A stretch of 58,121 bases of DNA from NCBI GenBank assembly GCA_017465055.1, contig JAFTWZ010000024.1, positions 1-58,121 of the forward strand. Reading direction: 5' to 3'. The position numbers were made by a program, and so were the translations under genes. The notes beneath the pieces were generated by a model, which worked only from the letters and a program-made list of their open reading frames with translations, had not been told where the DNA came from and searched no databases. Each line of letters opens with the position of its first letter. Position 1 is the first letter of the stretch. This DNA comes from Alistipes sp. (GTDB lineage Bacteria > Bacteroidota > Bacteroidia > Bacteroidales > Rikenellaceae). Positions 1 to 58,121 of this stretch are shown in pieces.

Positions 1-12
1 GAGGGCGAGCAT

Positions 13-139
13 ATTTGTTGGGAGAAGGCATTAGATACAACACTCGACAAATTTCGAGGCGATGGGCTGTACTTTGACGTACTGCCCATTGCCAAGATAA
101 TTTGTTAGCGGCAGAAGATGATGCCTTATCTCAACAAAG
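13..139. repeat. Long covarying hairpin repeat, family a, copy A
   Basis: Imperfect inverted repeat with arms of about 60 bases (13-72 and 79-139). The apex is ATGGGC-t-GTAC / GTAC-t-GCCCAT around the loop tttgac at 73-78. Matching blocks on both arms include TTTGTTG, AGGCAT and ACAAATT. It begins 31 bases after the stop codon of the minus-strand lipoprotein at 170. The same design with compensating base changes recurs at 5097-5222 and at the right window end. It is not a simple terminator because no T-tract follows. It may be a 3'-UTR structural element or a non-autonomous mobile repeat. Confidence 0.75.
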
Positions 140-169
140 AACGACAAAATACACTTATTATTCAAGCGA

Positions 170-1597
170 CTACTGCTGGGGTGCTGGCTGGCCGTTGATA
201 TCAACAACATAGGTCAACCAACCCTGATTTGTATTGGTGATACCGAGATACTTAGTACCATCCTCCGATACACCAATGGTGATAACCGACTCTAACATTA
301 TGTTATCGCCATCAGTCTCGTCTGTCGATGGATGGAACGATGCGATATCAACATCGTGCTCGTCGAAGATCCACTCCTCGAATGGAATCTGCTCGTAGGG
401 CTCGCCCTTAGTGATATCTACCACATACGATGTAGTACCGAGGTAGTATGGAGCGTCGTTTATGAAAGCAAAACCCTGATCCGACATTGCCGATACTGAA
501 CCACCTGTGAAGGTGTAGAGCTGCTCGGTCTGGCGGTCGTAGGCTGCAGGCAACGCTGCCTGGCCATTAGCGAAGTCTGTTGCCTTACCGTAGATGTAGC
601 GACCCGACTGCGACAATAGGTTCTGCGTATCACCGAGGCTGAATTGTGGCTCGTACTCGTCGTTGTACTCGAAGTGAACATACTCGTAAGGGGTGTTCTC
701 GTCGGCCCATATGATAGAGTGGATACCCTGAGACTGCTGGTAACCGAGCAACGTGCGATCTGGAGCAACGGCCTTAATAGCCGTTGCGGCATTCTCGTTG
801 TAGATGCGCTCGCCCTCGACAGGAACGGTAACACGATCCTTAAGGACATCGTAGCAGAATGGGATAACAGCACCGTACTGCTGTGCGAAGTATGAGTTAG
901 CCTCGTCGTACTCCCAGTACCAACCTACGACGTAGGTAGCATCGGGAGTGATGCCCGTACAGCAGCTCATACCGTGGTTTACGGCTAATGACGAGAGGTC
1001 TATCTCAACCACCTGGTCGCCAATGAGTATCGCTGCGTTACCATCGGGGTTCTTGTCGTGAGCTGAGCCTACGGCCGTACCGTCGTCGGCAACGTCATAA
1101 AACTCAACAGCTGTAAACTCTATCATCTCATCCTTCGACAGGTCGAGTAGGAAGCCTGCGCGGTCGTTACCACCGACTACATAGCGGCCGTTGTTCGAGA
1201 TAGCTGTAGCTGATGCACCATTCTTTGGATACCACTCACGATACTGGAGAACATGAAGCTCCTCGGTTGTAACCTTCTGCGATGCAACCTTTGAGTTCTT
1301 TGATGCATCAGTCGAGATAGCCTGAAGCGAGATAGTGTACTCGGTGTTGTACTCGAGGTTCTCGAAGCGGTGTACGGTCTTGTCGGTCTTCTCCGTAGCC
1401 TTGTTCGAGAGGGTAATCTCGTAGTAGGCAGCTCCCTCTACGGCCTCCCACGATACCATAATAGCGTTACCCGTAACAGAGTAGGTGAACTCTGGCGTAG
1501 CAAGGGCATCAGGATTTGTCTGAGGCTCGTCGTTGCTACAAGATGCAAGTGCCAATACTGACACTAAGCAAAGCATAAATTTAGCGATTCTATTCAT
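170..1597 (-). CDS. Surface lipoprotein with Fn3 domain and HAF-like repeats
   Basis: 475 residues. The N-terminus is a lipoprotein signal (hydrophobic stretch, then LASC with the lipid-bearing Cys at residue 20, then SNDEP), so it is probably anchored in the outer membrane. Residues about 33-115 look like a fibronectin type III domain (ATPEFTYSVTGNAIMVSWEAV). The rest has repeats of the type NNGRYVVGG, TPDATYVVGW and SQSGRYIYGK, which resemble HAF-family extracellular repeats and suggest a beta-propeller. No catalytic motif is seen. The start is ATG at 1597, with a promoter box about 80 bases upstream. The next gene is also a Fn3 lipoprotein, but the 254-base gap and separate promoters suggest separate transcription. 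The function is unknown; a role in binding host or dietary polymers would be a guess. Confidence 0.85.
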   Translation of the reverse strand: MNRIAKFMLCLVSVLALASCSNDEPQTNPDALATPEFTYSVTGNAIMVSWEAVEGAAYYEITLSNKATEKTDKTVHRFENLEYNTEYTISLQAISTDASKNSKVASQKVTTEELHVLQYREWYPKNGASATAISNNGRYVVGGNDRAGFLLDLSKDEMIEFTAVEFYDVADDGTAVGSAHDKNPDGNAAILIGDQVVEIDLSSLAVNHGMSCCTGITPDATYVVGWYWEYDEANSYFAQQYGAVIPFCYDVLKDRVTVPVEGERIYNENAATAIKAVAPDRTLLGYQQSQGIHSIIWADENTPYEYVHFEYNDEYEPQFSLGDTQNLLSQSGRYIYGKATDFANGQAALPAAYDRQTEQLYTFTGGSVSAMSDQGFAFINDAPYYLGTTSYVVDITKGEPYEQIPFEEWIFDEHDVDIASFHPSTDETDGDNIMLESVITIGVSEDGTKYLGITNTNQGWLTYVVDINGQPAPQQ

Positions 1598-1676
1598 AAT
1601 ATTTGTTTGTGTGTGTTTACGTCTATGTGCTTAAGTCTGTAGTACTACGCAAGTTGTACTCAGCTGTTAGCGAGGC

Positions 1677-1685
1677 GCAAAGATA
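1677..1685 (-). promoter_or_regulatory. Predicted -7 box, promoter of the Fn3/HAF lipoprotein
   Basis: On the minus strand this reads TATCTTTGC, matching the Bacteroidetes -7 consensus TAnnTTTG. It lies 80 bases before the ATG at 1597. The bases beyond it are AT-rich. Confidence 0.6.
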
Positions 1686-1851
1686 GTAAAAATATATTAA
1701 TCGCAAAATTAGAGCCTGCGAATTAGCAGCGAGCAGTGAGATTTTTTTGCATATATGCTAAATAATTCATACACAATTAATACCTATGTATAGTAATATA
1801 GGGCCACCCGCGTAAGGGCAGCCCTATAACACATACAATAATTACAAGTCG

Positions 1852-4410
1852 TTACACAACAGCATTTGTTGATGTGCCTGTGTATTTAACGCCATTGATT
1901 TCTGCGTTAATCACTACGTGATAGTTATCGTTAGTAGATATGCTCACAGTACCCGATGCGCTCTCTGCGGTTACGCCATTTACGGTAACGTTTGTAACGT
2001 TGAGTGCGCCATCACCGCTAAAATAGAATGTGCCAGCAGCCATCTCGTTTAGAGTGCATACGAGCGTGTGAGAGCCATCAGTAAGAGTTAAGGCTGGTGT
2101 AGCCATATCAAGTGATGCTGTGAATGTCCAATTCTCGAAGCTCTCGGTAGTATCGCCGCCATCGCCTGGGTTCTCAGGCTCCTCGCCACCGTTAGGATCT
2201 GCCTCAGTAGTGAACGATGCAGTGCCTGCGTCAGATGCAGTGTGGGTGGTAGTGTCAGCAGGGTTAGCGACAACCGACACGCTGTAGGTAGTAGAGTATG
2301 CGAGGTCACTGAGAACGATGTAAGCAGTCTCTACAGTGTCAACATATGTGCCGTCGAGCGATACTGAGTAGTCCTTAGCACCTGCTACGGCCTGCCAGCT
2401 GATTGTAGCTGCATTGCCCGATACAAGGCCAGAAACCGATGGTGTCTCAAGTTTAGTAGGCTCTGCTGGAGCGTCGCCACCCTCGTTGCCACCAACCTTA
2501 CCAGAGAACTTGAAGGTCTTAGAACCACCAGCTGTCATGAGAAGCGTGATGGTTATATCCATATCGTATGTATCCTCGTCTGTTACTACCGCCATAGAGC
2601 CTGATGTAGCGGTGTATGATGTGCCACCCACAACGATGTTACGAGTAGAGAAGTAGCCAAGGTTACCGCAGTAGCTGATGCTAATCCACTCAAATGAGTC
2701 GTCGGTATAGATGTAACCATCCTTAGCCTGATAGTCGTTTACGCAGAGCTGCATCGAGTCGCCAGCATCATTTGTAAGCTTAAACTCATAGAAGTAGTAT
2801 GAAGAGTTATAGCCAAGGCTCTCAATCTTGGTAAATACCACCTCGTTGCCCAGCTCCTCATCACCGCCGCCCTGTGAGTGGTCAGCGAACTTACCGTTGT
2901 ACTTAACAATGTATGTTGTGCCATCCTCAGCCTTGAGCGTAAGTGTGATATCGTAAACGTCGCCCTCAAGAGCCACTAAGGCTGTACCCTCCTTGATGAT
3001 AGAGGTGTATGCGCCATCAACCAAGAAAGTACGTGTTGTAAACTCATTCTCGAAGTCGTTATAACCCCACCAAGAGGTATTTGTCCAGATGTACTCACCC
3101 TCAGCAAGTGCTGCCTCAGAGGCATACTTAGCTGGGAAGTGAACATCGAGAGAGAAACCGTCGCCCGATACCTGATACTTATTGCCGTAGCTTGATGAAC
3201 CGCCCCACAACCACTTATCTGCAATGTGTGTTGCCTCCAATGGCTGGTCTGGATCGTCTGGATTATCTGGATTGTCTGGATTCTCGGGCTCCTTGCCGTC
3301 GAAGCGGAGGTTACCCTCGAATACTACGTTGTGGATAGTGCCATCCTCCATCATAATCTTAGCCTCAATCTTGCCGTCGGTAACAGTGACCGTACCCTGC
3401 TTGTAGAGCGAGTATGTAGGAACGCCACCAACGATTTCGATACGAGCGCCGTAGTCACCAATACCGAATGTGCCTGCATTAGGAGTCTCCGATGCTGTGT
3501 ACTTGCCATTTGGAAGTGTGAAGTGGTTATTCTCGGCGCTATCGGCAGCATAGATATCCAACATATAGTAAATACCGTCCTGCTTGAAGTTACCATTCTC
3601 GTTAAGACCATTGTCCGAGAGGAATACCTGATAGTTGTATGCTGCAGAGTACTGAGTGCCATAGTAGTACACCTCGTAAACCGAAGCAGTGAAGTTAACG
3701 TCGCCATCAACTGGCGTGTCATTCTGCTTTGCAGCTTGCTTAACCTTAACCTCGAACACCGTCTCTGACATATACTTAACGACGATTGTCGCCTCGCGAG
3801 CCTCACCATCGTTAGCCGCCACCGTGAATGGGATATCCTGGTCAACGGGGAGCGTAGCCTCAACCTCAACCCACGCTGCATCGCAAGCAATCTCTACATT
3901 TGTCTCACGATCAGCAAGAGGGCCATCCTCGCCAACATCCTCGTGCAGAGTGTAGTTATAGGTAATCATACCCTCGCCACCCTCGGCTGAGAACTCAACC
4001 TCATCCTCAGAGGTCAACTCCCACTCGTGCGAGGCACCCTGATTGGTCTTCATAGAGGCAGTAGTCTTGACAACACCCTTCTTATTCTGTGCTGCAGCAA
4101 CGATAGTGTACTCGGTGTTAGGCATAAGGTTGCTCTCCTTAACCTCAACACTCGTATTTGCCTCAACAGCAGTACCAGTAGCCAAGACCTCCGAAGCATT
4201 AGGAGCAGCCTCCGAAGCCTCTACAACGACGTATGCCACCTTATCGGCATCAGTTGATGTGATGGTAAAAGCGACACTACTGGGCGAAGTAGTTCCAGTG
4301 GTGACCGAGATCGTTGCATCCTTAATCTCATCGACTGGTGCATTCTTTTCACACGCCACAAATAGCAATGGCAATGCAAAAAGGAGATAGAGCAAATTTC
4401 TAATTCTCAT
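1852..4410 (-). CDS. Large surface lipoprotein with BACON and Fn3-type domains
   Basis: 852 residues with a lipobox ending in Cys20 (LLFVAC-EKN). Residues about 30-125 form an Fn3-like domain. Residues about 130-230 look like a BACON domain (VEFSAEGGEG ... IACDAAWVEV ... ATIVVKY). Two or three repeated beta modules follow, one with YEVYYYGTQYSAAYNYQ and one with VFTKIESLGYNSSYYFYEF. A PDNPDNPDDPDQP linker lies near residue 390. A second Fn3 domain begins at PTKLETPSVSG, followed by a C-terminal beta module. BACON domains are common in Bacteroidetes outer-surface proteins and are thought to bind glycans or mucin. No enzyme domain, SusC/SusD pair or T9SS sorting domain is obvious. It has its own promoter at about 4466. 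Confidence 0.85.
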   Translation of the reverse strand: MRIRNLLYLLFALPLLFVACEKNAPVDEIKDATISVTTGTTSPSSVAFTITSTDADKVAYVVVEASEAAPNASEVLATGTAVEANTSVEVKESNLMPNTEYTIVAAAQNKKGVVKTTASMKTNQGASHEWELTSEDEVEFSAEGGEGMITYNYTLHEDVGEDGPLADRETNVEIACDAAWVEVEATLPVDQDIPFTVAANDGEAREATIVVKYMSETVFEVKVKQAAKQNDTPVDGDVNFTASVYEVYYYGTQYSAAYNYQVFLSDNGLNENGNFKQDGIYYMLDIYAADSAENNHFTLPNGKYTASETPNAGTFGIGDYGARIEIVGGVPTYSLYKQGTVTVTDGKIEAKIMMEDGTIHNVVFEGNLRFDGKEPENPDNPDNPDDPDQPLEATHIADKWLWGGSSSYGNKYQVSGDGFSLDVHFPAKYASEAALAEGEYIWTNTSWWGYNDFENEFTTRTFLVDGAYTSIIKEGTALVALEGDVYDITLTLKAEDGTTYIVKYNGKFADHSQGGGDEELGNEVVFTKIESLGYNSSYYFYEFKLTNDAGDSMQLCVNDYQAKDGYIYTDDSFEWISISYCGNLGYFSTRNIVVGGTSYTATSGSMAVVTDEDTYDMDITITLLMTAGGSKTFKFSGKVGGNEGGDAPAEPTKLETPSVSGLVSGNAATISWQAVAGAKDYSVSLDGTYVDTVETAYIVLSDLAYSTTYSVSVVANPADTTTHTASDAGTASFTTEADPNGGEEPENPGDGGDTTESFENWTFTASLDMATPALTLTDGSHTLVCTLNEMAAGTFYFSGDGALNVTNVTVNGVTAESASGTVSISTNDNYHVVINAEINGVKYTGTSTNAVV

Positions 4411-4465
4411 AGTTTTAACGGTTTAAATTAGTATATAATGATTTTGCTTCCCCAACTATATCGCA

Positions 4466-4473
4466 CAAAAGTA
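4466..4473 (-). promoter_or_regulatory. Predicted -7 box, promoter of the BACON lipoprotein
   Basis: The minus strand reads TACTTTTG, a match to TAnnTTTG, 56 bases upstream of the ATG at 4410. Confidence 0.55.
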
Positions 4474-4635
4474 CAATATTTTTCTTAAACTACAAAGAGA
4501 TTTATCTACTATGTGGGTAAATATTATACCTCCGAGATAAGTTGGAGCAATTTGAACATTAGGAGATTAGGTGTGCCGAGAGGAAACAGTAGGGCCGCTG
4601 CAGCTGGCGCGTGGAGGGGGGAGGTGTATTTTTTT

Positions 4636-4890
4636 TAGAGACGAAAGAGACGCAGAGACCACAGAGACTACAGAGACTACAGGGACTACAGGGACGCCGG
4701 GAAATTAGAGACCACAGAGACCACAGAGACGCAGGGACAACAGAGAAAGATGATAGCCGACTTCGTTGTTGTCTCTCTCGTCTCTCTCGTCTCTCTCGTC
4801 TCTCTCGTCTCTCTCGTCTCTCTCGTCTCTCTCGTCCCTGTTGTCTCTTCCATCTCTGTAGTCTCTGCTGTCCCTGCGTCTCCTGAATCT
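4636..4890. repeat. Inverted 9-bp microsatellite hairpin, family b, copy 1
   Basis: The left arm has purine-rich 9-base units (agagaccac, agagactac and similar) from about 4636. The core gatgatagccgacttcgttg starts at 4749. The right arm has seven perfect gtctctctc units at 4771-4833 and then degenerate gtccctgtt/gtctcttcc units to about 4890. The arms are broadly complementary, so the whole region can fold into one long hairpin. Because 9 is a multiple of 3, open frames run through both strands (repeats of RDE and of LVS). I treat these as artefacts, not genes. Confidence 0.85.
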
Positions 4891-4894
4891 CCCT

Positions 4895-4945
4895 TTAGCG
4901 CCGAAGGCGCGAACTACCCTTCTACTACCCTTTCGCTTTAGCGGT
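4895..4945. repeat. Small hairpin with constant linker, family e
   Basis: A gcgccgaaggcgc palindrome followed by gaactaccc, then further ctaccctttcgctttagcg sequence. This is the reverse orientation of the ggtagttcg-hairpin-ctaaagggtag modules seen at 36440-36910 and 43910-44010. Confidence 0.6.
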
Positions 4946-4963
4946 GACCGCAAGGCCAAACAC

Positions 4964-5222
4964 ATTTGTTGTCAAAAGGGGTTAGGCTTGGTCTATCGCA
5001 AAAGAGACTACCGCAGGATAGTACAACCGAATTTGTTGTCAAAAGGTAGTAGATACAACGCTCGGCAAAAATGCCGTCGATGGATAGTACAACCAAATTT
5101 GTTGTCAAAAGGGGTTAGATGTGACCTCGATAAAGAGATTGCCTCGGATGGGACATACTATGCGTATTTCCCATTCGTGGCAATGATTGAGAGGTCGCAG
5201 ATGACCCCTTTTCACAACAAAT
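4964..5222. repeat. Family a hairpin, copy B: three tandem left arms and one right arm
   Basis: Left-arm units begin with atttgttgtcaaaagg at 4964, 5031 and 5097 (spacings 67 and 66). The first two end in gatagtacaacc and lack a right arm. The third folds with the right arm ending at 5222; its apex is ATGGGA-c-ATAC (5148-5158), loop tatgc, then GTAT-t-TCCCAT (5164-5174). The right end (caacaaatta) overlaps the stop codon of the minus-strand peptidase. Compared with copy A, paired bases at the apex change together (C-G to A-T, G-C to A-T). Confidence 0.75.
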
Positions 5223-7333
5223 TACTTGAGGTATTTGTTAAGCCATCCAAAGAACTCACGATTCCAAACAACGCTATTCTGTGGCTGGAAGACCTGGTGC
5301 GCCTCGTTCTCGAAAGATACAAGACGAGCATCGATGCCCTGAACACGTGCGGCGGTGAAGGCCTCGAGAGACTGGCTATAAGGGATGCGGTAGTCCTTCT
5401 CGCCTGTGATAATCATAATTGGGGTATCCCAGTTAGCCACCTTCTTATGTGGCGAGTTGGCGTATGAGCGCATAGCGGTAGCGTTATCCTTATCCCAGTA
5501 GGCACCGCCATAGTCGTTGGTCACGAAGAAGAGCTCCTCGGTGTGGCCATACATAGACTCGAAGTTGAAGATACCGCAGTGTGCGATAAAGGCCTTGAAG
5601 CGACCCTCGTGGACACCGGCAAGATAGTATGTCGAGTAGCCACCATACGAAGCGCCTACGCAACCGCGCTTGTCGGTATCTACCCACGGCTCCTTAGATA
5701 CCTCGTCGATAGCAGCAAGGTAGTCTTTAATGTTCTGACCCGAGTAGTCACCAGATATCTGGTCGGTCCACTCCTGACCAAACGATGGGCAGCCGCGACG
5801 GTTGGGCGCCACGATAACGTAGCCCTCTGCAGCCATAAGCTGGAAGTTCCAGCGATAGCTCCAGAACTGCGACACGGTGCTCTGAGGGCCTCCCTGGCAG
5901 TAGAGAAGCGTAGGATACTTCTTCGTAGGGTCGAAGTCGGGAGGAAGAATCACCCAGGTGAGCATCTTCTTACCATCGGTAGTGGTAATCCAGCGCTCCT
6001 GCACCTGGCCGAACTTAATATTGTCGTAGACCTCGCGGTTTACGTCGGTAAGCTGTGTGAGCTCACCGCTCTCGAGGTTAACATCGTAGAGCTCAACAGC
6101 CTTAGAGATGGTGTTCATATTGGCTACGATGCGGCCCGAGGCGAAGGCAAACGAGTTGATATCGTGGTTACCCGAGGTGATATGCTTCATATTGCCAGCC
6201 AGGTCGATGCGTGCCACCTGGTGAGTACCGCGCCAGGGCAGCACGAAGTAGATAGCATCGTTACCATCCCACGCCACCTCCGTAACGCAGTAGTCCTGAC
6301 CGCGTGTGATATAGCGACACTCGTTGGTGTCGAGGTCGTAGACCCAGAGGCGCTGCTGGTCGGCCTCGTTGCCTGGGCGGCGCTGCGAGCGGAAGGCGAT
6401 CTTGCGGCCATCGGGCGAGAAGACTGGGTACTTATCGTAGCCCACGAACCTCTCCTCGTCGTTAGCAGCCTCCTTAGTGAGGTTACGCGTAGCACCCGTA
6501 GCGAAGTCGTAGAGGAAGATATCCGAGTCGGTAGAGAGGGCATACTCCGTGCCTGTCAGAGGCTTGCACGTATAGGCCAATAGCGAGCCATCGGGCGAGA
6601 GACGAATCTCGGCAGCATCGAAGTAGGGAGCAAGAGGCGCGTCATAGGCCTTATCTGCGCCGATGATATCCTTGCCATTCTGAATCTTGCCATCCACATA
6701 GTCGGCAGCAAAGACGTGTAGGTATGTGCCATCATCCCAGTAGTCCCAGTGGCGAACCATAAGGTCGTCGTAGAGGCGCACCTTAGACTTATCCATATCG
6801 GCATACTGATCCGAGCCCTTGAGCTTGGCCACCTTCACGCGCTGGAGGTAGAAGGCGTGGTTGCCAGCGATACCGAAGCCCTCGACGCCATCCTCGACGT
6901 CGCTGAGCTGCGTCGCTGCGCCCGACGCTACGTTCTGCGCCCACACCTGCATAGAGCCGCTACGGTTCGACATAAAGGCTACGTTGTCGTTATCGAGCCA
7001 CTGTGGCGAGGTATTTGTCGAGGCATAGTCGGTGATGGCACGCTCCTGACCAGTAGCCATATCGCGCAACCAGAGGAGCGTAATACCGCGGTTCTCGGCC
7101 ATATTGTACTGGGTGAGAGTGTAGATGAGCTTCGAGCCATCGGGCGAGAGGGCCTGCTGGCCTATGCGGCTCATCTTCCACATAATCTCGGGAGTAAACT
7201 TGCCTGCGGCCTTCTCCTCGGCCGTAAGTGCATTGTCAATCTGTAGAGGCTTAGGCCCGTGGGCACACTCCTCCGAGCAACATCCTGTAACAAGCATTGC
7301 TGCAAAAGTCATAAGATAGAGTAGTTTTTTCAT
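5222..7333 (-). CDS. S9-family prolyl oligopeptidase-type serine peptidase, lipoprotein
   Basis: 703 residues. The lipobox LVTGC gives Cys18, so the enzyme is likely membrane-anchored and faces the periplasm or surface. Residues about 45-440 carry WD40-like/PD40 beta-propeller repeats (LSPDGSKLIYT, LSPDGSLLAYT, FSPDGRKIAFRS). The alpha/beta hydrolase domain covers about 450-703, with nucleophile Ser562 in GASYGGY, Asp647 in GEKDYRIPY and His679 in ENEAHQ. This matches the S9C acylaminoacyl/dipeptidyl peptidase group, which cleaves peptides from unstructured or short substrates. Length is usual for the family. The start ATG is followed directly by MKKLLYLM. It probably contributes to peptide use in an asaccharolytic or mixed metabolism. 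Its stop codon coincides with the end of the hairpin repeat. Confidence 0.93.
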   Translation of the reverse strand: MKKLLYLMTFAAMLVTGCCSEECAHGPKPLQIDNALTAEEKAAGKFTPEIMWKMSRIGQQALSPDGSKLIYTLTQYNMAENRGITLLWLRDMATGQERAITDYASTNTSPQWLDNDNVAFMSNRSGSMQVWAQNVASGAATQLSDVEDGVEGFGIAGNHAFYLQRVKVAKLKGSDQYADMDKSKVRLYDDLMVRHWDYWDDGTYLHVFAADYVDGKIQNGKDIIGADKAYDAPLAPYFDAAEIRLSPDGSLLAYTCKPLTGTEYALSTDSDIFLYDFATGATRNLTKEAANDEERFVGYDKYPVFSPDGRKIAFRSQRRPGNEADQQRLWVYDLDTNECRYITRGQDYCVTEVAWDGNDAIYFVLPWRGTHQVARIDLAGNMKHITSGNHDINSFAFASGRIVANMNTISKAVELYDVNLESGELTQLTDVNREVYDNIKFGQVQERWITTTDGKKMLTWVILPPDFDPTKKYPTLLYCQGGPQSTVSQFWSYRWNFQLMAAEGYVIVAPNRRGCPSFGQEWTDQISGDYSGQNIKDYLAAIDEVSKEPWVDTDKRGCVGASYGGYSTYYLAGVHEGRFKAFIAHCGIFNFESMYGHTEELFFVTNDYGGAYWDKDNATAMRSYANSPHKKVANWDTPIMIITGEKDYRIPYSQSLEAFTAARVQGIDARLVSFENEAHQVFQPQNSVVWNREFFGWLNKYLK

Positions 7334-7355
7334 AAATAAATGTATTGTATTTTAG

Positions 7356-7386
7356 TTTGTTCCTAAACATTAATTAGTATCTTTGC
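7356..7386 (+). promoter_or_regulatory. Predicted promoter of the Nudix gene
   Basis: TTTG at 7356-7359, an 18-base spacer, then TATCTTTGC at 7378-7386. This fits the Bacteroidetes sigma-ABfr pattern. The leader to the ATG at 7482 is about 90 bases. Confidence 0.7.
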
Positions 7387-7481
7387 AGTCGCAGCCGTAA
7401 CGGCTGTTCTACTACATCCAACTTGTGCGCCTCGCAAGGCCTCAAGTGATGCAGTAGCAACCATAATGTAATGACAAGCCT

Positions 7482-8099
7482 ATGGAGAGCTACGCCATAT
7501 ATTTCGGTAACAGAGAGGTGGTTATAACAACCTCGCCACCCTCGCCCAACTACGCCACGATCGAGGTAGATGCTACCCTCACAGTTTCGCGAGCGAAGTT
7601 AATAAAAAAAGTCGAGACAGACAAATTTATAGCCATAATATCCCCTGCGCCAGCCATAACCTTCGCGATGCTGAGCCTCGAATTTAAGGTTGTGCGCGCA
7701 GCAGGAGGTGTCGTACGCAACGACTCGGGAGCACTGCTTATGATTCGCTCGCGCGAGCACTGGGACCTGCCAAAGGGGCACGTCGAGAGTGGCGAGAGCA
7801 GCAGTGAGGCTGCCCTGCGCGAGGTAGAGGAGGAGACAGGCATACGTGGCGAGATTATTGACTCAAGGCCCATTATGACTACGTGGCACGCCTACGACAC
7901 CTATGGCCAGTGGGAGCTTAAGTCGACCGAGTGGTGGGCGATGCGCAGCATAGGCGGGGAGCTGTCGGCACAGCGAGACGAGGGCATAACCGAGGTCGTA
8001 TGGTGCTCAAGAGAGCAGCTCGCCGAGAGGCTAAAATCGAGCTACGCCACAATTAATGAGGTGGTGAAGCGTTATCTCTCTAAGGAGTGCGAGAGGTAA
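7482..8099 (+). CDS. Nudix hydrolase
   Basis: 205 residues. The complete Nudix box (GHVESGESSSEAALREVEEETG, residues about 99-120) carries the metal-binding REVEEE segment. The box is preceded by VRAAGGVVRNDSGALLMIRS, the usual first strands of the fold. Residues 1-70 are an extra N-terminal domain of unknown role, also seen in Bacteroidetes relatives of this protein. It hydrolyses a nucleoside diphosphate linked to another group; the substrate cannot be told from sequence. The LPKGHVE motif is typical of bis-5'-nucleosyl polyphosphate or MutT-like members. It is preceded by its own promoter and followed by a 280-base repeat region, so it is likely monocistronic. Confidence 0.9.
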   Translation: MESYAIYFGNREVVITTSPPSPNYATIEVDATLTVSRAKLIKKVETDKFIAIISPAPAITFAMLSLEFKVVRAAGGVVRNDSGALLMIRSREHWDLPKGHVESGESSSEAALREVEEETGIRGEIIDSRPIMTTWHAYDTYGQWELKSTEWWAMRSIGGELSAQRDEGITEVVWCSREQLAERLKSSYATINEVVKRYLSKECER

Positions 8100-8105
8100 G
8101 TGGGG

Positions 8106-8312
8106 AGTTGGATTACGATGAGCTACGATGAGTTGTGAGTTAAGATGGGTTAAGATGAGTTGTGAGTTAAAATGAGTTAAAATGGGTTAAAATGTCAGAG
8201 AAAACGAGGTTAGCGCATATACCTCAGAGTCATAGAAACCCATATGAACTCATATAAACTCATAGAAACCCACACAACCCCATAGAAACTCATAGAAACC
8301 CATAGAAACCCA
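8106..8312. repeat. Inverted 10-bp microsatellite hairpin, family c
   Basis: The left arm (8106-8194) is built of about 10-base units such as agttaagatg, ggttaaaatg and agttaaaatg. The right arm (8231-8310) is eight exact 10-base units (catagaaacc, catatgaact, catataaact and similar). The units are roughly reverse complements (cattttaacc against catagaaacc). A gaggt/acctc stem (8206-8210, 8221-8225) closes the apex. It fills the gap between the Nudix gene and porX and therefore lies in the region where porX transcription must start. Confidence 0.75.
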
Positions 8313-8380
8313 CAGCAGCAGTAGCAGTAGCCTACAACAGCACCACAGCCGAAGCTGGTAAAACGTTAAAACTATTGATT

Positions 8381-9940
8381 ATGAACAAGATACTTTGGGT
8401 AGATGACGAGATAGACCTTCTCAAGCCCCATATTATGTTTCTGAAGGCGAAGGGCTACGAGGTGGCCACGTCGAACAACGGCTACGACGCCATAGATATG
8501 CTCAGCAGCGACGCCTACGACCTTGTAATCCTCGACGAGATGATGCCCGGTATGACAGGCCTCGAGACACTGCCCCTTATCAAGGCGGCACACCCCTCGC
8601 TACCTGTCATTATGGTGACCAAGAGCGAAGAGGAGAACATAATGGACAAGGCCATAGGCTCCAAGATTGCCGACTACATCATCAAGCCCGTAAACCCCAA
8701 CCAGGTGCTCCTGGCAATAAAGAAGTCGCTACACTCGGAACAGCTGGTCACCGAGCGCACAACGGCCGACTACCGCGCGGAGTTCGGACGCATAGCAGCA
8801 CAGCAGCAGTCGGCATCGACATTTACCGACTGGTGCTCGCTATATCGCAAGATTGTAGGCTGGGAGATAGAGCTCTCGGCATCGTCGGACGCAAGCATAC
8901 GCGAGGTGCTCACATACCAGAAGAACGAGGCAAACCAGGAGTTCTCGAAGTTCGTGCGCCGCAACTACTACAACTGGATAAACCAGCGATGCGACGAGAG
9001 CGAGATACCGACAATGTCGCACACGCTGATGCGCCGCCGCATACTCCCCGACGTCGAGGAGGGCGAGCACACCACACTGCTACTCATAGATAATATGCGC
9101 TACGACCAGTGGCGCACCATAGAGCCTATGCTTCGCGGCCTCTTCGACATCGCCACCGACGACTTCTACTGCTCGATACTACCTACCGCGACGCAGTATG
9201 CTCGCAACTCGCTCTTTGCAGGTCTTATGCCCTTAGCCATAGATCGCCTGATGCCCGACAAGTGGCTCAACGACAACGAGGATGGCGGTAAAAATATGTA
9301 CGAGGAGGAGTTCCTACGCAGGCTTATCGCGCAGACAGGGCGCAAGCTAAAGCTATCGTTCGACAAGCTGGTACGCCCCGAGGCAGGTCGCAGGCTGCTC
9401 GACAATATGCAGCGCGTCTACGATGCCGACTTCTCGGTAATCATATACAACTTCCTCGACATCCTCTCGCACGCACGCACCGAGACAGATATCATCCGCG
9501 AGCTGACTGACGACGAGGCGGCCTTCCGCTCGCTGACACGCTCGTGGTTCGAGCACTCGGAGCTATACACACTCCTTAAGCTGCTCGCAGAGCGCGGACA
9601 CCGCGTGATAATAACCTCCGATCACGGAACTATACGCGTCGACAACCCTGTGCGTGTGACTGGCGACAAGGAGACCTCGGCAAACCTAAGATACAAGACA
9701 GGCCGCAACCTCGCCTACAACTCGCGCGACGTATATGAGGTTACGCGCCCCGAGGATGTGCAGCTACCATCAGGGCGTCTGACATCGAGCTACATATTTG
9801 CCTACAACCGCGACTTCTTGGTCTACAACAACGACGCTAACAAATATATAAGGTACTATAAAAATACCTTCCAGCACGGAGGCATATCGATGGAGGAGAT
9901 GATTGTACCGTACGCAGTGCTTAAACCTAAGAAGAGATAG
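8381..9940 (+). CDS. porX: PorX, type IX secretion response regulator with PglZ domain
   Basis: 519 residues from ATG 8381; a TTG six bases earlier is in frame, but the ATG gives the natural MNKILWVDDE start. Residues 1-120 are a CheY-like receiver with Asp8/Asp9, phospho-acceptor Asp52 (VILDEMMPG), Thr80 and Lys102. Residues about 210-519 are a PglZ/alkaline-phosphatase-superfamily domain with LLLIDNMRYDQW, LPTATQYARNSLFAGLMP and ITSDHGT as metal and nucleophile segments. PorX is the two-component regulator paired with PorY that controls T9SS genes through SigP in Porphyromonas; it lacks a DNA-binding domain, and its PglZ domain has reported phosphodiesterase activity on oligonucleotides. 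Length matches P. gingivalis PorX. No porY lies nearby; orphan placement next to tsaE is usual in the phylum. Confidence 0.93.
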   Translation: MNKILWVDDEIDLLKPHIMFLKAKGYEVATSNNGYDAIDMLSSDAYDLVILDEMMPGMTGLETLPLIKAAHPSLPVIMVTKSEEENIMDKAIGSKIADYIIKPVNPNQVLLAIKKSLHSEQLVTERTTADYRAEFGRIAAQQQSASTFTDWCSLYRKIVGWEIELSASSDASIREVLTYQKNEANQEFSKFVRRNYYNWINQRCDESEIPTMSHTLMRRRILPDVEEGEHTTLLLIDNMRYDQWRTIEPMLRGLFDIATDDFYCSILPTATQYARNSLFAGLMPLAIDRLMPDKWLNDNEDGGKNMYEEEFLRRLIAQTGRKLKLSFDKLVRPEAGRRLLDNMQRVYDADFSVIIYNFLDILSHARTETDIIRELTDDEAAFRSLTRSWFEHSELYTLLKLLAERGHRVIITSDHGTIRVDNPVRVTGDKETSANLRYKTGRNLAYNSRDVYEVTRPEDVQLPSGRLTSSYIFAYNRDFLVYNNDANKYIRYYKNTFQHGGISMEEMIVPYAVLKPKKR

Positions 9941-9997
9941 ACGGACAAACAACTACAACTCACTAATATAGAATACTAATATAGAATAGAGACATAT

Positions 9998-10417
9998 ATG
10001 GATAGAATCATAGAGATAGAGTCGCTCGACGAGCTTGACAAGGTAGCGCAGGCCGTCATCGATGAGCTTGGCACGAGGAGCGTCGTGGCCCTCGATGCAC
10101 CGATGGGCGCAGGTAAGACGACGCTTGTAAGCCGCATCGCCGCGCTACTCGGCGCCGATGACGATGTGACAAGCCCCACCTTCGCCATAGTAAACCAGTA
10201 TGAGGGCGAAAGGACCATATACCACTTCGATATGTACCGCATCGAACGCATAGAGGAGGCCTTAGACTTCGGCGCTGAGGAGTACCTATCGTCAGGCGAG
10301 CTGTGTCTGGTAGAGTGGCCCGAGAAGATTGAGCCACTGCTACCCGACGACACGATGGTAGTTAAGATAGAGATACTATCGCCTACGGCACGACGTTTTG
10401 CAATTCGCCAATTTTAA
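9998..10417 (+). CDS. tsaE: tRNA t6A37 biosynthesis ATPase TsaE
   Basis: 139 residues. The Walker A motif is APMGAGKTT at residues 34-42. It is followed by VTSPTFAIVNQYEG and the conserved YHFDMYRI stretch, then FGAEEYLSSGELCLVEWPEKI, all diagnostic of the TsaE/YjeE family. It acts in the cytoplasm with TsaB and TsaD to transfer the threonylcarbamoyl group to A37 of ANN-decoding tRNAs. It lies 57 bases after porX on the same strand and may be co-transcribed with it. Its stop codon touches the next promoter. Confidence 0.95.
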   Translation: MDRIIEIESLDELDKVAQAVIDELGTRSVVALDAPMGAGKTTLVSRIAALLGADDDVTSPTFAIVNQYEGERTIYHFDMYRIERIEEALDFGAEEYLSSGELCLVEWPEKIEPLLPDDTMVVKIEILSPTARRFAIRQF

Positions 10418-10427
10418 CTACCTTTGC
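10397..10427 (+). promoter_or_regulatory. Predicted promoter overlapping the tsaE 3' end
   Basis: TTTG at 10397-10400, an 18-base spacer, then TACCTTTGC at 10419-10427. The -33 box lies inside the last codons of tsaE. Confidence 0.7.
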
Positions 10428-10459
10428 ACCGTAATAGTAACTCACAAAAGATTACGACT

Positions 10460-10870
10460 ATGGAGAAATACGAATCGAAACAACAACAGATAAACCACCC
10501 CGCAGCGCTCATCTTCCCCATCATCTCGCGTATGGACCTTATGACCCCTGCGATACAGGATAAGGTAGAGGAGTGGGAGGCGACGCCCGACAGCTGCTCG
10601 TTCAAGGTTAAGGGTATGAAGGTAGGCCTACGCATCGCCGAGCGCGTGGAGAACAAACACGTCAAGATTGTCGCCGACCAGGGAGGCGTGCCCATAGACT
10701 TCAGCTTCTGGATTCAGCTCAAGGAGGTTGCAGAGCGCGATACCCGCATACGTATGGTACTGCACGCCGAACTCAATATGATGATGCGTATGATGATTGG
10801 CGGCAAAATAGAGCAGGGACTAAACCAGGCAGTAGAGGGTTTAGCCACTGCACTTAACAACTTCAAGTAG
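10460..10870 (+). CDS. Conserved small protein, SRPBCC/polyketide cyclase-like
   Basis: 136 residues from ATG 10460. A start at 10424 would fall inside the predicted promoter, so it is rejected. Features are MEKYESKQQQINHPAALIFP, a central strand-rich segment (CSFKVKGMKVGLRIAERVENKHVKIVAD) and a C-terminal helix rich in Met (LNMMMRMMIGGKIEQGLNQ). The pattern of a curved sheet with a long C-terminal helix resembles SRPBCC/START-like ligand-binding proteins found in Bacteroidetes next to tsaE or HU genes. No catalytic residues are seen and the ligand is unknown. It has its own promoter and probably ends before the HU promoter. Confidence 0.75.
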   Translation: MEKYESKQQQINHPAALIFPIISRMDLMTPAIQDKVEEWEATPDSCSFKVKGMKVGLRIAERVENKHVKIVADQGGVPIDFSFWIQLKEVAERDTRIRMVLHAELNMMMRMMIGGKIEQGLNQAVEGLATALNNFK

Positions 10871-10945
10871 TCCAACGCTCAGCGGCTATTATTTACCAGA
10901 CAAGGGGTTGCAGAGATAAAAAAAATATTTTATTTTGTTTTTTGC

Positions 10946-10977
10946 TTGCATATTCCCTAAAGATGGCGTATATTTGC
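10946..10977 (+). promoter_or_regulatory. Predicted promoter of the HU gene
   Basis: TTG at 10946-10948, a 20-base spacer, then TATATTTGC at 10969-10977. The leader to the ATG at 11062 is about 80 bases and AT-rich, typical of a strongly expressed gene in this phylum. Confidence 0.65.
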
Positions 10978-11061
10978 GGACATTTTTTGCTATAAGCCCC
11001 CATTTAGGGCAAAGAAGGTGAACAATTTGTTATAATAAACTAAAATAAACTATTTACAACT

Positions 11062-11334
11062 ATGACAAAAGCAGATATCGTAAACGAGATTGCCAAGTCA
11101 ACTGGCGTAGAGAAAATCCAGGTTCAGGCTATCGTAGAGGCATTTATGGAGAGCGTGAAGAACGCGATGGTTAATGGACAGAATGTTTATTTGCGTGGTT
11201 TCGGCAGCTTCATCATCAAGAAGCGCGCTATGAAGGTGGCTCGTAACATCTCGAAGAACACCACCATCACTATTCCAGAGCACAACATCCCTGCTTTCAA
11301 GCCAGCTAAGAGCTTCGCAGGCGAGGTAAAGTAA
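11062..11334 (+). CDS. HU-family DNA-binding protein
   Basis: 90 residues, the usual HU length. It begins MTKADIVNEIAKSTGVEK and contains VNGQNVYLRGFGSFIIKKR, the GFG(S/T)F signature, with the beta-arm segment RNISKNTTITIPEHNIPAFKPAK that inserts in the DNA minor groove. It binds and bends DNA without strong sequence preference and helps compact the nucleoid. The gene is followed after 30 bases by the small mS38-like gene and is probably co-transcribed with it. Confidence 0.95.
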   Translation: MTKADIVNEIAKSTGVEKIQVQAIVEAFMESVKNAMVNGQNVYLRGFGSFIIKKRAMKVARNISKNTTITIPEHNIPAFKPAKSFAGEVK

Positions 11335-11364
11335 GATACTTACAAACCATTAATATTTTAGATT

Positions 11365-11454
11365 ATGCCAAACGGAAAGAAGCACAAGCGCCACAAGATG
11401 GCGACGCACAAGCGCAAGAAGCGTCTTCGCAAGAATCGTCATAAGAAGAAGTAG
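11365..11454 (+). CDS. Tiny basic ribosomal protein, AURKAIP1/COX24 (mS38-like)
   Basis: 29 residues (MPNGKKHKRHK, then MATHKRKKRLRKNRHKKK), from ATG 11365 to TAG 11454. The composition is almost wholly Lys, Arg and His, and KRHKMATHKRKKRLRKNRHK matches the AURKAIP1/COX24 C-terminal domain. Mitochondrial mS38 carries this domain and sits on the small ribosomal subunit; short free-standing bacterial forms are found in Bacteroidetes. It lies 30 bases downstream of HU. It is often missed because of its length. Confidence 0.85.
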   Translation: MPNGKKHKRHKMATHKRKKRLRKNRHKKK

Positions 11455-11656
11455 TCTCTTCTTTACAGACATAGTTGGAGAGGTTGTATAACAGTAGGGG
11501 TTTGTCAGTGGTAGCTTTAGTAGACAACATCGGTAGCAAGGCTAATCGAAAGTCATCAAAAAGAACATAGCAAACCGACCAGTTAGACAACTTCTTCACC
11601 TATTTTTCAAGGGGCCGAACTATAAGCGATATCCACACCGAGAGTAACCAATATTC
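11455..11656. other. Gene-free stretch, nothing clear
   Basis: About 200 bases between the small ribosomal protein gene and the tandem repeat. I see no convincing ORF, promoter or strong terminator. The segment caaggggccgaac near 11610 resembles the start of the tandem unit that follows. Confidence 0.4.
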
Positions 11657-11846
11657 GAGAATCAAGGGCCAGGGCAAGCATCGGGGCGAGATTGAGAATC
11701 AAGGGCCGGAGCAAGCATCGGGCGAGAGATTGGAGAATCAAGGGCCGGAGCAAGCATCGGGCGAGAGATTGGAGAATCAAGGGCCGGAGCAAGCATCGGG
11801 CGAGATTGGAGAATCAAGGGCCGGAGCAAGCATCGGGCGAGATTGG
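11657..11846 (+). repeat. Five tandem 37-39-bp units upstream of rng
   Basis: Copies begin with gagaatcaagggcc at 11657, 11694, 11733, 11772 and 11809 (spacings 37, 39, 39, 37). Each unit contains ggagcaagcatcgggcgaga and ends attg or attgg. The first copy carries several substitutions; the others are nearly identical and differ mainly by a GA indel. A plus-strand open frame through it is low-complexity (RIKGRSKHRARDW repeats) and lacks an independent start signal, so it is not called as a gene. The array ends 191 bases before the rng start. Confidence 0.85.
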
Positions 11847-12037
11847 AGGATTGAGGGTTACGGGGGAGAGAGAGCTATGAAGGTCGGCAGATAGTATGGA
11901 GGTGGTAGGTTACGAGGCGATATTGAGCCGCAGCCATTATAGACAGAGGCAATAGCTTGCCGAATATATGGAGAGTGGCGCATTGGATGCCCAATAATCA
12001 CGACCACCCAGAGAACATCGATTTACATTGCTTAGCT

Positions 12038-13594
12038 ATGAACAGAGAACTATTTATCAATGTAAATCCAACGGAGGTCTCGATAGCACTATGCGAAGAT
12101 AAGGTGCTCGTCGAGCTAAACAAAGAGAAGTGCCAGACAGGGTTTGCCGTAGGCGATATATACCTCGGCAAGGTACGTAAGATTATGCCCGGTCTGAACG
12201 CAGCATTCGTGAACATAGGCCACGAGAAGGATGCATTCATCCACTATCTCGACCTCGGACCAAACTTCACATCGCTGCAGCGATTAGTCGATAGTCGCGA
12301 GCCAGGAAAGCGTGCACTGCGCGTCGAGAGTATGAAGCTCGAAGAGCAGCTGCCTAAAGAGGGACGCATAGGCGACCACCTGAAACCAGGACAGCTCGTA
12401 ATGGTGCAGATAACCAAAGAGGCGATATCGACAAAGGGCCCACGACTGACGGCCGACCTATCGCTCGCAGGTAGAAATGTGGTGTTGGTGCCATTCACAA
12501 GCAAGGTCTTCGTATCGGCAAAGATACGCTCGAACGCTACAAAGAAACGACTTAGAAAGGTTGCACAAGAGGTGCTGCCACAGAACTTCGGTGTCATAAT
12601 ACGCACGGCAGCAGCCGAAGCCGAAGACATCGACATTATGCAAGACATACTCTCTCTGGTTGAGAGATGGAACAAGACCCTCGAAGCTATACGCAAGGGC
12701 ACGGCTCCAGTGCGCCTGATGAGCGAGATGAGCCGCGTAAACACTATTATTCGTGACTCTCTGAACGACACATTCTCGCAGATTATGGTCGATAACGAGA
12801 CGATGTACGGCGAGATTAAGAGCTATATACACGCCATAAAGCCCGATATGGAGCAGCTGGTGAAGCTCTACAAAGGCAAGGTGCCTATCTTCGATAACTT
12901 CGACGTCGCGAAACAGATAAAGTCGTTATTTGCAAAGTATGTATCGCTACGACGTGGCGCATACCTGATAATCGAGCACACCGAGGCTATGCACGTCATC
13001 GACGTTAACTCGGGAAACCGCACCAAAGCCGAGGACGACCAGGAGCAGACAGCCCTCGAGGTTAACTTAGCCGCGGCAGCCGAGATAGCACGACAACTGC
13101 GACTGAGGGATATGGGCGGCATAGTCATAGTCGACTTCATAGATATGCGCAAGCAGCAGAGCCGACAGACGCTATACCAGGAGATGCAAAAGCTAATGGC
13201 TACAGACAAGGCCAAGCATACCATACTGCCCATCACCAAGTTTGGACTTATGCAGATCACCCGACAGAGAGTGCGACCCATTGCTATGGACGAGACGTCG
13301 GACACCTGTCCTACGTGTCACGGTAGCGGCAAGGTCGAGCCTACGATACTCCTCGAAAAGAAGATCGAAGGTCAGGTGCAGCTGCTCGCCGAAAAGGGGT
13401 ACAAATATGTCAACCTTAGGGTTAGCCCATATGTCAAGGCATATCTTTGCGAAGGTCTCATCTCGAAGAGACTACGTTGGATTTTTAAGTACAAGCTACG
13501 CATCGATATATCGTCGGACCAGAGTGTCGGAATGATAGATGTAAGCTACTTAGACAAAAAGGGAGAGTCGCTTCTAATAAACTCCGCAGAGTAG
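12038..13594 (+). CDS. rng: Ribonuclease G/E family endoribonuclease
   Basis: 518 residues from ATG 12038 (MNRELFINVNPTEVSIAL). The open frame extends 27 codons upstream without family similarity. Order: S1-like RNA-binding region about 36-130 (GDIYLGKVRKIMPGLNAAFVNIG), then the 5'-sensor/RNase H-like part, then the catalytic metal site with Asp322 in IDVNSGN and Asp366 in IVIVDFIDM. The Zn-link motif CPTCHGSG (Cys424, Cys427) follows. It cleaves single-stranded A/U-rich RNA and processes 16S rRNA 5' ends in relatives. It is of RNase G length, lacking the long RNase E scaffold tail. It starts the rng-mfd pair (17-base gap). The tandem-repeat leader upstream may affect expression, as E. coli RNase E autoregulates through its leader; that is inference. 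Confidence 0.93.
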   Translation: MNRELFINVNPTEVSIALCEDKVLVELNKEKCQTGFAVGDIYLGKVRKIMPGLNAAFVNIGHEKDAFIHYLDLGPNFTSLQRLVDSREPGKRALRVESMKLEEQLPKEGRIGDHLKPGQLVMVQITKEAISTKGPRLTADLSLAGRNVVLVPFTSKVFVSAKIRSNATKKRLRKVAQEVLPQNFGVIIRTAAAEAEDIDIMQDILSLVERWNKTLEAIRKGTAPVRLMSEMSRVNTIIRDSLNDTFSQIMVDNETMYGEIKSYIHAIKPDMEQLVKLYKGKVPIFDNFDVAKQIKSLFAKYVSLRRGAYLIIEHTEAMHVIDVNSGNRTKAEDDQEQTALEVNLAAAAEIARQLRLRDMGGIVIVDFIDMRKQQSRQTLYQEMQKLMATDKAKHTILPITKFGLMQITRQRVRPIAMDETSDTCPTCHGSGKVEPTILLEKKIEGQVQLLAEKGYKYVNLRVSPYVKAYLCEGLISKRLRWIFKYKLRIDISSDQSVGMIDVSYLDKKGESLLINSAE

Positions 13595-13611
13595 TAACCA
13601 AGTGAAGCGAT

Positions 13612-16600
13612 ATGGATTACTTAAAAAGCATCATCGGCAAGTCCAAACGTGCCGCTGAGCTTAAGAAATGTTTGGAAAACATAGGCTCTACCGTCCATCT
13701 CGAGCAGATGGTCGGCGGAGCCTATTCGCTTTATGCGGCACATATAGTCGAGCGATTAGGTGGCATACATATCTTCGTTGCCGACGATAGAGATAGCGCC
13801 GCATACCTCGTAAACGACCTCTACGAACTACTCGACGAGGAGCACGTAGGCTTCTTCGCGTCGGGATATAAGCGCTCGGCAGCCTATGGCGCCGAGGATG
13901 CTCAGGGCATTGTGCGCCGCACAGCAGCGCTCAATGCGATAAAGAACTTTAAGAAGGGGTATTTGGTCATATGCACCTACCCCGAGGCGCTGGCCGAGAG
14001 CGTTGCCGACGAGGAGCGTCTCGCCGAGCAGTCGCTACACTTAGCCGTAGGCGACACGATGCAGCAGGCGAGCCTCGTAGAGTGGCTTGCGGAGCACAAC
14101 TTCACACGTGTAGACTTTGTCTACGAGCCAGGACAATACTCCGTACGAGGAGGACTCGTGGATATATTCTCTTACGTAGAGTCTAAGCCCTATCGTGTCG
14201 ACTTCTTCGGCGACGTCATAGACTCCTTACGCCGTTTCGACATCTCGAGCCAGCTCTCGGCCGAGCGTCCCGACGAGGTAGACATCATACCGAATATGCT
14301 CAGCGACTCGGGCGCGGCGAAGCGTGTCTCGCTGGCCACCTTTGCAGCCGAAGCTACGTGGTGGATGGCCGATGGCGACCACATACTGCGTAAGATAGCC
14401 GACATACGCAAGAAGGTATTGGAGACGGCCGAGAGCGAGGAGGATGCCGAGCGCTTAGCGCAGCGCGTCACCTCGCGACAGAGACTCCTCGAGGAGCTTA
14501 AGGGCCAAACGTTGGTGCTTCGCCGCAACAACATCCGCGAGCGTGAGGCTACGCACACCGTAACCTTCAACACACAGCCTCAGCCAGCCTTCAACCGCAA
14601 CTTCGAGATGCTGGCCGACGACATACGCTGGAACAGCGAGCGCGGCTACACCACCTCGATACTCTCGCACAACAAGGCTCAGATAGAGCGACTTACGAAT
14701 ATCTTTCACCAGGTGGGACGCCGCACCGTGGAGTTCCGCTCGGAGGATGTCGTACTTCACGAGGGTTTCATCGACAACGACATTAAGGTCTGCCTCTATA
14801 CCGACCATCAGATCTTCGATCGCTACCAGCGCTACCGCATACGTGGCGAGATAAAGCGCGACGAGCAGATGACCGTCGCCGAGCTTAACGCCCTCAAGGT
14901 GGGCGACTACGTGGTCCACATCGACCACGGTGTGGGTCGCTTCGGAGGCCTTGTCAAACTGCAGGAGAATGGCCGCACAAAGGAGGCTATCAAGCTGGTA
15001 TACAAGGATAACGACATACTCTTTGTCAACGTTCACGCGCTGCACCGCATCTCGCGATACAAGAGTGGCGAGAGCGAGCCTCCGAAGATTTACAAACTGG
15101 GCAATGGCGCTTGGCAGAAGCTCAAGGCCACGACAAAGCGCGCCGTAAAGGATATATCGCGCGAGCTTATAGCGTTGTACGCCAAGCGTAAGGCCTCGAA
15201 GGGCTTTGCCTTCTCCGAGGATGGATATCTGCAGCAGGAGCTTGAGGCCTCGTTTAAGTGGGAGGATACTCCTGACCAGCAGACAGCCATCGCCGCCGTA
15301 AAGCGCGATATGGAGTCGCCCGAGCCTATGGATAGGCTTGTATGTGGCGACGTAGGCTTCGGCAAGACCGAGGTGGCGATACGCGCAGCCTTCAAGGCGG
15401 CGTGCGACGGCAAGCAGACCGCCGTACTCGTGCCTACGACCATCCTCGCACTGCAACACTACCGCTCCTTCTCGGAGCGTCTGCGCGACCTGCCCGTGAC
15501 GGTAGAGTATATAAACCGCACCAAGTCGGCAAAGGAGACACGACGCATAGCCGAGGAGCTTAAAGCAGGTAAGATAGATATCCTTATTGGTACGCACAAG
15601 ATACTATCTAAGCAGCTGGAGTTCCACGACTTAGGACTTCTAATCATCGACGAGGAGCAGAAATTCGGCGTAGCGGCTAAAGAGAAGCTCACGCAGCTAT
15701 CCGTCTCGGTAGATACGCTGACGCTCACCGCCACGCCTATACCTCGCACGCTGCAGTTCTCGCTTATGGGCTCGCGCGACCTCTCGGTGATCTCTACCCC
15801 ACCGCCCAACCGCCAGCCTATAGTCACCGAATCGCACGTCTTCTCCGAGGAGGTGATACGCGACGCTATCGAGGAGGAGCTCTCGCGCGGTGGCCAAGTA
15901 TACTTCGTGCACAACAGAGTCGAGGATATTATGACCATCCAGGGTCTTATCACACGCCTCTGCCCTAAGGCACGTGTGGGCGTAGGACACGGCCGTATGC
16001 CCGCCGAGCAGCTCGAGAAGCTCATTATGGACTTCATCTATGGCGAGTTCGACGTGCTACTGGCCACGACCATCATCGAGAATGGCATAGATATTGGCAA
16101 CGCCAACACCATCATCATCAACGATGCGCACCGCTTTGGTCTTAGCGACCTGCACCAGCTACGAGGCCGCGTGGGACGCTCCGACAAGAAGGGTTTCTGC
16201 TATCTGCTCTCGCCGCCAGACCAGATTCTGGGCGACGACGCACGCCGCCGTCTGCGCGCCATCGAGGAGTTCTCGGACCTCGGTTCGGGCTTTAACATCG
16301 CTATGCAGGACCTCGACATTCGTGGCGCAGGTAACCTCCTGGGTGCTGAGCAGAGCGGCTTTATCGCCGACATAGGTATCGAGACCTACCAGAAGATTTT
16401 GGCGCAGGCCATCTCGGAGCTACGTGCCGAGGGCCTCGACACCTCGGGACTCTCGCAGGCCGAGAACGATGCTATGAAGGAGATATCGTTTGTCGACGAT
16501 GCCACTATCGACATCGACGTAGACGCCTCGATACCAGATAGCTACGTGCGTTCACAGAGCGAGAAGCTACGCCTCTACCGCGAAATCGACGCTATGAAGA

Positions 16601-16959
16601 GCGACGAGCAGTTTGAGGCCCTGATACTCCGCCTCACGGACCGCTTTGGCCCAGTGCCAGAGCCTGTACTCACGCTTATCGACGTGGTTAAGCTCCGCAA
16701 AGAGGCCGTCAACCTCGGTATGGAGCACGTCAAGGTTAAGAACGGCCTTATGATCGTTAGGTTCGTCGGCGATAACAACTCGCCATTCTTCAAGACCGAC
16801 ACCTTCTTGGGTATGCTTCGCAAGGTTGTCGGCGATCCCGAGCGATTTGTGGTCAAGCAGTACAATAACCGCCTCTCGATGACCGTTAGAAAGATATACT
16901 CTGTGGCCGAGGGTGTTGCGATGCTACGCAAGCTCGCCCAGCGAGAGGATAAGCACTAA
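13612..16959 (+). CDS. mfd: Transcription-repair coupling factor Mfd
   Basis: 1115 residues. N-terminal UvrB-homology modules cover about 1-330, then a CarD/RID-type RNA polymerase interaction domain (VGDYVVHIDHGVGRFGG, about 425-500). RecG-like translocase domains follow with Walker A GDVGFGKT at 579-586, DEEQ in IIDEEQKFG, and TATPIPRTLQFSLMG. The TRCF C-terminal domain comes last (about 980-1100). It uses ATP to push stalled RNA polymerase off DNA and recruits UvrA. The length is usual. The start ATG 13612 is 17 bases after rng, and coaX starts 6 bases after the stop, suggesting one transcript. Confidence 0.97.
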   Translation: MDYLKSIIGKSKRAAELKKCLENIGSTVHLEQMVGGAYSLYAAHIVERLGGIHIFVADDRDSAAYLVNDLYELLDEEHVGFFASGYKRSAAYGAEDAQGIVRRTAALNAIKNFKKGYLVICTYPEALAESVADEERLAEQSLHLAVGDTMQQASLVEWLAEHNFTRVDFVYEPGQYSVRGGLVDIFSYVESKPYRVDFFGDVIDSLRRFDISSQLSAERPDEVDIIPNMLSDSGAAKRVSLATFAAEATWWMADGDHILRKIADIRKKVLETAESEEDAERLAQRVTSRQRLLEELKGQTLVLRRNNIREREATHTVTFNTQPQPAFNRNFEMLADDIRWNSERGYTTSILSHNKAQIERLTNIFHQVGRRTVEFRSEDVVLHEGFIDNDIKVCLYTDHQIFDRYQRYRIRGEIKRDEQMTVAELNALKVGDYVVHIDHGVGRFGGLVKLQENGRTKEAIKLVYKDNDILFVNVHALHRISRYKSGESEPPKIYKLGNGAWQKLKATTKRAVKDISRELIALYAKRKASKGFAFSEDGYLQQELEASFKWEDTPDQQTAIAAVKRDMESPEPMDRLVCGDVGFGKTEVAIRAAFKAACDGKQTAVLVPTTILALQHYRSFSERLRDLPVTVEYINRTKSAKETRRIAEELKAGKIDILIGTHKILSKQLEFHDLGLLIIDEEQKFGVAAKEKLTQLSVSVDTLTLTATPIPRTLQFSLMGSRDLSVISTPPPNRQPIVTESHVFSEEVIRDAIEEELSRGGQVYFVHNRVEDIMTIQGLITRLCPKARVGVGHGRMPAEQLEKLIMDFIYGEFDVLLATTIIENGIDIGNANTIIINDAHRFGLSDLHQLRGRVGRSDKKGFCYLLSPPDQILGDDARRRLRAIEEFSDLGSGFNIAMQDLDIRGAGNLLGAEQSGFIADIGIETYQKILAQAISELRAEGLDTSGLSQAENDAMKEISFVDDATIDIDVDASIPDSYVRSQSEKLRLYREIDAMKSDEQFEALILRLTDRFGPVPEPVLTLIDVVKLRKEAVNLGMEHVKVKNGLMIVRFVGDNNSPFFKTDTFLGMLRKVVGDPERFVVKQYNNRLSMTVRKIYSVAEGVAMLRKLAQREDKH

Positions 16960-16965
16960 GCCGCG

Positions 16966-17700
16966 ATGAAGCTGATTGTAGACATAGGAAATAGCCGTGC
17001 AAAGGTGGTGGTGATGCGTGGTAGTGAGGTAGTTAAGAGTCTCACTACCGAGTCGCTTGCTAAGGCCGATATCGAGGCGTTGGTGGGGCAATATCCTGCC
17101 TTGCGCCGCGCTATTGTAGCCTCTACTCGCGGCGATGGCGATAGAGTTACGGAGGTGGTGCGAAGTGCAGGAATCGAGGCTCTGCATTTCAACCCTGCGA
17201 CAACACCCATACCGCTTGAGAATCGCTATCTGACGCCCGCGACATTAGGGCCAGATAGGTTAGCTGCGGCCGTAGGAGCGAGCGCCTTGTACCCTAATCG
17301 CGACGTTATGATTGTCGACTTTGGCACGGCCATAACCATCGACTACGTTGTCGGCGGAGCCTTCGTCGGAGGCAACATCTCGCCAGGCGTGACCACACGT
17401 TTTCGCGCACTGGCCGACTACACCGCACGCCTGCCTCTATGCTCGGCGACAGAGCAGGTTTTGGAGTATGGCCGCACGACACAGGAGGCCATCGAGCAGG
17501 GCGTGATGCGCGGCGTTGAACAGGAGATTAAGGGCTACGTAGAGAGTTTTTTAGCAAAAAACTGTGAAAATTGCACTATTTTCACCGGAGGTGATGCAAA
17601 ATATTTTGTAAAGAGAATTAAAAATGCGATATTTGCAGACTGTGAGCCCGTAGTTTACGGTCTTAGCACAATTTTAGAGTATAATGCAGAGAAGTTTTAG
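16966..17700 (+). CDS. coaX: Type III pantothenate kinase CoaX
   Basis: 244 residues. ASKHA-fold motifs: phosphate-1 DIGNSRAK at 6-13, GPDRLAAAVGA at 95-105 and VDFGTAITID at 117-126 with catalytic Asp118, then GGNISPG at 135-141. It phosphorylates pantothenate in the first step of CoA synthesis, is insensitive to CoA feedback and typically needs a monovalent cation. The start is 6 bases after mfd. The 3' end overlaps the next gene by 17 bases, an arrangement that points to co-transcription with the envelope block downstream. Confidence 0.95.
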   Translation: MKLIVDIGNSRAKVVVMRGSEVVKSLTTESLAKADIEALVGQYPALRRAIVASTRGDGDRVTEVVRSAGIEALHFNPATTPIPLENRYLTPATLGPDRLAAAVGASALYPNRDVMIVDFGTAITIDYVVGGAFVGGNISPGVTTRFRALADYTARLPLCSATEQVLEYGRTTQEAIEQGVMRGVEQEIKGYVESFLAKNCENCTIFTGGDAKYFVKRIKNAIFADCEPVVYGLSTILEYNAEKF

Positions 17701-19084
17701 ACTCATATATATCGTCGCAGCGGTGTTGCTTATGGCTATGCCCTTCGTGGCATCGGCACAGACAAGTAGCATCAACGCCTACTCGCCATACTCGATGTAT
17801 GGACCCGGAGAGCTGATGACTCCCGGTACGGTGCAGATGCGCTCGCTCGGAGGTGTGGGCTTAGGCGTTAGAGCCATAGGACAGCTAAACCCACAAAACC
17901 CCGCAGCAGCAAGCATCGCGCCACGCAAGAGTTTCCTCTTCGACGTGGGCCTCGACGCCACTCACTTCCGAAACAACCAGCCTAAGTTCAACGCTCAGGG
18001 CGAGATGATGTCAAAGGCCAAGACCGCCTACAACAGCGCCAACATCCACAGCATAGCGTTGGCCTTCCCCGTAGCTAAGGGTGTAGGTGTGTCGATGAGC
18101 ATATCGCCCTATAGCAGCGTAGGATACAAGGTCAAGACTACGGATCAGAACGAGGATAACTGGGCAGATATCGGTCGCGTAATGTATGGCCACGAGGGCG
18201 AGGGCGACATCACCGAGGTGAAGCTATCGCTCGGCTGGGCACCCTGGCAGCGATTCTCTATTGGTGTAGCAGCGAAATACTACTGGGGAGATGTAACGCG
18301 CATCTACAAGGCTCAGGTGACCGACCAGATAACGGGCACAGGCTCGTATAGCTCGACGGTGGGCAAGGATAACTACGTTGTAAATAGTTTCAAGTTGCAG
18401 GTGGGTCTGCAGTGGAACATACTTCTTAGCGAGACACGCATCTTCACCTTAGGAGCTACCTACGATCTGGGAGGAAAGCTAAACCCCAAGAAGGAGAGCT
18501 ACGTATATACCGATAACATTATCAACAACATACAGAGCATCCCCGTCCGCGACCGTATAAACAGCCTCGAGCTACGAGTGCCACACCAGGTGGGCGTAGG
18601 CCTCTTCTTCCGCGATAGGTCAATAGCGTGGGGTGCAGACTACATCTACGCTGCGTGGGGTAGCAACAACAGCTCGTACCAGGAGAATACGACGCCTCAA
18701 ACCATAGCCGTAACATACTGCGATACGCATACCATAAAGCTCGGCTTTGAGCTTACGCCACGCGCCAGCGACGTGCGCAACTACCTAAACCGCATATCGT
18801 ACCGCATAGGTGCTCGCCTCGGTAACAACTATCAGATGTTCGGTGGGCAGCGCGTTAACGAGATGGCCATAACCGCCGGTCTTGGCTTCCCCGTGAAGGT
18901 GTGGGGCGCCTCGTCGGTAAACCTCGGCTTCGAGTATGGCCGCCGCTCGGCTAAGGGCACTGCAACAATCGGAGCTCAGAGGGTGGGTATGGTTACGCAG
19001 AACTACTACAAGATATCGGTGGGCTTCTCGCTCTTCTCGGCCGACACGTCGGACTACTGGTTCGTACGACAGAAGTACGATTAA
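17684..19084 (+). CDS. Outer membrane beta-barrel protein, function unknown
   Basis: 466 residues. A signal peptide of about 25 residues (hydrophobic core VAAVLLMAMPFVASA, then QTSS). The mature part alternates aromatic and polar residues in beta-hairpin style, begins with NAYSPYSMYGPGE and contains MRSLGGVGLGVR, a pattern seen in OmpP1/FadL-like barrels of Bacteroidetes. The last residue segment (YDNSWFV-like, here DYWFVRQKYD) lacks the usual terminal Phe. It overlaps coaX by 17 bases and is followed by the TPR, LptC and CorC genes, a gene order I recall as common in Bacteroidales. It could take part in lipid or small hydrophobic molecule transport; that is inferred from fold and context only. 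Confidence 0.8.
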   Translation: MQRSFRLIYIVAAVLLMAMPFVASAQTSSINAYSPYSMYGPGELMTPGTVQMRSLGGVGLGVRAIGQLNPQNPAAASIAPRKSFLFDVGLDATHFRNNQPKFNAQGEMMSKAKTAYNSANIHSIALAFPVAKGVGVSMSISPYSSVGYKVKTTDQNEDNWADIGRVMYGHEGEGDITEVKLSLGWAPWQRFSIGVAAKYYWGDVTRIYKAQVTDQITGTGSYSSTVGKDNYVVNSFKLQVGLQWNILLSETRIFTLGATYDLGGKLNPKKESYVYTDNIINNIQSIPVRDRINSLELRVPHQVGVGLFFRDRSIAWGADYIYAAWGSNNSSYQENTTPQTIAVTYCDTHTIKLGFELTPRASDVRNYLNRISYRIGARLGNNYQMFGGQRVNEMAITAGLGFPVKVWGASSVNLGFEYGRRSAKGTATIGAQRVGMVTQNYYKISVGFSLFSADTSDYWFVRQKYD

Positions 19085-19158
19085 TAGCACAAACAGCGTA
19101 ACTGCCGTAATTACAACGATATAGGACAGAAACAAACATAATTAAAAACAAAAAAACT

Positions 19159-20502
19159 ATGAAAAGCGTAAAATTTCTTTTGGCTGCCCTGGCTTTGGTC
19201 ATAGGATTCTCAGCCACTGCACAGGATTTTAGCGACCCTAAGTTTGCTATTTGGGGTGAGACTCCCGAGGAGCGTCAGGCAAACATCGAGGCAAGTAACT
19301 ACCTCAAGGAGGCTCTCGACGCTAAGGACTTCAAGCGCGCAACAGAGTACTTCCAGCAGCTGCTCAACAGTTGCCCTAAGGCATCGCAGAACACCTTCGC
19401 GCGTGGTGTGACCCTCTACAAGAACAAGGCACAACGCGCACGTAGCGTCGAGGAGCGTAAGATGTACGTCGACTCAATCTTGTTCATCTATGACCAGCGT
19501 GTCATCTACTTCGGCGACCACCACAAGAATGGTAAGGATTACATCCTCGATATGAAGGCTCGCGATATGCTCCGCTTCTGCACTACCGACCGTCCATTGT
19601 TGCGTTCGGGTTTGAAGGACGCTGTTGACGCAGGCATCGAGAGCGGTCGCGTACACCTCGATATCGCAGCCAGCTACTTCAAGTATCTCTGCGAGGACTA
19701 CGAGTATGACGACAACGTAACGAGCGATATGATTTTGGCAGAGTACGAGCGCCTTACCCCACACTTTGCTGAGGTATCGGCCGAGGATGAGCAGTATCGC
19801 GACATCTTCGAGACCAGCTTCGGTACCAGCGGTGCTGCAAGCTGCGAGAACCTCGAGGAGCTCTTCAGCCAGAAGCTCGCTGCCGACCCCGACAACGAGG
19901 CACTCCTCTCGCAGGCCGTAGCCCTTATGTCACGCGCACAGTGCACCAGCGACTTCTTCTTCGCTACAACCGAGAAGTACTACACCGTAAAGCCATCATC
20001 GGAGACAGCACTATTCCTCGCTCAGGGCTTCAAGAACCGTGGCGAGAATGACAAGGCACTTAAGTACCTCCGTGAGGCATTGGCCGTAGAGACCGACCCA
20101 GCAAAGAAGGAGCCTTTGTATGTTCAGATTGGTCTTATCGAGATCAGCGAGCACCGCTATGCAGCTGCTGCTGAGGCAGCACGCGAGCTCCGCGGCATCA
20201 ACCCTCAGAACGGCTACTCGTTCTTCATCCTCGGTCAGTGCTACGCATCGACACCTTGTCCAGAGGATAAGGTAGGTGGTACTACTGTATACTGGGCAGC
20301 ATACGACGCTATGGCTCAGGCAGCTACCCTACTCAAGGACGAGCCAGAGGTACAGAAGGCAGCACAGCAGCTTATGAACGCCTACCGCGCAGCATTCCCT
20401 GTGCAGGAGAGCTGCTTCTTCGCAGAGCTCACCGCAGGCGACCGCTACACTATCTTGTGCGGCTTCGCTGCTGGCCAGGCAACAACTGTTCGTTACCGCT
20501 AA
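19159..20502 (+). CDS. Periplasmic TPR-repeat protein
   Basis: 447 residues. The signal peptide (KFLLAALALVIGFSATAQ) is probably cleaved near residue 22. The body is helical, with repeats matching TPR spacing, for example EALDAKDFKRATEYFQQLLNSCP, FKNRGENDKALKYLREALAVETDP and IEISEHRYAAAAEAARELRGINPQNGYSFFILGQCY. TPR scaffolds bind other proteins. Its position between an outer membrane barrel and LptC suggests a partner in outer membrane assembly or transport, but no specific function is known to me. The start ATG 19159 follows the A-rich run aaaaacaaaaaaact, typical of translation starts here. Confidence 0.83.
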   Translation: MKSVKFLLAALALVIGFSATAQDFSDPKFAIWGETPEERQANIEASNYLKEALDAKDFKRATEYFQQLLNSCPKASQNTFARGVTLYKNKAQRARSVEERKMYVDSILFIYDQRVIYFGDHHKNGKDYILDMKARDMLRFCTTDRPLLRSGLKDAVDAGIESGRVHLDIAASYFKYLCEDYEYDDNVTSDMILAEYERLTPHFAEVSAEDEQYRDIFETSFGTSGAASCENLEELFSQKLAADPDNEALLSQAVALMSRAQCTSDFFFATTEKYYTVKPSSETALFLAQGFKNRGENDKALKYLREALAVETDPAKKEPLYVQIGLIEISEHRYAAAAEAARELRGINPQNGYSFFILGQCYASTPCPEDKVGGTTVYWAAYDAMAQAATLLKDEPEVQKAAQQLMNAYRAAFPVQESCFFAELTAGDRYTILCGFAAGQATTVRYR

Positions 20503-20530
20503 TAGCAGGCTTATAACCAACTATTTAAGT

Positions 20531-21562
20531 ATGCCTAAGGCGATACGTAGATATGCAATGATAGCACTCTCCATCGTGGGGAGTGCTACGTTGCTATTCT
20601 CGTGTGGCAAGGATGGCTCAGCTACGACATACGACTACGAGACGCTGATGACCGAGTCGAGCGAGAACCGCACCATAATAATGATGGACAACGGCAAACG
20701 CTCCTACACCTTCACCTCGCCACTAATGGAGGGATACAGCTTGGCAACAAACCCCTACCAGGAGTTTCGCCGAGGCATCGAGATGGTCACATTCACCGAC
20801 TCACTATCGCTTGTCGATGCCACGATTACGGCCAACTATGCCATATACTACGAGCGTCAGAAGCTCTGGGAGGCAAAGGGTAATGTGGTGATAATAAAGC
20901 GTAACCGCCAGGAGGGAGATACTACGGTGACGGGACTTACGGAGATATACACACAACAGCTCTTCTGGAATGCCACGACAAAGAAGATATACTCGAACGT
21001 AGATACTAAGGTGCTACAACCCGATGGATGGCACTTTGGCGTGGGATTCGATGCAGACGACGATCTAAAGAATATACACTTTAGAAAGTATAGCTCCGAG
21101 GTAGAGTTCGATATGAGTCAGCCCGAACCTAAGAGCGATGATAATAAGGACGGAGGTAGCTCGGCCAAAGAGAGCAAGGGGGGCAATAGCGCTAAGGCAG
21201 ATAACAAGGCTCCTAATAGCAAGAGTAGCAGTACGGCAGAGAGGAGTAAGCCAAGTGGCGGCTCGATAAAGGGCCGTACGACACCCTCGCCAACAACGCG
21301 ACCAACCGCTACAACGCCAACGACACCGACAACACCTTCGCGCGCTACGCGACCAAACCTCGAGAGTGGCGTAAACTCCAACCAGAAGCCCAGCTCGGTG
21401 CCATCGATGGGAAATAAGCGACAGATGGGCGAGCAACCTATTAAGAGTGGCTTGGAACTTAGTAATAGCACTCTTCTCAATGCCGAGGTGACCACGCCGC
21501 AGAGTGCCATAAGCTCAAAGAGCGAGGTAAAGAGCGAGGTAAAGGGCGATAAGCGCCCATAA
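20531..21562 (+). CDS. lptC: LPS export protein LptC with long disordered C-terminal tail
   Basis: 343 residues. The N-terminus ends in LLFSCGKD (Cys25), so this LptC appears to be a lipoprotein. Residues about 35-205 are the LptC beta-jellyroll (MMDNGKRSYTFTSPLMEGY ... MVTFTDSLSLVDATITANYAIYYERQKLWEAKGNVVIIKR). LptC links the LptB2FG transporter to LptA in the periplasm. Residues about 206-343 are an unusual low-complexity tail, first SSAKESKGGNSAKAD, then Thr/Pro repeats (TPTTPTTPS), ending KSEVKSEVKGDKRP. LptC proteins are usually about 190-220 residues, so about 130 residues are extra. It sits 28 bases after the TPR gene. Confidence 0.85.
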   Translation: MPKAIRRYAMIALSIVGSATLLFSCGKDGSATTYDYETLMTESSENRTIIMMDNGKRSYTFTSPLMEGYSLATNPYQEFRRGIEMVTFTDSLSLVDATITANYAIYYERQKLWEAKGNVVIIKRNRQEGDTTVTGLTEIYTQQLFWNATTKKIYSNVDTKVLQPDGWHFGVGFDADDDLKNIHFRKYSSEVEFDMSQPEPKSDDNKDGGSSAKESKGGNSAKADNKAPNSKSSSTAERSKPSGGSIKGRTTPSPTTRPTATTPTTPTTPSRATRPNLESGVNSNQKPSSVPSMGNKRQMGEQPIKSGLELSNSTLLNAEVTTPQSAISSKSEVKSEVKGDKRP

Positions 21563-21693
21563 TAGCACACACGCCCAAAGAAGGATGCTCGGAGGAGAAC
21601 GCCGAGTAGGTCGTATCGGGGCGTTAATAACAATTTGAATTAACCACAATAAAAGGATATTAGCAAGCCTCAAATTGCAGATAACCACGTCGT

Positions 21694-22947
21694 ATGGAGG
21701 AAGGAACGTTAACGATGATTCTAACCATAGCCGTAATGCTACTCTTCTCGGCATTCTTCTCGGGAATGGAGATAGCATTTCTGGGCCGTAACCGACTGCG
21801 CGAAGAGATAGACCGCAAGCAAAACCCGGTGTTTAACCGCATTGCAGATATCTTCTCGCGTAACTCGAGCAACTACATAACAACGATACTCGTAGGTAAC
21901 AACATTGCGCTTGTTATCTACTCAATGTTTATGTCGAAGCTACTACTATCGGCCTTTGGCATTGAGAATACACTGGCGCAGACTATCATCTCGACGGTCG
22001 TCATCATCTTCATCGGCGAGTATATCCCCAAGTCGATAGTGCGCCACAATCCCAACTTCTACTACTCGGTGCTGTCGCCCATAATCTATCTATTCTATAT
22101 TATATTATACCCCATATCGCGACTTACGACACTTATATCGTACGGCTTGATACGCCTCACGGGTACGCGTGTAGAGGAGCGTCCCGAGCCTATGGAGTTC
22201 AACCGCGACGACCTTGCCTCGCTTGTCGAGGCCGAGAATGTTGCCGTAGATAGCGAGGAGGAGGAGGATATACGCCTCTTTCAGAACGCACTGGACTTTG
22301 CCGACCTTAGAGTTAGAGATTGTATGGTGCAGCGCGTCGATGTCGAGGCTGTAGACCTCGAGACGACAACCATCGAGGAGCTTACACAGCGCTTTGTCGA
22401 GACCAAGTATTCGCGTATATTCGTATGGCACGACACCATAGACAACATCATCGGCTATGTCAACTCGAAGAGTCTCTTTGAGCGCCCTGGCTCTATCGCC
22501 GACGTGCTTATCAAGACGATATACGTGGCCGAGACTATGCCTCTACAGGCAATGCTTGAGACCTTCACCAAGCGCAAGGCCAGCATCGCTGTAGTCATCG
22601 ACGAGTTCGGCGGCACGGCGGGTATCATATCGCTCGAGGATGTTCTCGAGCAGATATTCGGCGATATCGAGGATGAGCACGACGTGCAGGAGCTTATCGA
22701 AAAACGCATAGACGACAACACGTGGGTCTTCTCGTCGCGTTTAGAGGTGGACTATCTGAACGAGGAGTACTCGCTTGGCATCCCCGAGAGCGACGAGTAC
22801 GACACACTCGCGGGCTACATCATCGCCGAGAGCGGCGAGATACCCCACGAGGGAGAGCGTTTCGAGAATGAGCTCTTCTCGATAAAGATACTACGCCGCG
22901 AAAGTTCGCGTCTGGACCTTGTTGAGGTGCGACGCAAACGCAATTAA
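21694..22947 (+). CDS. CNNM/CorC-HlyC family membrane protein with CBS domains
   Basis: 417 residues. An N-terminal DUF21/CNNM membrane domain (about 1-180) has segments TLTMILTIAVMLLFSAFFSGMEIAF, NNIALVIYSMFM and IIFIGEYIPKS. A CBS pair covers about 205-330 (DCMVQRVDVEAVD ... ASIAVVIDEFGGTAGIISLEDVLEQIFGDIEDEHD). A CorC_HlyC domain is at the C-terminus (SRLEVDYLNEEY ... YDTLAGYI). These proteins are linked to Mg2+ efflux or ion homeostasis; the hemolysin name is historical. It is 131 bases after lptC. Bacteroidetes members of this group next to lptC or a PpiD-like gene have been called gliding/T9SS-associated (GldE-like) in some genomes; I do not claim that here. Confidence 0.88.
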   Translation: MEEGTLTMILTIAVMLLFSAFFSGMEIAFLGRNRLREEIDRKQNPVFNRIADIFSRNSSNYITTILVGNNIALVIYSMFMSKLLLSAFGIENTLAQTIISTVVIIFIGEYIPKSIVRHNPNFYYSVLSPIIYLFYIILYPISRLTTLISYGLIRLTGTRVEERPEPMEFNRDDLASLVEAENVAVDSEEEEDIRLFQNALDFADLRVRDCMVQRVDVEAVDLETTTIEELTQRFVETKYSRIFVWHDTIDNIIGYVNSKSLFERPGSIADVLIKTIYVAETMPLQAMLETFTKRKASIAVVIDEFGGTAGIISLEDVLEQIFGDIEDEHDVQELIEKRIDDNTWVFSSRLEVDYLNEEYSLGIPESDEYDTLAGYIIAESGEIPHEGERFENELFSIKILRRESSRLDLVEVRRKRN

Positions 22948-23015
22948 CGGGAGGATACGTAGCTTTTTCGATAGTGTTCAGCACAATAACCTAAATTTTC
23001 GGAGGCTATGTGGTG

Positions 23016-23043
23016 TTGTTTAATAAAAAATTACTACCTTTGG
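23016..23043 (+). promoter_or_regulatory. Predicted promoter of the SurA/PpiD-type gene
   Basis: TTG at 23016-23018, a 16-base spacer, then TACCTTTGG at 23035-23043; the ATG is at 23081. Confidence 0.55.
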
Positions 23044-23080
23044 AGGCTAAAACGAATTTAACGATAAAACAATAATTTTT

Positions 23081-25033
23081 ATGGCATCATTAAACACTTT
23101 AAGAACCAAGTACGGCATTGTACTCTCAGTAGTAATCGCCCTTGTACTTGTGGCATTTATTCTTGGCGACCAGCTCTCGATGCAGAATCGCCAGAGCGAG
23201 ATTCCCGAGGATGAGACTATCCTGACCGTTGATGGCCAGGAGGTAAAGGCATCGAAGTATGCGCAGTACCAGGAGACATTCCGCAATGCTAACCTCTCAG
23301 AGGATAACAAGTCGGACTTCGCATACCAGACAGCTATCTATGATCACTTCGCAGCACCAGCACTTGACAACGTAGGTCTCGGTGTCGAGGAGGCAGACAT
23401 CAAGAGCTATGCTAAGGTATACAGCCAGCAGGCTGCCGAGATGTACAAGATGTACGGCTGGCCAGCAGACCAGATTGAGATGATGGTACAGAACCAGTGG
23501 ATCAGCAACCTCCCTACCATCGGTCTTAACCTCGGCTACCAGAAGTTCAACAAGGTATATAGCTCGGCTAACTACGTTAACCGCCTCGAAGTTGAGGATG
23601 CCTTGCGCAACGACAAGCTCACGTTCGATGGTCGCTACGTAATGGTTCCTTACAAGGCTATGCCAGCTGTTGAGGTAAGCCAGGAGGAGATCGATGCATA
23701 CTACGAGGCTAACAAGCTCGAGAACCCAAGCTACGGCGCACGCACGCTCCGCTACGTATCGTTCGAGATAGCTCCTACGGCAGAGGATATGGCTAACGCT
23801 GAGAAGCAGATTATGGATGCTGATAAGGCTGTGGCTGAGGCTAATGGCGATAGCAACACCATCAAGCAGGCTGTACGCGCTATCGGTGGCAAGGTCGACA
23901 CATACAAGCTCTACAGCTCTATCGACAGCAAGGTTCAGGAGGCTATCAAGGCTGGTAAGAATTATGGCCCAGTACTCGAGGGCGAGACTTGGAAGGCAAG
24001 CTACCTCGTTTCAGACGTTACTGCTCCTGCTACCTACGAGTTCGAGGTGGCTACGGTAAGCAACATCGTCGAGGCTAACGAGCTCGTTGAGACGCTCAAG
24101 GCTAACGGCGGCGACTTCACAAAGCTCGAGACCGCTGTAGACGTAGCTAACGACACTCGCGAGATGGTTAAGATGAACGAGAGCGACGCTAAGAACTTCA
24201 TCGATAAGAAGGTAGGTGACATCTTCACATACACCTACAACCACAAGCCTGCCGTTGTTAAGATTACGAAGCTCGGCGACAAGGAGCGTTTCGTACTCGT
24301 GGCCAACATAGAGAAGACCGTTAAGGCAAGCGAGCTTACTAACCGCAACATCGTAAATAGCGTAGAGAAGTTTATCCAGGAGGCTGGCAACACTGTTGAG
24401 AGCTTCAACGATGCAGCTAACAACGCTCACTACCAGGTGCTTGTAACCACAGCTAACCGCAACGACTACACCCCTATGCAGGGTCGCGCACGTGGCGTAC
24501 GTGGCATCAGCAACTCGCGTAACATCGCAGTATGGGCATACGATGCTCCTATCGGCGAGGTTAAGAGCTTCCACGGCGAGAACGTTATCAACGTAGTTAT
24601 GGTATCGGCTATCGACGAGAACAAGTACGTTGCAAAGAACGACGCTATGATTAAGACTACACTCGAGCGCGGCAAGCAGTACGAGGCTATCGCTTCGCAG
24701 CTCGCTATGGGCGCTACTATCGAGGGTGCTGAGAGCGGCGAGTTCAAGGGCGTTAAGTTTACCGACAACAACGTTGACGGCAAGTATGAGTCGGCTCTTG
24801 TAGGTGCTGTGGCAGCAACACGCACTACAGGCGTTGAGACTAAGGTTAAGGGTAACACGGGTGCTTACGTATTCGTTGTTGACGCTATCAATGGCGAGGT
24901 AGACCCCGCTACGCTCGACACTGAGCGCACTCCAGAGATGACCCAGCGCGAGAGCGAGCTTAGCCGTGTAGCTGTTGAGGCTATCACCTCTAAGGCTAAC
25001 GTTAAGGACTTCCGTGGCGAGGGCCAGATCTAA
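23081..25033 (+). CDS. SurA/PpiD-type periplasmic folding factor
   Basis: 650 residues. One N-terminal membrane helix (YGIVLSVVIALVLVAFILGDQL, about 9-30) with no cleavage site, so it is anchored in the inner membrane facing the periplasm. The SurA-N-like chaperone region is about 40-210 (EILTVDGQEVKASKYAQYQETFRN begins after the helix). The middle, where PpiD has a parvulin domain, is diverged; I do not see the typical GG(D/E)LG motif. A second degenerate repeat and a C-terminal chaperone-like helix follow. It probably assists folding of outer membrane or secreted proteins. Codon use is strongly biased (GGC, AAG, GCT), as in other highly expressed genes. It has its own promoter and a terminator at 25060. 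Confidence 0.85.
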   Translation: MASLNTLRTKYGIVLSVVIALVLVAFILGDQLSMQNRQSEIPEDETILTVDGQEVKASKYAQYQETFRNANLSEDNKSDFAYQTAIYDHFAAPALDNVGLGVEEADIKSYAKVYSQQAAEMYKMYGWPADQIEMMVQNQWISNLPTIGLNLGYQKFNKVYSSANYVNRLEVEDALRNDKLTFDGRYVMVPYKAMPAVEVSQEEIDAYYEANKLENPSYGARTLRYVSFEIAPTAEDMANAEKQIMDADKAVAEANGDSNTIKQAVRAIGGKVDTYKLYSSIDSKVQEAIKAGKNYGPVLEGETWKASYLVSDVTAPATYEFEVATVSNIVEANELVETLKANGGDFTKLETAVDVANDTREMVKMNESDAKNFIDKKVGDIFTYTYNHKPAVVKITKLGDKERFVLVANIEKTVKASELTNRNIVNSVEKFIQEAGNTVESFNDAANNAHYQVLVTTANRNDYTPMQGRARGVRGISNSRNIAVWAYDAPIGEVKSFHGENVINVVMVSAIDENKYVAKNDAMIKTTLERGKQYEAIASQLAMGATIEGAESGEFKGVKFTDNNVDGKYESALVGAVAATRTTGVETKVKGNTGAYVFVVDAINGEVDPATLDTERTPEMTQRESELSRVAVEAITSKANVKDFRGEGQI

Positions 25034-25059
25034 TCGGTCGAAGCGACAAAACCATATAG

Positions 25060-25094
25060 TACTGCCTATCCCTCGCGGGGTGGGCAGTATTTTT
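25060..25094 (+). terminator. Rho-independent terminator after the SurA/PpiD-type gene
   Basis: The stem tactgcctatccc pairs with ggggtgggcagta around a short tcgc loop and is followed by TTTTT. It lies 27 bases after the stop codon. Confidence 0.85.
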
Positions 25095-25189
25095 CTATTG
25101 GTGAGAGAGTAACAGGTGGTCCGAGAGTAATAGGTGGGCAGTATCTGGGCTCAGTCGTAAATTCCGGTGGGGATTGAAAGAGTAGTTCG

Positions 25190-25285
25190 CTCGCTAAACG
25201 AGAGGGACGAGAGGGACGAGAGAGACAACAACGAAGTCGGGTATCATCGTTCTCTGTTGTCTCTGTTGTCTATGTTGTCTCTATT
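25190..25285. repeat. Inverted 9-bp microsatellite hairpin, family b, copy 2 (reverse)
   Basis: gagggacga units, then gagagacaacaacgaagtcgg at about 25219 and gtatcatcgttctctgttgt: the reverse complement of the family core with one change (gggtatc for ggctatc). The right arm is tctctgttg/tctatgttg/tctctattg units, 9 bases each. It runs directly into a GTCACA palindrome. A family e fragment (agtagttcgctcgctaaacgag) precedes it. Confidence 0.8.
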
Positions 25286-25347
25286 GTCACAATGTCACAA
25301 TGTCACAGGGGTGTGGCCCTATGTGACAGGTGTGACAAGTGTGACGT
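25286..25347. repeat. GTCACA palindrome, family d, copy 1
   Basis: gtcacaat gtcacaat gtcacagg, then ggtgtggccctatgtgacag and gtgtgacaagtgtgac. The two halves are inverted (gtcaca against tgtgac). The same sequence occurs reversed at 36335-36403. Confidence 0.8.
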
Positions 25348-25527
25348 GGGGGTCTTCCGCTGTTTATAGGGCCGTGCGGAGTGTGATTGATAGTCCTGTG
25401 TAACGCGCGTAGACTATTATAACTCTTACGTATCAGTGCGGAAGTATAAACAAAGGAAGATCGCCACAGAATTGCATAGACCCAAGTGGGTATCACTACT
25501 ACTATTAGATGCAATTCTTCGCGATGA
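25343..25527. repeat. 185-bp direct repeat with palindrome, family f, copy 1
   Basis: Begins gacgtgggggtcttccgctg and ends at the palindrome cgccacagaattgcat ... atgcaattcttcgcg with an inner cccaagtggg hairpin. The pair with copy 2 (25640-25826) is about 85-90 percent identical by eye. The terminal tcgcgatgacg recalls the cgtcattgcgag-type repeats found in many bacterial genomes. Confidence 0.8.
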
Positions 25528-25639
25528 CGATATTTAATGGTTGTCACGAGCCTGCGAATATCGCGACGGCAGAATAAACCTCGTCACCCCGAGGAGGAGC
25601 AAGTATGAGTGTGCGGAGCGAGACAACGCCACTATGCTC

Positions 25640-25826
25640 CGACGTGGGGGTCTTCCGCTGTTTATAGGGCCGTTCGGAGTGAGATTGATAGTCGTGCGTG
25701 ACGTGCGGAGACTATTACAACTCTTACGTATCAGTGCGGAAGTATAAAAAAATGAAGATCGCCACAGAATTGCATAGACCCAAGTGGGTATCACCACCGC
25801 TCGTAGATGCAATTCTTCGCGATGAC
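25640..25826. repeat. 185-bp direct repeat with palindrome, family f, copy 2
   Basis: Same sequence as copy 1, about 297 bases further on. It shares the boundaries gacgtgggggtcttccgctg and gcaattcttcgcgatgacg. Differences cluster in the middle (gattgatagtcgtgcgtgac against gattgatagtcctgtgtaac) and in the palindrome loop. Confidence 0.8.
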
Positions 25827-25957
25827 GTACTATGTTATTAATTACTCCACCAGAATTATCTCCTGATCCAGTATTTTTTCTATTGGTCAGAGAGTAATAT
25901 CTAACGGCCTCACATATACAAAAAGCGGAATTGAGATTATAGATAGCTCCGAAATAA

Positions 25958-25991
25958 TTTGGCGCGTTTGGTATATTTTTAGTACCTTTAC
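25958..25991 (+). promoter_or_regulatory. Predicted promoter of pfkA
   Basis: TTTG at 25958-25961, a 21-base spacer, then TACCTTTA at 25983-25990. The leader is about 25 bases. Confidence 0.6.
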
Positions 25992-26014
25992 CTCGGATAA
26001 AACCTATAAATAGT

Positions 26015-26995
26015 ATGGCACAGATTCGATGCATAGGAGTACTCACCTCGGGCGGCGACGCCCCGGGTATGAACGCAGCAATACGCGCCGTGACACGCGC
26101 GGCTATATACAACAACCTCAAGGTCGTAGGTATCAAACGCGGCTACTACGGTCTGGTATACAACGAGATGGAGGAGTTCGGCTCGAAGTCGGTGAGCAAC
26201 ATCATCCAGCAGGGTGGCACCATACTCAAGACGGCACGATGCAAAGAGTTCACCACGCCCGAAGGACGTGCTAAGGCCTACGAGAATATGCAGCAGTCTG
26301 GCATAGATGCACTGGTGGTAATCGGCGGCGACGGCTCGCTAAGTGGCGCGCGCATCTTCGCCGAGGAGTACGACATACCCATCGTGGGACTTCCAGGAAC
26401 TATCGACAACGACTTAGGTGGCACGGACGAGACCATTGGCTACGATACGGCGCTAAATACCATCGTCGAGGCCGTTGATAAGATTCGCGACACGGCCACA
26501 AGCCACGAGCGACTCTTCCTTGTCGAGGTAATGGGCCATATGGCTGGCTACTTGGCACTTAACGGAGCTATAGCCTCCGGCGCTGAGGCGGCAATCATCC
26601 CCGAGATGGAGACCGAGATAGACCAGCTTGGCGACCTTATTAACCGAGGCTTCCGCAAGAGTAAGAACTCGGCGATAGTACTCGTTGCAGAGAATCCTGC
26701 GACAGGAGGCGCCTTAGGTCTTGCCCAGCGCATCAAGGAGGAGTTTCCAGAGTACGACGCGAGGGTCACAATCCTCGGGCACCTGCAGCGCGGTGGCTCA
26801 CCCACGGCAGCCGACAGAATCCTCGCCTCGAAGATGGGAGCGCAGGCAATCACAGCGCTGCTCGAGGGTCAGCGCAACGTGATGATAGGCACGAAGAACG
26901 GAGAACTTGTATACGTACCCTTCTCTAAGGCCACGAAGCATAGCAGCACGATAGATCGCGGCGATATGGAGATTGTCAAGATATTGTCAATATAA
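26015..26995 (+). CDS. pfkA: 6-phosphofructokinase, ATP-type
   Basis: 326 residues, the usual bacterial PfkA length. Motifs: GGDAPGMN at 13-20, GGDGS at 104-108, and PGTIDND at 127-133 with the catalytic Asp131 in the same place as E. coli Asp127. Then MGHMAGYLA and [14 protein letters not shown] for fructose-6-phosphate binding. It converts fructose-6-phosphate to fructose-1,6-bisphosphate in the cytoplasm. The Gly in GGDGS favours ATP rather than pyrophosphate. It is followed after 28 bases by a PfkB-family kinase and is probably in one operon with it. Confidence 0.96.
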
Positions 26996-27023
26996 CGACC
27001 AGAACAATAAACCGCCCAAACAT

Positions 27024-28028
27024 ATGATTAAACGCATCTTAGGCATTGGCAACGCACTTACGGATATGCTTGTCAACCTATCTAACGACTCGGTGCTCGA
27101 GGAGTATCAGCTGGCCAAAGGCTCTATGAGCTTGGTCGATAGCCAGCTTCAGACCGACATTTCGAAGTCCGTAGCAGGATGTCGCTACTCGCTATCGCTC
27201 GGCGGCTCGGCAGGTAACACCATACGCGCTATGGCACGCCTCGGCACAGAGGTGGGATTTATCGGCAAGGTGGGCTACGACACTACGGGCGACTTCTACG
27301 AGCAGGCGCTACGTAACGTGGGCGTCGAGCCATACATCCTACGCTCGGAGTATCGCTCCGGGAAGTGCGTATCGCTCATCTCGCCCGATGGCGAGCGTAC
27401 GATGGTTACGCACTTAGGCGCTGCGGCACACCTCGAGGCTACGGACGTAGACCCCGCGGTATTCGATAGCTACGACTGCCTATACATCGAGGGATATCTT
27501 GTTCAGGACCATAACCTTATACGTTCGACAATAGAGCAGGCTAAGGCTCACGGACTTAAGGTAGCCATCGACCTTGCGTCGTTTAACGTGGTGAGGGAGA
27601 ATCTCGAGTTTCTGCGCTCGCTTGTCGATAAGCACGTCGACATAATCTTCGCCAACGAGGATGAGGCTCGCGAGTTTAGCGGCCGCAGTGATGCTCGCGA
27701 GGCTCTCGATTACATCGGCGCAATGTGCGAGCTTGCCATCGTTAAGACGGGTATGAAGGGTGCACTCATCAAGCGCGGCGCGGAGGTTGTCGAGGTGGGT
27801 ATTATGGCAGCAGCCAAGCGCGTAGACACTACGGGTGCTGGCGACTTCTACGCTGCAGGCTTCCTATCGGCACTATGCGAGGGTATGTCGCTTCGTCAAT
27901 GTGGCACTATGGGCGCTATCACCGCAGGCAAGGTCATCGAGGTTGTCGGCACGACGTTTGGCGACGATGCCTGGGACGACATCTTCCGCCTCAGGGAGAG
28001 GGTGCGCACAGAGCAGTATCTCTTCTAA
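27024..28028 (+). CDS. PfkB-family sugar/nucleoside kinase (adenosine kinase-like)
   Basis: 334 residues from ATG 27024 (MIKRILGIGNALTDMLV); an in-frame ATG upstream at 26973 overlaps pfkA and is less likely. PfkB signatures: GGSAGNTIRAMARLG near 63-77, and DTTGAGDFYAAGF with the anion hole GAGD and catalytic Asp274. The GNALTDMLV start and overall length match the group annotated as adenosine kinase or ribokinase-like in Bacteroidetes. The substrate is uncertain. Terminator-like hairpin 28049-28090 follows. Confidence 0.9.
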   Translation: MIKRILGIGNALTDMLVNLSNDSVLEEYQLAKGSMSLVDSQLQTDISKSVAGCRYSLSLGGSAGNTIRAMARLGTEVGFIGKVGYDTTGDFYEQALRNVGVEPYILRSEYRSGKCVSLISPDGERTMVTHLGAAAHLEATDVDPAVFDSYDCLYIEGYLVQDHNLIRSTIEQAKAHGLKVAIDLASFNVVRENLEFLRSLVDKHVDIIFANEDEAREFSGRSDAREALDYIGAMCELAIVKTGMKGALIKRGAEVVEVGIMAAAKRVDTTGAGDFYAAGFLSALCEGMSLRQCGTMGAITAGKVIEVVGTTFGDDAWDDIFRLRERVRTEQYLF

Positions 28029-28048
28029 CGTCACAATAGCAACAATAA

Positions 28049-28090
28049 TAATGGGGGGCAATGCTTTCAGTGCATCGTCCCCCCCATTTC
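28049..28090. terminator. Bidirectional terminator between convergent genes
   Basis: atgggggg (28051-28057) pairs with cccccccat (28080-28087) around a 22-base loop, flanked by aataat and ttt. It separates the plus-strand kinase and the minus-strand lipoprotein. Confidence 0.75.
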
Positions 28091-28142
28091 TTGCAAGGTA
28101 ATAGCAGAATTGCTTTGCAGCCTCTGCAGCTCCTACCTAAGG

Positions 28143-28535
28143 CTACTTAGTCACAACCTTAAGGTCGCCACTAACCTTGATATCTGTCTTCTTGCCCTCC
28201 TTCACCTCGAGCTTAGCAGACTCCTCGGCTGGCTTAATCTCTGTAACGGTGAACTTCTCGGCACTCTCATCCTTATTTGTCGCATCCTTTACCTGCAATG
28301 TCTTGTTCACCTTAATCTTCGTCTCCTTTACCTTCACAGTCTCAGTCTCGGCCTCGGTTGCCTCCTCTGGCTTGGCTACGGTTACCTCCTCGGGCTGTGG
28401 AGTAGCCACCGCCTCAACATTCTCGACAGCTGCCTCGGGAGCCTGAGCAGCCTCCTCGGCGTTATTCTGCTGCTGGTTACCACCGCAAGCTACTGCAAAT
28501 GAAAGCATTGCAGCAAAAAATAGAATCTTCTTCAT
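28143..28535 (-). CDS. Small Glu/Lys-rich lipoprotein
   Basis: 130 residues with a lipobox ending in Cys17 (FAVACGGN). The mature part is low-complexity and strongly charged: NAEEAAQAPEAAVENVEAVA, then alternating Thr/Val/Lys/Glu (EETVKVKETKIKVNKTLQVKD). No known domain. It may be a disordered periplasmic linker or a structural lipoprotein. A promoter lies at 28582 and a terminator just after its stop, so it is likely its own transcript. Confidence 0.8.
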   Translation of the reverse strand: MKKILFFAAMLSFAVACGGNQQQNNAEEAAQAPEAAVENVEAVATPQPEEVTVAKPEEATEAETETVKVKETKIKVNKTLQVKDATNKDESAEKFTVTEIKPAEESAKLEVKEGKKTDIKVSGDLKVVTK

Positions 28536-28581
28536 ACTCTCTTGTGTTTATAATTAAAAATAATCGTAGTGTTTACAACCA

Positions 28582-28589
28582 CAAATATA
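28582..28589 (-). promoter_or_regulatory. Predicted -7 box, promoter of the small lipoprotein
   Basis: The minus strand reads TATATTTG, 47 bases before the ATG at 28535, in an AT-rich stretch. Confidence 0.55.
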
Positions 28590-28626
28590 GATAAAATTTT
28601 CATTTCGTACAAGCCACGCCGACCAT

Positions 28627-30498
28627 CTACTTGCGTTTTGGCCGCGTAGCTCGTCTGTGGCTATCATACTCTTTACCCCCTCTACCGCGAGCAGAACCTA
28701 CCGAGCGGCCACCACGTTGCTCTCCGCCCTTATGCTGGCGTCGCTGGCCTCGATAAGTAGCCTGCGCCTCACGGCCGTGGAGCCGATCCTCGGGGAGCTC
28801 TCCGCCAAAGAAGTAGCTCTTCTGTCGGCGCTTATCATCCTGCGTGCGTGCTACGTATACCTCCTCGCCAGTATAGGGGTTTGTGCCCGTGTAGAACATC
28901 ACCGACGAGAGGGTCATAGGCGTAGGCGTAAGGTCCTGAACCTGCTCGAGGGTGAAGTGCAGCTTGCCGAGCACCTTGTCGGCTAAAGCCTCCATATCGC
29001 GCTCCTCGCAACCCGGGTGCGACGATATAAAGTAGGGAATAAGTTGATAGTTAAGCTCCTCGCGGCGACAAATCTGCTTAAAGCGTGCGTGCATCTCCTC
29101 AAAGAGCCTGAACGAGGGCTTACGCATAAGCCTCAACACTCTATCCTCCGTATGCTCTGGGGCGACCTTCAAGCGGCCCGAGGTGTGATGCTTAACCACT
29201 ATGTCGAAGTAGTCGGAGTTGTCGAACAGATCGTAGCGTATGCCACTGCCTATGAACGCGCGCTTGACACCCTTAGTTTGGCGAATCTTGCTATAGAGCT
29301 CGAGAAGTCTGCTGTGGTCGTTGTTCATATTGGGACACAGGCGCGGATGGAGACACGAGGGGCGCTTACAACGCTTACAGAGTGACTCATCCCTACCGCG
29401 CATACCATACATATTGGCCGACGGAGCTCCGATGTCGGAGATGTAGCCCTTGAAGTCGGGCATAGCAACCACCTTGCGCACTTCATCAAGGATAGAGCGC
29501 TCCGAGCGCGAATTGATAAACTTACCCTGGTGTGCCGAGATGGTGCAGAACGAGCAGCCACCGAAACAACCACGGTGTATGTTAATCGAGTGCTTAATCA
29601 TCTCCCACGCAGGGATGTCGCCCTTACCGCGATAGCGTGGATGTGGCGCACGCTCATAAGGAAGGTCGAACGAGTGGTCGAGCTCCTCGGTGGTGAGCGT
29701 CTCGTGCGGCGGCGTGATGACCACGTAGGCATCGCCCGAGCGCTCCACGAGCGTGGTGTTACACTCCATCATATTGCTCAGCGTCTCAATCTCGGTAAAA
29801 TTCTCGGCAAACTTTCGCTTGTCGGCCTGACACTCCTCAAACGAGCTGAGCACCTTGGTGCTTCCGTTGAAGAGCCTCTCGACATAGCCCCTATCGGCCA
29901 AGAATCCCACCTGGCGCAAGCCGCGCAGCAGCTTCATATTAAAGCCATTGCGCAGAGCCTTAGCCACCTCGCGGATAGGCTTATCGCCCATACCATAGAT
30001 GAGCAGGTCGGCCCCCGACGTCGTGAGCACCGATGGGCGTAGGCTGTCGGTCCAGTAGTCGTAGTGCGTAAGGCGGCGCAGCGAGGCCTCGATACCGCCT
30101 ACAACCACAGGAGTATGTGGATATAGCTCCTTGAGAATCTTGGTATAGGTATCCACCGTCCTATCGGGACGGAAGCCAGCCTTGCCACCAGGCGTATAGG
30201 CGTCGTTGGACCTCAGACGCAGGTTGGCCGTATAGTGGTTTACCATCGAGTCCATAGCTCCTGCCGTAACGGCGAAGAAGAGGCGTGGTTTGCCGAGCTT
30301 CTTAAAGTCGCGCAGGTCGTCACGCCAGTTGGGCTGCGGCACGATGGCAACGCGGTAGCCCTCGGCCTCGAGGATACGGCCTATGACCGCAGGGCCAAAC
30401 GCCGGGTGGTCAATATAGGCATCACCCGAGAAGATTATCACGTCGAGCTGCTCCCAGCCACGAGCCTCGACCTCCCTATTTGTTGTTGGCAGAAACAC
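28627..30498 (-). CDS. YgiQ-family radical SAM protein
   Basis: 623 residues. The N-terminal YgiQ domain is about 1-290 (SGDAYIDHPAFGPAVIGRILE; DLLIYGMGDKPI). The radical SAM core starts with the 4Fe-4S motif CFGGCSFC (Cys311, 315, 318). An extra cysteine cluster CKRCKRPSCLHPRLC lies near 377-391. The C-terminus past residue 570 is Arg/Gly/Lys-rich and probably disordered. The reaction of YgiQ proteins is not established. The family is widespread and conserved. It is transcribed with or next to the rluD-type gene (gap of 38 bases). Confidence 0.92.
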   Translation of the reverse strand: MFLPTTNREVEARGWEQLDVIIFSGDAYIDHPAFGPAVIGRILEAEGYRVAIVPQPNWRDDLRDFKKLGKPRLFFAVTAGAMDSMVNHYTANLRLRSNDAYTPGGKAGFRPDRTVDTYTKILKELYPHTPVVVGGIEASLRRLTHYDYWTDSLRPSVLTTSGADLLIYGMGDKPIREVAKALRNGFNMKLLRGLRQVGFLADRGYVERLFNGSTKVLSSFEECQADKRKFAENFTEIETLSNMMECNTTLVERSGDAYVVITPPHETLTTEELDHSFDLPYERAPHPRYRGKGDIPAWEMIKHSINIHRGCFGGCSFCTISAHQGKFINSRSERSILDEVRKVVAMPDFKGYISDIGAPSANMYGMRGRDESLCKRCKRPSCLHPRLCPNMNNDHSRLLELYSKIRQTKGVKRAFIGSGIRYDLFDNSDYFDIVVKHHTSGRLKVAPEHTEDRVLRLMRKPSFRLFEEMHARFKQICRREELNYQLIPYFISSHPGCEERDMEALADKVLGKLHFTLEQVQDLTPTPMTLSSVMFYTGTNPYTGEEVYVARTQDDKRRQKSYFFGGELPEDRLHGREAQATYRGQRRQHKGGEQRGGRSVGSARGRGGKEYDSHRRATRPKRK

Positions 30499-30536
30499 TG
30501 TTGTTCAGGAGTTTAGTGTGTAACGTCAATTATGCT

Positions 30537-31670
30537 CTATATCTCATCGATATCTAACCCCACAGAGTCGGTATAACCCTCCCACTTCTGCAATACGGCC
30601 TTAAAGTCGTCGGGGAGCTCCGACTCGAACTGTATATAGCGACCCGTAGTCGGGTGGTCAAAGCCCAAAGCACGCGCGTGGAGCGACTGACGCGGGATTA
30701 GCTTGAAGCAGTTCTCGATAAACTGCTTATACTTCTGGAACGTAGTACCCTTGAGTATGCGGTTGCCACCATAACGCTCGTCGTTGAAGAGCGGATGTCC
30801 CTGCCACGACATATGTACACGTATCTGGTGCGTGCGGCCCGTCTCGAGGCGGCACTCCACGAGTGTTACGTAGCCATAGCGGCGCAACACCTTAAAGTGC
30901 GTGACGGCGTGCTTGCCATCCGTGCCATCGGCAAATACATACATCTGCAACCTATCCTTAGGACTACGGCCAATGTTGCCGATAATCGTACCCTCATCCT
31001 CGGCGATATTGCCCCACACCAACGCCACGTAGCGGCGATAGATGGTGTGGTCGAAGAATTGCTTTGCCAGTGAGGCGTGTGCCCTCTCGTTCTTAGCCAC
31101 CACGAGCAATCCCGAGGTATCCTTATCGATACGGTGCACAAGGCCTGCGCGGGCGTTACCCTCGGAGAACATCTCGAGGTCGCGCAGATGGTACGACAGA
31201 GCGTGCACCAACGTGCCACTATGGTTGCCCACGCCAGGGTGAACGACCATACCTGCAGCCTTATTTACTACGATGATGTCGTCATCCTCGTAGACTATAT
31301 CCAGAGGTATATTCTCGGGCACTATCTCCTCCTTGCGGCGAGGATAGGGCATAACGATAGATATCTGGTCTAAGGGTTTAACCTTGTAGCTCGACTTCTG
31401 CGGCTTGCCATTTACCAAGATGTTACCGCCATCGGCAGCCATCTGTATGCGGTTACGCGAGGTGTGCTCGAGGCGTGCCGTGAGGAACTTATCGAGGCGC
31501 ATAAGCGACTGGCCCTTGTCGACCGTAACGGCAAAGTGCTCGTACATCTCGTCGCCCTCGACGTCGACGTCGACATCACCAGCCTCGACATCGATATCGA
31601 CATCAAGCTCGAGGTCGGCATCTACGACTATCTCGCCAGAGGCACTGTTATCTCTATTAATATCAGTCAC
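30537..31670 (-). CDS. RluD-family 23S rRNA pseudouridine synthase with acidic N-terminal tail
   Basis: 377 residues. An S4 RNA-binding domain is at about 55-105 (MRLDKFLTARLEHTSRNRIQ), then the RluA/RluD catalytic domain with HRIDKDTSGLL (catalytic Asp182) and the TGRTHQIRVHMSWQGHPLFNDERYGG motif. It makes pseudouridines in 23S rRNA, most likely the helix 69 positions (1911/1915/1917). Residues 1-45 are an odd acidic repeat, VDADLELDVDIDVEAGDVDVDVEG, encoded by gac(a/g)tc hexamers; an internal Met42 could be an alternative start that would remove it. It lies 25 bases after the PASTA fusion gene. Confidence 0.9.
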   Translation of the reverse strand: MTDINRDNSASGEIVVDADLELDVDIDVEAGDVDVDVEGDEMYEHFAVTVDKGQSLMRLDKFLTARLEHTSRNRIQMAADGGNILVNGKPQKSSYKVKPLDQISIVMPYPRRKEEIVPENIPLDIVYEDDDIIVVNKAAGMVVHPGVGNHSGTLVHALSYHLRDLEMFSEGNARAGLVHRIDKDTSGLLVVAKNERAHASLAKQFFDHTIYRRYVALVWGNIAEDEGTIIGNIGRSPKDRLQMYVFADGTDGKHAVTHFKVLRRYGYVTLVECRLETGRTHQIRVHMSWQGHPLFNDERYGGNRILKGTTFQKYKQFIENCFKLIPRQSLHARALGFDHPTTGRYIQFESELPDDFKAVLQKWEGYTDSVGLDIDEI

Positions 31671-31695
31671 TTTAATTCAATTTTAGGAGTTAGTA

Positions 31696-33876
31696 CTACT
31701 CGTTGGCAAGGGCTAACGAGTCAGCCTCGGCAAGCTGCTTACGGCGACGCTCCTCGAATTTACGAAGCTCGCCCGAGGCGATAACACTCATCGAGTCGAC
31801 CATAGCCTCGTCGCAACTGAGGTACAGCGTAACCTCGCTACCGCGCTTGAGCGACGTGCCGAGCTGAACAGACTGCTTGTAGACCCTCGCCTTGCGACGT
31901 GCGATAAGGTCCTCGACACTATCGTCGTAGACCACCTTGCCCACGTTAAGGCCATTATCCCAGAGCGTCTTGCGCGCCTGCTGCAACGATAGGCCCACAA
32001 GGCGTGGAGCATATACCTGCTGCTCATCGCGGCGGTAGCTCACCCTGAGCGTCACGCCCGTGCCCACCTCGCAACGGCGGCTTGTCGTGGGGGTAATCTC
32101 CCTGCTCGAGACAAACTGCGCCAGCACGTAGTCCGTAGATGTCATATCGGCCTCGTAGATAAGCTCCTTGACGGTCAACCCCGAGCGCTCTATCTGGTTT
32201 AGCGCCTGACGCAATGTCTGCTTGGCGACATATGGAATCTCGACCATACGGCGGCTATAGGCGTTAATCGTGACGTATATCTTACGGCCAGGCTTGACCG
32301 TCACATCGCGCACGGTAGAGGTGCGTGGCAGCTGGTCGACAATAGCTCCACCAGGGAGATCGACATCGAATATCGAGTCGCGCACCACAATCTGTAGCTC
32401 CTCGGCCTCGGCCATAGCGCGAGCATCGTCGACGTCCATACCTAAGAGGTTGGGCACCTTGATAGCCTCGCCGTGGCGCGTACCACTCTTAAGGCCAATA
32501 TAGAGGCCCACGATTAGCACAAGGCCAAACAGCGAGGCCAATATTATGTGCGAGACTATCGGGAAACGCCTATAAAAGCCCCCTTTATTCGAGCCACCAT
32601 CACCGCCACCACTCTTTCGTGTTCTCTGAGTCCTCTTTGGACTACCACTCTCTCTCTTCATATCGTCGTTGTTCTCTCTACTATCTCTACTATCTCTCTT
32701 TTCGCTGTTATCCTCGCTTGTCTCCTCTACCTCGGGTTTTGACTTTGGCTCAGCCTCTGGCTCGGGCACTGATTTAGGCTCGGGCACGCACTCCTCGTCA
32801 CTACGGACTACAGGGTTGTAGTGCGAGTCGCGCTCGACGGGGGTAAACCCTGCTGCACGCACCATAGCCTCGAGCTCCTCAACGCTCATCGTAGGCTTTT
32901 CGACACCGCCAGCCATAGAGTATATCTTCGTCGTATCGCCTATCGTGCCATCGATATCGTCGGCACCGAAGGCTAAGGCCATCTCCGTCGTCGCCTTGCC
33001 GTACGACACCCAGTAGGCCTTGATATGGGGTATGTTATCGAGGAAGATACGGCTGATGGCTATCGTGCGAAGGTCATCCTCGACGCTACTTTCGCCAGCC
33101 TCCGAGAGCCTATTACCGCGACTATGGTACTTAAGCGGTATGAAGGCGTCGAAACCTGGGGCCTCGTCCTGCAACTTACGCAGGCGCTCCAAGTGGTCGA
33201 TACGCTGCTCTAAGGTCTCGATATGGCCATAGAGCATCGTGCAGTTTGTCGCCAAACCCATATTGTGCGCTGCGCGGTGCACGGCCAACCACTCCTCCGA
33301 CGAGCACTTATCGGGGCATATCTTGGCACGTAGCTGCTCATCGAAGATCTCTGCGCCACCACCAGGGATACACTCCATACCCGCCTCTTGCAGACGTCTC
33401 AGACCCTCGACAACCGATATCTCGTCGCGACGAATCATATAGAATATCTCGACGGCGGTATAGGCCTTGACCGTGACGTGCGGCAGTGCGCGCTTGACAC
33501 GGCGAATCATAGCGCAGTAGGTATCTAAGTCGTGCTTGGGGTGTACGCCACCGACGATATGCACCTCGGTGATATCCGCGGCTTGCAACTCCTCGGCACG
33601 CTTCTCAATCTCCTCGAGCGACATATACCACGCATCGGCATCGCCCTCGCGACGACGAAACGAACAGAACTCGCAGTTAAAGAGGCATATGTTCGTAGGC
33701 TCGAGGTGCACGTTGCGATTGTAGTAGACCGACTCGCCACTTATCGCACGCTTGCGCATAGTAGCCAGCTCGCCCAAGAGCCACAGTGGCGCCTCGCGCC
33801 ACAACTTAAGTGCCGCCTCGGAGCTTATGCGCTCACCACGACGAACAGCCTCCGAGATTTCGTTAATCGTAAGCAT
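31696..33876 (-). CDS. mqnE: Fusion: aminodeoxyfutalosine synthase MqnE + membrane-anchored PASTA protein
   Basis: 726 residues in one uninterrupted frame. Residues 1-357 are a radical SAM menaquinone enzyme: CLFNCEFC (Cys64, 68, 71), GGVHPKHDLDTYCAMIRRVK, GGGAEIF and KYHSRGN, best matching MqnE, which joins a chorismate-derived enol ether to adenosine. Residues 358-435 are a Pro/Glu then Arg/Asp/Ser linker. A membrane helix covers about 440-462 (SHIILASLFGLVLIVGLYIGL). Three PASTA domains follow (about 472-540, 545-615, 622-687). PASTA proteins beside rluD are the normal Bacteroidetes arrangement; joining to MqnE is not. Met406 in the linker could be the start of an independent PASTA protein. 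The linker DNA contains 9-base repeats (see findings). The start is 2 bases from the LptF/G stop. Confidence 0.85.
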   Translation of the reverse strand: MLTINEISEAVRRGERISSEAALKLWREAPLWLLGELATMRKRAISGESVYYNRNVHLEPTNICLFNCEFCSFRRREGDADAWYMSLEEIEKRAEELQAADITEVHIVGGVHPKHDLDTYCAMIRRVKRALPHVTVKAYTAVEIFYMIRRDEISVVEGLRRLQEAGMECIPGGGAEIFDEQLRAKICPDKCSSEEWLAVHRAAHNMGLATNCTMLYGHIETLEQRIDHLERLRKLQDEAPGFDAFIPLKYHSRGNRLSEAGESSVEDDLRTIAISRIFLDNIPHIKAYWVSYGKATTEMALAFGADDIDGTIGDTTKIYSMAGGVEKPTMSVEELEAMVRAAGFTPVERDSHYNPVVRSDEECVPEPKSVPEPEAEPKSKPEVEETSEDNSEKRDSRDSRENNDDMKRESGSPKRTQRTRKSGGGDGGSNKGGFYRRFPIVSHIILASLFGLVLIVGLYIGLKSGTRHGEAIKVPNLLGMDVDDARAMAEAEELQIVVRDSIFDVDLPGGAIVDQLPRTSTVRDVTVKPGRKIYVTINAYSRRMVEIPYVAKQTLRQALNQIERSGLTVKELIYEADMTSTDYVLAQFVSSREITPTTSRRCEVGTGVTLRVSYRRDEQQVYAPRLVGLSLQQARKTLWDNGLNVGKVVYDDSVEDLIARRKARVYKQSVQLGTSLKRGSEVTLYLSCDEAMVDSMSVIASGELRKFEERRRKQLAEADSLALANE

Positions 33877-33878
33877 TG

Positions 33879-34988
33879 CTATTTAGGTGCTTTAATATAG
33901 ACGACAAATGCTATAAAACTAAATATTATATTCGGCAGCCACACACCGAGCCAGGGCGCCAGGCTACCGCCTAAGGCTATCTGCTCGAACACACGGCCAA
34001 GCATAATATATCCGAAGCAGAGCGCTATACCCACACCGAGGTGCATACCCATACCACCGCGTAGCTTACGCGAGGCGATTGATACACCTATGAGGGTGAG
34101 GATGAAGGTCGAGAAGGGGTATGAGAAGCGCGTGTGGCGCTCCACCTCTATGAGGAAGAGGTCGTCCGAGCCCTTGCGGCGCTGCTGCTGCAAAAAGTCG
34201 TTAAGCTCGTTGATCGTGAGCGTCTTAACCAAGCCTTTGGTATCGACAAGCTCGCGAGCATCGAGGTTGATAAGCGTATCGAGGTTGCGGAACTGCTCAT
34301 ATCCGAGCGTTCCCTCCTCGTCGCTCGAGTAGATGACGTAGCGCGGGGCTGTCCAGCGGCCCGACTCCTCGTCGAACGAGGCGCTGGCGGCGTTGAGCAC
34401 CTCGACCATACGCGAGCCCTCGTAGCGCTCGATGGCGAAGAACGGCACACGCTCCATACTCGGAGAGTAGCCCCTCACGTAGACAAACGTGCCTGGCTCT
34501 ATCTGGCGGTACACGTTTCTGTCGTACTCGATAAGCTGATTACCCTTGAAGTACTGCGACTGGAAGGCCACGCTGTCTTTCTGACCCTCGGGGATAACCC
34601 ATAGACTGAGCGAGAGGCTCAGCGCCGCGATGACCGTAGCACCAAGCATATATGGCCACATAAGCCTGCGGAAGCTGACACCGCCAGACAGAATCGCCAC
34701 AATCTCGGTCTGCATAGCGAGCTTCGAGGTAAAGAAGATTACCGAGATAAAGGTAAACAGCGCACTAAACTGGTTGATGAAGTAGGGCACGAAGTTCAGG
34801 TAGTAGTCGAAAATGATGGCTCGCCAGGGTGCGTGCAACTCGGTAAAGTCGTCGACGCGCTCCACGTAGTCGAACACCACGAGGATGATGGTCATCATCA
34901 GCAGACCAAAGAGGTACGTTAGCAGGAACTTACGCAGGATATACCTATCCAAAGTTCTGTATCCAGGTATCGAGGGTATTAGCTTCAC
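33879..34988 (-). CDS. LptF/LptG-family LPS export permease
   Basis: 369 residues. The YjgP/YjgQ family: three N-terminal helices (LLTYLFGLLMMTIILVVFDYVE, LNFVPYFINQFSALFTFISVIFF, YMLGATVIAALSLSLSLWVIP), a periplasmic beta-jellyroll (about 140-270), and three C-terminal helices (SYPFSTFILTLIGVSIASRK, GVGIALCFGYIMLGRVFEQ, WLPNIIFSFIAFVVYI). It is one of the two permease subunits that extract LPS for LptC and LptA. F and G cannot be told apart here. It is between tgt and the MqnE-PASTA gene, all close together, indicating one operon from the tgt promoter. Confidence 0.9.
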   Translation of the reverse strand: MKLIPSIPGYRTLDRYILRKFLLTYLFGLLMMTIILVVFDYVERVDDFTELHAPWRAIIFDYYLNFVPYFINQFSALFTFISVIFFTSKLAMQTEIVAILSGGVSFRRLMWPYMLGATVIAALSLSLSLWVIPEGQKDSVAFQSQYFKGNQLIEYDRNVYRQIEPGTFVYVRGYSPSMERVPFFAIERYEGSRMVEVLNAASASFDEESGRWTAPRYVIYSSDEEGTLGYEQFRNLDTLINLDARELVDTKGLVKTLTINELNDFLQQQRRKGSDDLFLIEVERHTRFSYPFSTFILTLIGVSIASRKLRGGMGMHLGVGIALCFGYIMLGRVFEQIALGGSLAPWLGVWLPNIIFSFIAFVVYIKAPK

Positions 34989-35036
34989 GCTCAGTGCATT
35001 TTAAGTGTGTTGATTATAATACAAGTCTACGCGTGA

Positions 35037-36167
35037 TTATAGTCTACGCGACAGCTTGACGACCATCTCCTCCTTCCAGGCCTTGAAGTCGCCAGCAGCG
35101 ATATGTTCGCGCGCCTGACCCACAAGCCATAGGTAGAAGGCGGTGTTGTGTAGCGAGGCAATCTGCGCCGCGAGCATCTCCTTGCACACCACGAGGTGGT
35201 GGAGGTAGGCACGCGTATACTGGTGGTCGACAAACGCGACGCCATTGGGGTCGATAGGCGAAAAGTCCATCTCCCACTTCTTGTTGCGTATGTTTATCAC
35301 GCCCTCCGAGGTGAAGAGCTGACCATTGCGGCCATTGCGCGTAGGCATCACGCAGTCGAACATATCGACACCGCGGTCTATAGCCTCGAGGATGTTGACT
35401 GGCGTGCCTACGCCCATAAGGTATCGTGGGCGGTCGGTAGGTAGCACCGCGTTGCACACCTCTATCATCGAGTACATAACATCTGTTGGCTCGCCCACTG
35501 CCAGGCCTCCGATAGCATAACCATCGGCGTTGTACTGCAGCACGTTACGCGCAGCCCTCTCGCGCAGGTCGGCATAGCCAGCGCCCTGAACAATAGGGAA
35601 CAAGGCCTGGTAGTGACCCCACTTAGGCTGCGTCTGGTGGTAGCGGTTAAAGCACCTATCCAACCAACGCTCCGTGAGCGCCAACGACTTCTTGGCATAG
35701 TCGTAGGGGGCATCGCCCGGGGGGCACTCGTCGAAGGCCATCATTATATCGGCGCCTATGGTGCGCTCGGTATCTATGACGCTCTCGGGGGTGAAGAGGT
35801 GTCGCGAGCCGTCGATATGCGACTGGAAGTGGCAACCCTCCTCCTTGAGCTTACGGCAGGCGGCAAGCGAGAAGACCTGGAAGCCTCCGCTATCGGTAAG
35901 CATAGGCTTTGTCCACGACGAGAAGCGGTGCACGCCACCAGCGGCCTCCAAGATATCCATACCTGGGCGAAGGTATAGGTGGTAGGTATTGGCCAAGATA
36001 ATCTGTGCCTTAGCCTCGTGCTCTACGTCGCGGTGGAAGATGCCCTTCATCGCCGCAGCAGTACCTACGGGCATAAATATTGGAGTCTGTATCGGGCCGT
36101 GGTCGGTCTCTAAGAGTCCACAGCGCGCCTTACTATCGGGCGCAGTATGTAGCAATGTAAACTTCAT
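35037..36167 (-). CDS. tgt: tRNA-guanine transglycosylase Tgt lacking zinc cysteines
   Basis: 376 residues, the normal length. Conserved blocks: GTAAAMKGIFHRDVE, LANTYHLYLRPG, DSGGFQVFSLA with the active-site Asp, FDECPPGD, GLAVGEP, and DCVMPTRNGRNGQLF with the nucleophile Asp. It swaps guanine 34 for preQ1 in GUN anticodons on the way to queuosine. The C-terminal CxCxxC-H zinc site is replaced: DPNGVAFVDHQYTRAYLHHL carries no cysteine where CDCYTC is usual, only the later His is kept. I recall this also in other Bacteroidetes Tgt. The promoter lies 20 bases upstream and is duplicated. Confidence 0.93.
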   Translation of the reverse strand: MKFTLLHTAPDSKARCGLLETDHGPIQTPIFMPVGTAAAMKGIFHRDVEHEAKAQIILANTYHLYLRPGMDILEAAGGVHRFSSWTKPMLTDSGGFQVFSLAACRKLKEEGCHFQSHIDGSRHLFTPESVIDTERTIGADIMMAFDECPPGDAPYDYAKKSLALTERWLDRCFNRYHQTQPKWGHYQALFPIVQGAGYADLRERAARNVLQYNADGYAIGGLAVGEPTDVMYSMIEVCNAVLPTDRPRYLMGVGTPVNILEAIDRGVDMFDCVMPTRNGRNGQLFTSEGVINIRNKKWEMDFSPIDPNGVAFVDHQYTRAYLHHLVVCKEMLAAQIASLHNTAFYLWLVGQAREHIAAGDFKAWKEEMVVKLSRRL

Positions 36168-36183
36168 ATCATATATATAATGC

Positions 36184-36192
36184 GCAAAGATA
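36184..36192 (-). promoter_or_regulatory. tgt promoter -7 box, inner copy
   Basis: The minus strand reads TATCTTTGC 17 bases before the tgt ATG (36167). It is part of a 61-base unit repeated upstream at 36274-36334. Confidence 0.7.
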
Positions 36193-36334
36193 CAAAAAAG
36201 TATCCAATTATCATCACTTGAAACGATGATTAGTGCGAGGAGATTGCTGTAGTAGAAGCATCATTATGATGCCAAAGATACAAAAAAGTATCCAATTATC
36301 ATCACTCGAAACGATGATTAGTGCGAGGAGATTG
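36186..36334. repeat. Duplicated 61-bp promoter-containing unit upstream of tgt
   Basis: aaagatacaaaaaagtatcc ... gtgcgaggagattg is present at 36186-36246 and again at 36274-36334, with one base different (cacttgaaac against cactcgaaac). Each copy contains a TATCTTTG box on the minus strand and an atcat/atgat stem. The 27 bases between are unique. Confidence 0.9.
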
Positions 36335-36403
36335 TGTCACACTTGTCACACCCTGTCACATAGGGCCACACCCCTGTGACATTGTGACATTGTGACAACA
36401 GCT
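36335..36403. repeat. GTCACA palindrome, family d, copy 2
   Basis: The reverse complement of copy 1 at 25286: tgtcacacttgtcacaccct, then gtcacatagggccacaccc, then ctgtgacattgtgacattgtgac. The agreement with copy 1 is nearly complete over about 65 bases. Confidence 0.8.
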
Positions 36404-36439
36404 ATTAACAGTGCTGGTTGCGCGTGGAGGCTGGCGCGT

Positions 36440-36940
36440 GAAAGATTAAGAGTAGTTCGCGCCTAAAGGCGCTAAAGGGTAGCTCGCTCGCTGGCGCGAG
36501 CTAAAGGGTAGTTAAGGGTAGTTAAGGGAGTAGGTAAGTTTGTGCGGTTACAGCATTGTCGCTGACGCTAAACTCCTTAGACTCACTTAACTCCCTAAAC
36601 TATCTCTGTAGCTGGCGCGTGAAAGATTAAGAGTAGTTCGCGCCTAAAGGCGCTAAAGGGTAGTTCGCAGGCAGAGCCTGCTAAAGGGTAGCTCGCTCGC
36701 TGGCGCGAGCTAAAGTGTAGTTAAGGGCGCAGGTAAGTGTGTGCGGCTACAGCGTTGTCGCTGACGCTAAACTTCCTAAGCACCTTAACCTACCTTTAGC
36801 ACCGCAGGTGCACTCTACTCTTTCTACTACTCTTTAGCACCGCAGGTGCGAACTACCCTTTAGCAGGCTCTGCCTGCGCTCTACCCTTCAGCACAGCAGA
36901 CGCGCCCTACCCCTCGGTTCGCGCAAACAGTACTATTACT
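36440..36940. repeat. Mosaic of small hairpin modules, family e
   Basis: About 500 bases without a gene. The constant string ctaaagggtag-ttcg links different palindromes: GCGCCtaaaGGCGC (about 36460 and 36640), GCAGGCagaGCCTGC (about 36667), GCTCGCtggcGCGAGC (about 36487 and 36695), and in reverse orientation GCACCgcaGGTGC (about 36800-36850). Two copies of gtgcgg(c/t)tacagc(g/a)ttgtcgctgacgct (about 36540 and 36745) sit between. A larger inverted arrangement (ttaagggagt ... actcccttaa-like) surrounds these. Confidence 0.8.
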
Positions 36941-36954
36941 ACTACCGTCCTTGT

Positions 36955-37035
36955 CACGTTGTCACAATGTCACACTGTCACAGGGCGTGACCACGTGTGA
37001 CACGATGTGACAAGTGTGACACTACGTGACACGCG
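36955..37035. repeat. GTCACA palindrome, family d, copy 3
   Basis: ttgtcacgttgtcacaatgt, cacactgtcacagggcgtga, ccacgtgtgacacgatgtg, acaagtgtgacactacgtga: a diverged copy of the family with inverted halves, about 55 bases before the next promoter. Confidence 0.75.
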
Positions 37036-37090
37036 AGCGCCACTACCAACTTTTTTGCGCACGACCATCCACACATTACTATTTTTTTAT

Positions 37091-37098
37091 TATCTTTG
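37091..37098 (+). promoter_or_regulatory. Predicted -7 box, promoter of the glycosyltransferase-like gene
   Basis: TATCTTTG at 37091-37098; no clear -33 box. A TTG start codon at 37096 would lie within it, which is why the start at 37123 is preferred. Confidence 0.6.
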
Positions 37099-37122
37099 TG
37101 CGATTATAGACATACATCAACA

Positions 37123-38283
37123 GTGACACACGTTTTAAACCAAATACTCGACTGCTATACCTACGAAGGCTTGGCCCTGATGGCCGTCATCGTGGTACTC
37201 TTTTTCGTGCAGCTATACTACTATGCCATAGCCTATTACCGCGTCTACAGTTTCCGCCTTACGCGCCGCAGAAAACAGATAGACCAGGAGCCTCCGATAT
37301 CGATAATCGTGGCCATCAGAGGCGAGAGCGAGAGTTTCCTTACCGACGAGCTACCGACACTTCTGAGGCAGCAGTATAAGCACTTCGAGGTCGTGGTCGT
37401 ATACATAGGTAGCGACATACAATACTACGAGGAGCTGCAGCGCATACGCAACAACTACTCCTATATGCGTCTTACGCGTATGGGCGGCAACGAACGCATA
37501 TACATAACCACCAAGCAGGCCCTCAACGTAGGCATCAAGTCGGCACAGTACGAGGCACTGCTCTTCACCGTGCCCGGAGCGATACCGAGCGGCGACCGCT
37601 GGGTGGAGTTTATGGCCAAAGGTTTCGAGTATGGCCGCGTGGTATTAGGCCCTTCGATACCCCACTTCGAGGTCGACAACCTCAAGAGCTACCTGATGCG
37701 TATGGTCGAGTTTCAGCGCCTGCGCAACGCTATGTCGCGCGCCGTAGTCGACAAGCTCTACAGCGCACCACGCAGCAACTACGGCTTCACGCGCCAGCTC
37801 TACAACTCAACACGCGGATACAACCACCTCGGCATAGACATCGGCGACAACGACCTCTACCTGCAGGACGTAGCCACCAAGAACAACACCGCCGTAGTGC
37901 TCTCGCCCCACGCTATGGTCACCGAGGAGCGTAGCGCCATGTGGAGCGAGTGGGTTGAGCATATGCGCTACTACGGCTCGACGTTCGAGAGCTTCACGCC
38001 AGCGACCAAGTGCTTCGTGCGTCGCGAGCGCGGCAGCCGCGTGCTATACTTCTTAACGACCATCGTGGCCATCGCGGTGCTACCCTTAGAACTTAAGCTC
38101 GGAGCAATAGTCTTAGCGCTACTGCGTTACTTAATAGTGCTATGGTCGTCGCACCGCACAGCACGCCGCCTCGGCGAGCGAGGCATAGCGCTCAGATACT
38201 GGATTTACGACCTTGCAGGCCCTATTATCGAGTGGATGGTAGGCTCGAGCGAGAGCAACAACACGCCTAAGATATGGAGATAG
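37123..38283 (+). CDS. Membrane-bound glycosyltransferase-2-like protein
   Basis: About 386 residues from GTG 37123; the start is uncertain because the frame is open further upstream into the promoter. One N-terminal membrane helix (LALMAVIVVLFFVQLYYYAIAY), then a GT-A-like domain beginning PPISIIVAIRGESESFLTDELPTLLRQQYKHFEVVVVY, with diverged metal site (LFTVPGAIPSGDRWVEFM replaces the usual DAD) and a later IGDNDLYLQDVATK. Two C-terminal helices (VLYFLTTIVAIAVLPLELKLGAIVLALLRYLIVLW). It resembles family 2 transferases; the missing DxD raises doubt about activity. The stop overlaps the sigma factor start by 10 bases, so the two are translationally linked. Confidence 0.8.
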   Translation: MTHVLNQILDCYTYEGLALMAVIVVLFFVQLYYYAIAYYRVYSFRLTRRRKQIDQEPPISIIVAIRGESESFLTDELPTLLRQQYKHFEVVVVYIGSDIQYYEELQRIRNNYSYMRLTRMGGNERIYITTKQALNVGIKSAQYEALLFTVPGAIPSGDRWVEFMAKGFEYGRVVLGPSIPHFEVDNLKSYLMRMVEFQRLRNAMSRAVVDKLYSAPRSNYGFTRQLYNSTRGYNHLGIDIGDNDLYLQDVATKNNTAVVLSPHAMVTEERSAMWSEWVEHMRYYGSTFESFTPATKCFVRRERGSRVLYFLTTIVAIAVLPLELKLGAIVLALLRYLIVLWSSHRTARRLGERGIALRYWIYDLAGPIIEWMVGSSESNNTPKIWR

Positions 38284-38831
38284 ACGACTACATCGTAGCC
38301 ACAGATAGCAGACTTGTGGAGTTGGCCTCGGAGGGCGATCAGCAGGCCTTCGAGTACCTCTTCACGCGCTACCGCGAGGCTCTGTTGCGCCTATTCGAGC
38401 AGCACCTCGACGACAAGACCGTGGCCAGCGACCTGCTGCAGGAGACCTTCATAAAGGTATACCTGCACCTCAATAGCTACTCGAAAACCTACACCTTTGG
38501 GCAGTGGATATACACCATAGCACGCAACACACTGATAGACCACATACGTCGCCGCGCCGATGATGTATCGATAAACGAGCACTTCCGCTCGCCACAGGCG
38601 ATGACACCTTCGCCCGAGGAGTCGGTGATTATAAACCAGAGGCACAGCCACTTCTACGCCGCCCTCGAGGAGCTGTCGGAGGAGTATAGGCGCATCATAG
38701 TTATGCGATTTATCGAGGAGTACTCCTACGAGGAGATTGCCGAGAAGCTCTCGAAGCCGATAAATACCATAAAGACCCAGATACGCCGTGCGCGCCGTGC
38801 CGTGTGCAAGCTCATCCTCGAGAAGGAGTAG
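38274..38831 (+). CDS. ECF-type RNA polymerase sigma factor
   Basis: 185 residues. Region 2 is about 20-90 (FEYLFTRYREALLRLFEQHLDDKTVASDLLQETFIKVYLHLNSY ... FGQWIYTIARNTLIDHIRRR). Region 4 is about 125-180 (LEELSEEYRRIIVMRFIEEYSYEEIAEKLSKPINTIKTQIRRARR), with a helix-turn-helix. It directs RNA polymerase to a particular promoter set. No anti-sigma gene adjoins; the upstream overlapping membrane protein and the downstream rsmG are the neighbours, 6 bases away. In other Bacteroidetes this housekeeping-linked sigma gene sits in the same place beside rsmG, so it may not be stress-specific. Confidence 0.92.
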   Translation: MEIDDYIVATDSRLVELASEGDQQAFEYLFTRYREALLRLFEQHLDDKTVASDLLQETFIKVYLHLNSYSKTYTFGQWIYTIARNTLIDHIRRRADDVSINEHFRSPQAMTPSPEESVIINQRHSHFYAALEELSEEYRRIIVMRFIEEYSYEEIAEKLSKPINTIKTQIRRARRAVCKLILEKE

Positions 38832-38864
38832 GCCAAAATGTTAACTACTAAGCAACCAACGCAG

Positions 38865-39497
38865 ATGAACAATAGCGAGATAATAACACGCTACTTCCCA
38901 GATATTAGCGACGAGCAGAGACGTCAGTTCGACCTGCTCGGGGAGCTATATGCCGAGTGGAACAGCCGCATAAACGTGGTGTCGCGCAAGGACTTAGAGC
39001 ACCTATACACTCGACACATACTCCACTCGCTCGCCATAGCCAAAGTGTGCCAGTTCGAGGCTGGAGCAAAAATCGTAGACATAGGCTGCGGTGGAGGCTT
39101 TCCGTCGGTGCCACTGGCCATAATGTTCCCCGAAGCGGAGTTCGTGGGTGTCGACTCCATAGGCAAGAAGATACGTGTGGTCGAGGGCATCATCTCAGGA
39201 GCAGGGATTAAGAACCTAAGAGCGATAAATAGCCGTGCCGAGCAGCTCGGCGAGAAGTTCGACTATGTGGTATCGCGCGCCGTCACCGAGATGGCACGAT
39301 TTATGCCCTGGACACGACCCTTGCTACGTCGCGGACAGCGCGGCACGCTCGCCAATGGCGTGCTCTACCTCAAGGGTGGCGACTTGGCCGAGGAGCTGGC
39401 AGCAACACGTCTTAAGTGGAACGTGTACGAGATAGGCTCGATGTTCGACGACGAATTTTTCGAGACCAAGAGGGTGGTATATACGCCATATAAGTAG
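38865..39497 (+). CDS. rsmG: 16S rRNA m7G527 methyltransferase RsmG
   Basis: 210 residues from ATG 38865 (MNNSEIITRYFPDIS). An upstream ATG at 38838 is also in frame, giving a nine-residue longer N-terminus (MLTTKQPTQ), but the conserved family start is at the second. The SAM-binding motif is VDIGCGGGFPSVPLAIMFPE near residue 74; the NVVSRKDLEHLYTRHILHSLA block is also diagnostic. It methylates N7 of G527 in 16S rRNA; loss gives low-level streptomycin resistance in other bacteria. It lies directly after the sigma factor. Confidence 0.94.
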   Translation: MNNSEIITRYFPDISDEQRRQFDLLGELYAEWNSRINVVSRKDLEHLYTRHILHSLAIAKVCQFEAGAKIVDIGCGGGFPSVPLAIMFPEAEFVGVDSIGKKIRVVEGIISGAGIKNLRAINSRAEQLGEKFDYVVSRAVTEMARFMPWTRPLLRRGQRGTLANGVLYLKGGDLAEELAATRLKWNVYEIGSMFDDEFFETKRVVYTPYK

Positions 39498-39518
39498 ATT
39501 TAATATTCTGAGCCAACG

Positions 39519-41255
39519 ATGGATACCGCAACGAGTGTAATAGGCCTGAGGGTGACGACACCCCAGGAGCGCGAGGAGCTTAGGCTACGCGGATGCTACG
39601 CCGAGCAGTGGGACAAGGTGCTCGTAGCCGAGGACTTTAGCCCCGAGCAGCTGCGTAACGCCCGCTTCGAGGGCGAGGTATCGATAGGCTCCGAGACACG
39701 CATATACGACTCGACGATATCGAACTACGCCATAGGCAGCCGCTGCCTCATAGATGACGTGTTACGTATGGAGTGCCGCCACGACAGCTCGTTTGGCGAG
39801 GGTGTGATGGTGGCCGCCGTAAACGAGAATGGAGGCCGCAGCGTGGCGATACACCGCAACCTGACGTCGCAGCAGGCCTACCTGATGACCATGATGCGCA
39901 ACAGACCTCAGATGGTAGAGCGTATGATGGCTATGGTCGAGGCACTTAGCCAGAGCCACCGCTCGGCGATAGGACGTGTCGAGGACAACAGCTCGGTGGT
40001 AGGCGCGCGCTTCATCCGCGAGGTACGCATCGAAGAGGGGTGCATCATAGAGGGAGCTTCGCACCTCGAGAATGGCACAGTGGGGCGCGGAGCACACGTA
40101 GGCATAGATGTTCGCGCACGCGACTTTATAATCGACAACGACGCACGCGTAGATGGCGCTTCGAGCCTTGTGCGTAGCTTTGTGGGCGAGAACTCGGTTG
40201 TAGACAATGGCTTTACGGCCATCGACACGCTGATGTTTGCCAACTGCCACTTCGAGAATGGCGAGGCCACGTCGGTATTTGCTGGGCCCTTTACCGTGTC
40301 GCACCACAAGTCGTCGCTGCTCATCGCCGGTATCTTCTCGTTCTTCAACGCCGGTAGCGGCACAAACCAGTCGAACCACCTCTTCAAGAGTGGCGCTGTA
40401 CACCAGTCGGTACACCTGCGAGGCACGAAGTTCGGCAGCAGCGCCTACGTTATGTCGCCAGCGATTGAGGGCCCCTATACGGTGGTGCTTGGCAGGCATA
40501 CGCGCCACCACGACACGCAGGATATGCCCTTCTCCTACCTTATCGAGGAGGCGGGCCAGTCGTTGCTTATGCCAGCACTCTCGCTCAAGAGCTACGGCAC
40601 GGTGCGCGACATAGAGAAGTGGAAGAGCCGCGACGGGCGTAGCCTGAGGCGCGATAACATATGCTTCGAGGAGTTTAACCCCTACACTACGGGCAAGATG
40701 CTGCGCGGCGTAGATGCCCTCACGCGTCTCTACGAGAACGACCCCGAGGCCAAGAGCTACAACTACAACCGCACGGTGATACGCTCGTCGATGTTGCACC
40801 GAGGCATTAAACTCTACAACAGCGCCATAGTTGCATCGCTGGGCGCAATGCTCGAGAGGGGACGCTACACACCCTATGGCGACGATGGCAGCGAGTGGAT
40901 AGACCTCGGAGGCCAGTACCTACCACTGAGTAAGGTCGAGGAGCTTATGGGGCGCATCGCCAGCGGAGAGCTCTCGCTCGAGGGCCTCGCGGCGGAGCTT
41001 AACTCGCTTATGGAGCGCTACGACGATATGGCCGCGACGTATGCCTACGCCATTATTAGCCAGCTTGAGGGACATATGCTCTCCGCTGGCGAGGTCGACG
41101 AAGTCATAGCCTCGGCAAGGAACGTTCGGGCGCGTATGCGCGAGACTACCGAGGCAGATAGGGCACGCGACGCAGGCCTGGATATGATGGTCGGCTACGG
41201 CTACGACTTCCGCGACGAGGAGGAGCACCGTAGCGACTTTATAAATACGCATTAA
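39519..41255 (+). CDS. DUF4954-family protein with hexapeptide-type beta helix
   Basis: 578 residues. Central region about 50-330 has left-handed beta-helix (hexapeptide) character, e.g. GSETRIYDSTISNYAIGSRCLI, GCIIEGASHLENGTVGRGAHVGID, and GENSVVDNGFTAIDTLMFANCHFENGEAT. A long helical tail follows (ELMGRIASGELSLEGLAAEL). It matches the DUF4954 family common in Bacteroidales; hexapeptide folds are typical of acyltransferases and nucleotidyltransferases but the reaction is unknown. It is 22 bases after rsmG. Confidence 0.88.
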   Translation: MDTATSVIGLRVTTPQEREELRLRGCYAEQWDKVLVAEDFSPEQLRNARFEGEVSIGSETRIYDSTISNYAIGSRCLIDDVLRMECRHDSSFGEGVMVAAVNENGGRSVAIHRNLTSQQAYLMTMMRNRPQMVERMMAMVEALSQSHRSAIGRVEDNSSVVGARFIREVRIEEGCIIEGASHLENGTVGRGAHVGIDVRARDFIIDNDARVDGASSLVRSFVGENSVVDNGFTAIDTLMFANCHFENGEATSVFAGPFTVSHHKSSLLIAGIFSFFNAGSGTNQSNHLFKSGAVHQSVHLRGTKFGSSAYVMSPAIEGPYTVVLGRHTRHHDTQDMPFSYLIEEAGQSLLMPALSLKSYGTVRDIEKWKSRDGRSLRRDNICFEEFNPYTTGKMLRGVDALTRLYENDPEAKSYNYNRTVIRSSMLHRGIKLYNSAIVASLGAMLERGRYTPYGDDGSEWIDLGGQYLPLSKVEELMGRIASGELSLEGLAAELNSLMERYDDMAATYAYAIISQLEGHMLSAGEVDEVIASARNVRARMRETTEADRARDAGLDMMVGYGYDFRDEEEHRSDFINTH

Positions 41256-41297
41256 ACACAGACAACATACATTAAATAACTAAAACCAACTAAGACT

Positions 41298-42224
41298 ATG
41301 GAGAAAGTAAAAGTTTTGATTATCGGTAGCGGCCCTGCAGGCTTCACCGCAGCTATCTACACTTCACGTGCTAACCTTCAGCCCGTACTCTACGAGGGTA
41401 TCGAGCCAGGAGGTCAGCTCACAACAACCACCGAGATTGAGAACTTCCCAGGCTACCCCGAGGGTATCACCGGCACGGCTATGATGGAGGATTTGCGCAA
41501 GCAGGCACTCCGCTTCGGCGCTGACGTACGTCGCGGTATCATCACCGATATCGACCTCTCGGAGCGTCCTTTCAAGGTTACCGTAGACCACGAGCATCAG
41601 ATCGAGGCCGAGGCTGTAATCGTATGTACAGGTGCTTCGGCCAAGTACCTCGGTCTGGAGTCGGAGGCTAAGTATCGCGGTATGGGCGTGAGCGCTTGTG
41701 CCACTTGCGACGGCTTCTTCTACCGCAAGCAGGATGTGGCTGTAGTAGGTGGTGGTGACACCGCTTGCGAGGAGGCTACATACCTTGCATCTATCTGCAA
41801 GAAGGTCTACCTTATCGTTCGTAAGAACTACTTGCGCGCATCGAAGGCTATGCAGGAGCGCGTATTCAACACCCCTAATATCGAGGTATTGTTCGAGCAC
41901 AACACCGCAGAGGTTCTCGGCGACGAGGATGGCGTAACAGGCGTACGCGTGGTTAGCACCTCGGGCCAGGAGCGCACACTCGACATTATGGGCTTCTTCC
42001 TCGCCATTGGTCACCACCCCAACGTCGAGGTACTCAAGGGTCAGCTCGAGCTCGACGAGCAGGGCTACATCAAGGTAGTTCCAGGCACCTCGAAGACCTC
42101 GGTTGAGGGCGTCTTCGCCGCTGGCGACGTCAAGGACCCACACTATCGTCAGGCTATCACCGCTGCAGGCTCGGGCTGTATCGCCGCTTTGGACTGCGAG
42201 CGCTGGCTCTTGGCCCAGAACTAA
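41298..42224 (+). CDS. trxB: Thioredoxin-disulfide reductase TrxB
   Basis: 308 residues. FAD site GSGPAG at 10-15, redox pair Cys134-Cys137 in CATCDGFF, NADPH site GGGDTA at 151-156, and the C-terminal FAGDVKD motif. The flavoprotein passes electrons from NADPH to thioredoxin. Codon use is biased, indicating good expression. The stop codon overlaps the rnz start by one base (taATGg). Confidence 0.96.
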   Translation: MEKVKVLIIGSGPAGFTAAIYTSRANLQPVLYEGIEPGGQLTTTTEIENFPGYPEGITGTAMMEDLRKQALRFGADVRRGIITDIDLSERPFKVTVDHEHQIEAEAVIVCTGASAKYLGLESEAKYRGMGVSACATCDGFFYRKQDVAVVGGGDTACEEATYLASICKKVYLIVRKNYLRASKAMQERVFNTPNIEVLFEHNTAEVLGDEDGVTGVRVVSTSGQERTLDIMGFFLAIGHHPNVEVLKGQLELDEQGYIKVVPGTSKTSVEGVFAAGDVKDPHYRQAITAAGSGCIAALDCERWLLAQN

Positions 42225-43147
42225 TGGCCTTTAGTGTCACCATATTAGGCAACTCATCGGCAAAGCCTACGCCTACGGCACACCCCTCGGCGCAGGTTGT
42301 CAACCTCAACGAACAGTACTACTTGGTTGACGCTGGTGAGGGCGTGCAACAACAGCTTATAAGGCGCGGCATCAATCCGCTGCGCCTTAGAGCTGTCTTT
42401 ATCAGCCACCTACACGGCGACCACTGCTACGGCCTCTTTCCGCTGATATCGACCCTCGGACTGGAGGGTAAGCGCACGCCGCTGGATATATACGCCCCAG
42501 CGCCTATGGGCGACATCTTAGAGTATCACCACCGCTACTTCTTCGACGACCTACCCTTCGAGGTCAAGTGGCACGAGGTTAAGACCACCGAGTATCAGAT
42601 TGTAATGGAGAATAGCACCTTGGAGGTGTGGTCCGTACCCCTTAGGCACCGCATACCTACCTCGGGATACCTATTCCGCGAGAAGCAGCCAGCACTCAAT
42701 GTCCGCAAGGAGGAGATTCAGCGCTTGGGCCTCTCTATAGCTCAGATCGTGGCACTTAAGCGCGGTGAGGATATAACGCTCTCAAGTGGCGAGACCCTAT
42801 CGCACGAGCAGTTGACATACCGCCCCTACGAGGCGCGCTCGTATGCCTACCTCTCGGATACCAACTACTCGGCACGTGCTGCCGAGCGTGTGCGCGGCGT
42901 CGACCTGCTATACCACGAGACAACATACTCTATGGCCGAGGAGCAGTGGGCTAAGGGTCGCGGACACTCGACAACCACACAGGCGGCACGCGTAGCCCAG
43001 CTTGCCGAGGCCAAGAGACTGATTATAGGGCACTTCTCATCGCGATACAAGGACCACGAGGCTTTGGCTGAGGAGTGTCGCACGATATTTCCAAATACGG
43101 ATATCGCTCGCGAGGGCGAGACCTTTTATATTGAACAGCTACGATGA
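42224..43147 (+). CDS. rnz: Ribonuclease Z
   Basis: 307 residues. The metallo-beta-lactamase metal motif is HLHGDH (His62-His67). Others are NSSAKPTPTAHPSAQVV at the N-terminus (NSS-type nucleotide loop), YLSDTNYS near the third metal ligand, and IGHFSSRYKD. It cuts the 3' trailer of tRNA precursors that lack an encoded CCA. Start and stop both overlap the neighbours (trxB by 1 base, TrmH-type by 4), so the three genes form a translationally coupled run. Confidence 0.95.
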   Translation: MAFSVTILGNSSAKPTPTAHPSAQVVNLNEQYYLVDAGEGVQQQLIRRGINPLRLRAVFISHLHGDHCYGLFPLISTLGLEGKRTPLDIYAPAPMGDILEYHHRYFFDDLPFEVKWHEVKTTEYQIVMENSTLEVWSVPLRHRIPTSGYLFREKQPALNVRKEEIQRLGLSIAQIVALKRGEDITLSSGETLSHEQLTYRPYEARSYAYLSDTNYSARAAERVRGVDLLYHETTYSMAEEQWAKGRGHSTTTQAARVAQLAEAKRLIIGHFSSRYKDHEALAEECRTIFPNTDIAREGETFYIEQLR

Positions 43148-43884
43148 CTAAGGCCGAGATACAACACATACGCTCGCTTGGCGACAAGCGCACGCGCGAT
43201 GCCGAGGGGCTATTTATTGCCGAGGGCGATAAGCTCGTCGAGGAGATTCTGTCGTCGCGCCTCCGCGTACGCAAGGTCTACACCACGCGCAGCGATATGT
43301 CGGGCGCAGTCATCGAGCAGATAGATAGGCGCGATATGGAGCGCATCAGCGCACTCAAGACCGCCACTACGACTATTGCCGTTGTCGAGCAGCCACGCCA
43401 CAAACTAAACATCTCTAACCTCGATGGCCGCCTTACGTTGGCGCTCGATGGCGTTCAAAACCCGGGCAACTTAGGCACCATCATACGCCTTGCCGACTGG
43501 TTTGGCATCGAGGATATCCTCTGCACTAAGGAGTGCGCCGACTGCTACAACCCTAAGGTTGTGCAGGCTACAATGGGCGCTATACTGCGCGTGCGCGTGC
43601 ACTACGTCGACGACTTGGCAGCAATGCTCGTGTCGCTTAGGGATAAGGGCACAGCCATCTATGGCACGCTGCTCGATGGCCAGAGCATCTACACTACGGA
43701 GCTACGCCAGGAGGGCATCATCGTTATGGGTAACGAGGGTCGAGGCCTCAGCGACGCCTGCCGCGCGGTGGTAAGCCATAAGCTCCTCATACCACCCTAC
43801 CCTGCCACCCGCTCAACCTCCGAGTCGCTCAACGTCGCTATGGCTACGGGCATAGTCCTTGCCGAGTTCCGCCGCCGCGGGTAG
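43144..43884 (+). CDS. TrmH/SpoU-family RNA 2'-O-methyltransferase
   Basis: 246 residues. N-terminal substrate-binding domain about 1-85, then the SPOUT knot: motif 1 NPGNLGTIIRLADWFGIEDI, motif 2 GIIVMGNEGRGLSD, motif 3 IPPYPATRSTSESLNVAMATGIVL. It methylates ribose in rRNA or tRNA; the target could be 23S G2251 (RlmB-like) or another site and is not resolved. It is the last gene of the plus-strand run; repeats follow. Confidence 0.93.
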   Translation: MTKAEIQHIRSLGDKRTRDAEGLFIAEGDKLVEEILSSRLRVRKVYTTRSDMSGAVIEQIDRRDMERISALKTATTTIAVVEQPRHKLNISNLDGRLTLALDGVQNPGNLGTIIRLADWFGIEDILCTKECADCYNPKVVQATMGAILRVRVHYVDDLAAMLVSLRDKGTAIYGTLLDGQSIYTTELRQEGIIVMGNEGRGLSDACRAVVSHKLLIPPYPATRSTSESLNVAMATGIVLAEFRRRG

Positions 43885-43904
43885 CGATAGGCTGATGGGC
43901 AGGT

Positions 43905-44115
43905 GGGCTGGCGCGTGAAAGATTAAGGGTAGTTCGCGCCTAAAGGCGCTAAAGAGTAGTTCGCAGGCAGAGCCTGCTAAAGGGTAGTTCGCTCGCTAAA
44001 GCGAGATAAAGGGTAGCGAAGGGAGCAGGATGCTTTGTGCGGCTACAGCGTTGTCGCTGGCATTGTCGCTGGCGTGAGAGGTTGGTGCGGTTAAAGCGTT
44101 GTCGCTTGCGCGTGT
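43905..44115. repeat. Hairpin module mosaic, family e, second site
   Basis: The same modules as at 36440: ggtagttcGCGCCtaaaGGCGC (about 43930), GCAGGCagaGCCTGC (about 43964), ttcgctcgctaaagcgag (about 43990). Two copies of gtgcggctacagcgttgtcgct or gtgcggttaaagcgttgtcgct follow (about 44035 and 44085). Confidence 0.8.
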
Positions 44116-44120
44116 ATTTT

Positions 44121-44301
44121 TTAGAGACCACAGAGACGAAAGAGACGCAGAGACCACAGAGAACAGTAAGGTTTGTGCGTTAAAGCGTTGTCGCGGAACG
44201 AAAGAGAAAGATGATAGCCGACTTCGTTGTTGTCTCTCTCGTCTCTCTCGTCCTTGTTGTCTCTTCCATCTCTGTAGTCTCTGTGGTCTCTGCGTCTCCC
44301 T
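44121..44301. repeat. Inverted 9-bp microsatellite hairpin, family b, copy 3
   Basis: Left arm agagaccac/agagacgaa/agagacgc units, an inserted gtttgtgcgttaaagcgttg segment, core gatgatagccgacttcgttg at 44210, then gtctctctc units and a degenerate right arm ending gtggtctctgcgtctccctg. Same orientation as copies 1 and 4. Confidence 0.85.
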
Positions 44302-44341
44302 GAAAACTCTCTCCTATCTCGTATGTGGTGAGCAAAACAAC

Positions 44342-44373
44342 AGAGACCAACCAGAGGATTCTGATTGGTCTCT
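44342..44373 (-). terminator. Terminator-like hairpin after rplS
   Basis: agagaccaaccag (44342-44354) pairs with ctgattggtctct (44361-44373). In the minus direction it is followed by gttgttttg. It begins 23 bases after the rplS stop. Confidence 0.7.
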
Positions 44374-44395
44374 ACCTTTCTACAAGGATGAAGTC

Positions 44396-44770
44396 TTACT
44401 CCGACTTCTTCATACGACGCTCCTTGATACGCGCCTTCTTACCTGTGAGGTCACGGAGGTAGTAGATACGTGCACGACGTACAACACCATACTTGTTAAC
44501 CTCGATCTTGTCGATGTGTGGTGAGTAGAGTGGGAAGATACGCTCTACACCTACGCCGTTAGATACCTTACGGATGGTAAACATCTTGGTACGGCCCGAA
44601 CCCTTAATCTGGATTACTACGCCACGGAAGCTCTGAAGACGCTCCTTGTTACCCTCCACGATACGGTAGGTTACTGTGATTGTGTCACCGGCACCAAACT
44701 TAGGCACATCGGCCTCACTCTTGGTCCACATCTGCTCGTTTACGAGTCTGATCAACTGATCCTTGTTCAT
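44396..44770 (-). CDS. rplS: 50S ribosomal protein L19
   Basis: 124 residues. The family core is clear: [60 protein letters not shown] and [11 protein letters not shown]-like ([24 protein letters not shown]). It contacts the 30S subunit at the ribosome interface. The gene stands alone here (no rpsP-rimM-trmD neighbours). The start ATG 44770 is preceded by a leader of about 196 bases with its own strong promoter. Confidence 0.97.
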
Positions 44771-44966
44771 TGTTGCAACAAATAGTTAAATGTTAATCGT
44801 TCAACATTATCGCTGTGTCGACGCTACCATACTGCCACCCTCGACAATAATCCTTCGAGCACAAGAGATCTTATCCATAACGCAGAGGACTACCCCACCA
44901 TTAAAGCTAAGCCCCGAAGCTACTCAAAAATGCATCTTCACCCTATATAAGAGGTTGATACGGGCT
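44771..44966 (-). promoter_or_regulatory. Long rplS leader
   Basis: About 196 bases between the promoter and the rplS start. The minus strand contains possible stems such as gtagcttcggggcttagct and gtcgagggtggcag ... . There is no ORF I would trust. The length is unusual and could hold a ribosomal-protein autoregulatory structure; no known riboswitch motif was recognised. Confidence 0.4.
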
Positions 44967-44998
44967 GCAAAGGTATGCAAAAAATTTAATTCGGCAAA
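44967..44998 (-). promoter_or_regulatory. Predicted promoter of rplS
   Basis: Minus strand: TTTG (44995-44998), a 19-base spacer, TACCTTTGC (44967-44975). This is the best fit to the Bacteroidetes consensus in the window. Confidence 0.8.
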
Positions 44999-45003
44999 AA
45001 GAA

Positions 45004-46908
45004 TTATCGAAAAATGGAGTTGACGGGATTGTTTATACTACTTTTAGCACTCGTTGCCGGCACATAATCGCCATACAGCTCGACAAACTCCTCAGCAGCA
45101 GAGGTGTCGGCCTCGGTGTACTTAATAGGCTCGGAGATAAACAGCTCGCCGACAAAACCATTCTCATCCTCGGCCAAGCCACAGACCACATACTCATTGC
45201 CATAGGTGCAGAGTGCCCAGTCTGGTGACGAGGTATAGGAGTACTCGAGTAGGCTCTCGCGGATATCATCCTCGCTGTACTCTTCGACATAGTAGGCTGG
45301 GAAGATGTCGAAGTGGAGCGAGGGCGATGGCGTCTGGGTAACCACCTCGACCGATAGGAAGTAGTCGGCATAGCCAATAAATGACTGATAGTAGCTCTCT
45401 ATGGCTGCCACCTTCTGAAGGTCGTAGGCCGCGCAACGTACCTCCGTAATGGCATTCTCTCCCTCGCCATCCTCGGCCGTAGTGAACCTATATATAAATA
45501 GGTCGGTAGTCGCAGCACCTGCGTAGTAGCCATAGACGGCAATCACAAACTCCGTAGCTGGGGGCAGCTGGTCGATACGCTCCTCGTAGATGCCCGTAAG
45601 TTCCAACGGCGAATACTTCTCCACGATATACTCGAGCTGCTCCTGCTTATCGCCATCGGGAAGGTTCTTAGCATACATCATCACCGCCGTATACTGCTCG
45701 TCGGTCGAGGGCACAATACGCACATCTACCGAGCGCGGCATTATGTTGGAGAACTCAACCTCGAAGGTCATATCCGAGCGCTCGACAGTACCCGTCGAGA
45801 AGTACTCGACCTGAGGTTTCGACACCACCATAGGGACATTGCCATTGTCGCTTTCGATGGCATAGATAAGCGCCATATAGCGATGATTGGCATTGAGCGT
45901 CTTGCTAAAATTCGCCTCGCCCCTATAGCCAAGCTGTTGCATAATCTCCTCGGCGCTCATCTTCTCGAAGTAGTAGAGGTGGTCGGCGACATAGAAGAAG
46001 GCCTCGGCAACGGCGGTCTCTGCCTCGGAAGTAAACGCCAGGCCCTGCTCTATGTATCCCGCCTCGGTATCCTCGACAAGCTGCACAGCGTAGTAGCCAT
46101 CCCACGCCTCGGGCTTTACACTAAAGCTCACCTCGGGGCCTTCAGCCGTAATTGTGACGTCGAAGGCTATCTCTGCACGCTCAGGAAGGCGGCTCTCAAC
46201 GAGGATATACTCTACGTCGGTCACCGCTTCGTACCTATCCCCATAGGTATAGATGCCGTAGGCGTAGATAACATACTCCTTAGCTGGAGAGAGATCCTGC
46301 CAACGTTTTGATTGCTCGCCACAGAGCGCTAAGTTGCTCTGTTTTAGAAATTGTTCGAGCGTAGTATCACCCGTAATGTAGGTGTAGAAGTATGACTGGT
46401 CGGCAGCCACAAGCTCCTCGACACTTGTTATACCCATCCCCGTAAGGTAGCTCTTCTCGGCCATCATAACCACGTAGGGCATAGTCTCGTCGGCAGGAGT
46501 GATAAGCACCTGACACTCCGAATAGTCTATCTCGGCGAGCTCTAACGAGAGTCGTTTACCGCTATTAGCCTTCTGTGTTACGACCACTTGAGGCTCAACA
46601 TCGGTAGATATATGGCGTAGCGTAATAGTGGCTCTTCGCTCCGCGCCATCGTTGTTGGGCAAGGCTCTAAAGCTGATTGCGCCACTCTTCGTATTGTCGA
46701 TATCGGTTATCCACTCGGCATCACACACCGCTACGGCGTTCATCGCCGATTCGGTCTGCAGTGTGTAATAGATTGTGTAGTTGCCACCGATACCATCAAC
46801 CTCGATACTCTCCTGCTTTACGCTAAATGGCGACGATGGCTGAGTATCGTTATCGGTACACGCTAAGGCGCATACCGACAACATCACAAGGAGTAATACT
46901 CTACGCAT
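45004..46908 (-). CDS. BACON-domain lipoprotein, longer paralogue
   Basis: 634 residues. The lipobox ends in Cys17 (CALACTDN). BACON domain about 28-110 (FSVKQESIEVDGIGGNYTIYY ... CDAEWITDID ... ATITLRHI). Then three related modules of about 120-170 residues, each starting near an LxLAEIDYSECQV-type strand and ending with YVIYAYGIYTYGDRYE- or FVIAVYGYYAG-like strands. The shorter protein encoded just upstream has the same plan, so the two are paralogues from a tandem duplication; this one has extra C-terminal modules. Probably surface-exposed; function unknown. The gap to the upstream gene is 20 bases, indicating one operon. The 3' end ends very close to the rplS promoter region. Confidence 0.85.
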   Translation of the reverse strand: MRRVLLLVMLSVCALACTDNDTQPSSPFSVKQESIEVDGIGGNYTIYYTLQTESAMNAVAVCDAEWITDIDNTKSGAISFRALPNNDGAERRATITLRHISTDVEPQVVVTQKANSGKRLSLELAEIDYSECQVLITPADETMPYVVMMAEKSYLTGMGITSVEELVAADQSYFYTYITGDTTLEQFLKQSNLALCGEQSKRWQDLSPAKEYVIYAYGIYTYGDRYEAVTDVEYILVESRLPERAEIAFDVTITAEGPEVSFSVKPEAWDGYYAVQLVEDTEAGYIEQGLAFTSEAETAVAEAFFYVADHLYYFEKMSAEEIMQQLGYRGEANFSKTLNANHRYMALIYAIESDNGNVPMVVSKPQVEYFSTGTVERSDMTFEVEFSNIMPRSVDVRIVPSTDEQYTAVMMYAKNLPDGDKQEQLEYIVEKYSPLELTGIYEERIDQLPPATEFVIAVYGYYAGAATTDLFIYRFTTAEDGEGENAITEVRCAAYDLQKVAAIESYYQSFIGYADYFLSVEVVTQTPSPSLHFDIFPAYYVEEYSEDDIRESLLEYSYTSSPDWALCTYGNEYVVCGLAEDENGFVGELFISEPIKYTEADTSAAEEFVELYGDYVPATSAKSSINNPVNSIFR

Positions 46909-46928
46909 ACAATGACTCTATCACTCTA

Positions 46929-48068
46929 TTATATGTACACAATCGACGGTAGTGATCGCATCACAGGAATCTCGCCATCCTTTGACTCAACGGCAAATAC
47001 GATAATCATATACTTCTTACCAGCCTGTAGCTGCACATCGAGTGTGCGGAAGCCTGTATAGCAATTACCACGCAGGAACTGCTCGGCCGAGGCTCCGCCC
47101 TTCATTGCGTTACGTGCGTTGATGTAGAACTTATTCGCAAGACTCTTAATAGCGCCCTCGGTCATCTGCATACCAGGCTCGATATAGTGAAGCGAGTCGT
47201 CGGGAGCAATCTGCACGCTGTAGTACCCCGACCAATCGCCTGGATCGATGCTTATTGAGGCGGTATTGCCCGACATCTTACAGTTGATATTAAACGACAC
47301 GTCGTACATCTCGGGCATAGGGAGCTCTACGACGGTAGAGTGCATAGGCGTTGTCATCTCGTAGCTATTGCCCGAGAATGTGATTCCGTAGCTATATACG
47401 ACATATGTAGCGCCGGGCTGCATACCGACGAACTGACGCTGGGCATCGCCCGTATAGATAAGCTGTGGCGACACGCGTCCCATTAGCTCCTCCAAAGTCA
47501 TATTGTTACGCTGGGCAAGAGCCAAGTAGTTTGCCATCTCGGTATCGACAAAGGCCTGCTCCTGCGACACGCCCGACTGCTTAAAGTACTCGGCATCGAT
47601 GATATTGGCCATATATGGGCGATTCTTATCGAGCGGCTTATACTCTACCGTACAGCTCTTATACGTAACCTCAGAGACCTCGAACGAGAACTTATTAAGC
47701 ACCTGCTTATCCTGCAGCACGGTGACTTTAACCGCAGGGTCTAAGCCCGGATACTTGATTGTCACCATAGCCAAGCGCTCATCGTTGCTATCGCTCGGCT
47801 CGATATGGAGCACTATGGTCGATGAGGTGACCTCGGCAAGCGACACCCACGACTCGGTACTTGAAACCTCGAACTGTCCACCCTTGACAGGGTTTGATAG
47901 AGCGTAGTATAGCGGAATATCGCCACCTCCGCCATCAACATTTAGCGAATAGGTATCGAGAACCAATTTCGGAGGATTGTTTGGGTCAACGCCATCCTTC
48001 TGACATCCCGACACGAAGAGTGCCATAACACACACCATAAAGGTGCAAATCTTGCTTAATCTAAACAT
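46929..48068 (-). CDS. BACON-domain lipoprotein, shorter paralogue
   Basis: 379 residues from ATG 48068 (MFRLSKICTFMVCVMALFVSGC, Cys22). The open frame runs 23 codons further upstream to 48137, but these would cover the promoter and lack signal-peptide character. BACON domain about 35-120 (PKLVLDTYSLNVDGGGGDIPLYY ... SSTESWVSLAEVTSS ... MVTIKYPG). Two modules follow with FSFEVSEVTYKSCTVEYKPLD and YVVYSYGITFSGNSYE, matching the longer paralogue. No catalytic motif. First gene of a two-gene operon. Confidence 0.87.
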   Translation of the reverse strand: MFRLSKICTFMVCVMALFVSGCQKDGVDPNNPPKLVLDTYSLNVDGGGGDIPLYYALSNPVKGGQFEVSSTESWVSLAEVTSSTIVLHIEPSDSNDERLAMVTIKYPGLDPAVKVTVLQDKQVLNKFSFEVSEVTYKSCTVEYKPLDKNRPYMANIIDAEYFKQSGVSQEQAFVDTEMANYLALAQRNNMTLEELMGRVSPQLIYTGDAQRQFVGMQPGATYVVYSYGITFSGNSYEMTTPMHSTVVELPMPEMYDVSFNINCKMSGNTASISIDPGDWSGYYSVQIAPDDSLHYIEPGMQMTEGAIKSLANKFYINARNAMKGGASAEQFLRGNCYTGFRTLDVQLQAGKKYMIIVFAVESKDGEIPVMRSLPSIVYI

Positions 48069-48106
48069 ATTTAGTAACATTATTATAATGACGTGATTTA
48101 ATACGT

Positions 48107-48115
48107 GCAAAGGTA
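48107..48115 (-). promoter_or_regulatory. Predicted -7 box, promoter of the BACON lipoprotein pair
   Basis: The minus strand reads TACCTTTGC, 38 bases before the ATG at 48068. Confidence 0.65.
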
Positions 48116-48198
48116 GCGCATTTTTACTTATTAGCAATATTATCTACGTTTTTTTCACTTTCGCCGAGGCGCAGGTTGGCAATATCACAGAAAATGTA

Positions 48199-48206
48199 TA
48201 ATTTTG
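48199..48206 (+). promoter_or_regulatory. Predicted -7 box, promoter of the LuxE-like gene
   Basis: TAATTTTG at 48199-48206, 19 bases before the ATG at 48226. It is divergent from the BACON promoter, about 85 bases apart. Confidence 0.5.
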
Positions 48207-48225
48207 TCTACGTTAACAATCGATT

Positions 48226-49194
48226 ATGTTGAATATAGATACTATACTTTCAATCGACAACGACAAGGAGTTCGAGCGCATAGCCATAGAGCTCTTTCGC
48301 CATCAGGCCGAGCGTTGTGCCCCCTACGGCCGATATATCGAGCTCTTGGGCATCGACCCTCGCGAGGTAGATACCATAGAGGCGATACCCTTTTTGCCTA
48401 TCGAGCTATTCAAGAGCGAGGATGTATACTCGGCCGACACCACACCCGAGGTGGTCTTCACCTCGAGCAACACGGGCTCGACGGTAGCCTCACGACATAT
48501 GATGGCCTCATTGGAGGACTACCGCAAGTGCTTTACAAAGTGCTTTACGGAGTTCTACGGCACGCCCGAGAAATGGAGCATATATGGATTGCTGCCGAGC
48601 TACTTAGAGCGCGAAGGCTCATCGCTGGTATATATGACCGACAGGCTTATCGCAGCGTGTGGCTCGGGAGGCTTCTACTTAGACGACTACGAGCGACTCC
48701 TGGCCGATATGGAGCGCGACCCCAAGCCTAAGATTCTGCTCGGCGTGAGCTACGCGCTATGGGACCTTGCCGAGCGCTATGCCCCCAAGTTAAGCAACAC
48801 CATAGTTATGGAGACTGGCGGTATGAAGGGGCGCCGCAAGGAGATATCCAAGAGCGAGCTGCACGACATACTATGTCGAGGCTTCGGCGTCGAGCAGATA
48901 CACTCCGAGTACGGTATGGCAGAACTCACCTCGCAGGCCTACTCCTCAGGTGGCGGTATCTTCCGCACACCGCGGTGGATGCGCGTCGTGGTGCGCGACG
49001 TAAACGACCCCTTTGACCACCACCCCGAAGCGATGCGCGGAGGTATCGACATCATAGACCTGGCCAACCTATCGTCGTGCGCCTTTATCCAGACACAGGA
49101 CGTAGGACGCATAGTGGACGATGGTTGTTTTATGATTGATGGGCGTATAGCTGGCAGCGACATTAGAGGCTGCAACCTACTTGTACACAAATAG
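48226..49194 (+). CDS. LuxE-family acyl-protein synthetase-like protein
   Basis: 322 residues. Segments FLPIELFKSEDVYSADTTPE, VFTSSNTGSTVASRHMM (phosphate-binding loop of the ANL/LuxE type), LGVSYALWDLAE, METGGMKGRRKEISKSELH and EYGMAELTSQAYS match LuxE/acyl-protein synthetase. It likely activates a carboxylic acid as an acyl-adenylate. In Bacteroidetes these genes are found next to surface-glycan or acyl-transfer genes. It precedes the LicD-GT2 gene by 11 bases, so the two may modify the same glycan. Confidence 0.85.
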   Translation: MLNIDTILSIDNDKEFERIAIELFRHQAERCAPYGRYIELLGIDPREVDTIEAIPFLPIELFKSEDVYSADTTPEVVFTSSNTGSTVASRHMMASLEDYRKCFTKCFTEFYGTPEKWSIYGLLPSYLEREGSSLVYMTDRLIAACGSGGFYLDDYERLLADMERDPKPKILLGVSYALWDLAERYAPKLSNTIVMETGGMKGRRKEISKSELHDILCRGFGVEQIHSEYGMAELTSQAYSSGGGIFRTPRWMRVVVRDVNDPFDHHPEAMRGGIDIIDLANLSSCAFIQTQDVGRIVDDGCFMIDGRIAGSDIRGCNLLVHK

Positions 49195-49205
49195 ATGCGA
49201 CTTAA

Positions 49206-50993
49206 ATGAAATATAATAGTGCCCTACTGCGAAGACTACACGTCGAGCTTATAGATATACTCCGCGAGGTTATACGCGTATGCGACAAGGCTGGCATCCC
49301 CTACTTTGTTCAGGGAGGCACGGCCATAGGTGTACACTTCTTCGAGGATATAGTTCCCTGGGACGACGACATCGACCTCGGTATGACACGTCCGAACTAC
49401 GAGCGTTTCCTACGCGAAGCGCCAGCGCTGCTCGGCGAGGAGTATGTGCTACAGGAGTTTAACACCGAACCCAACACCCCCTTCTACTTCGCTAAGGTGC
49501 GCAAGCGAGGCACTCGTTTTGTCGAGAGCGAGTGGGTGGGCCTTAACATAGAGGACGGCATATATATCGACATCTTCCCCTATGACCTTATCCCCGACAA
49601 CGAGAGGCTACGTCGTCGCCAACGGGCAAAGGTAGGCTTCTGGGTCAACTGCTTTATAGCCAAGAGTGTGTGGATATGGCCCTGGTTAGGGAAGGCGAAT
49701 AATGGCACGGCTAAGCCCAAGAGTCTTCTCTCGTGCGCAGCACTTAGGATTGTCTCGGCGCTGATCTCTAAAAAGGCGATATACGAGCGCCTGCAGCGCG
49801 AACTTACGCGCTACAACAACACCTCAGCCTCATACTACAACATCGTGCGTATGCCTAAGGATATGATTCGCAAGGAGGCTATCGAGCACCTCGAGGAGCG
49901 ACAGTTTGGCGGCATCAGAGTTATGGCACCCAGCGACTTAGAGAGCTACCTGCGTAGCCACTATGGCGATATACAGAAGTGGCTACCCGAGGATAAGCGC
50001 CTCAACCACGCCCCCGAGATTCTCAGTTTTCGAAGTCGACTTACCACCAACGAGTCGCAACGCATCTCGGTCGTGATACCGCTCTACAACAAGGCCGCGG
50101 AGGTGGAGCGTTGCCTTCGCTCGGTCGTCGCGCAGAGCATAGCGCCTGGCGAGGTTATCATCGTCGACGATGGCTCGACAGACGACTCTCGACAGATATG
50201 TGAACGCATAATTGCGGAGCACCCCGAAGCCAACATACGCCTTATCACACAACCAAATAGCGGAGTCAGCGCGGCCCGCAACCGAGGCATAAGCGCGGCA
50301 CGTGGCGAGTATATCGCTCTGCTCGATGCCGACGACTACTACACCTCGGGGTACATCGCCGAGATATGCCGACTTATGGAGTATTATCCCAATGCAGACG
50401 CCTACTCCACGGCCTTCGACATCGTAGAGGGTACCAAGCGTACCGCGGCACGCACGCCACGCCACGAGGGGTATTTCCGCCCCGACATCGAGGCTCTCGA
50501 TCGCCGCTACGGCATCATCCCCTCGACCGCAACCCTGCGTCGCGACACGATACTTACTCTCGGAGGCTTCCCCGAGGGTATGCGTCTCGGCGAGGATCAG
50601 TGGCTCTGGATACGTATGATGCAGGAGGGCTGCACCTTCTGCTTCTCGCCTATGTCGCTGGTGCGCTACTCGAAGCAGGCCTCGAATCGCTCGGCCGCGA
50701 TATACCGCACCGAGGAGTCGGAGCACACCATTGCCGAGCTATACACCGCCGACCAGATGCCGACGCTCAACGAGTATATCGCTCGCGTGGGCATAGGCAA
50801 GGCCATCACTCAGTGCGTGCGCGGAGGTACGGAGGATGCACAAAAGGCTATCGAGACCTTCAGCTATACGCGCTCGTCACGCAGTCAGCTACGCCGCCTC
50901 CGCATCCTCAACTCGCTACCCGCAGGCCTGCGCCCCGTGGTCGATAGCATCTACTCGTCGCTGGCGTGGTTGCTTATGCGCCGAGGGTTGTAG
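49206..50993 (+). CDS. Fusion of LicD-type transferase and GT2 glycosyltransferase
   Basis: 595 residues. Residues 1 to about 275 are a LicD-family nucleotidyltransferase-fold domain: GIPYFVQGGTAIG and VPWDDDIDLGM (the metal-binding DDD-ID). LicD proteins attach phosphocholine or similar phospho-groups to glycans. Residues about 287-500 are a GT2 domain: RISVVIPLYNKAAEVERCLRSV, IIVDDGSTDDS (321-324 DDGS), NSGVSAARNRGI, and ALLDADDYY with DAD at 374-376; the GEDQWLWIRM segment fits the acceptor-site ED. The two domains would let one protein add a sugar and decorate it. Active-site residues are intact in both halves. It follows the LuxE-like gene by 11 bases. Confidence 0.9.
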   Translation: MKYNSALLRRLHVELIDILREVIRVCDKAGIPYFVQGGTAIGVHFFEDIVPWDDDIDLGMTRPNYERFLREAPALLGEEYVLQEFNTEPNTPFYFAKVRKRGTRFVESEWVGLNIEDGIYIDIFPYDLIPDNERLRRRQRAKVGFWVNCFIAKSVWIWPWLGKANNGTAKPKSLLSCAALRIVSALISKKAIYERLQRELTRYNNTSASYYNIVRMPKDMIRKEAIEHLEERQFGGIRVMAPSDLESYLRSHYGDIQKWLPEDKRLNHAPEILSFRSRLTTNESQRISVVIPLYNKAAEVERCLRSVVAQSIAPGEVIIVDDGSTDDSRQICERIIAEHPEANIRLITQPNSGVSAARNRGISAARGEYIALLDADDYYTSGYIAEICRLMEYYPNADAYSTAFDIVEGTKRTAARTPRHEGYFRPDIEALDRRYGIIPSTATLRRDTILTLGGFPEGMRLGEDQWLWIRMMQEGCTFCFSPMSLVRYSKQASNRSAAIYRTEESEHTIAELYTADQMPTLNEYIARVGIGKAITQCVRGGTEDAQKAIETFSYTRSSRSQLRRLRILNSLPAGLRPVVDSIYSSLAWLLMRRGL

Positions 50994-51036
50994 GGTGCTG
51001 TCGAAGCCACAAGGAGCTTGCGCGTGGAGGCTTTCA

Positions 51037-51080
51037 GGGAGGTGTCAGGGAGGTGTCAGGGAGGTGTCAGGGAGTTTTCA
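51037..51080. repeat. 12-bp tandem repeat
   Basis: gaggtgtcaggg three times in a row (about 51040-51075), flanked by partial units (tttcaggg, gagttttcag). Confidence 0.8.
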
Positions 51081-51084
51081 GAGA

Positions 51085-51136
51085 AACAGCAAGGTTTGTG
51101 CTGTTGTGGCGTTGTCGCTTACGCGTATATTTTTTT
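51085..51136. repeat. gtttgtg...gttgtcgctt segment, shared with family e mosaics
   Basis: caaggtttgtgctgttgtgg, then cgttgtcgcttacgcg, a relative of gtgcggctacagcgttgtcgct at 36540, 36745, 44035 and 44085. Confidence 0.55.
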
Positions 51137-51281
51137 AGAGACCACAGAGACCACAGAGACGCAGGGACAACAGAGACGCAGGGACAACAGAGAAAGATGA
51201 TAGCCGACTTCGTTGTTGTCTCTCTCGTCCCTGTTGTCTCTTCTATCTCTGTTGTCTCTGCGTCTCCTTAATCTCCCTTTA
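51137..51281. repeat. Inverted 9-bp microsatellite hairpin, family b, copy 4
   Basis: The left arm is agagaccac/agagaccac/agagacgca/gggacaac; the core gatgatagccgacttcgttg is at 51196; the right arm is gtctctctc/gtccctgtt/gtctcttct/atctctgtt/gtctctgcg. It then runs into a family e hairpin (cctttagcaccgcaggtgca, about 51285). Confidence 0.85.
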
Positions 51282-51360
51282 GCACCGCAGGTGCACCCCA
51301 CCCCTTAACTCCTCAATGCCAAACAAAATTGCTAATTGCTATTATTTTTCGCCTCGCCTA

Positions 51361-51390
51361 TTGTATGTTGCACAACTTTTTGTATATTTG
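51361..51390 (+). promoter_or_regulatory. Predicted promoter of pdxA
   Basis: TTG at 51361-51363, a 19-base spacer, TATATTTG at 51383-51390. The ATG is at 51412. Confidence 0.65.
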
Positions 51391-51411
51391 TAGGTTGAAA
51401 TCAACAAAACT

Positions 51412-52503
51412 ATGAGCAATAGACTAAAAATAGGCATCTCGCAGGGCGATACCAACGGTGTCGGCTGGGAGATTATACTCAAGATATTCTCGGATAGCCG
51501 CCTTACGGAGCTATTCACACCCGTAATCTACGGCTCGCAGGCCGCAGCCACGTATTACGAGCGCACGCTTAAGGATTACGAGAAGGTTAAGTTCAACGTT
51601 GTAGAGTCAGCACAGAGAGCGCAAAATGGCCGCGTAAACCTCATAGAGTGTGGCGATAAGGAGCTGTCGATAACACCTGGCAAGCCATCGAAGGCTGGTG
51701 GCGAGGCTGCCGCTGCGGCACTACGTCGCGCCGTGGAGGACCTCAAGGCTAAGAACATCGACGCCTTAGTGACCGCTCCTATAGACAAGGAGATGATTCA
51801 GAGCGACGACTTTAGGTTCACGGGACACACCGAGCTTTTGGCCGATACGCTCGGTGGCACACCTCTGATGATTATGACCTCGGAGCTTATGCGTGTAGGC
51901 CTTGTGACCATCCACGTGCCCGTATCGCAGGTTACCGAGCGGCTATCGCGCGAGCTTATCGCGGAGCGCATAGAGCAGATTAACGACTCGATACGCAAGG
52001 ACTTTGGTGTTGTGCGTCCACGCATCGCCGTATTGGCCCTCAACCCCCACGCAGGAGATGGAGGTCTTCTGGGCACAGAAGAGTCGGAGATTATAAAGCC
52101 AGCGATTGTCGAGGCCTACGAGCGCGAGATTCTCGCCTTTGGTCCCTTCGCTGCCGACGGCTTCTTCGCCTCAGGACAGTTCAAGAACTACGACGCCATA
52201 CTGGCTATGTACCACGACCAGGGTCTTGCGCCATTCAAGACGCTTACGCCCAATGGCGTTAACTTCACCGCCTCGCTTTCGGAGGTGCGCACCTCGCCCG
52301 ATCACGGCGTAGCCTACGACATCGCAGGTCAGGGCATAGCCGACGAGCAGTCGATGCGCAACGCCATATACGAGGCTATCGACATCGTGCGCCGCCGTCG
52401 TGAATATGCCAAGTGGAGCGCACACCCCCTCGAGCACTTCGAGCGTGAGAAGGACCGCGATATATCGGTTAAGGAGCTTCCCGAGACCGAGCATAACGAC
52501 TAA
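51412..52503 (+). CDS. pdxA: 4-hydroxythreonine-4-phosphate dehydrogenase PdxA
   Basis: 363 residues. N-terminal GISQGDTNGVGWEII, then metal-binding His139 in FTGHTELL, His213 in NPHAGDGG and His268 in YHDQGLAPFKTL. The enzyme oxidises 4-phosphohydroxy-threonine with NAD in the DXP-dependent pyridoxal phosphate pathway. Length fits the Bacteroidetes form (slightly longer than E. coli's 329 residues). It is followed 11 bases later by a small membrane protein. Confidence 0.95.
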   Translation: MSNRLKIGISQGDTNGVGWEIILKIFSDSRLTELFTPVIYGSQAAATYYERTLKDYEKVKFNVVESAQRAQNGRVNLIECGDKELSITPGKPSKAGGEAAAAALRRAVEDLKAKNIDALVTAPIDKEMIQSDDFRFTGHTELLADTLGGTPLMIMTSELMRVGLVTIHVPVSQVTERLSRELIAERIEQINDSIRKDFGVVRPRIAVLALNPHAGDGGLLGTEESEIIKPAIVEAYEREILAFGPFAADGFFASGQFKNYDAILAMYHDQGLAPFKTLTPNGVNFTASLSEVRTSPDHGVAYDIAGQGIADEQSMRNAIYEAIDIVRRRREYAKWSAHPLEHFEREKDRDISVKELPETEHND

Positions 52504-52514
52504 CTTGTACGGCT

Positions 52515-52718
52515 ATGAGTGGCAAGACAAGAGTCATTATAAGCATAGTGATAAGCGCCGTACTGCTGGGTATGGTTGTGTCGTACCTTATACGCGCACA
52601 GATACCCTCGGAGCCTTTCGACTGGGTGATGTGGATAGCAATGGTGGTGTTCGGCATATCGGCGATATTACGCATAGCGCATCTTGCCAAGCTGCTTAAG
52701 AGCAGCGAAGAGGAGTAA
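52515..52718 (+). CDS. Small two-helix membrane protein
   Basis: 67 residues. Two membrane helices, VIISIVISAVLLGMVVSYLI and VMWIAMVVFGISAILRIA, with a short IPSEPFDW turn and a charged tail (KLLKSSEEE). No known domain. The gap to pdxA is 11 bases, so it is probably translated from the same message. Small proteins of this kind are seen next to pdxA in Bacteroidales but the function is unknown. Confidence 0.75.
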   Translation: MSGKTRVIISIVISAVLLGMVVSYLIRAQIPSEPFDWVMWIAMVVFGISAILRIAHLAKLLKSSEEE

Positions 52719-52824
52719 AACGCTGAAGAGAAGATACAAGGAGTGCAGCTGAGTAGTAATCCGTCTCGTTATTGTGGAGCTACGAAGGCACTCAAAACAT
52801 AAACATTTAAAACACTACAAAATT

Positions 52825-54765
52825 ATGGTTAAAGTAACCTTTCCCGATGGCTCTGTAAGAGAGTTTGCCAAAGGGACAACTGCCTTTCAGGTGGCAGAGA
52901 GCATCAGCCCTCGTTTAGCTGCTGACTCACTCGCAGCCGAGGTAAACGGCGCAACGGTAGATATGATGCGCCCAATAGATTGTGACTGCACAATCAAATT
53001 CTTCAAGTGGGACGACCCCGAGGGCAAGCACGCCTTCTGGCACACATCATCACACCTCCTCGCCGAGGCGTTGGAGGCGCTATACCCTGGCATTAAGTTC
53101 GGTATAGGTCCCGCTATCGACAACGGTTTCTACTACGACGTAGACTCGCCTGTGGCTATCACCGAGGCCGATCTCGAGATTATCGAGAAGAAGATGGTGG
53201 AGCTGTCGCGCAACAAGGAGGCTTTGGTGCGCACCGAGGTGTCGAAGGCCGAGGCGCTGAGAACATTCACCGAGAAGGGCGACCAGTACAAGGTGGAGCT
53301 TATCACCAACCTCGAGGATGGCACCATCTCGTTCTACACCAACGGCGCATTTACTGACCTATGTCGTGGTCCACATATCCCCAACACGGGCTATATCAAG
53401 GCTATCAAGCTGACATCAGTAGCTGGTGCTTACTGGCGCGGTAACGAGAAGAACAAGATGCTCACCCGTATCTACGGCGTATCGTTCCCCAAGAAGTCGA
53501 TGCTCGACGAGCACCTGGCACTTTTAGAGGAGGCTAAGAAGCGCGACCACCGTAAGCTCGGCAAGGACCTCGAGCTCTTTATGTTCTCGCAGCGCGTAGG
53601 CCAGGGCTTGCCAATGTGGTTGCCTAAGGGCGCAGAGCTTCGCGACCGCCTCGAGCGTTTCTTGCGTAAGATTCAGAAGGAGTATGGCTACCAGCAGGTA
53701 ATTACCCCACATATCGGTAACAAGGACCTCTACGTAACCTCGGGCCACTACGCTAAGTATGGCAAGGATTCGTTCCAGCCTATCCACACCCCATTCGAGG
53801 GCGAGGAGTACCTGCTTAAGCCTATGAACTGCCCTCACCACTGCGAGATATACCGCTCGAAGCCACGCTCGTACAAGGATCTGCCATTGCGCTTGGCCGA
53901 GTTCGGTACTGTATATCGCTACGAGCAGTCGGGCGAGCTTCACGGCCTAACGCGCGTACGCTCGTTCACTCAGGACGACGCACACCTCTTCGTGCGCCCC
54001 GACCAGCTGCTTGAGGAGTTCGAGAAGGTTATGGACATCGTGCTCTACATCTTCCGTACGCTTAAGTTCGACAACTACACAGCTCAGATATCGCTCCGCG
54101 ATCCTAATAACAAGGAGAAGTATATCGGCTCGGACGAGAACTGGGAGAAGGCCGAGGCTGCAATCATCCAGGCTTGTAAGGACAAGGGCCTCAACACTAC
54201 CGTTGAGCTTGGCGAGGCAGCGTTCTACGGCCCTAAGCTCGACTTTATGGTTAAGGATGCTCTGGGACGTAGCTGGCAGCTCGGTACTATCCAGGTAGAC
54301 TACAACCTTCCCGAGCGTTTCGACCTTACGTACAAGGGCTCGGACGACAAGCTACACCGTCCTATTATGATTCACCGTGCGCCATTTGGCTCTATGGAGC
54401 GTTTCGTGGCAGTGCTTCTCGAGCACACGGGAGGTAAGTTCCCATTGTGGCTCACGCCCGACCAGGTTGTTGTGCTCCCAATCTCGGAGAAGTACAACGC
54501 CTATGCCGAGGAGGTAGCTAAGGCGCTAAACCTCTGCGACGTGCGCACACAGGTTGACGACCGCAACGAGAAGATTGGCCGTAAGATTCGCGACAACGAG
54601 CTTAAGCGTATCCCATACCTCTTGATCGTAGGCGAGAAGGAGGCCGAGGAGCGTAAGGTATCGGTACGTGCTCAGGGCGAGGGCGACAAGGGTCAGATGA
54701 CCATCGAGGAGTTTGCCGAGTTTATGAAGAATTTGGTGGCTCAGGAGGTAGATGCTACCCGCTAA
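52825..54765 (+). CDS. thrS: Threonyl-tRNA synthetase
   Basis: 646 residues from ATG 52825 ([14 protein letters not shown]); the frame is open 17 codons upstream but these lack similarity. A TGS domain at 1-60, the editing domain with His73-His77 (HTSSH), the class II core with [12 protein letters not shown] (motif with the zinc-ligand Cys), [12 protein letters not shown] (motif 2), and the anticodon-binding C-terminus ([20 protein letters not shown]). It attaches threonine to tRNA-Thr. Codon use is biased, as in the other highly expressed genes. infC follows after a stem-loop. Confidence 0.97.
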
Positions 54766-54793
54766 TCGCCTCTATATATAAAATAGGATAACA

Positions 54794-54831
54794 GTGCCGG
54801 CATATATCTTCGTGAGGGTATATGCCAGCAC
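54794..54831. promoter_or_regulatory. Stem-loop between thrS and infC
   Basis: gtgccggcatata pairs with tatatgccagcac around tcttcgtgaggg. It is 28 bases after the thrS stop and 43 bases before infC. It is followed by aaaaataga, not T, so it is not a standard terminator. It might be a processing site or part of an infC leader. Confidence 0.6.
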
Positions 54832-54874
54832 AAAAATAGATAATAGATAAAAGTATAACTAACAATTAACTAAT

Positions 54875-55504
54875 TTGGCAGGACAATATCCATTCCGCCC
54901 ACGCCCACAGCAGGCGCAGGGGAATAACCAGCAAAACGGCCAGCAGAGTGGCCAGCAACAGCGCGATCAGCGTGGTCGTCGCCCACAGCAGGAGAACCCT
55001 AATCGTATCAACGACGAGATTACAGCACCTACAGTGCGTGTTGTAGGCGAAAACGTTGAGCCTAACCTTGTATTACCCATCAAGGAGGCTCTGCGATTGG
55101 CTGACGAGATGGAGCTTGACCTTATAGAGATCTCTCCTAAGGCCGATCCTCCAGTATGTCGTATTGCCGACTACCAGAAGTTCCTCTACCAGCAGAAGCG
55201 CAAGGCTAAGGAGATCAAGGCTAAGCAGGTTAAGGTGGTAATCAAGGAGATACGCTTCGGACCACAGACCGACGACCACGACTACAACTTCAAGCTCAAG
55301 CACGCCGAGAACTTCCTCAAGGAGGGTGCTAAGGTCAAGGCCTATGTATTCTTCCGCGGTCGTTCTATCGTCTTCAAGGAGCAGGGTGAGATTCTTTTGC
55401 TCCGCTTTGCCAACGACCTCGAGGAGATCGCTCGCGTAGAGATGATGCCTAAGCTCGATGGCAAGAAGATGAATATGATCTTGGCCCCTAAGTCGAAGAA
55501 GTAG
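54875..55504 (+). CDS. infC: Translation initiation factor IF-3, TTG start
   Basis: 209 residues. The only plausible start is TTG at 54875: the frame is blocked upstream by TAA at 54860 and no ATG lies between the stop and the conserved region. N-terminal residues 2-45 are Gln/Asn/Arg-rich ([20 protein letters not shown]). The IF-3 N-domain begins at [20 protein letters not shown]; the C-domain includes [19 protein letters not shown] and VFFRGRS. IF-3 proofreads start codons and represses its own mRNA through a rare start codon in E. coli (AUU). The TTG here fits that idea. rpmI and rplT, usual followers, are absent; a terminator comes next. Confidence 0.95.
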
Positions 55505-55528
55505 GGACATAGCTGGTCTACAAATAAT

Positions 55529-55571
55529 AACCCGTAGTGACTCATTAAATAGTGGGTCGCTATGGGTTTTT
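55529..55571 (+). terminator. Rho-independent terminator after infC
   Basis: acccgtagtgactcat pairs with agtgggtcgctatgggt around ttaaat and runs into TTTTT. It begins 25 bases after the infC stop. Confidence 0.85.
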
Positions 55572-55798
55572 GCGATTTATAGGCGAGCCATTTTAATCGC
55601 CATTTAAGCCCGCCTATGGATACAAAAAAGGGCTAAAATCTATCACCAAAAAAAAATTTTATTTCCGTGAAAAAATTTCATCACTTAATTTTTTTTACAT
55701 ACTTTTGCGTGGGTAATCAACGGAATATAGATAACGGTCTCAATAGGGAGACCACAAGATGACAACACTATTAACTAACACTTACACCTTAATTTATT
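55572..55798. other. AT-rich gap before the sigma factor
   Basis: About 227 bases with no gene. It includes aaaaaaaaatttt and a predicted -7 box at 55700 (separate entry). The long leader (about 90 bases) to the sigma factor start contains cggtctcaatagggagacc, a small stem (ggtctc/gagacc). Confidence 0.5.
55700..55707 (+). promoter_or_regulatory. Predicted -7 box, promoter of the sigma-RyR unit
   Basis: TACTTTTG at 55700-55707, fitting TAnnTTTG; it lies in a T-rich stretch. Confidence 0.55.
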
Positions 55799-56356
55799 AT
55801 GAAGAACTTGACAGACTTGGAGATTAAAGAGGCACTCATACGTGGCGATGAGGAGGTGACCAAAGAATTCTTCTTTAAGAAGTGCAAAGGACTCTTCATC
55901 AACGTAATACACCGAGTATTCAAGTACGAGGTAGACTACAGCGAGTTCGTAAATGAGCTATACATTCACCTTATGGCCGACGATGCAAGACGTCTTCGCT
56001 CGTTCGTAGGGCGCAGCTCAATATACACGTGGCTTGAAACCGTAGCAACATTTTACTTCTACAACCGTAAAAATCACGGCAGGGTGATAGATAATAACAG
56101 CTCAATGCCTCTATATGTTAAACCGCAGTCGGACACCGGCTCGACTGAGAGAAAAAACGATGCTCACATCGACGTCGAGGCACTGCTCGCAGAGCTGCCA
56201 AATCAGCGATATGCCTACGTGCTACGACGTCTGATAATAGAAGAGGCCAAACCAGAGGCCGTAGCGGATGAAATGAACATAGAGGTAAGTAACTTATATA
56301 ATATAAAGAAACGCGCGTTGGCCAGCATAACACGCTTGGCATTGGAGAAGAGATAA
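55799..56356 (+). CDS. Sigma-70-like (ECF-type) factor, divergent
   Basis: 185 residues. Region 2-like helices are at about 12-75 (GDEEVTKEFFFKKCKGLFINVIHRVF ... YSEFVNELYIHLMAD), with SIYTWLETVATFYFYNRKN where TWLxxIAxN is typical. Region 4 is about 122-180 (LEALLAELPNQRYAYVLRRLIIEEAKPEAVADEMNIEVSNLYNIKKRALASI). It is clearly related to sigma-70 ECF factors but the region 2 signature is weak. The next gene (30 bases on) has an anti-sigma-like N-terminus. I infer a sigma/regulator pair. It could also be a non-sigma DNA-binding relative. Confidence 0.8.
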   Translation: MKNLTDLEIKEALIRGDEEVTKEFFFKKCKGLFINVIHRVFKYEVDYSEFVNELYIHLMADDARRLRSFVGRSSIYTWLETVATFYFYNRKNHGRVIDNNSSMPLYVKPQSDTGSTERKNDAHIDVEALLAELPNQRYAYVLRRLIIEEAKPEAVADEMNIEVSNLYNIKKRALASITRLALEKR

Positions 56357-56385
56357 CACACAGTACAGTAGATTATTAGTTAACT

Positions 56386-57507
56386 ATGAAAGAGGACATC
56401 ATTGTTAATGGTATTACCGAGGAGATGATCGCAGCATACCTCGATGGAAATGCCACTAAGGAGGAGAGCTTCGCAATACTCGAAGCTCTGCCCCATAGCC
56501 CCGAATTACAAGAGATACTATCGATAATCTTAGCCGTAGACCGGGATAGGGCGCTCGGATTCAATAGGGGCGAAATACTCCCCGCCGAGGCCGTCGCAGC
56601 ATCGAGCACTGAAGGAAATAGGTGCTGCTTAGAGTGCGAAAAATTTATCCTCGGAAGGCGCGACATAGAGTTCGACAACGACGAGGTGGAGAGCGTGGCC
56701 AAAGAGAATAGATGGCAGAGCGATAACGGTACTGCCCTGCACAACGTGGGCAGACAACTCGAGAGATATGGACTATCGATAACACGCCGGTTCAAGTGCA
56801 CCATAGCCGATATAGTCGCCGCATTGGCCGCTGGCGACGACGTGATGGTCGCTGTAGATGGCGGCGAGCTCACAGGTAACCTCGAGCTCGAAAGAAGAGA
56901 GGATCTACTCATAGGCGAGATTCCAGACCACACCGTGGTGGTGGTATCGTGCGATATCGATGAAAACACAATAACACTCTTCGACCCTAATAGTCCCCGA
57001 GAGCTCGATACATACCCCATAGAGCAATTCCTCGACGCCTGGGATGACTCGAAAAACTATATGGTCACAGCCTACAGACGTGGAGCTAAGGAGTACACTC
57101 CCCGACCTATAGACACCAACGATGTCGAGCTGCGAGCCGAAATATCGGCATTGGGCGAAGCAATAGCCGAGAACGCACACGAGATATGGGCATCGATAAG
57201 AAAGGCTGAGGGCTGGAGATATGGACAGAAACGCAACGACGAAGAGCGCCTAACGCCAAGTATGGTCCCCTATGCCGAACTCTCGGAACGAGAAAAACAG
57301 TCGAACAGAGATATGGCTATGCAGACCATAAAACTCATCCACAAACTCGGTTACGACATCATCAAGTACCAGAAGACCCAGCTCTACGCCGAGCTGAAAC
57401 AACGTATAAACGGCTCAATGACCGAAGCACACTGCCCACGCTGCGGCGCTGTGTTATACTTCGGGCAACGGTACTGCGATAGATGCGGCGAGAAGATCGT
57501 CAAATAG
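56386..57507 (+). CDS. Anti-sigma-like / C39-peptidase-like / RyR / zinc-ribbon protein
   Basis: 373 residues, no signal peptide or membrane helix, so probably cytoplasmic. Residues about 10-50 (ITEEMIAAYLDGNATKEESFAILEAL) resemble the N-terminus of Bacteroidetes anti-sigma-type proteins. About 78-232 resembles a C39-like cysteine peptidase: Cys80/Cys81 (NRCCLECEKF), then NGTALHNVGRQLERYGLS, and HTVVVVS (His182) with DP (Asp200-Pro201); the triad order Cys-His-Asp is correct. About 263-326 is a RyR domain (NAHEIWASIRKAEGWRYGQ ... LIHKLGYDII). Residues 350-367 are a zinc ribbon (CPRC ... CDRC). RyR domains in bacteria are proposed nucleotide-derived ligand sensors; the peptidase activity and ligand are inferred. 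It sits between the sigma factor and a second RyR gene. Confidence 0.75.
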   Translation: MKEDIIVNGITEEMIAAYLDGNATKEESFAILEALPHSPELQEILSIILAVDRDRALGFNRGEILPAEAVAASSTEGNRCCLECEKFILGRRDIEFDNDEVESVAKENRWQSDNGTALHNVGRQLERYGLSITRRFKCTIADIVAALAAGDDVMVAVDGGELTGNLELERREDLLIGEIPDHTVVVVSCDIDENTITLFDPNSPRELDTYPIEQFLDAWDDSKNYMVTAYRRGAKEYTPRPIDTNDVELRAEISALGEAIAENAHEIWASIRKAEGWRYGQKRNDEERLTPSMVPYAELSEREKQSNRDMAMQTIKLIHKLGYDIIKYQKTQLYAELKQRINGSMTEAHCPRCGAVLYFGQRYCDRCGEKIVK

Positions 57508-57544
57508 TAATGAGACAGAGTGTAAACCCAATAGCACACAACAG

Positions 57545-57847
57545 ATGAGACAAGACAGTAAGTATATACCCCAGCCTGCTGACCTCACAGACGTAACCCT
57601 CGACCGAGGTCTCGAAGATCTCATCGAGGTGATGGCAGAGAATGTCCACGAAGTGTGGGCCCAGGCTCGTATAGAGGAGGGATGGACCTATGGCCCTGAG
57701 CGAAGCGACGAGCGTAAGGAGCACCCTTGCCTTGTTAGCTATGCCGACCTGCCAGAGGCCGAGCGCCAGTACGACAGAAACACCGCCATAGGCACTCTGA
57801 AGCTGATACACAAGCTCGGATATAGGATTATAAGGGCCGAGGAGTAG
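57545..57847 (+). CDS. Small RyR-domain protein
   Basis: 100 residues. Residues about 32-95 are a second RyR domain, AENVHEVWAQARIEEGWTYGPERSDERKEHPCLVSYADLPEAERQYDRNTAIGTLKLIHKLGY in outline, sharing the spacing of VWA-x(8)-GWTYG and LKLIHKLGY with the RyR part of the preceding protein. The rest (1-31) is short and unfeatured. No catalytic motif. It is 37 bases after the larger RyR gene and probably in the same transcript. A stand-alone RyR domain would act as a ligand-binding module or a competitor for the fused one; this is inference. Confidence 0.8.
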   Translation: MRQDSKYIPQPADLTDVTLDRGLEDLIEVMAENVHEVWAQARIEEGWTYGPERSDERKEHPCLVSYADLPEAERQYDRNTAIGTLKLIHKLGYRIIRAEE

Positions 57848-57875
57848 CATCGCGGCAGAGCAAAATAATCAACAA

Positions 57876-57915
57876 GTACGGGGATGACTAAGAAGTAAAT
57901 TAGTCATCCCCGTAC
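57876..57915 (+). terminator. Perfect 16-bp inverted repeat after the RyR unit
   Basis: gtacggggatgactaa (57876-57891) and ttagtcatccccgtac (57900-57915) are exact reverse complements around agaagtaa-type loop. It lies 28 bases after the last stop codon. No T-tract follows, so termination is inferred from position and stem strength only. Confidence 0.65.
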
Positions 57916-58008
57916 TATGAGGTTGAATAAAAAGATGTAGTTTTAGGCCTGCGGAGCCCGAAAAAGCGGAACTAACTTTTCGTAAATGAGCATTTTGAGG
58001 GCGAGCAT

Positions 58009-58121
58009 ATTTGTTGGGAGAAGGCATTAGATACAACACTCGACAAATTTCGAGGCGATGGGCTGTACTTTGACGTACTGCCCATTGACAAGATAATTTG
58101 TTAGCGGCAGAAGATGATGCC
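58009..58121. repeat. Family a hairpin repeat, copy C, cut by the window end
   Basis: Bases 57997-58121 equal 1-125 except one base (a at 58088 for c at 92). The left arm and apex are complete; the right arm is cut off. It lies about 160 bases after the last RyR gene. Confidence 0.85.

Follow-up and report, generated by a model that had tools for sequence, protein, structure and literature searches.

What would a bacterial cell do with RyR domains encoded directly behind a sigma factor gene? The question is raised by three plus-strand genes near the end of the window, by which we mean the whole 58,121-nt stretch of DNA analysed, here part of a MAG from Bacteroidales. They encode an ECF-like sigma factor of 185 aa (55799..56356), a C39-RyR-zinc-ribbon protein of 373 aa that we propose to be a soluble anti-sigma factor (56386..57507), and a solo RyR protein of 100 aa (57545..57847), and are separated by 29 nt and 37 nt, respectively. 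This close-set arrangement is as a sequence-only reading of the DNA had described it, and so are its borders, a promoter-like box on the plus strand (55700..55707, TACTTTTG) and a strong inverted repeat after the third gene with perfect 16-bp arms around an 8-nt loop (57876-57891 / 57900-57915). The box is of the kind TAnnTTTG, the Bacteroides promoter consensus. Boxes of this type lie within 150 nt upstream in 12 of 17 operon-first loci, picked by eye and including the window, against a mean of 1.3 and a maximum of 7 in mononucleotide shuffles. The inverted repeat, after which the sequence has no T-run, is the probable end of the operon. A hairpin in the leader that separates the promoter from the sigma gene, alike in the window and its relative L003, was dropped as a candidate because it folds no better than shuffles (z-scores of five leaders from -1.15 to +0.71).

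The first gene does encode a sigma factor, as had been read, since its product matches NCBIfam TIGR02937 (sigma70-ECF; E 2.5e-12, 46.8 bits against a cutoff of 42.9); a Pfam scan of the same 185 aa returned no sigma family. The sigma gene and the gene for the 373-aa protein are conserved together as a pair. In 29/32 core loci (window included) the gene immediately before the core gene has a sigma profile match, divergent sigma-like genes take this place in L023 and L027, and L090, L107, L108 and L109 supply four further sigma/core pairs. Among the 35 family proteins that have the N-terminal domain, window included, the gene directly upstream encodes a sigma factor in 33/35 and is sigma-like in 2/35 cases; for core proteins that do not have this domain (L060, L091, L092 and L093) the count is 0/4. 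L001, L002 (the window itself), L004 (a near copy of L003) and L024 (a near copy of L023) were dropped from the sigma-pairing, triad and RyR-class counts and from the neighbour listing. Over 22 loci, a set that leaves out L017 with its broken frame and those lacking RyR or a full sigma match, the N-terminal domain shows the strongest covariation with sigma distances (r 0.74, and 0.45 once C39 is removed), while RyR contributes nothing (-0.01). Gene pairing and covariation support the suggested coupling of the 373-aa protein to the sigma factor. The suggestion that all three genes travel as one set is not supported, since the pair persists but the third gene adjoins it in only 3/32 loci.

We hypothesize that the unit is a soluble, RyR-gated anti-sigma factor that couples a TIR-type nucleotide signal to transcription, a reading that we rate slightly below an even chance. 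The central idea of the sequence-only reading is supported in part. The N-terminal helical domain would hold the ECF sigma factor in the cytoplasm. The RyR domain would bind a small nucleotide, most likely an ADP-ribose-type TIR product, as suggested by the phage protein RyDEP and the linkage of relatives to TIR genes. Ligand binding may then alter the C39-like domain, by self-cleavage or an allosteric move, and the freed sigma factor would activate genes for defence or recovery. The zinc ribbon may serve as a docking tag, and the solo RyR protein may either pair with the sensor RyR to give a two-repeat ligand site, or bind or destroy the signal and so reset the switch.

For residues 78-231 (56617..57078, plus strand), profiles and the topology of the models point to a C39-like/papain fold. 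Pfam C39 matches the window protein alone below its cutoff (E 0.015), but this cutoff of 24 bits is passed by the relatives L054 (27.0), L057 (25.6) and L090 (24.2), and the profile matches 16 of the 23 members in alignment A1, from which L017 was left out for its broken frame, at E<=0.1. By hhalign the domain matches an Anabaena protein annotated at NCBI as ‘C39 family peptidase’ (99.7%, E 6.6e-27), and the A2 profile matches the C39-like peptidase of PDB entry 3erv at 6e-6. In the predicted model, 11 of 15 ten-residue blocks of residues 81-230 score above 90, and the core-only model has a mean pLDDT of 80.8. The fold search with the full model placed the C39 transporter PCAT1 at rank 44 among the best 50 of 422 matches, as a weak match (E 1.4e-4, rmsd 18.6). 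The Cys-His-Asp order proposed for this domain is confirmed by conservation, with Cys80 (56623-56625) and His182 (56929-56931) present in 32/32 rows and Asp200 (56983-56985) as 29 D and 3 N. Of the two cysteines earlier offered for this order, Cys80 is conserved but Cys81 is not the conserved one; Cys84 is invariant in 23/23 rows of A1 and present in 26/32 in the wider count.

Papain-type peptidases carry an oxyanion Gln six residues before the catalytic Cys. A Gln at this position is absent in the window and in every RyR-type row and is found in just 3/32 rows, the GTPase-linked L051, L054 and L060, so the peptidase activity earlier ascribed to the domain is not supported. This pattern would suit a switch that operates without proteolysis, in which the C39-like fold has degenerated into a scaffold, either rigid or ligand-sensing, and binding of the RyR ligand frees the sigma factor allosterically. 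We consider this possible but on the unlikely side, because a dead enzyme would not be expected to keep Cys80 and His182 invariant and Asp200 nearly so.

The RyR domain of the 373-aa protein, its repetition in the third gene and the CxxC...CxxC ribbon had all been recognized from the letters, and stand. RyR domains are of a nucleotide-binding type and are most familiar from the calcium channels of animal muscle. PF02026 (cutoff 27.4 bits) matches residues 237-325 (57094..57360, plus strand) with E 2.5e-29 and 101.8 bits and the 100-aa protein with E 4.2e-34 and 117.1 bits. The ribbon (C350/C353/C364/C367; 57430..57498, plus strand) falls below the Pfam cutoff in the window, and the best member reaches 1.5e-7. 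RyDEP, gp78 of phage DyoEdafos, is an RyR-domain 2'/3'cADPR glycosidase or sponge (PMC13232231) of the same PF02026-type fold. We verified its ligand and catalytic residues H75, W78, H100 and D117, of which H75 and D117 form the catalytic dyad, in the gp78 sequence and aligned them to the window domains. All four are kept in the third gene (H35, W38, H60 and D77), whereas the sensor RyR retains two and carries T and N at the others (H265, W268, T290 and N307). Since six of eight selected RyDEP homologues bound signals and none besides DyoEdafos RyDEP cleaved them (PMC13232231, section 5), such residues cannot decide on 2'/3'cADPR cleavage. The RyR classes used in our counts, ‘solo’ and ‘RyR-ZnR’, are size classes; the count omits L070-L072 and the stretches from L076 on as repeats, and the broken-frame RyR fragment of L017 is one of its 23 solo rows.

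A nucleotide-type ligand, also the earlier suggestion, appears likeliest because the RyDEP residues are kept and TIR genes lie near relatives. A TIR_2 match occurs within 10 kb in 11/27 core loci, none being counted in the other 16/27, and 23/74 TIR matches are near against 0.63 expected. These counts were made by hand from coordinates, with contigs matched by their length or by agreement of coordinates, some genes holding two TIR matches, L015 and L034 (contigs unmatched) scored as not near, and L051, L054, L057 and L060 left outside for their short flanks. The aromatic-x(2-3)-Glu motif is kept by 21/25 near-full TIR domains. TIR genes follow RyR-ZnR genes directly in L028, L029, L038 and L040. 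Because relatives so often adjoin TIR genes, the unit may convert an immune signal to gene expression.

The window locus itself has no TIR neighbour on a contig that continues for only about 0.3 kb beyond the unit, and the three TIR matches of its genome are all on other contigs. The ligand could therefore be another nucleotide (an adenine nucleotide level, a cyclic pyrimidine or NAD+) and the unit a metabolic or stress switch. Such a ligand is suggested by a solo RyR gene of Priestia that has a nucleotide cyclase and a Pycsar effector as neighbours, and it would fit the loss of the phosphate-contact His in 21/26 sensor RyR rows and the binding of AMP-PCP/ADP by animal RyR Repeat12 (PMC12627627). 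The strong TIR clustering of relatives and the RyDEP residues, partly retained in the sensor RyR and complete in the third gene, argue against it, and we regard it as a doubtful, if serious, alternative to a TIR product.

Does the 373-aa protein bind the sigma factor at all? We propose that it would do so through residues 12-56 (56419..56553, plus strand), modelled as three helices (12-19, 25-37 and 39-56; block pLDDT 45-77). The window N-terminus matches zf-HC2 weakly (E 0.25); at E<=0.1, 4/23 aligned members match zf-HC2 and 2/23 match RseA_N. L056 matches zf-HC2 with E 0.0082, and an Hx3Cx2C motif was judged by eye to be present in L056 and L090 only. In hhalign the N-domain profile matches the start of a protein on L088 (70.8%, E 3.8e-5, 32 columns) whose gene lines up with those for a FecR anti-sigma protein and for an ECF sigma factor; the values are 2.2% for the FecR protein itself and 0.35% for the L090 N-terminus. 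No significant match to solved anti-sigma structures came from a PDB sequence-profile search. A sigma-binding role of this N-terminus is suggested by its tracking of, and covariation with, the sigma gene, but the profile evidence for the anti-sigma label given to it is weak. This weakness, together with sigma-less C39-like cores beside dynamin-like GTPases in L060 (by Pfam), L092 (by annotation) and L091 (by eye), would suit a separate conflict effector, a peptidase that shares its operon with an activator sigma factor. Such an effector is improbable in view of the joint gain and loss of N-terminal domain and sigma gene, their covariation and the moderate match to the FecR-neighbour protein.

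The solo RyR protein could likewise be a captured phage-type sponge with an anti-defence role outside the switch, given its complete RyDEP residue set, the occurrence of RyR proteins in phages and its absence within 1.7-1.9 kb downstream in the nearest relatives L003/L004, but we deem this quite unlikely, as the third genes of L005 and L016, which occupy the same position, fall into one clade with it (97/81, bootstrap not settled; tree without L006, loci from L069 on and rows shorter than 75 residues) and its best ‘phage’ match, L088, lies on a contig that also carries genes for ECF sigma, FecR and the RCK-RyR family and is probably bacterial DNA. A viral origin of the whole unit was dropped too, the single relative in viral_contigs matching the RyR part alone.

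How does the proposed RyR-gated anti-sigma factor compare with known systems? RsiW and PrsW exemplify regulated anti-sigma proteolysis. Here, too, a protease-like domain adjoins a sigma circuit, and PrsW-RyR fusions directly follow RyR-ZnR genes in L026, L035 and L037, but the C39-like domain of the window lies inside the proposed anti-sigma factor and the unit has no PrsW gene. With the soluble class I ECF sigma/anti-sigma pairs (PMC7406223) the unit shares a sigma gene that precedes that of a proposed inhibitor, and in the inhibitor an N-terminal helical domain, C-terminal input domains and no expected membrane span; an input of C39-like domain, RyR and zinc ribbon was not found in the literature searched. 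RyDEP differs in being a phage evasion protein, whereas in the window a C39-like protein encoded beside a bacterial sigma factor carries the RyR domain. Thoeris and other TIR nucleotide defences are resembled in the ThsB-like profile matches on TIR genes of the relatives' islands, but here the signal would be received by RyR proteins and one branch would lead to transcription. No ThsA-type SIR2-SLOG protein was seen among the scanned neighbours, one TIR protein of L076 having a SIR2-like match below cutoff, and PADLOC gave 0 matches for the three window proteins. The first fold matches of the full model are animal ryanodine receptor Repeat12 (PMC12627627) and RyR proteins of B. thetaiotaomicron (3nrt, 4n05 and 6uag), although the window unit contains no channel.

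In the literature searched we found no role described for RyR domains of bacteria, and the 2026 RyDEP preprint assigned chemistry to phage members (PMC13232231). For host members, the window unit and its relatives suggest a role open to testing, that of a nucleotide immune-signal receiver wired to a sigma factor. If this holds, TIR signalling in gut Bacteroidales would reach transcription, beyond killing effectors, and the nucleotide site of the animal ryanodine receptor would be related, with residues in common, to one from bacterial immunity. More tentatively, and with real doubt, RyR domains of Bacteroidales might receive TIR-made cyclic ADP-ribose in a branched pathway, in which the signal would open an RCK-RyR membrane channel in one arm and release the ECF sigma factor from the C39-RyR anti-sigma protein in another, with the solo RyR protein erasing the signal or acting as a partner. 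Such a pathway would give TIR nucleotide signalling a transcriptional output, and the ligand-binding repeats of animal ryanodine receptors could have evolved from it.

Besides TIR genes, the islands of relatives hold an RCK-RyR channel-like protein and an M48 peptidase, all of them beyond what the sequence-only reading could see, and the zinc ribbon is common to the 373-aa protein, the M48 protein and other island proteins. A search of the window's genome for an M48-ZnR gene returned no match, which carries little weight. A homologue of the RCK-RyR channel-like protein is encoded elsewhere in this genome, with neither domain detected by Pfam. The core was found in 3/395 genomes of the phylum and 13/393 of the order, the window's own genome being counted in both.

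The three genes near the right end of the window lie where the sequence-only reading had placed them, as do the promoter box and inverted repeat. The first encodes an ECF-like sigma factor that exceeds the NCBIfam sigma70-ECF cutoff, with no sigma family named by Pfam, and the RyR domains claimed for genes 2 and 3 both gave strong Pfam matches. The C39-like domain and the zinc ribbon, also proposed for the 373-residue core protein, stay under the Pfam cutoffs when the window protein is searched alone, but relatives cross the C39 cutoff. We regard the C39 assignment as firm on family evidence, because 16 of 23 family members match C39_2 (Pfam, E ≤ 0.1), the core family profile finds the C39-like peptidase 3erv in the PDB (E 6e-6) and a C39 family peptidase of Anabaena aligns with the family at 99.7% in hhalign.

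Of the suggested Cys80/81-His182-Asp200 triad, Cys80 and His182 are invariant in all 32 core proteins compared, the window's among them, but Cys81 is not conserved; the Asp200 position holds Asp in 29 proteins and Asn in three. A Gln six residues before the Cys, which we take to be the papain oxyanion residue, is found in L051, L054 and L060 and is absent from all RyR-type members among the aligned core proteins. The putative peptidase of the RyR-type members thus retains its triad but lacks one catalytic aid; release of the sigma factor without proteolysis is a serious rival here. In the AlphaFold2 model of the full-length protein (mean pLDDT 83.7, pTM 0.70), with which a core-only model is consistent, 11 of 15 ten-residue blocks of residues 81-230 exceed a pLDDT of 90. 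A helix begins at Cys80, a strand begins at His182 and Asp200 lies just after a strand, while the N-terminus forms helices 12-19, 25-37 and 39-56 (block pLDDT 45-77).

According to profile searches, a same-strand sigma gene lies directly upstream of the core gene, mostly overlapping it, in 28 of 31 non-window loci (29 of 32 with the window). At L023 and L027 the gene directly upstream is a diverged sigma-like one, with NCBIfam sigma-70 matches under cutoff, and four more sigma-core pairs were found in L090, L107, L108 and L109. In a grouping drawn post hoc, with the data already seen, all 35 proteins with an N-terminal domain have a sigma gene directly upstream (33 by profile, two sigma-like), and the four without such a domain (L060, L091, L092 from Anabaena and L093 from Rhodococcus) lack one directly upstream. 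L090 is counted among the 35 on the strength of an Hx3Cx2C motif and its sigma gene, though its N-terminus fails to match the family profile; in L093 a sigma gene lies two genes downstream of the core. Over 22 loci, sigma sequence distances correlate with those of the N-domain at 0.74, of C39 at 0.67 and of RyR at 0.47; controlling for C39, the values are 0.45 for the N-domain and -0.01 for RyR. A PDB profile search gave no anti-sigma match for the N-domain, and its hhalign comparison with the L090 N-terminus reached 0.35%. In L088, a 126-aa open frame comes after genes that Pfam assigns to ECF sigma and FecR, and the family profile matches its start; this frame aligns with the N-domain at 70.8% in hhalign (E 3.8e-5, 32 columns), the FecR protein at 2.2%. 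The frame match is a moderate sign that the N-domain may be an anti-sigma domain.

The sequence-only reading had asked whether the three genes stay together. The sigma-core pair is kept, but the gene directly after the core encodes a solo RyR protein in only three of 32 loci (window, L005 and L016), some contigs ending soon after the core. These three solo RyR proteins group in a single clade (97/81; the tree had few columns and its bootstrap was unsettled), and no third gene was found in the 1.7-1.9 kb downstream in the closest relatives, L003 and L004.

The four residues of the cADPR glycosidase RyDEP (H75, W78, H100 and D117) were confirmed by number in the phage DyoEdafos gp78 sequence. 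Aligned positions read H, W, H, D in gene 3 and H, W, T, N in gene 2. Across loci, the full HWHD set occurs in 21 of 23 solo-size RyR domains; core RyR domains have H and W in 26 of 26, His at H100 in five and Asp in 23, and RyR-zinc-ribbon-size domains have His at H100 in two of 16. By these H100 counts, solo and sensor classes differ at the phosphate-contact position. Most other phage RyDEP homologues tested bound signal without cleavage, according to PMC13232231. The animal Repeat12 site, built from two RyR repeats, holds adenine nucleotides (PMC12627627), and L027 encodes a single core protein with two tandem RyR repeats, so that pairing of the gene 2 and gene 3 RyR domains is plausible by analogy. 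The L027 repeats read HWDD and HWSD, and are therefore not copies of the window's two classes.

Besides TIR genes (TIR-Sel1, TIR-LRR and others), islands in relatives carry a zinc-ribbon M48 peptidase and the small genes c3 and c4. In 11 of 31 loci the core is followed by M48 with c3, and by c4, with a TIR gene interposed in some; c4 of L009 is visible only in the longer stretch L078. PADLOC profiles match TIR parts (ThsB, SAVED-TIR and others) among the proteins scanned. The 27 core genomes, the window's own included, hold 74 TIR_2 matches (E ≤ 0.001), 23 of them within 10 kb of a core gene against 0.63 expected, and 11 of 27 core loci have such a neighbour. With three related loci removed, 8 of 24 do (Poisson P 3e-8), P values here being rough, given the relatedness of the loci and the short MAG contigs. 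Of the loci added later, L107, L108 and L110 carry TIR genes at a distance of about 10 kb or less, and there is none in the 10.8 kb covered for L109. No TIR gene lies near the unit in the window, and its genome's three TIR matches are on other contigs; an RyR ligand that is not a TIR product is a second serious rival.

A further island family (685-991 aa) combines TM-like segments (by simple hydropathy) with a Slo-like RCK domain, identified by Pfam in L013 and L014, and many members also have a divergent RyR domain at the C-terminus; from sequence the family looks like an RyR-gated channel. Its genes, often partnered with solo RyR genes, adjoin the sigma-core pair in L006, L008, L009, L012, L013, L014 and L018 (of 31) and in L107 and L108, lying upstream of sigma in L008, L009, L013, L014, L107 and L108. 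The window's own genome has one homologue, on another contig (G000:C6; L115:7310-9940), with neither RCK nor RyR by Pfam and no match to the family RyR profile; RyR-like HNRW and HPCL motifs are seen by eye at its C-terminus. Among other neighbours, a PrsW-type intramembrane protease-RyR fusion (Pfam) directly follows the RyR-zinc-ribbon gene at L026:5491-6561, L035:5575-6615 and L037:5470-6510. Downstream of a sigma-core pair, L107:10828-13551 joins transglutaminase-like, protein kinase and partial TIR-like stretches in one protein. On the Priestia plasmid NZ_CP128553.1 (L094), genes for an adenylate/guanylate cyclase and a Pycsar effector form a run that includes a solo RyR gene; an opposite-strand TIR gene is close by.

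The best single reading, which we give slightly less than an even chance, is that the unit is a nucleotide-gated soluble anti-sigma factor within a TIR-linked conflict network. The layout of genes and domains, residue conservation, sigma pairing, RyR residue classes and the TIR linkage of relatives are observed; from them we infer that the core protein would bind the sigma factor, hold a ligand and release the sigma factor to a regulon. Such a unit would fall under two kinds of system already described, ECF/anti-sigma switches and nucleotide-signal defence. The literature searched, which covered few subscription papers, held no description of an RyR/C39 anti-sigma protein or of TIR-linked bacterial RyR receivers; the terms RyR, C39 and sigma factor do not occur in the main text of PMC7159879, as available.

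Dynamin-like GTPase genes lie beside C39-like proteins of the same family (by Pfam in L051 and L060, by annotation in L092 and by eye in L090 and L091), and these pairs, with or without sigma, are a separate C39-GTPase system. Record MT836850.1 (L088), labelled 'Bacteriophage sp.', is probably bacterial DNA, given its ECF sigma, FecR and RCK-RyR-family genes. G000:C6 and G000:C42 share 16 kb of identical sequence, a redundant assembly of the window's own genome. The genes infC and rpmI-rplT usually form a tight ribosomal operon; the unit, at the right end of the window, may lie between them, because rplT begins another contig (G000:C26:38-358).
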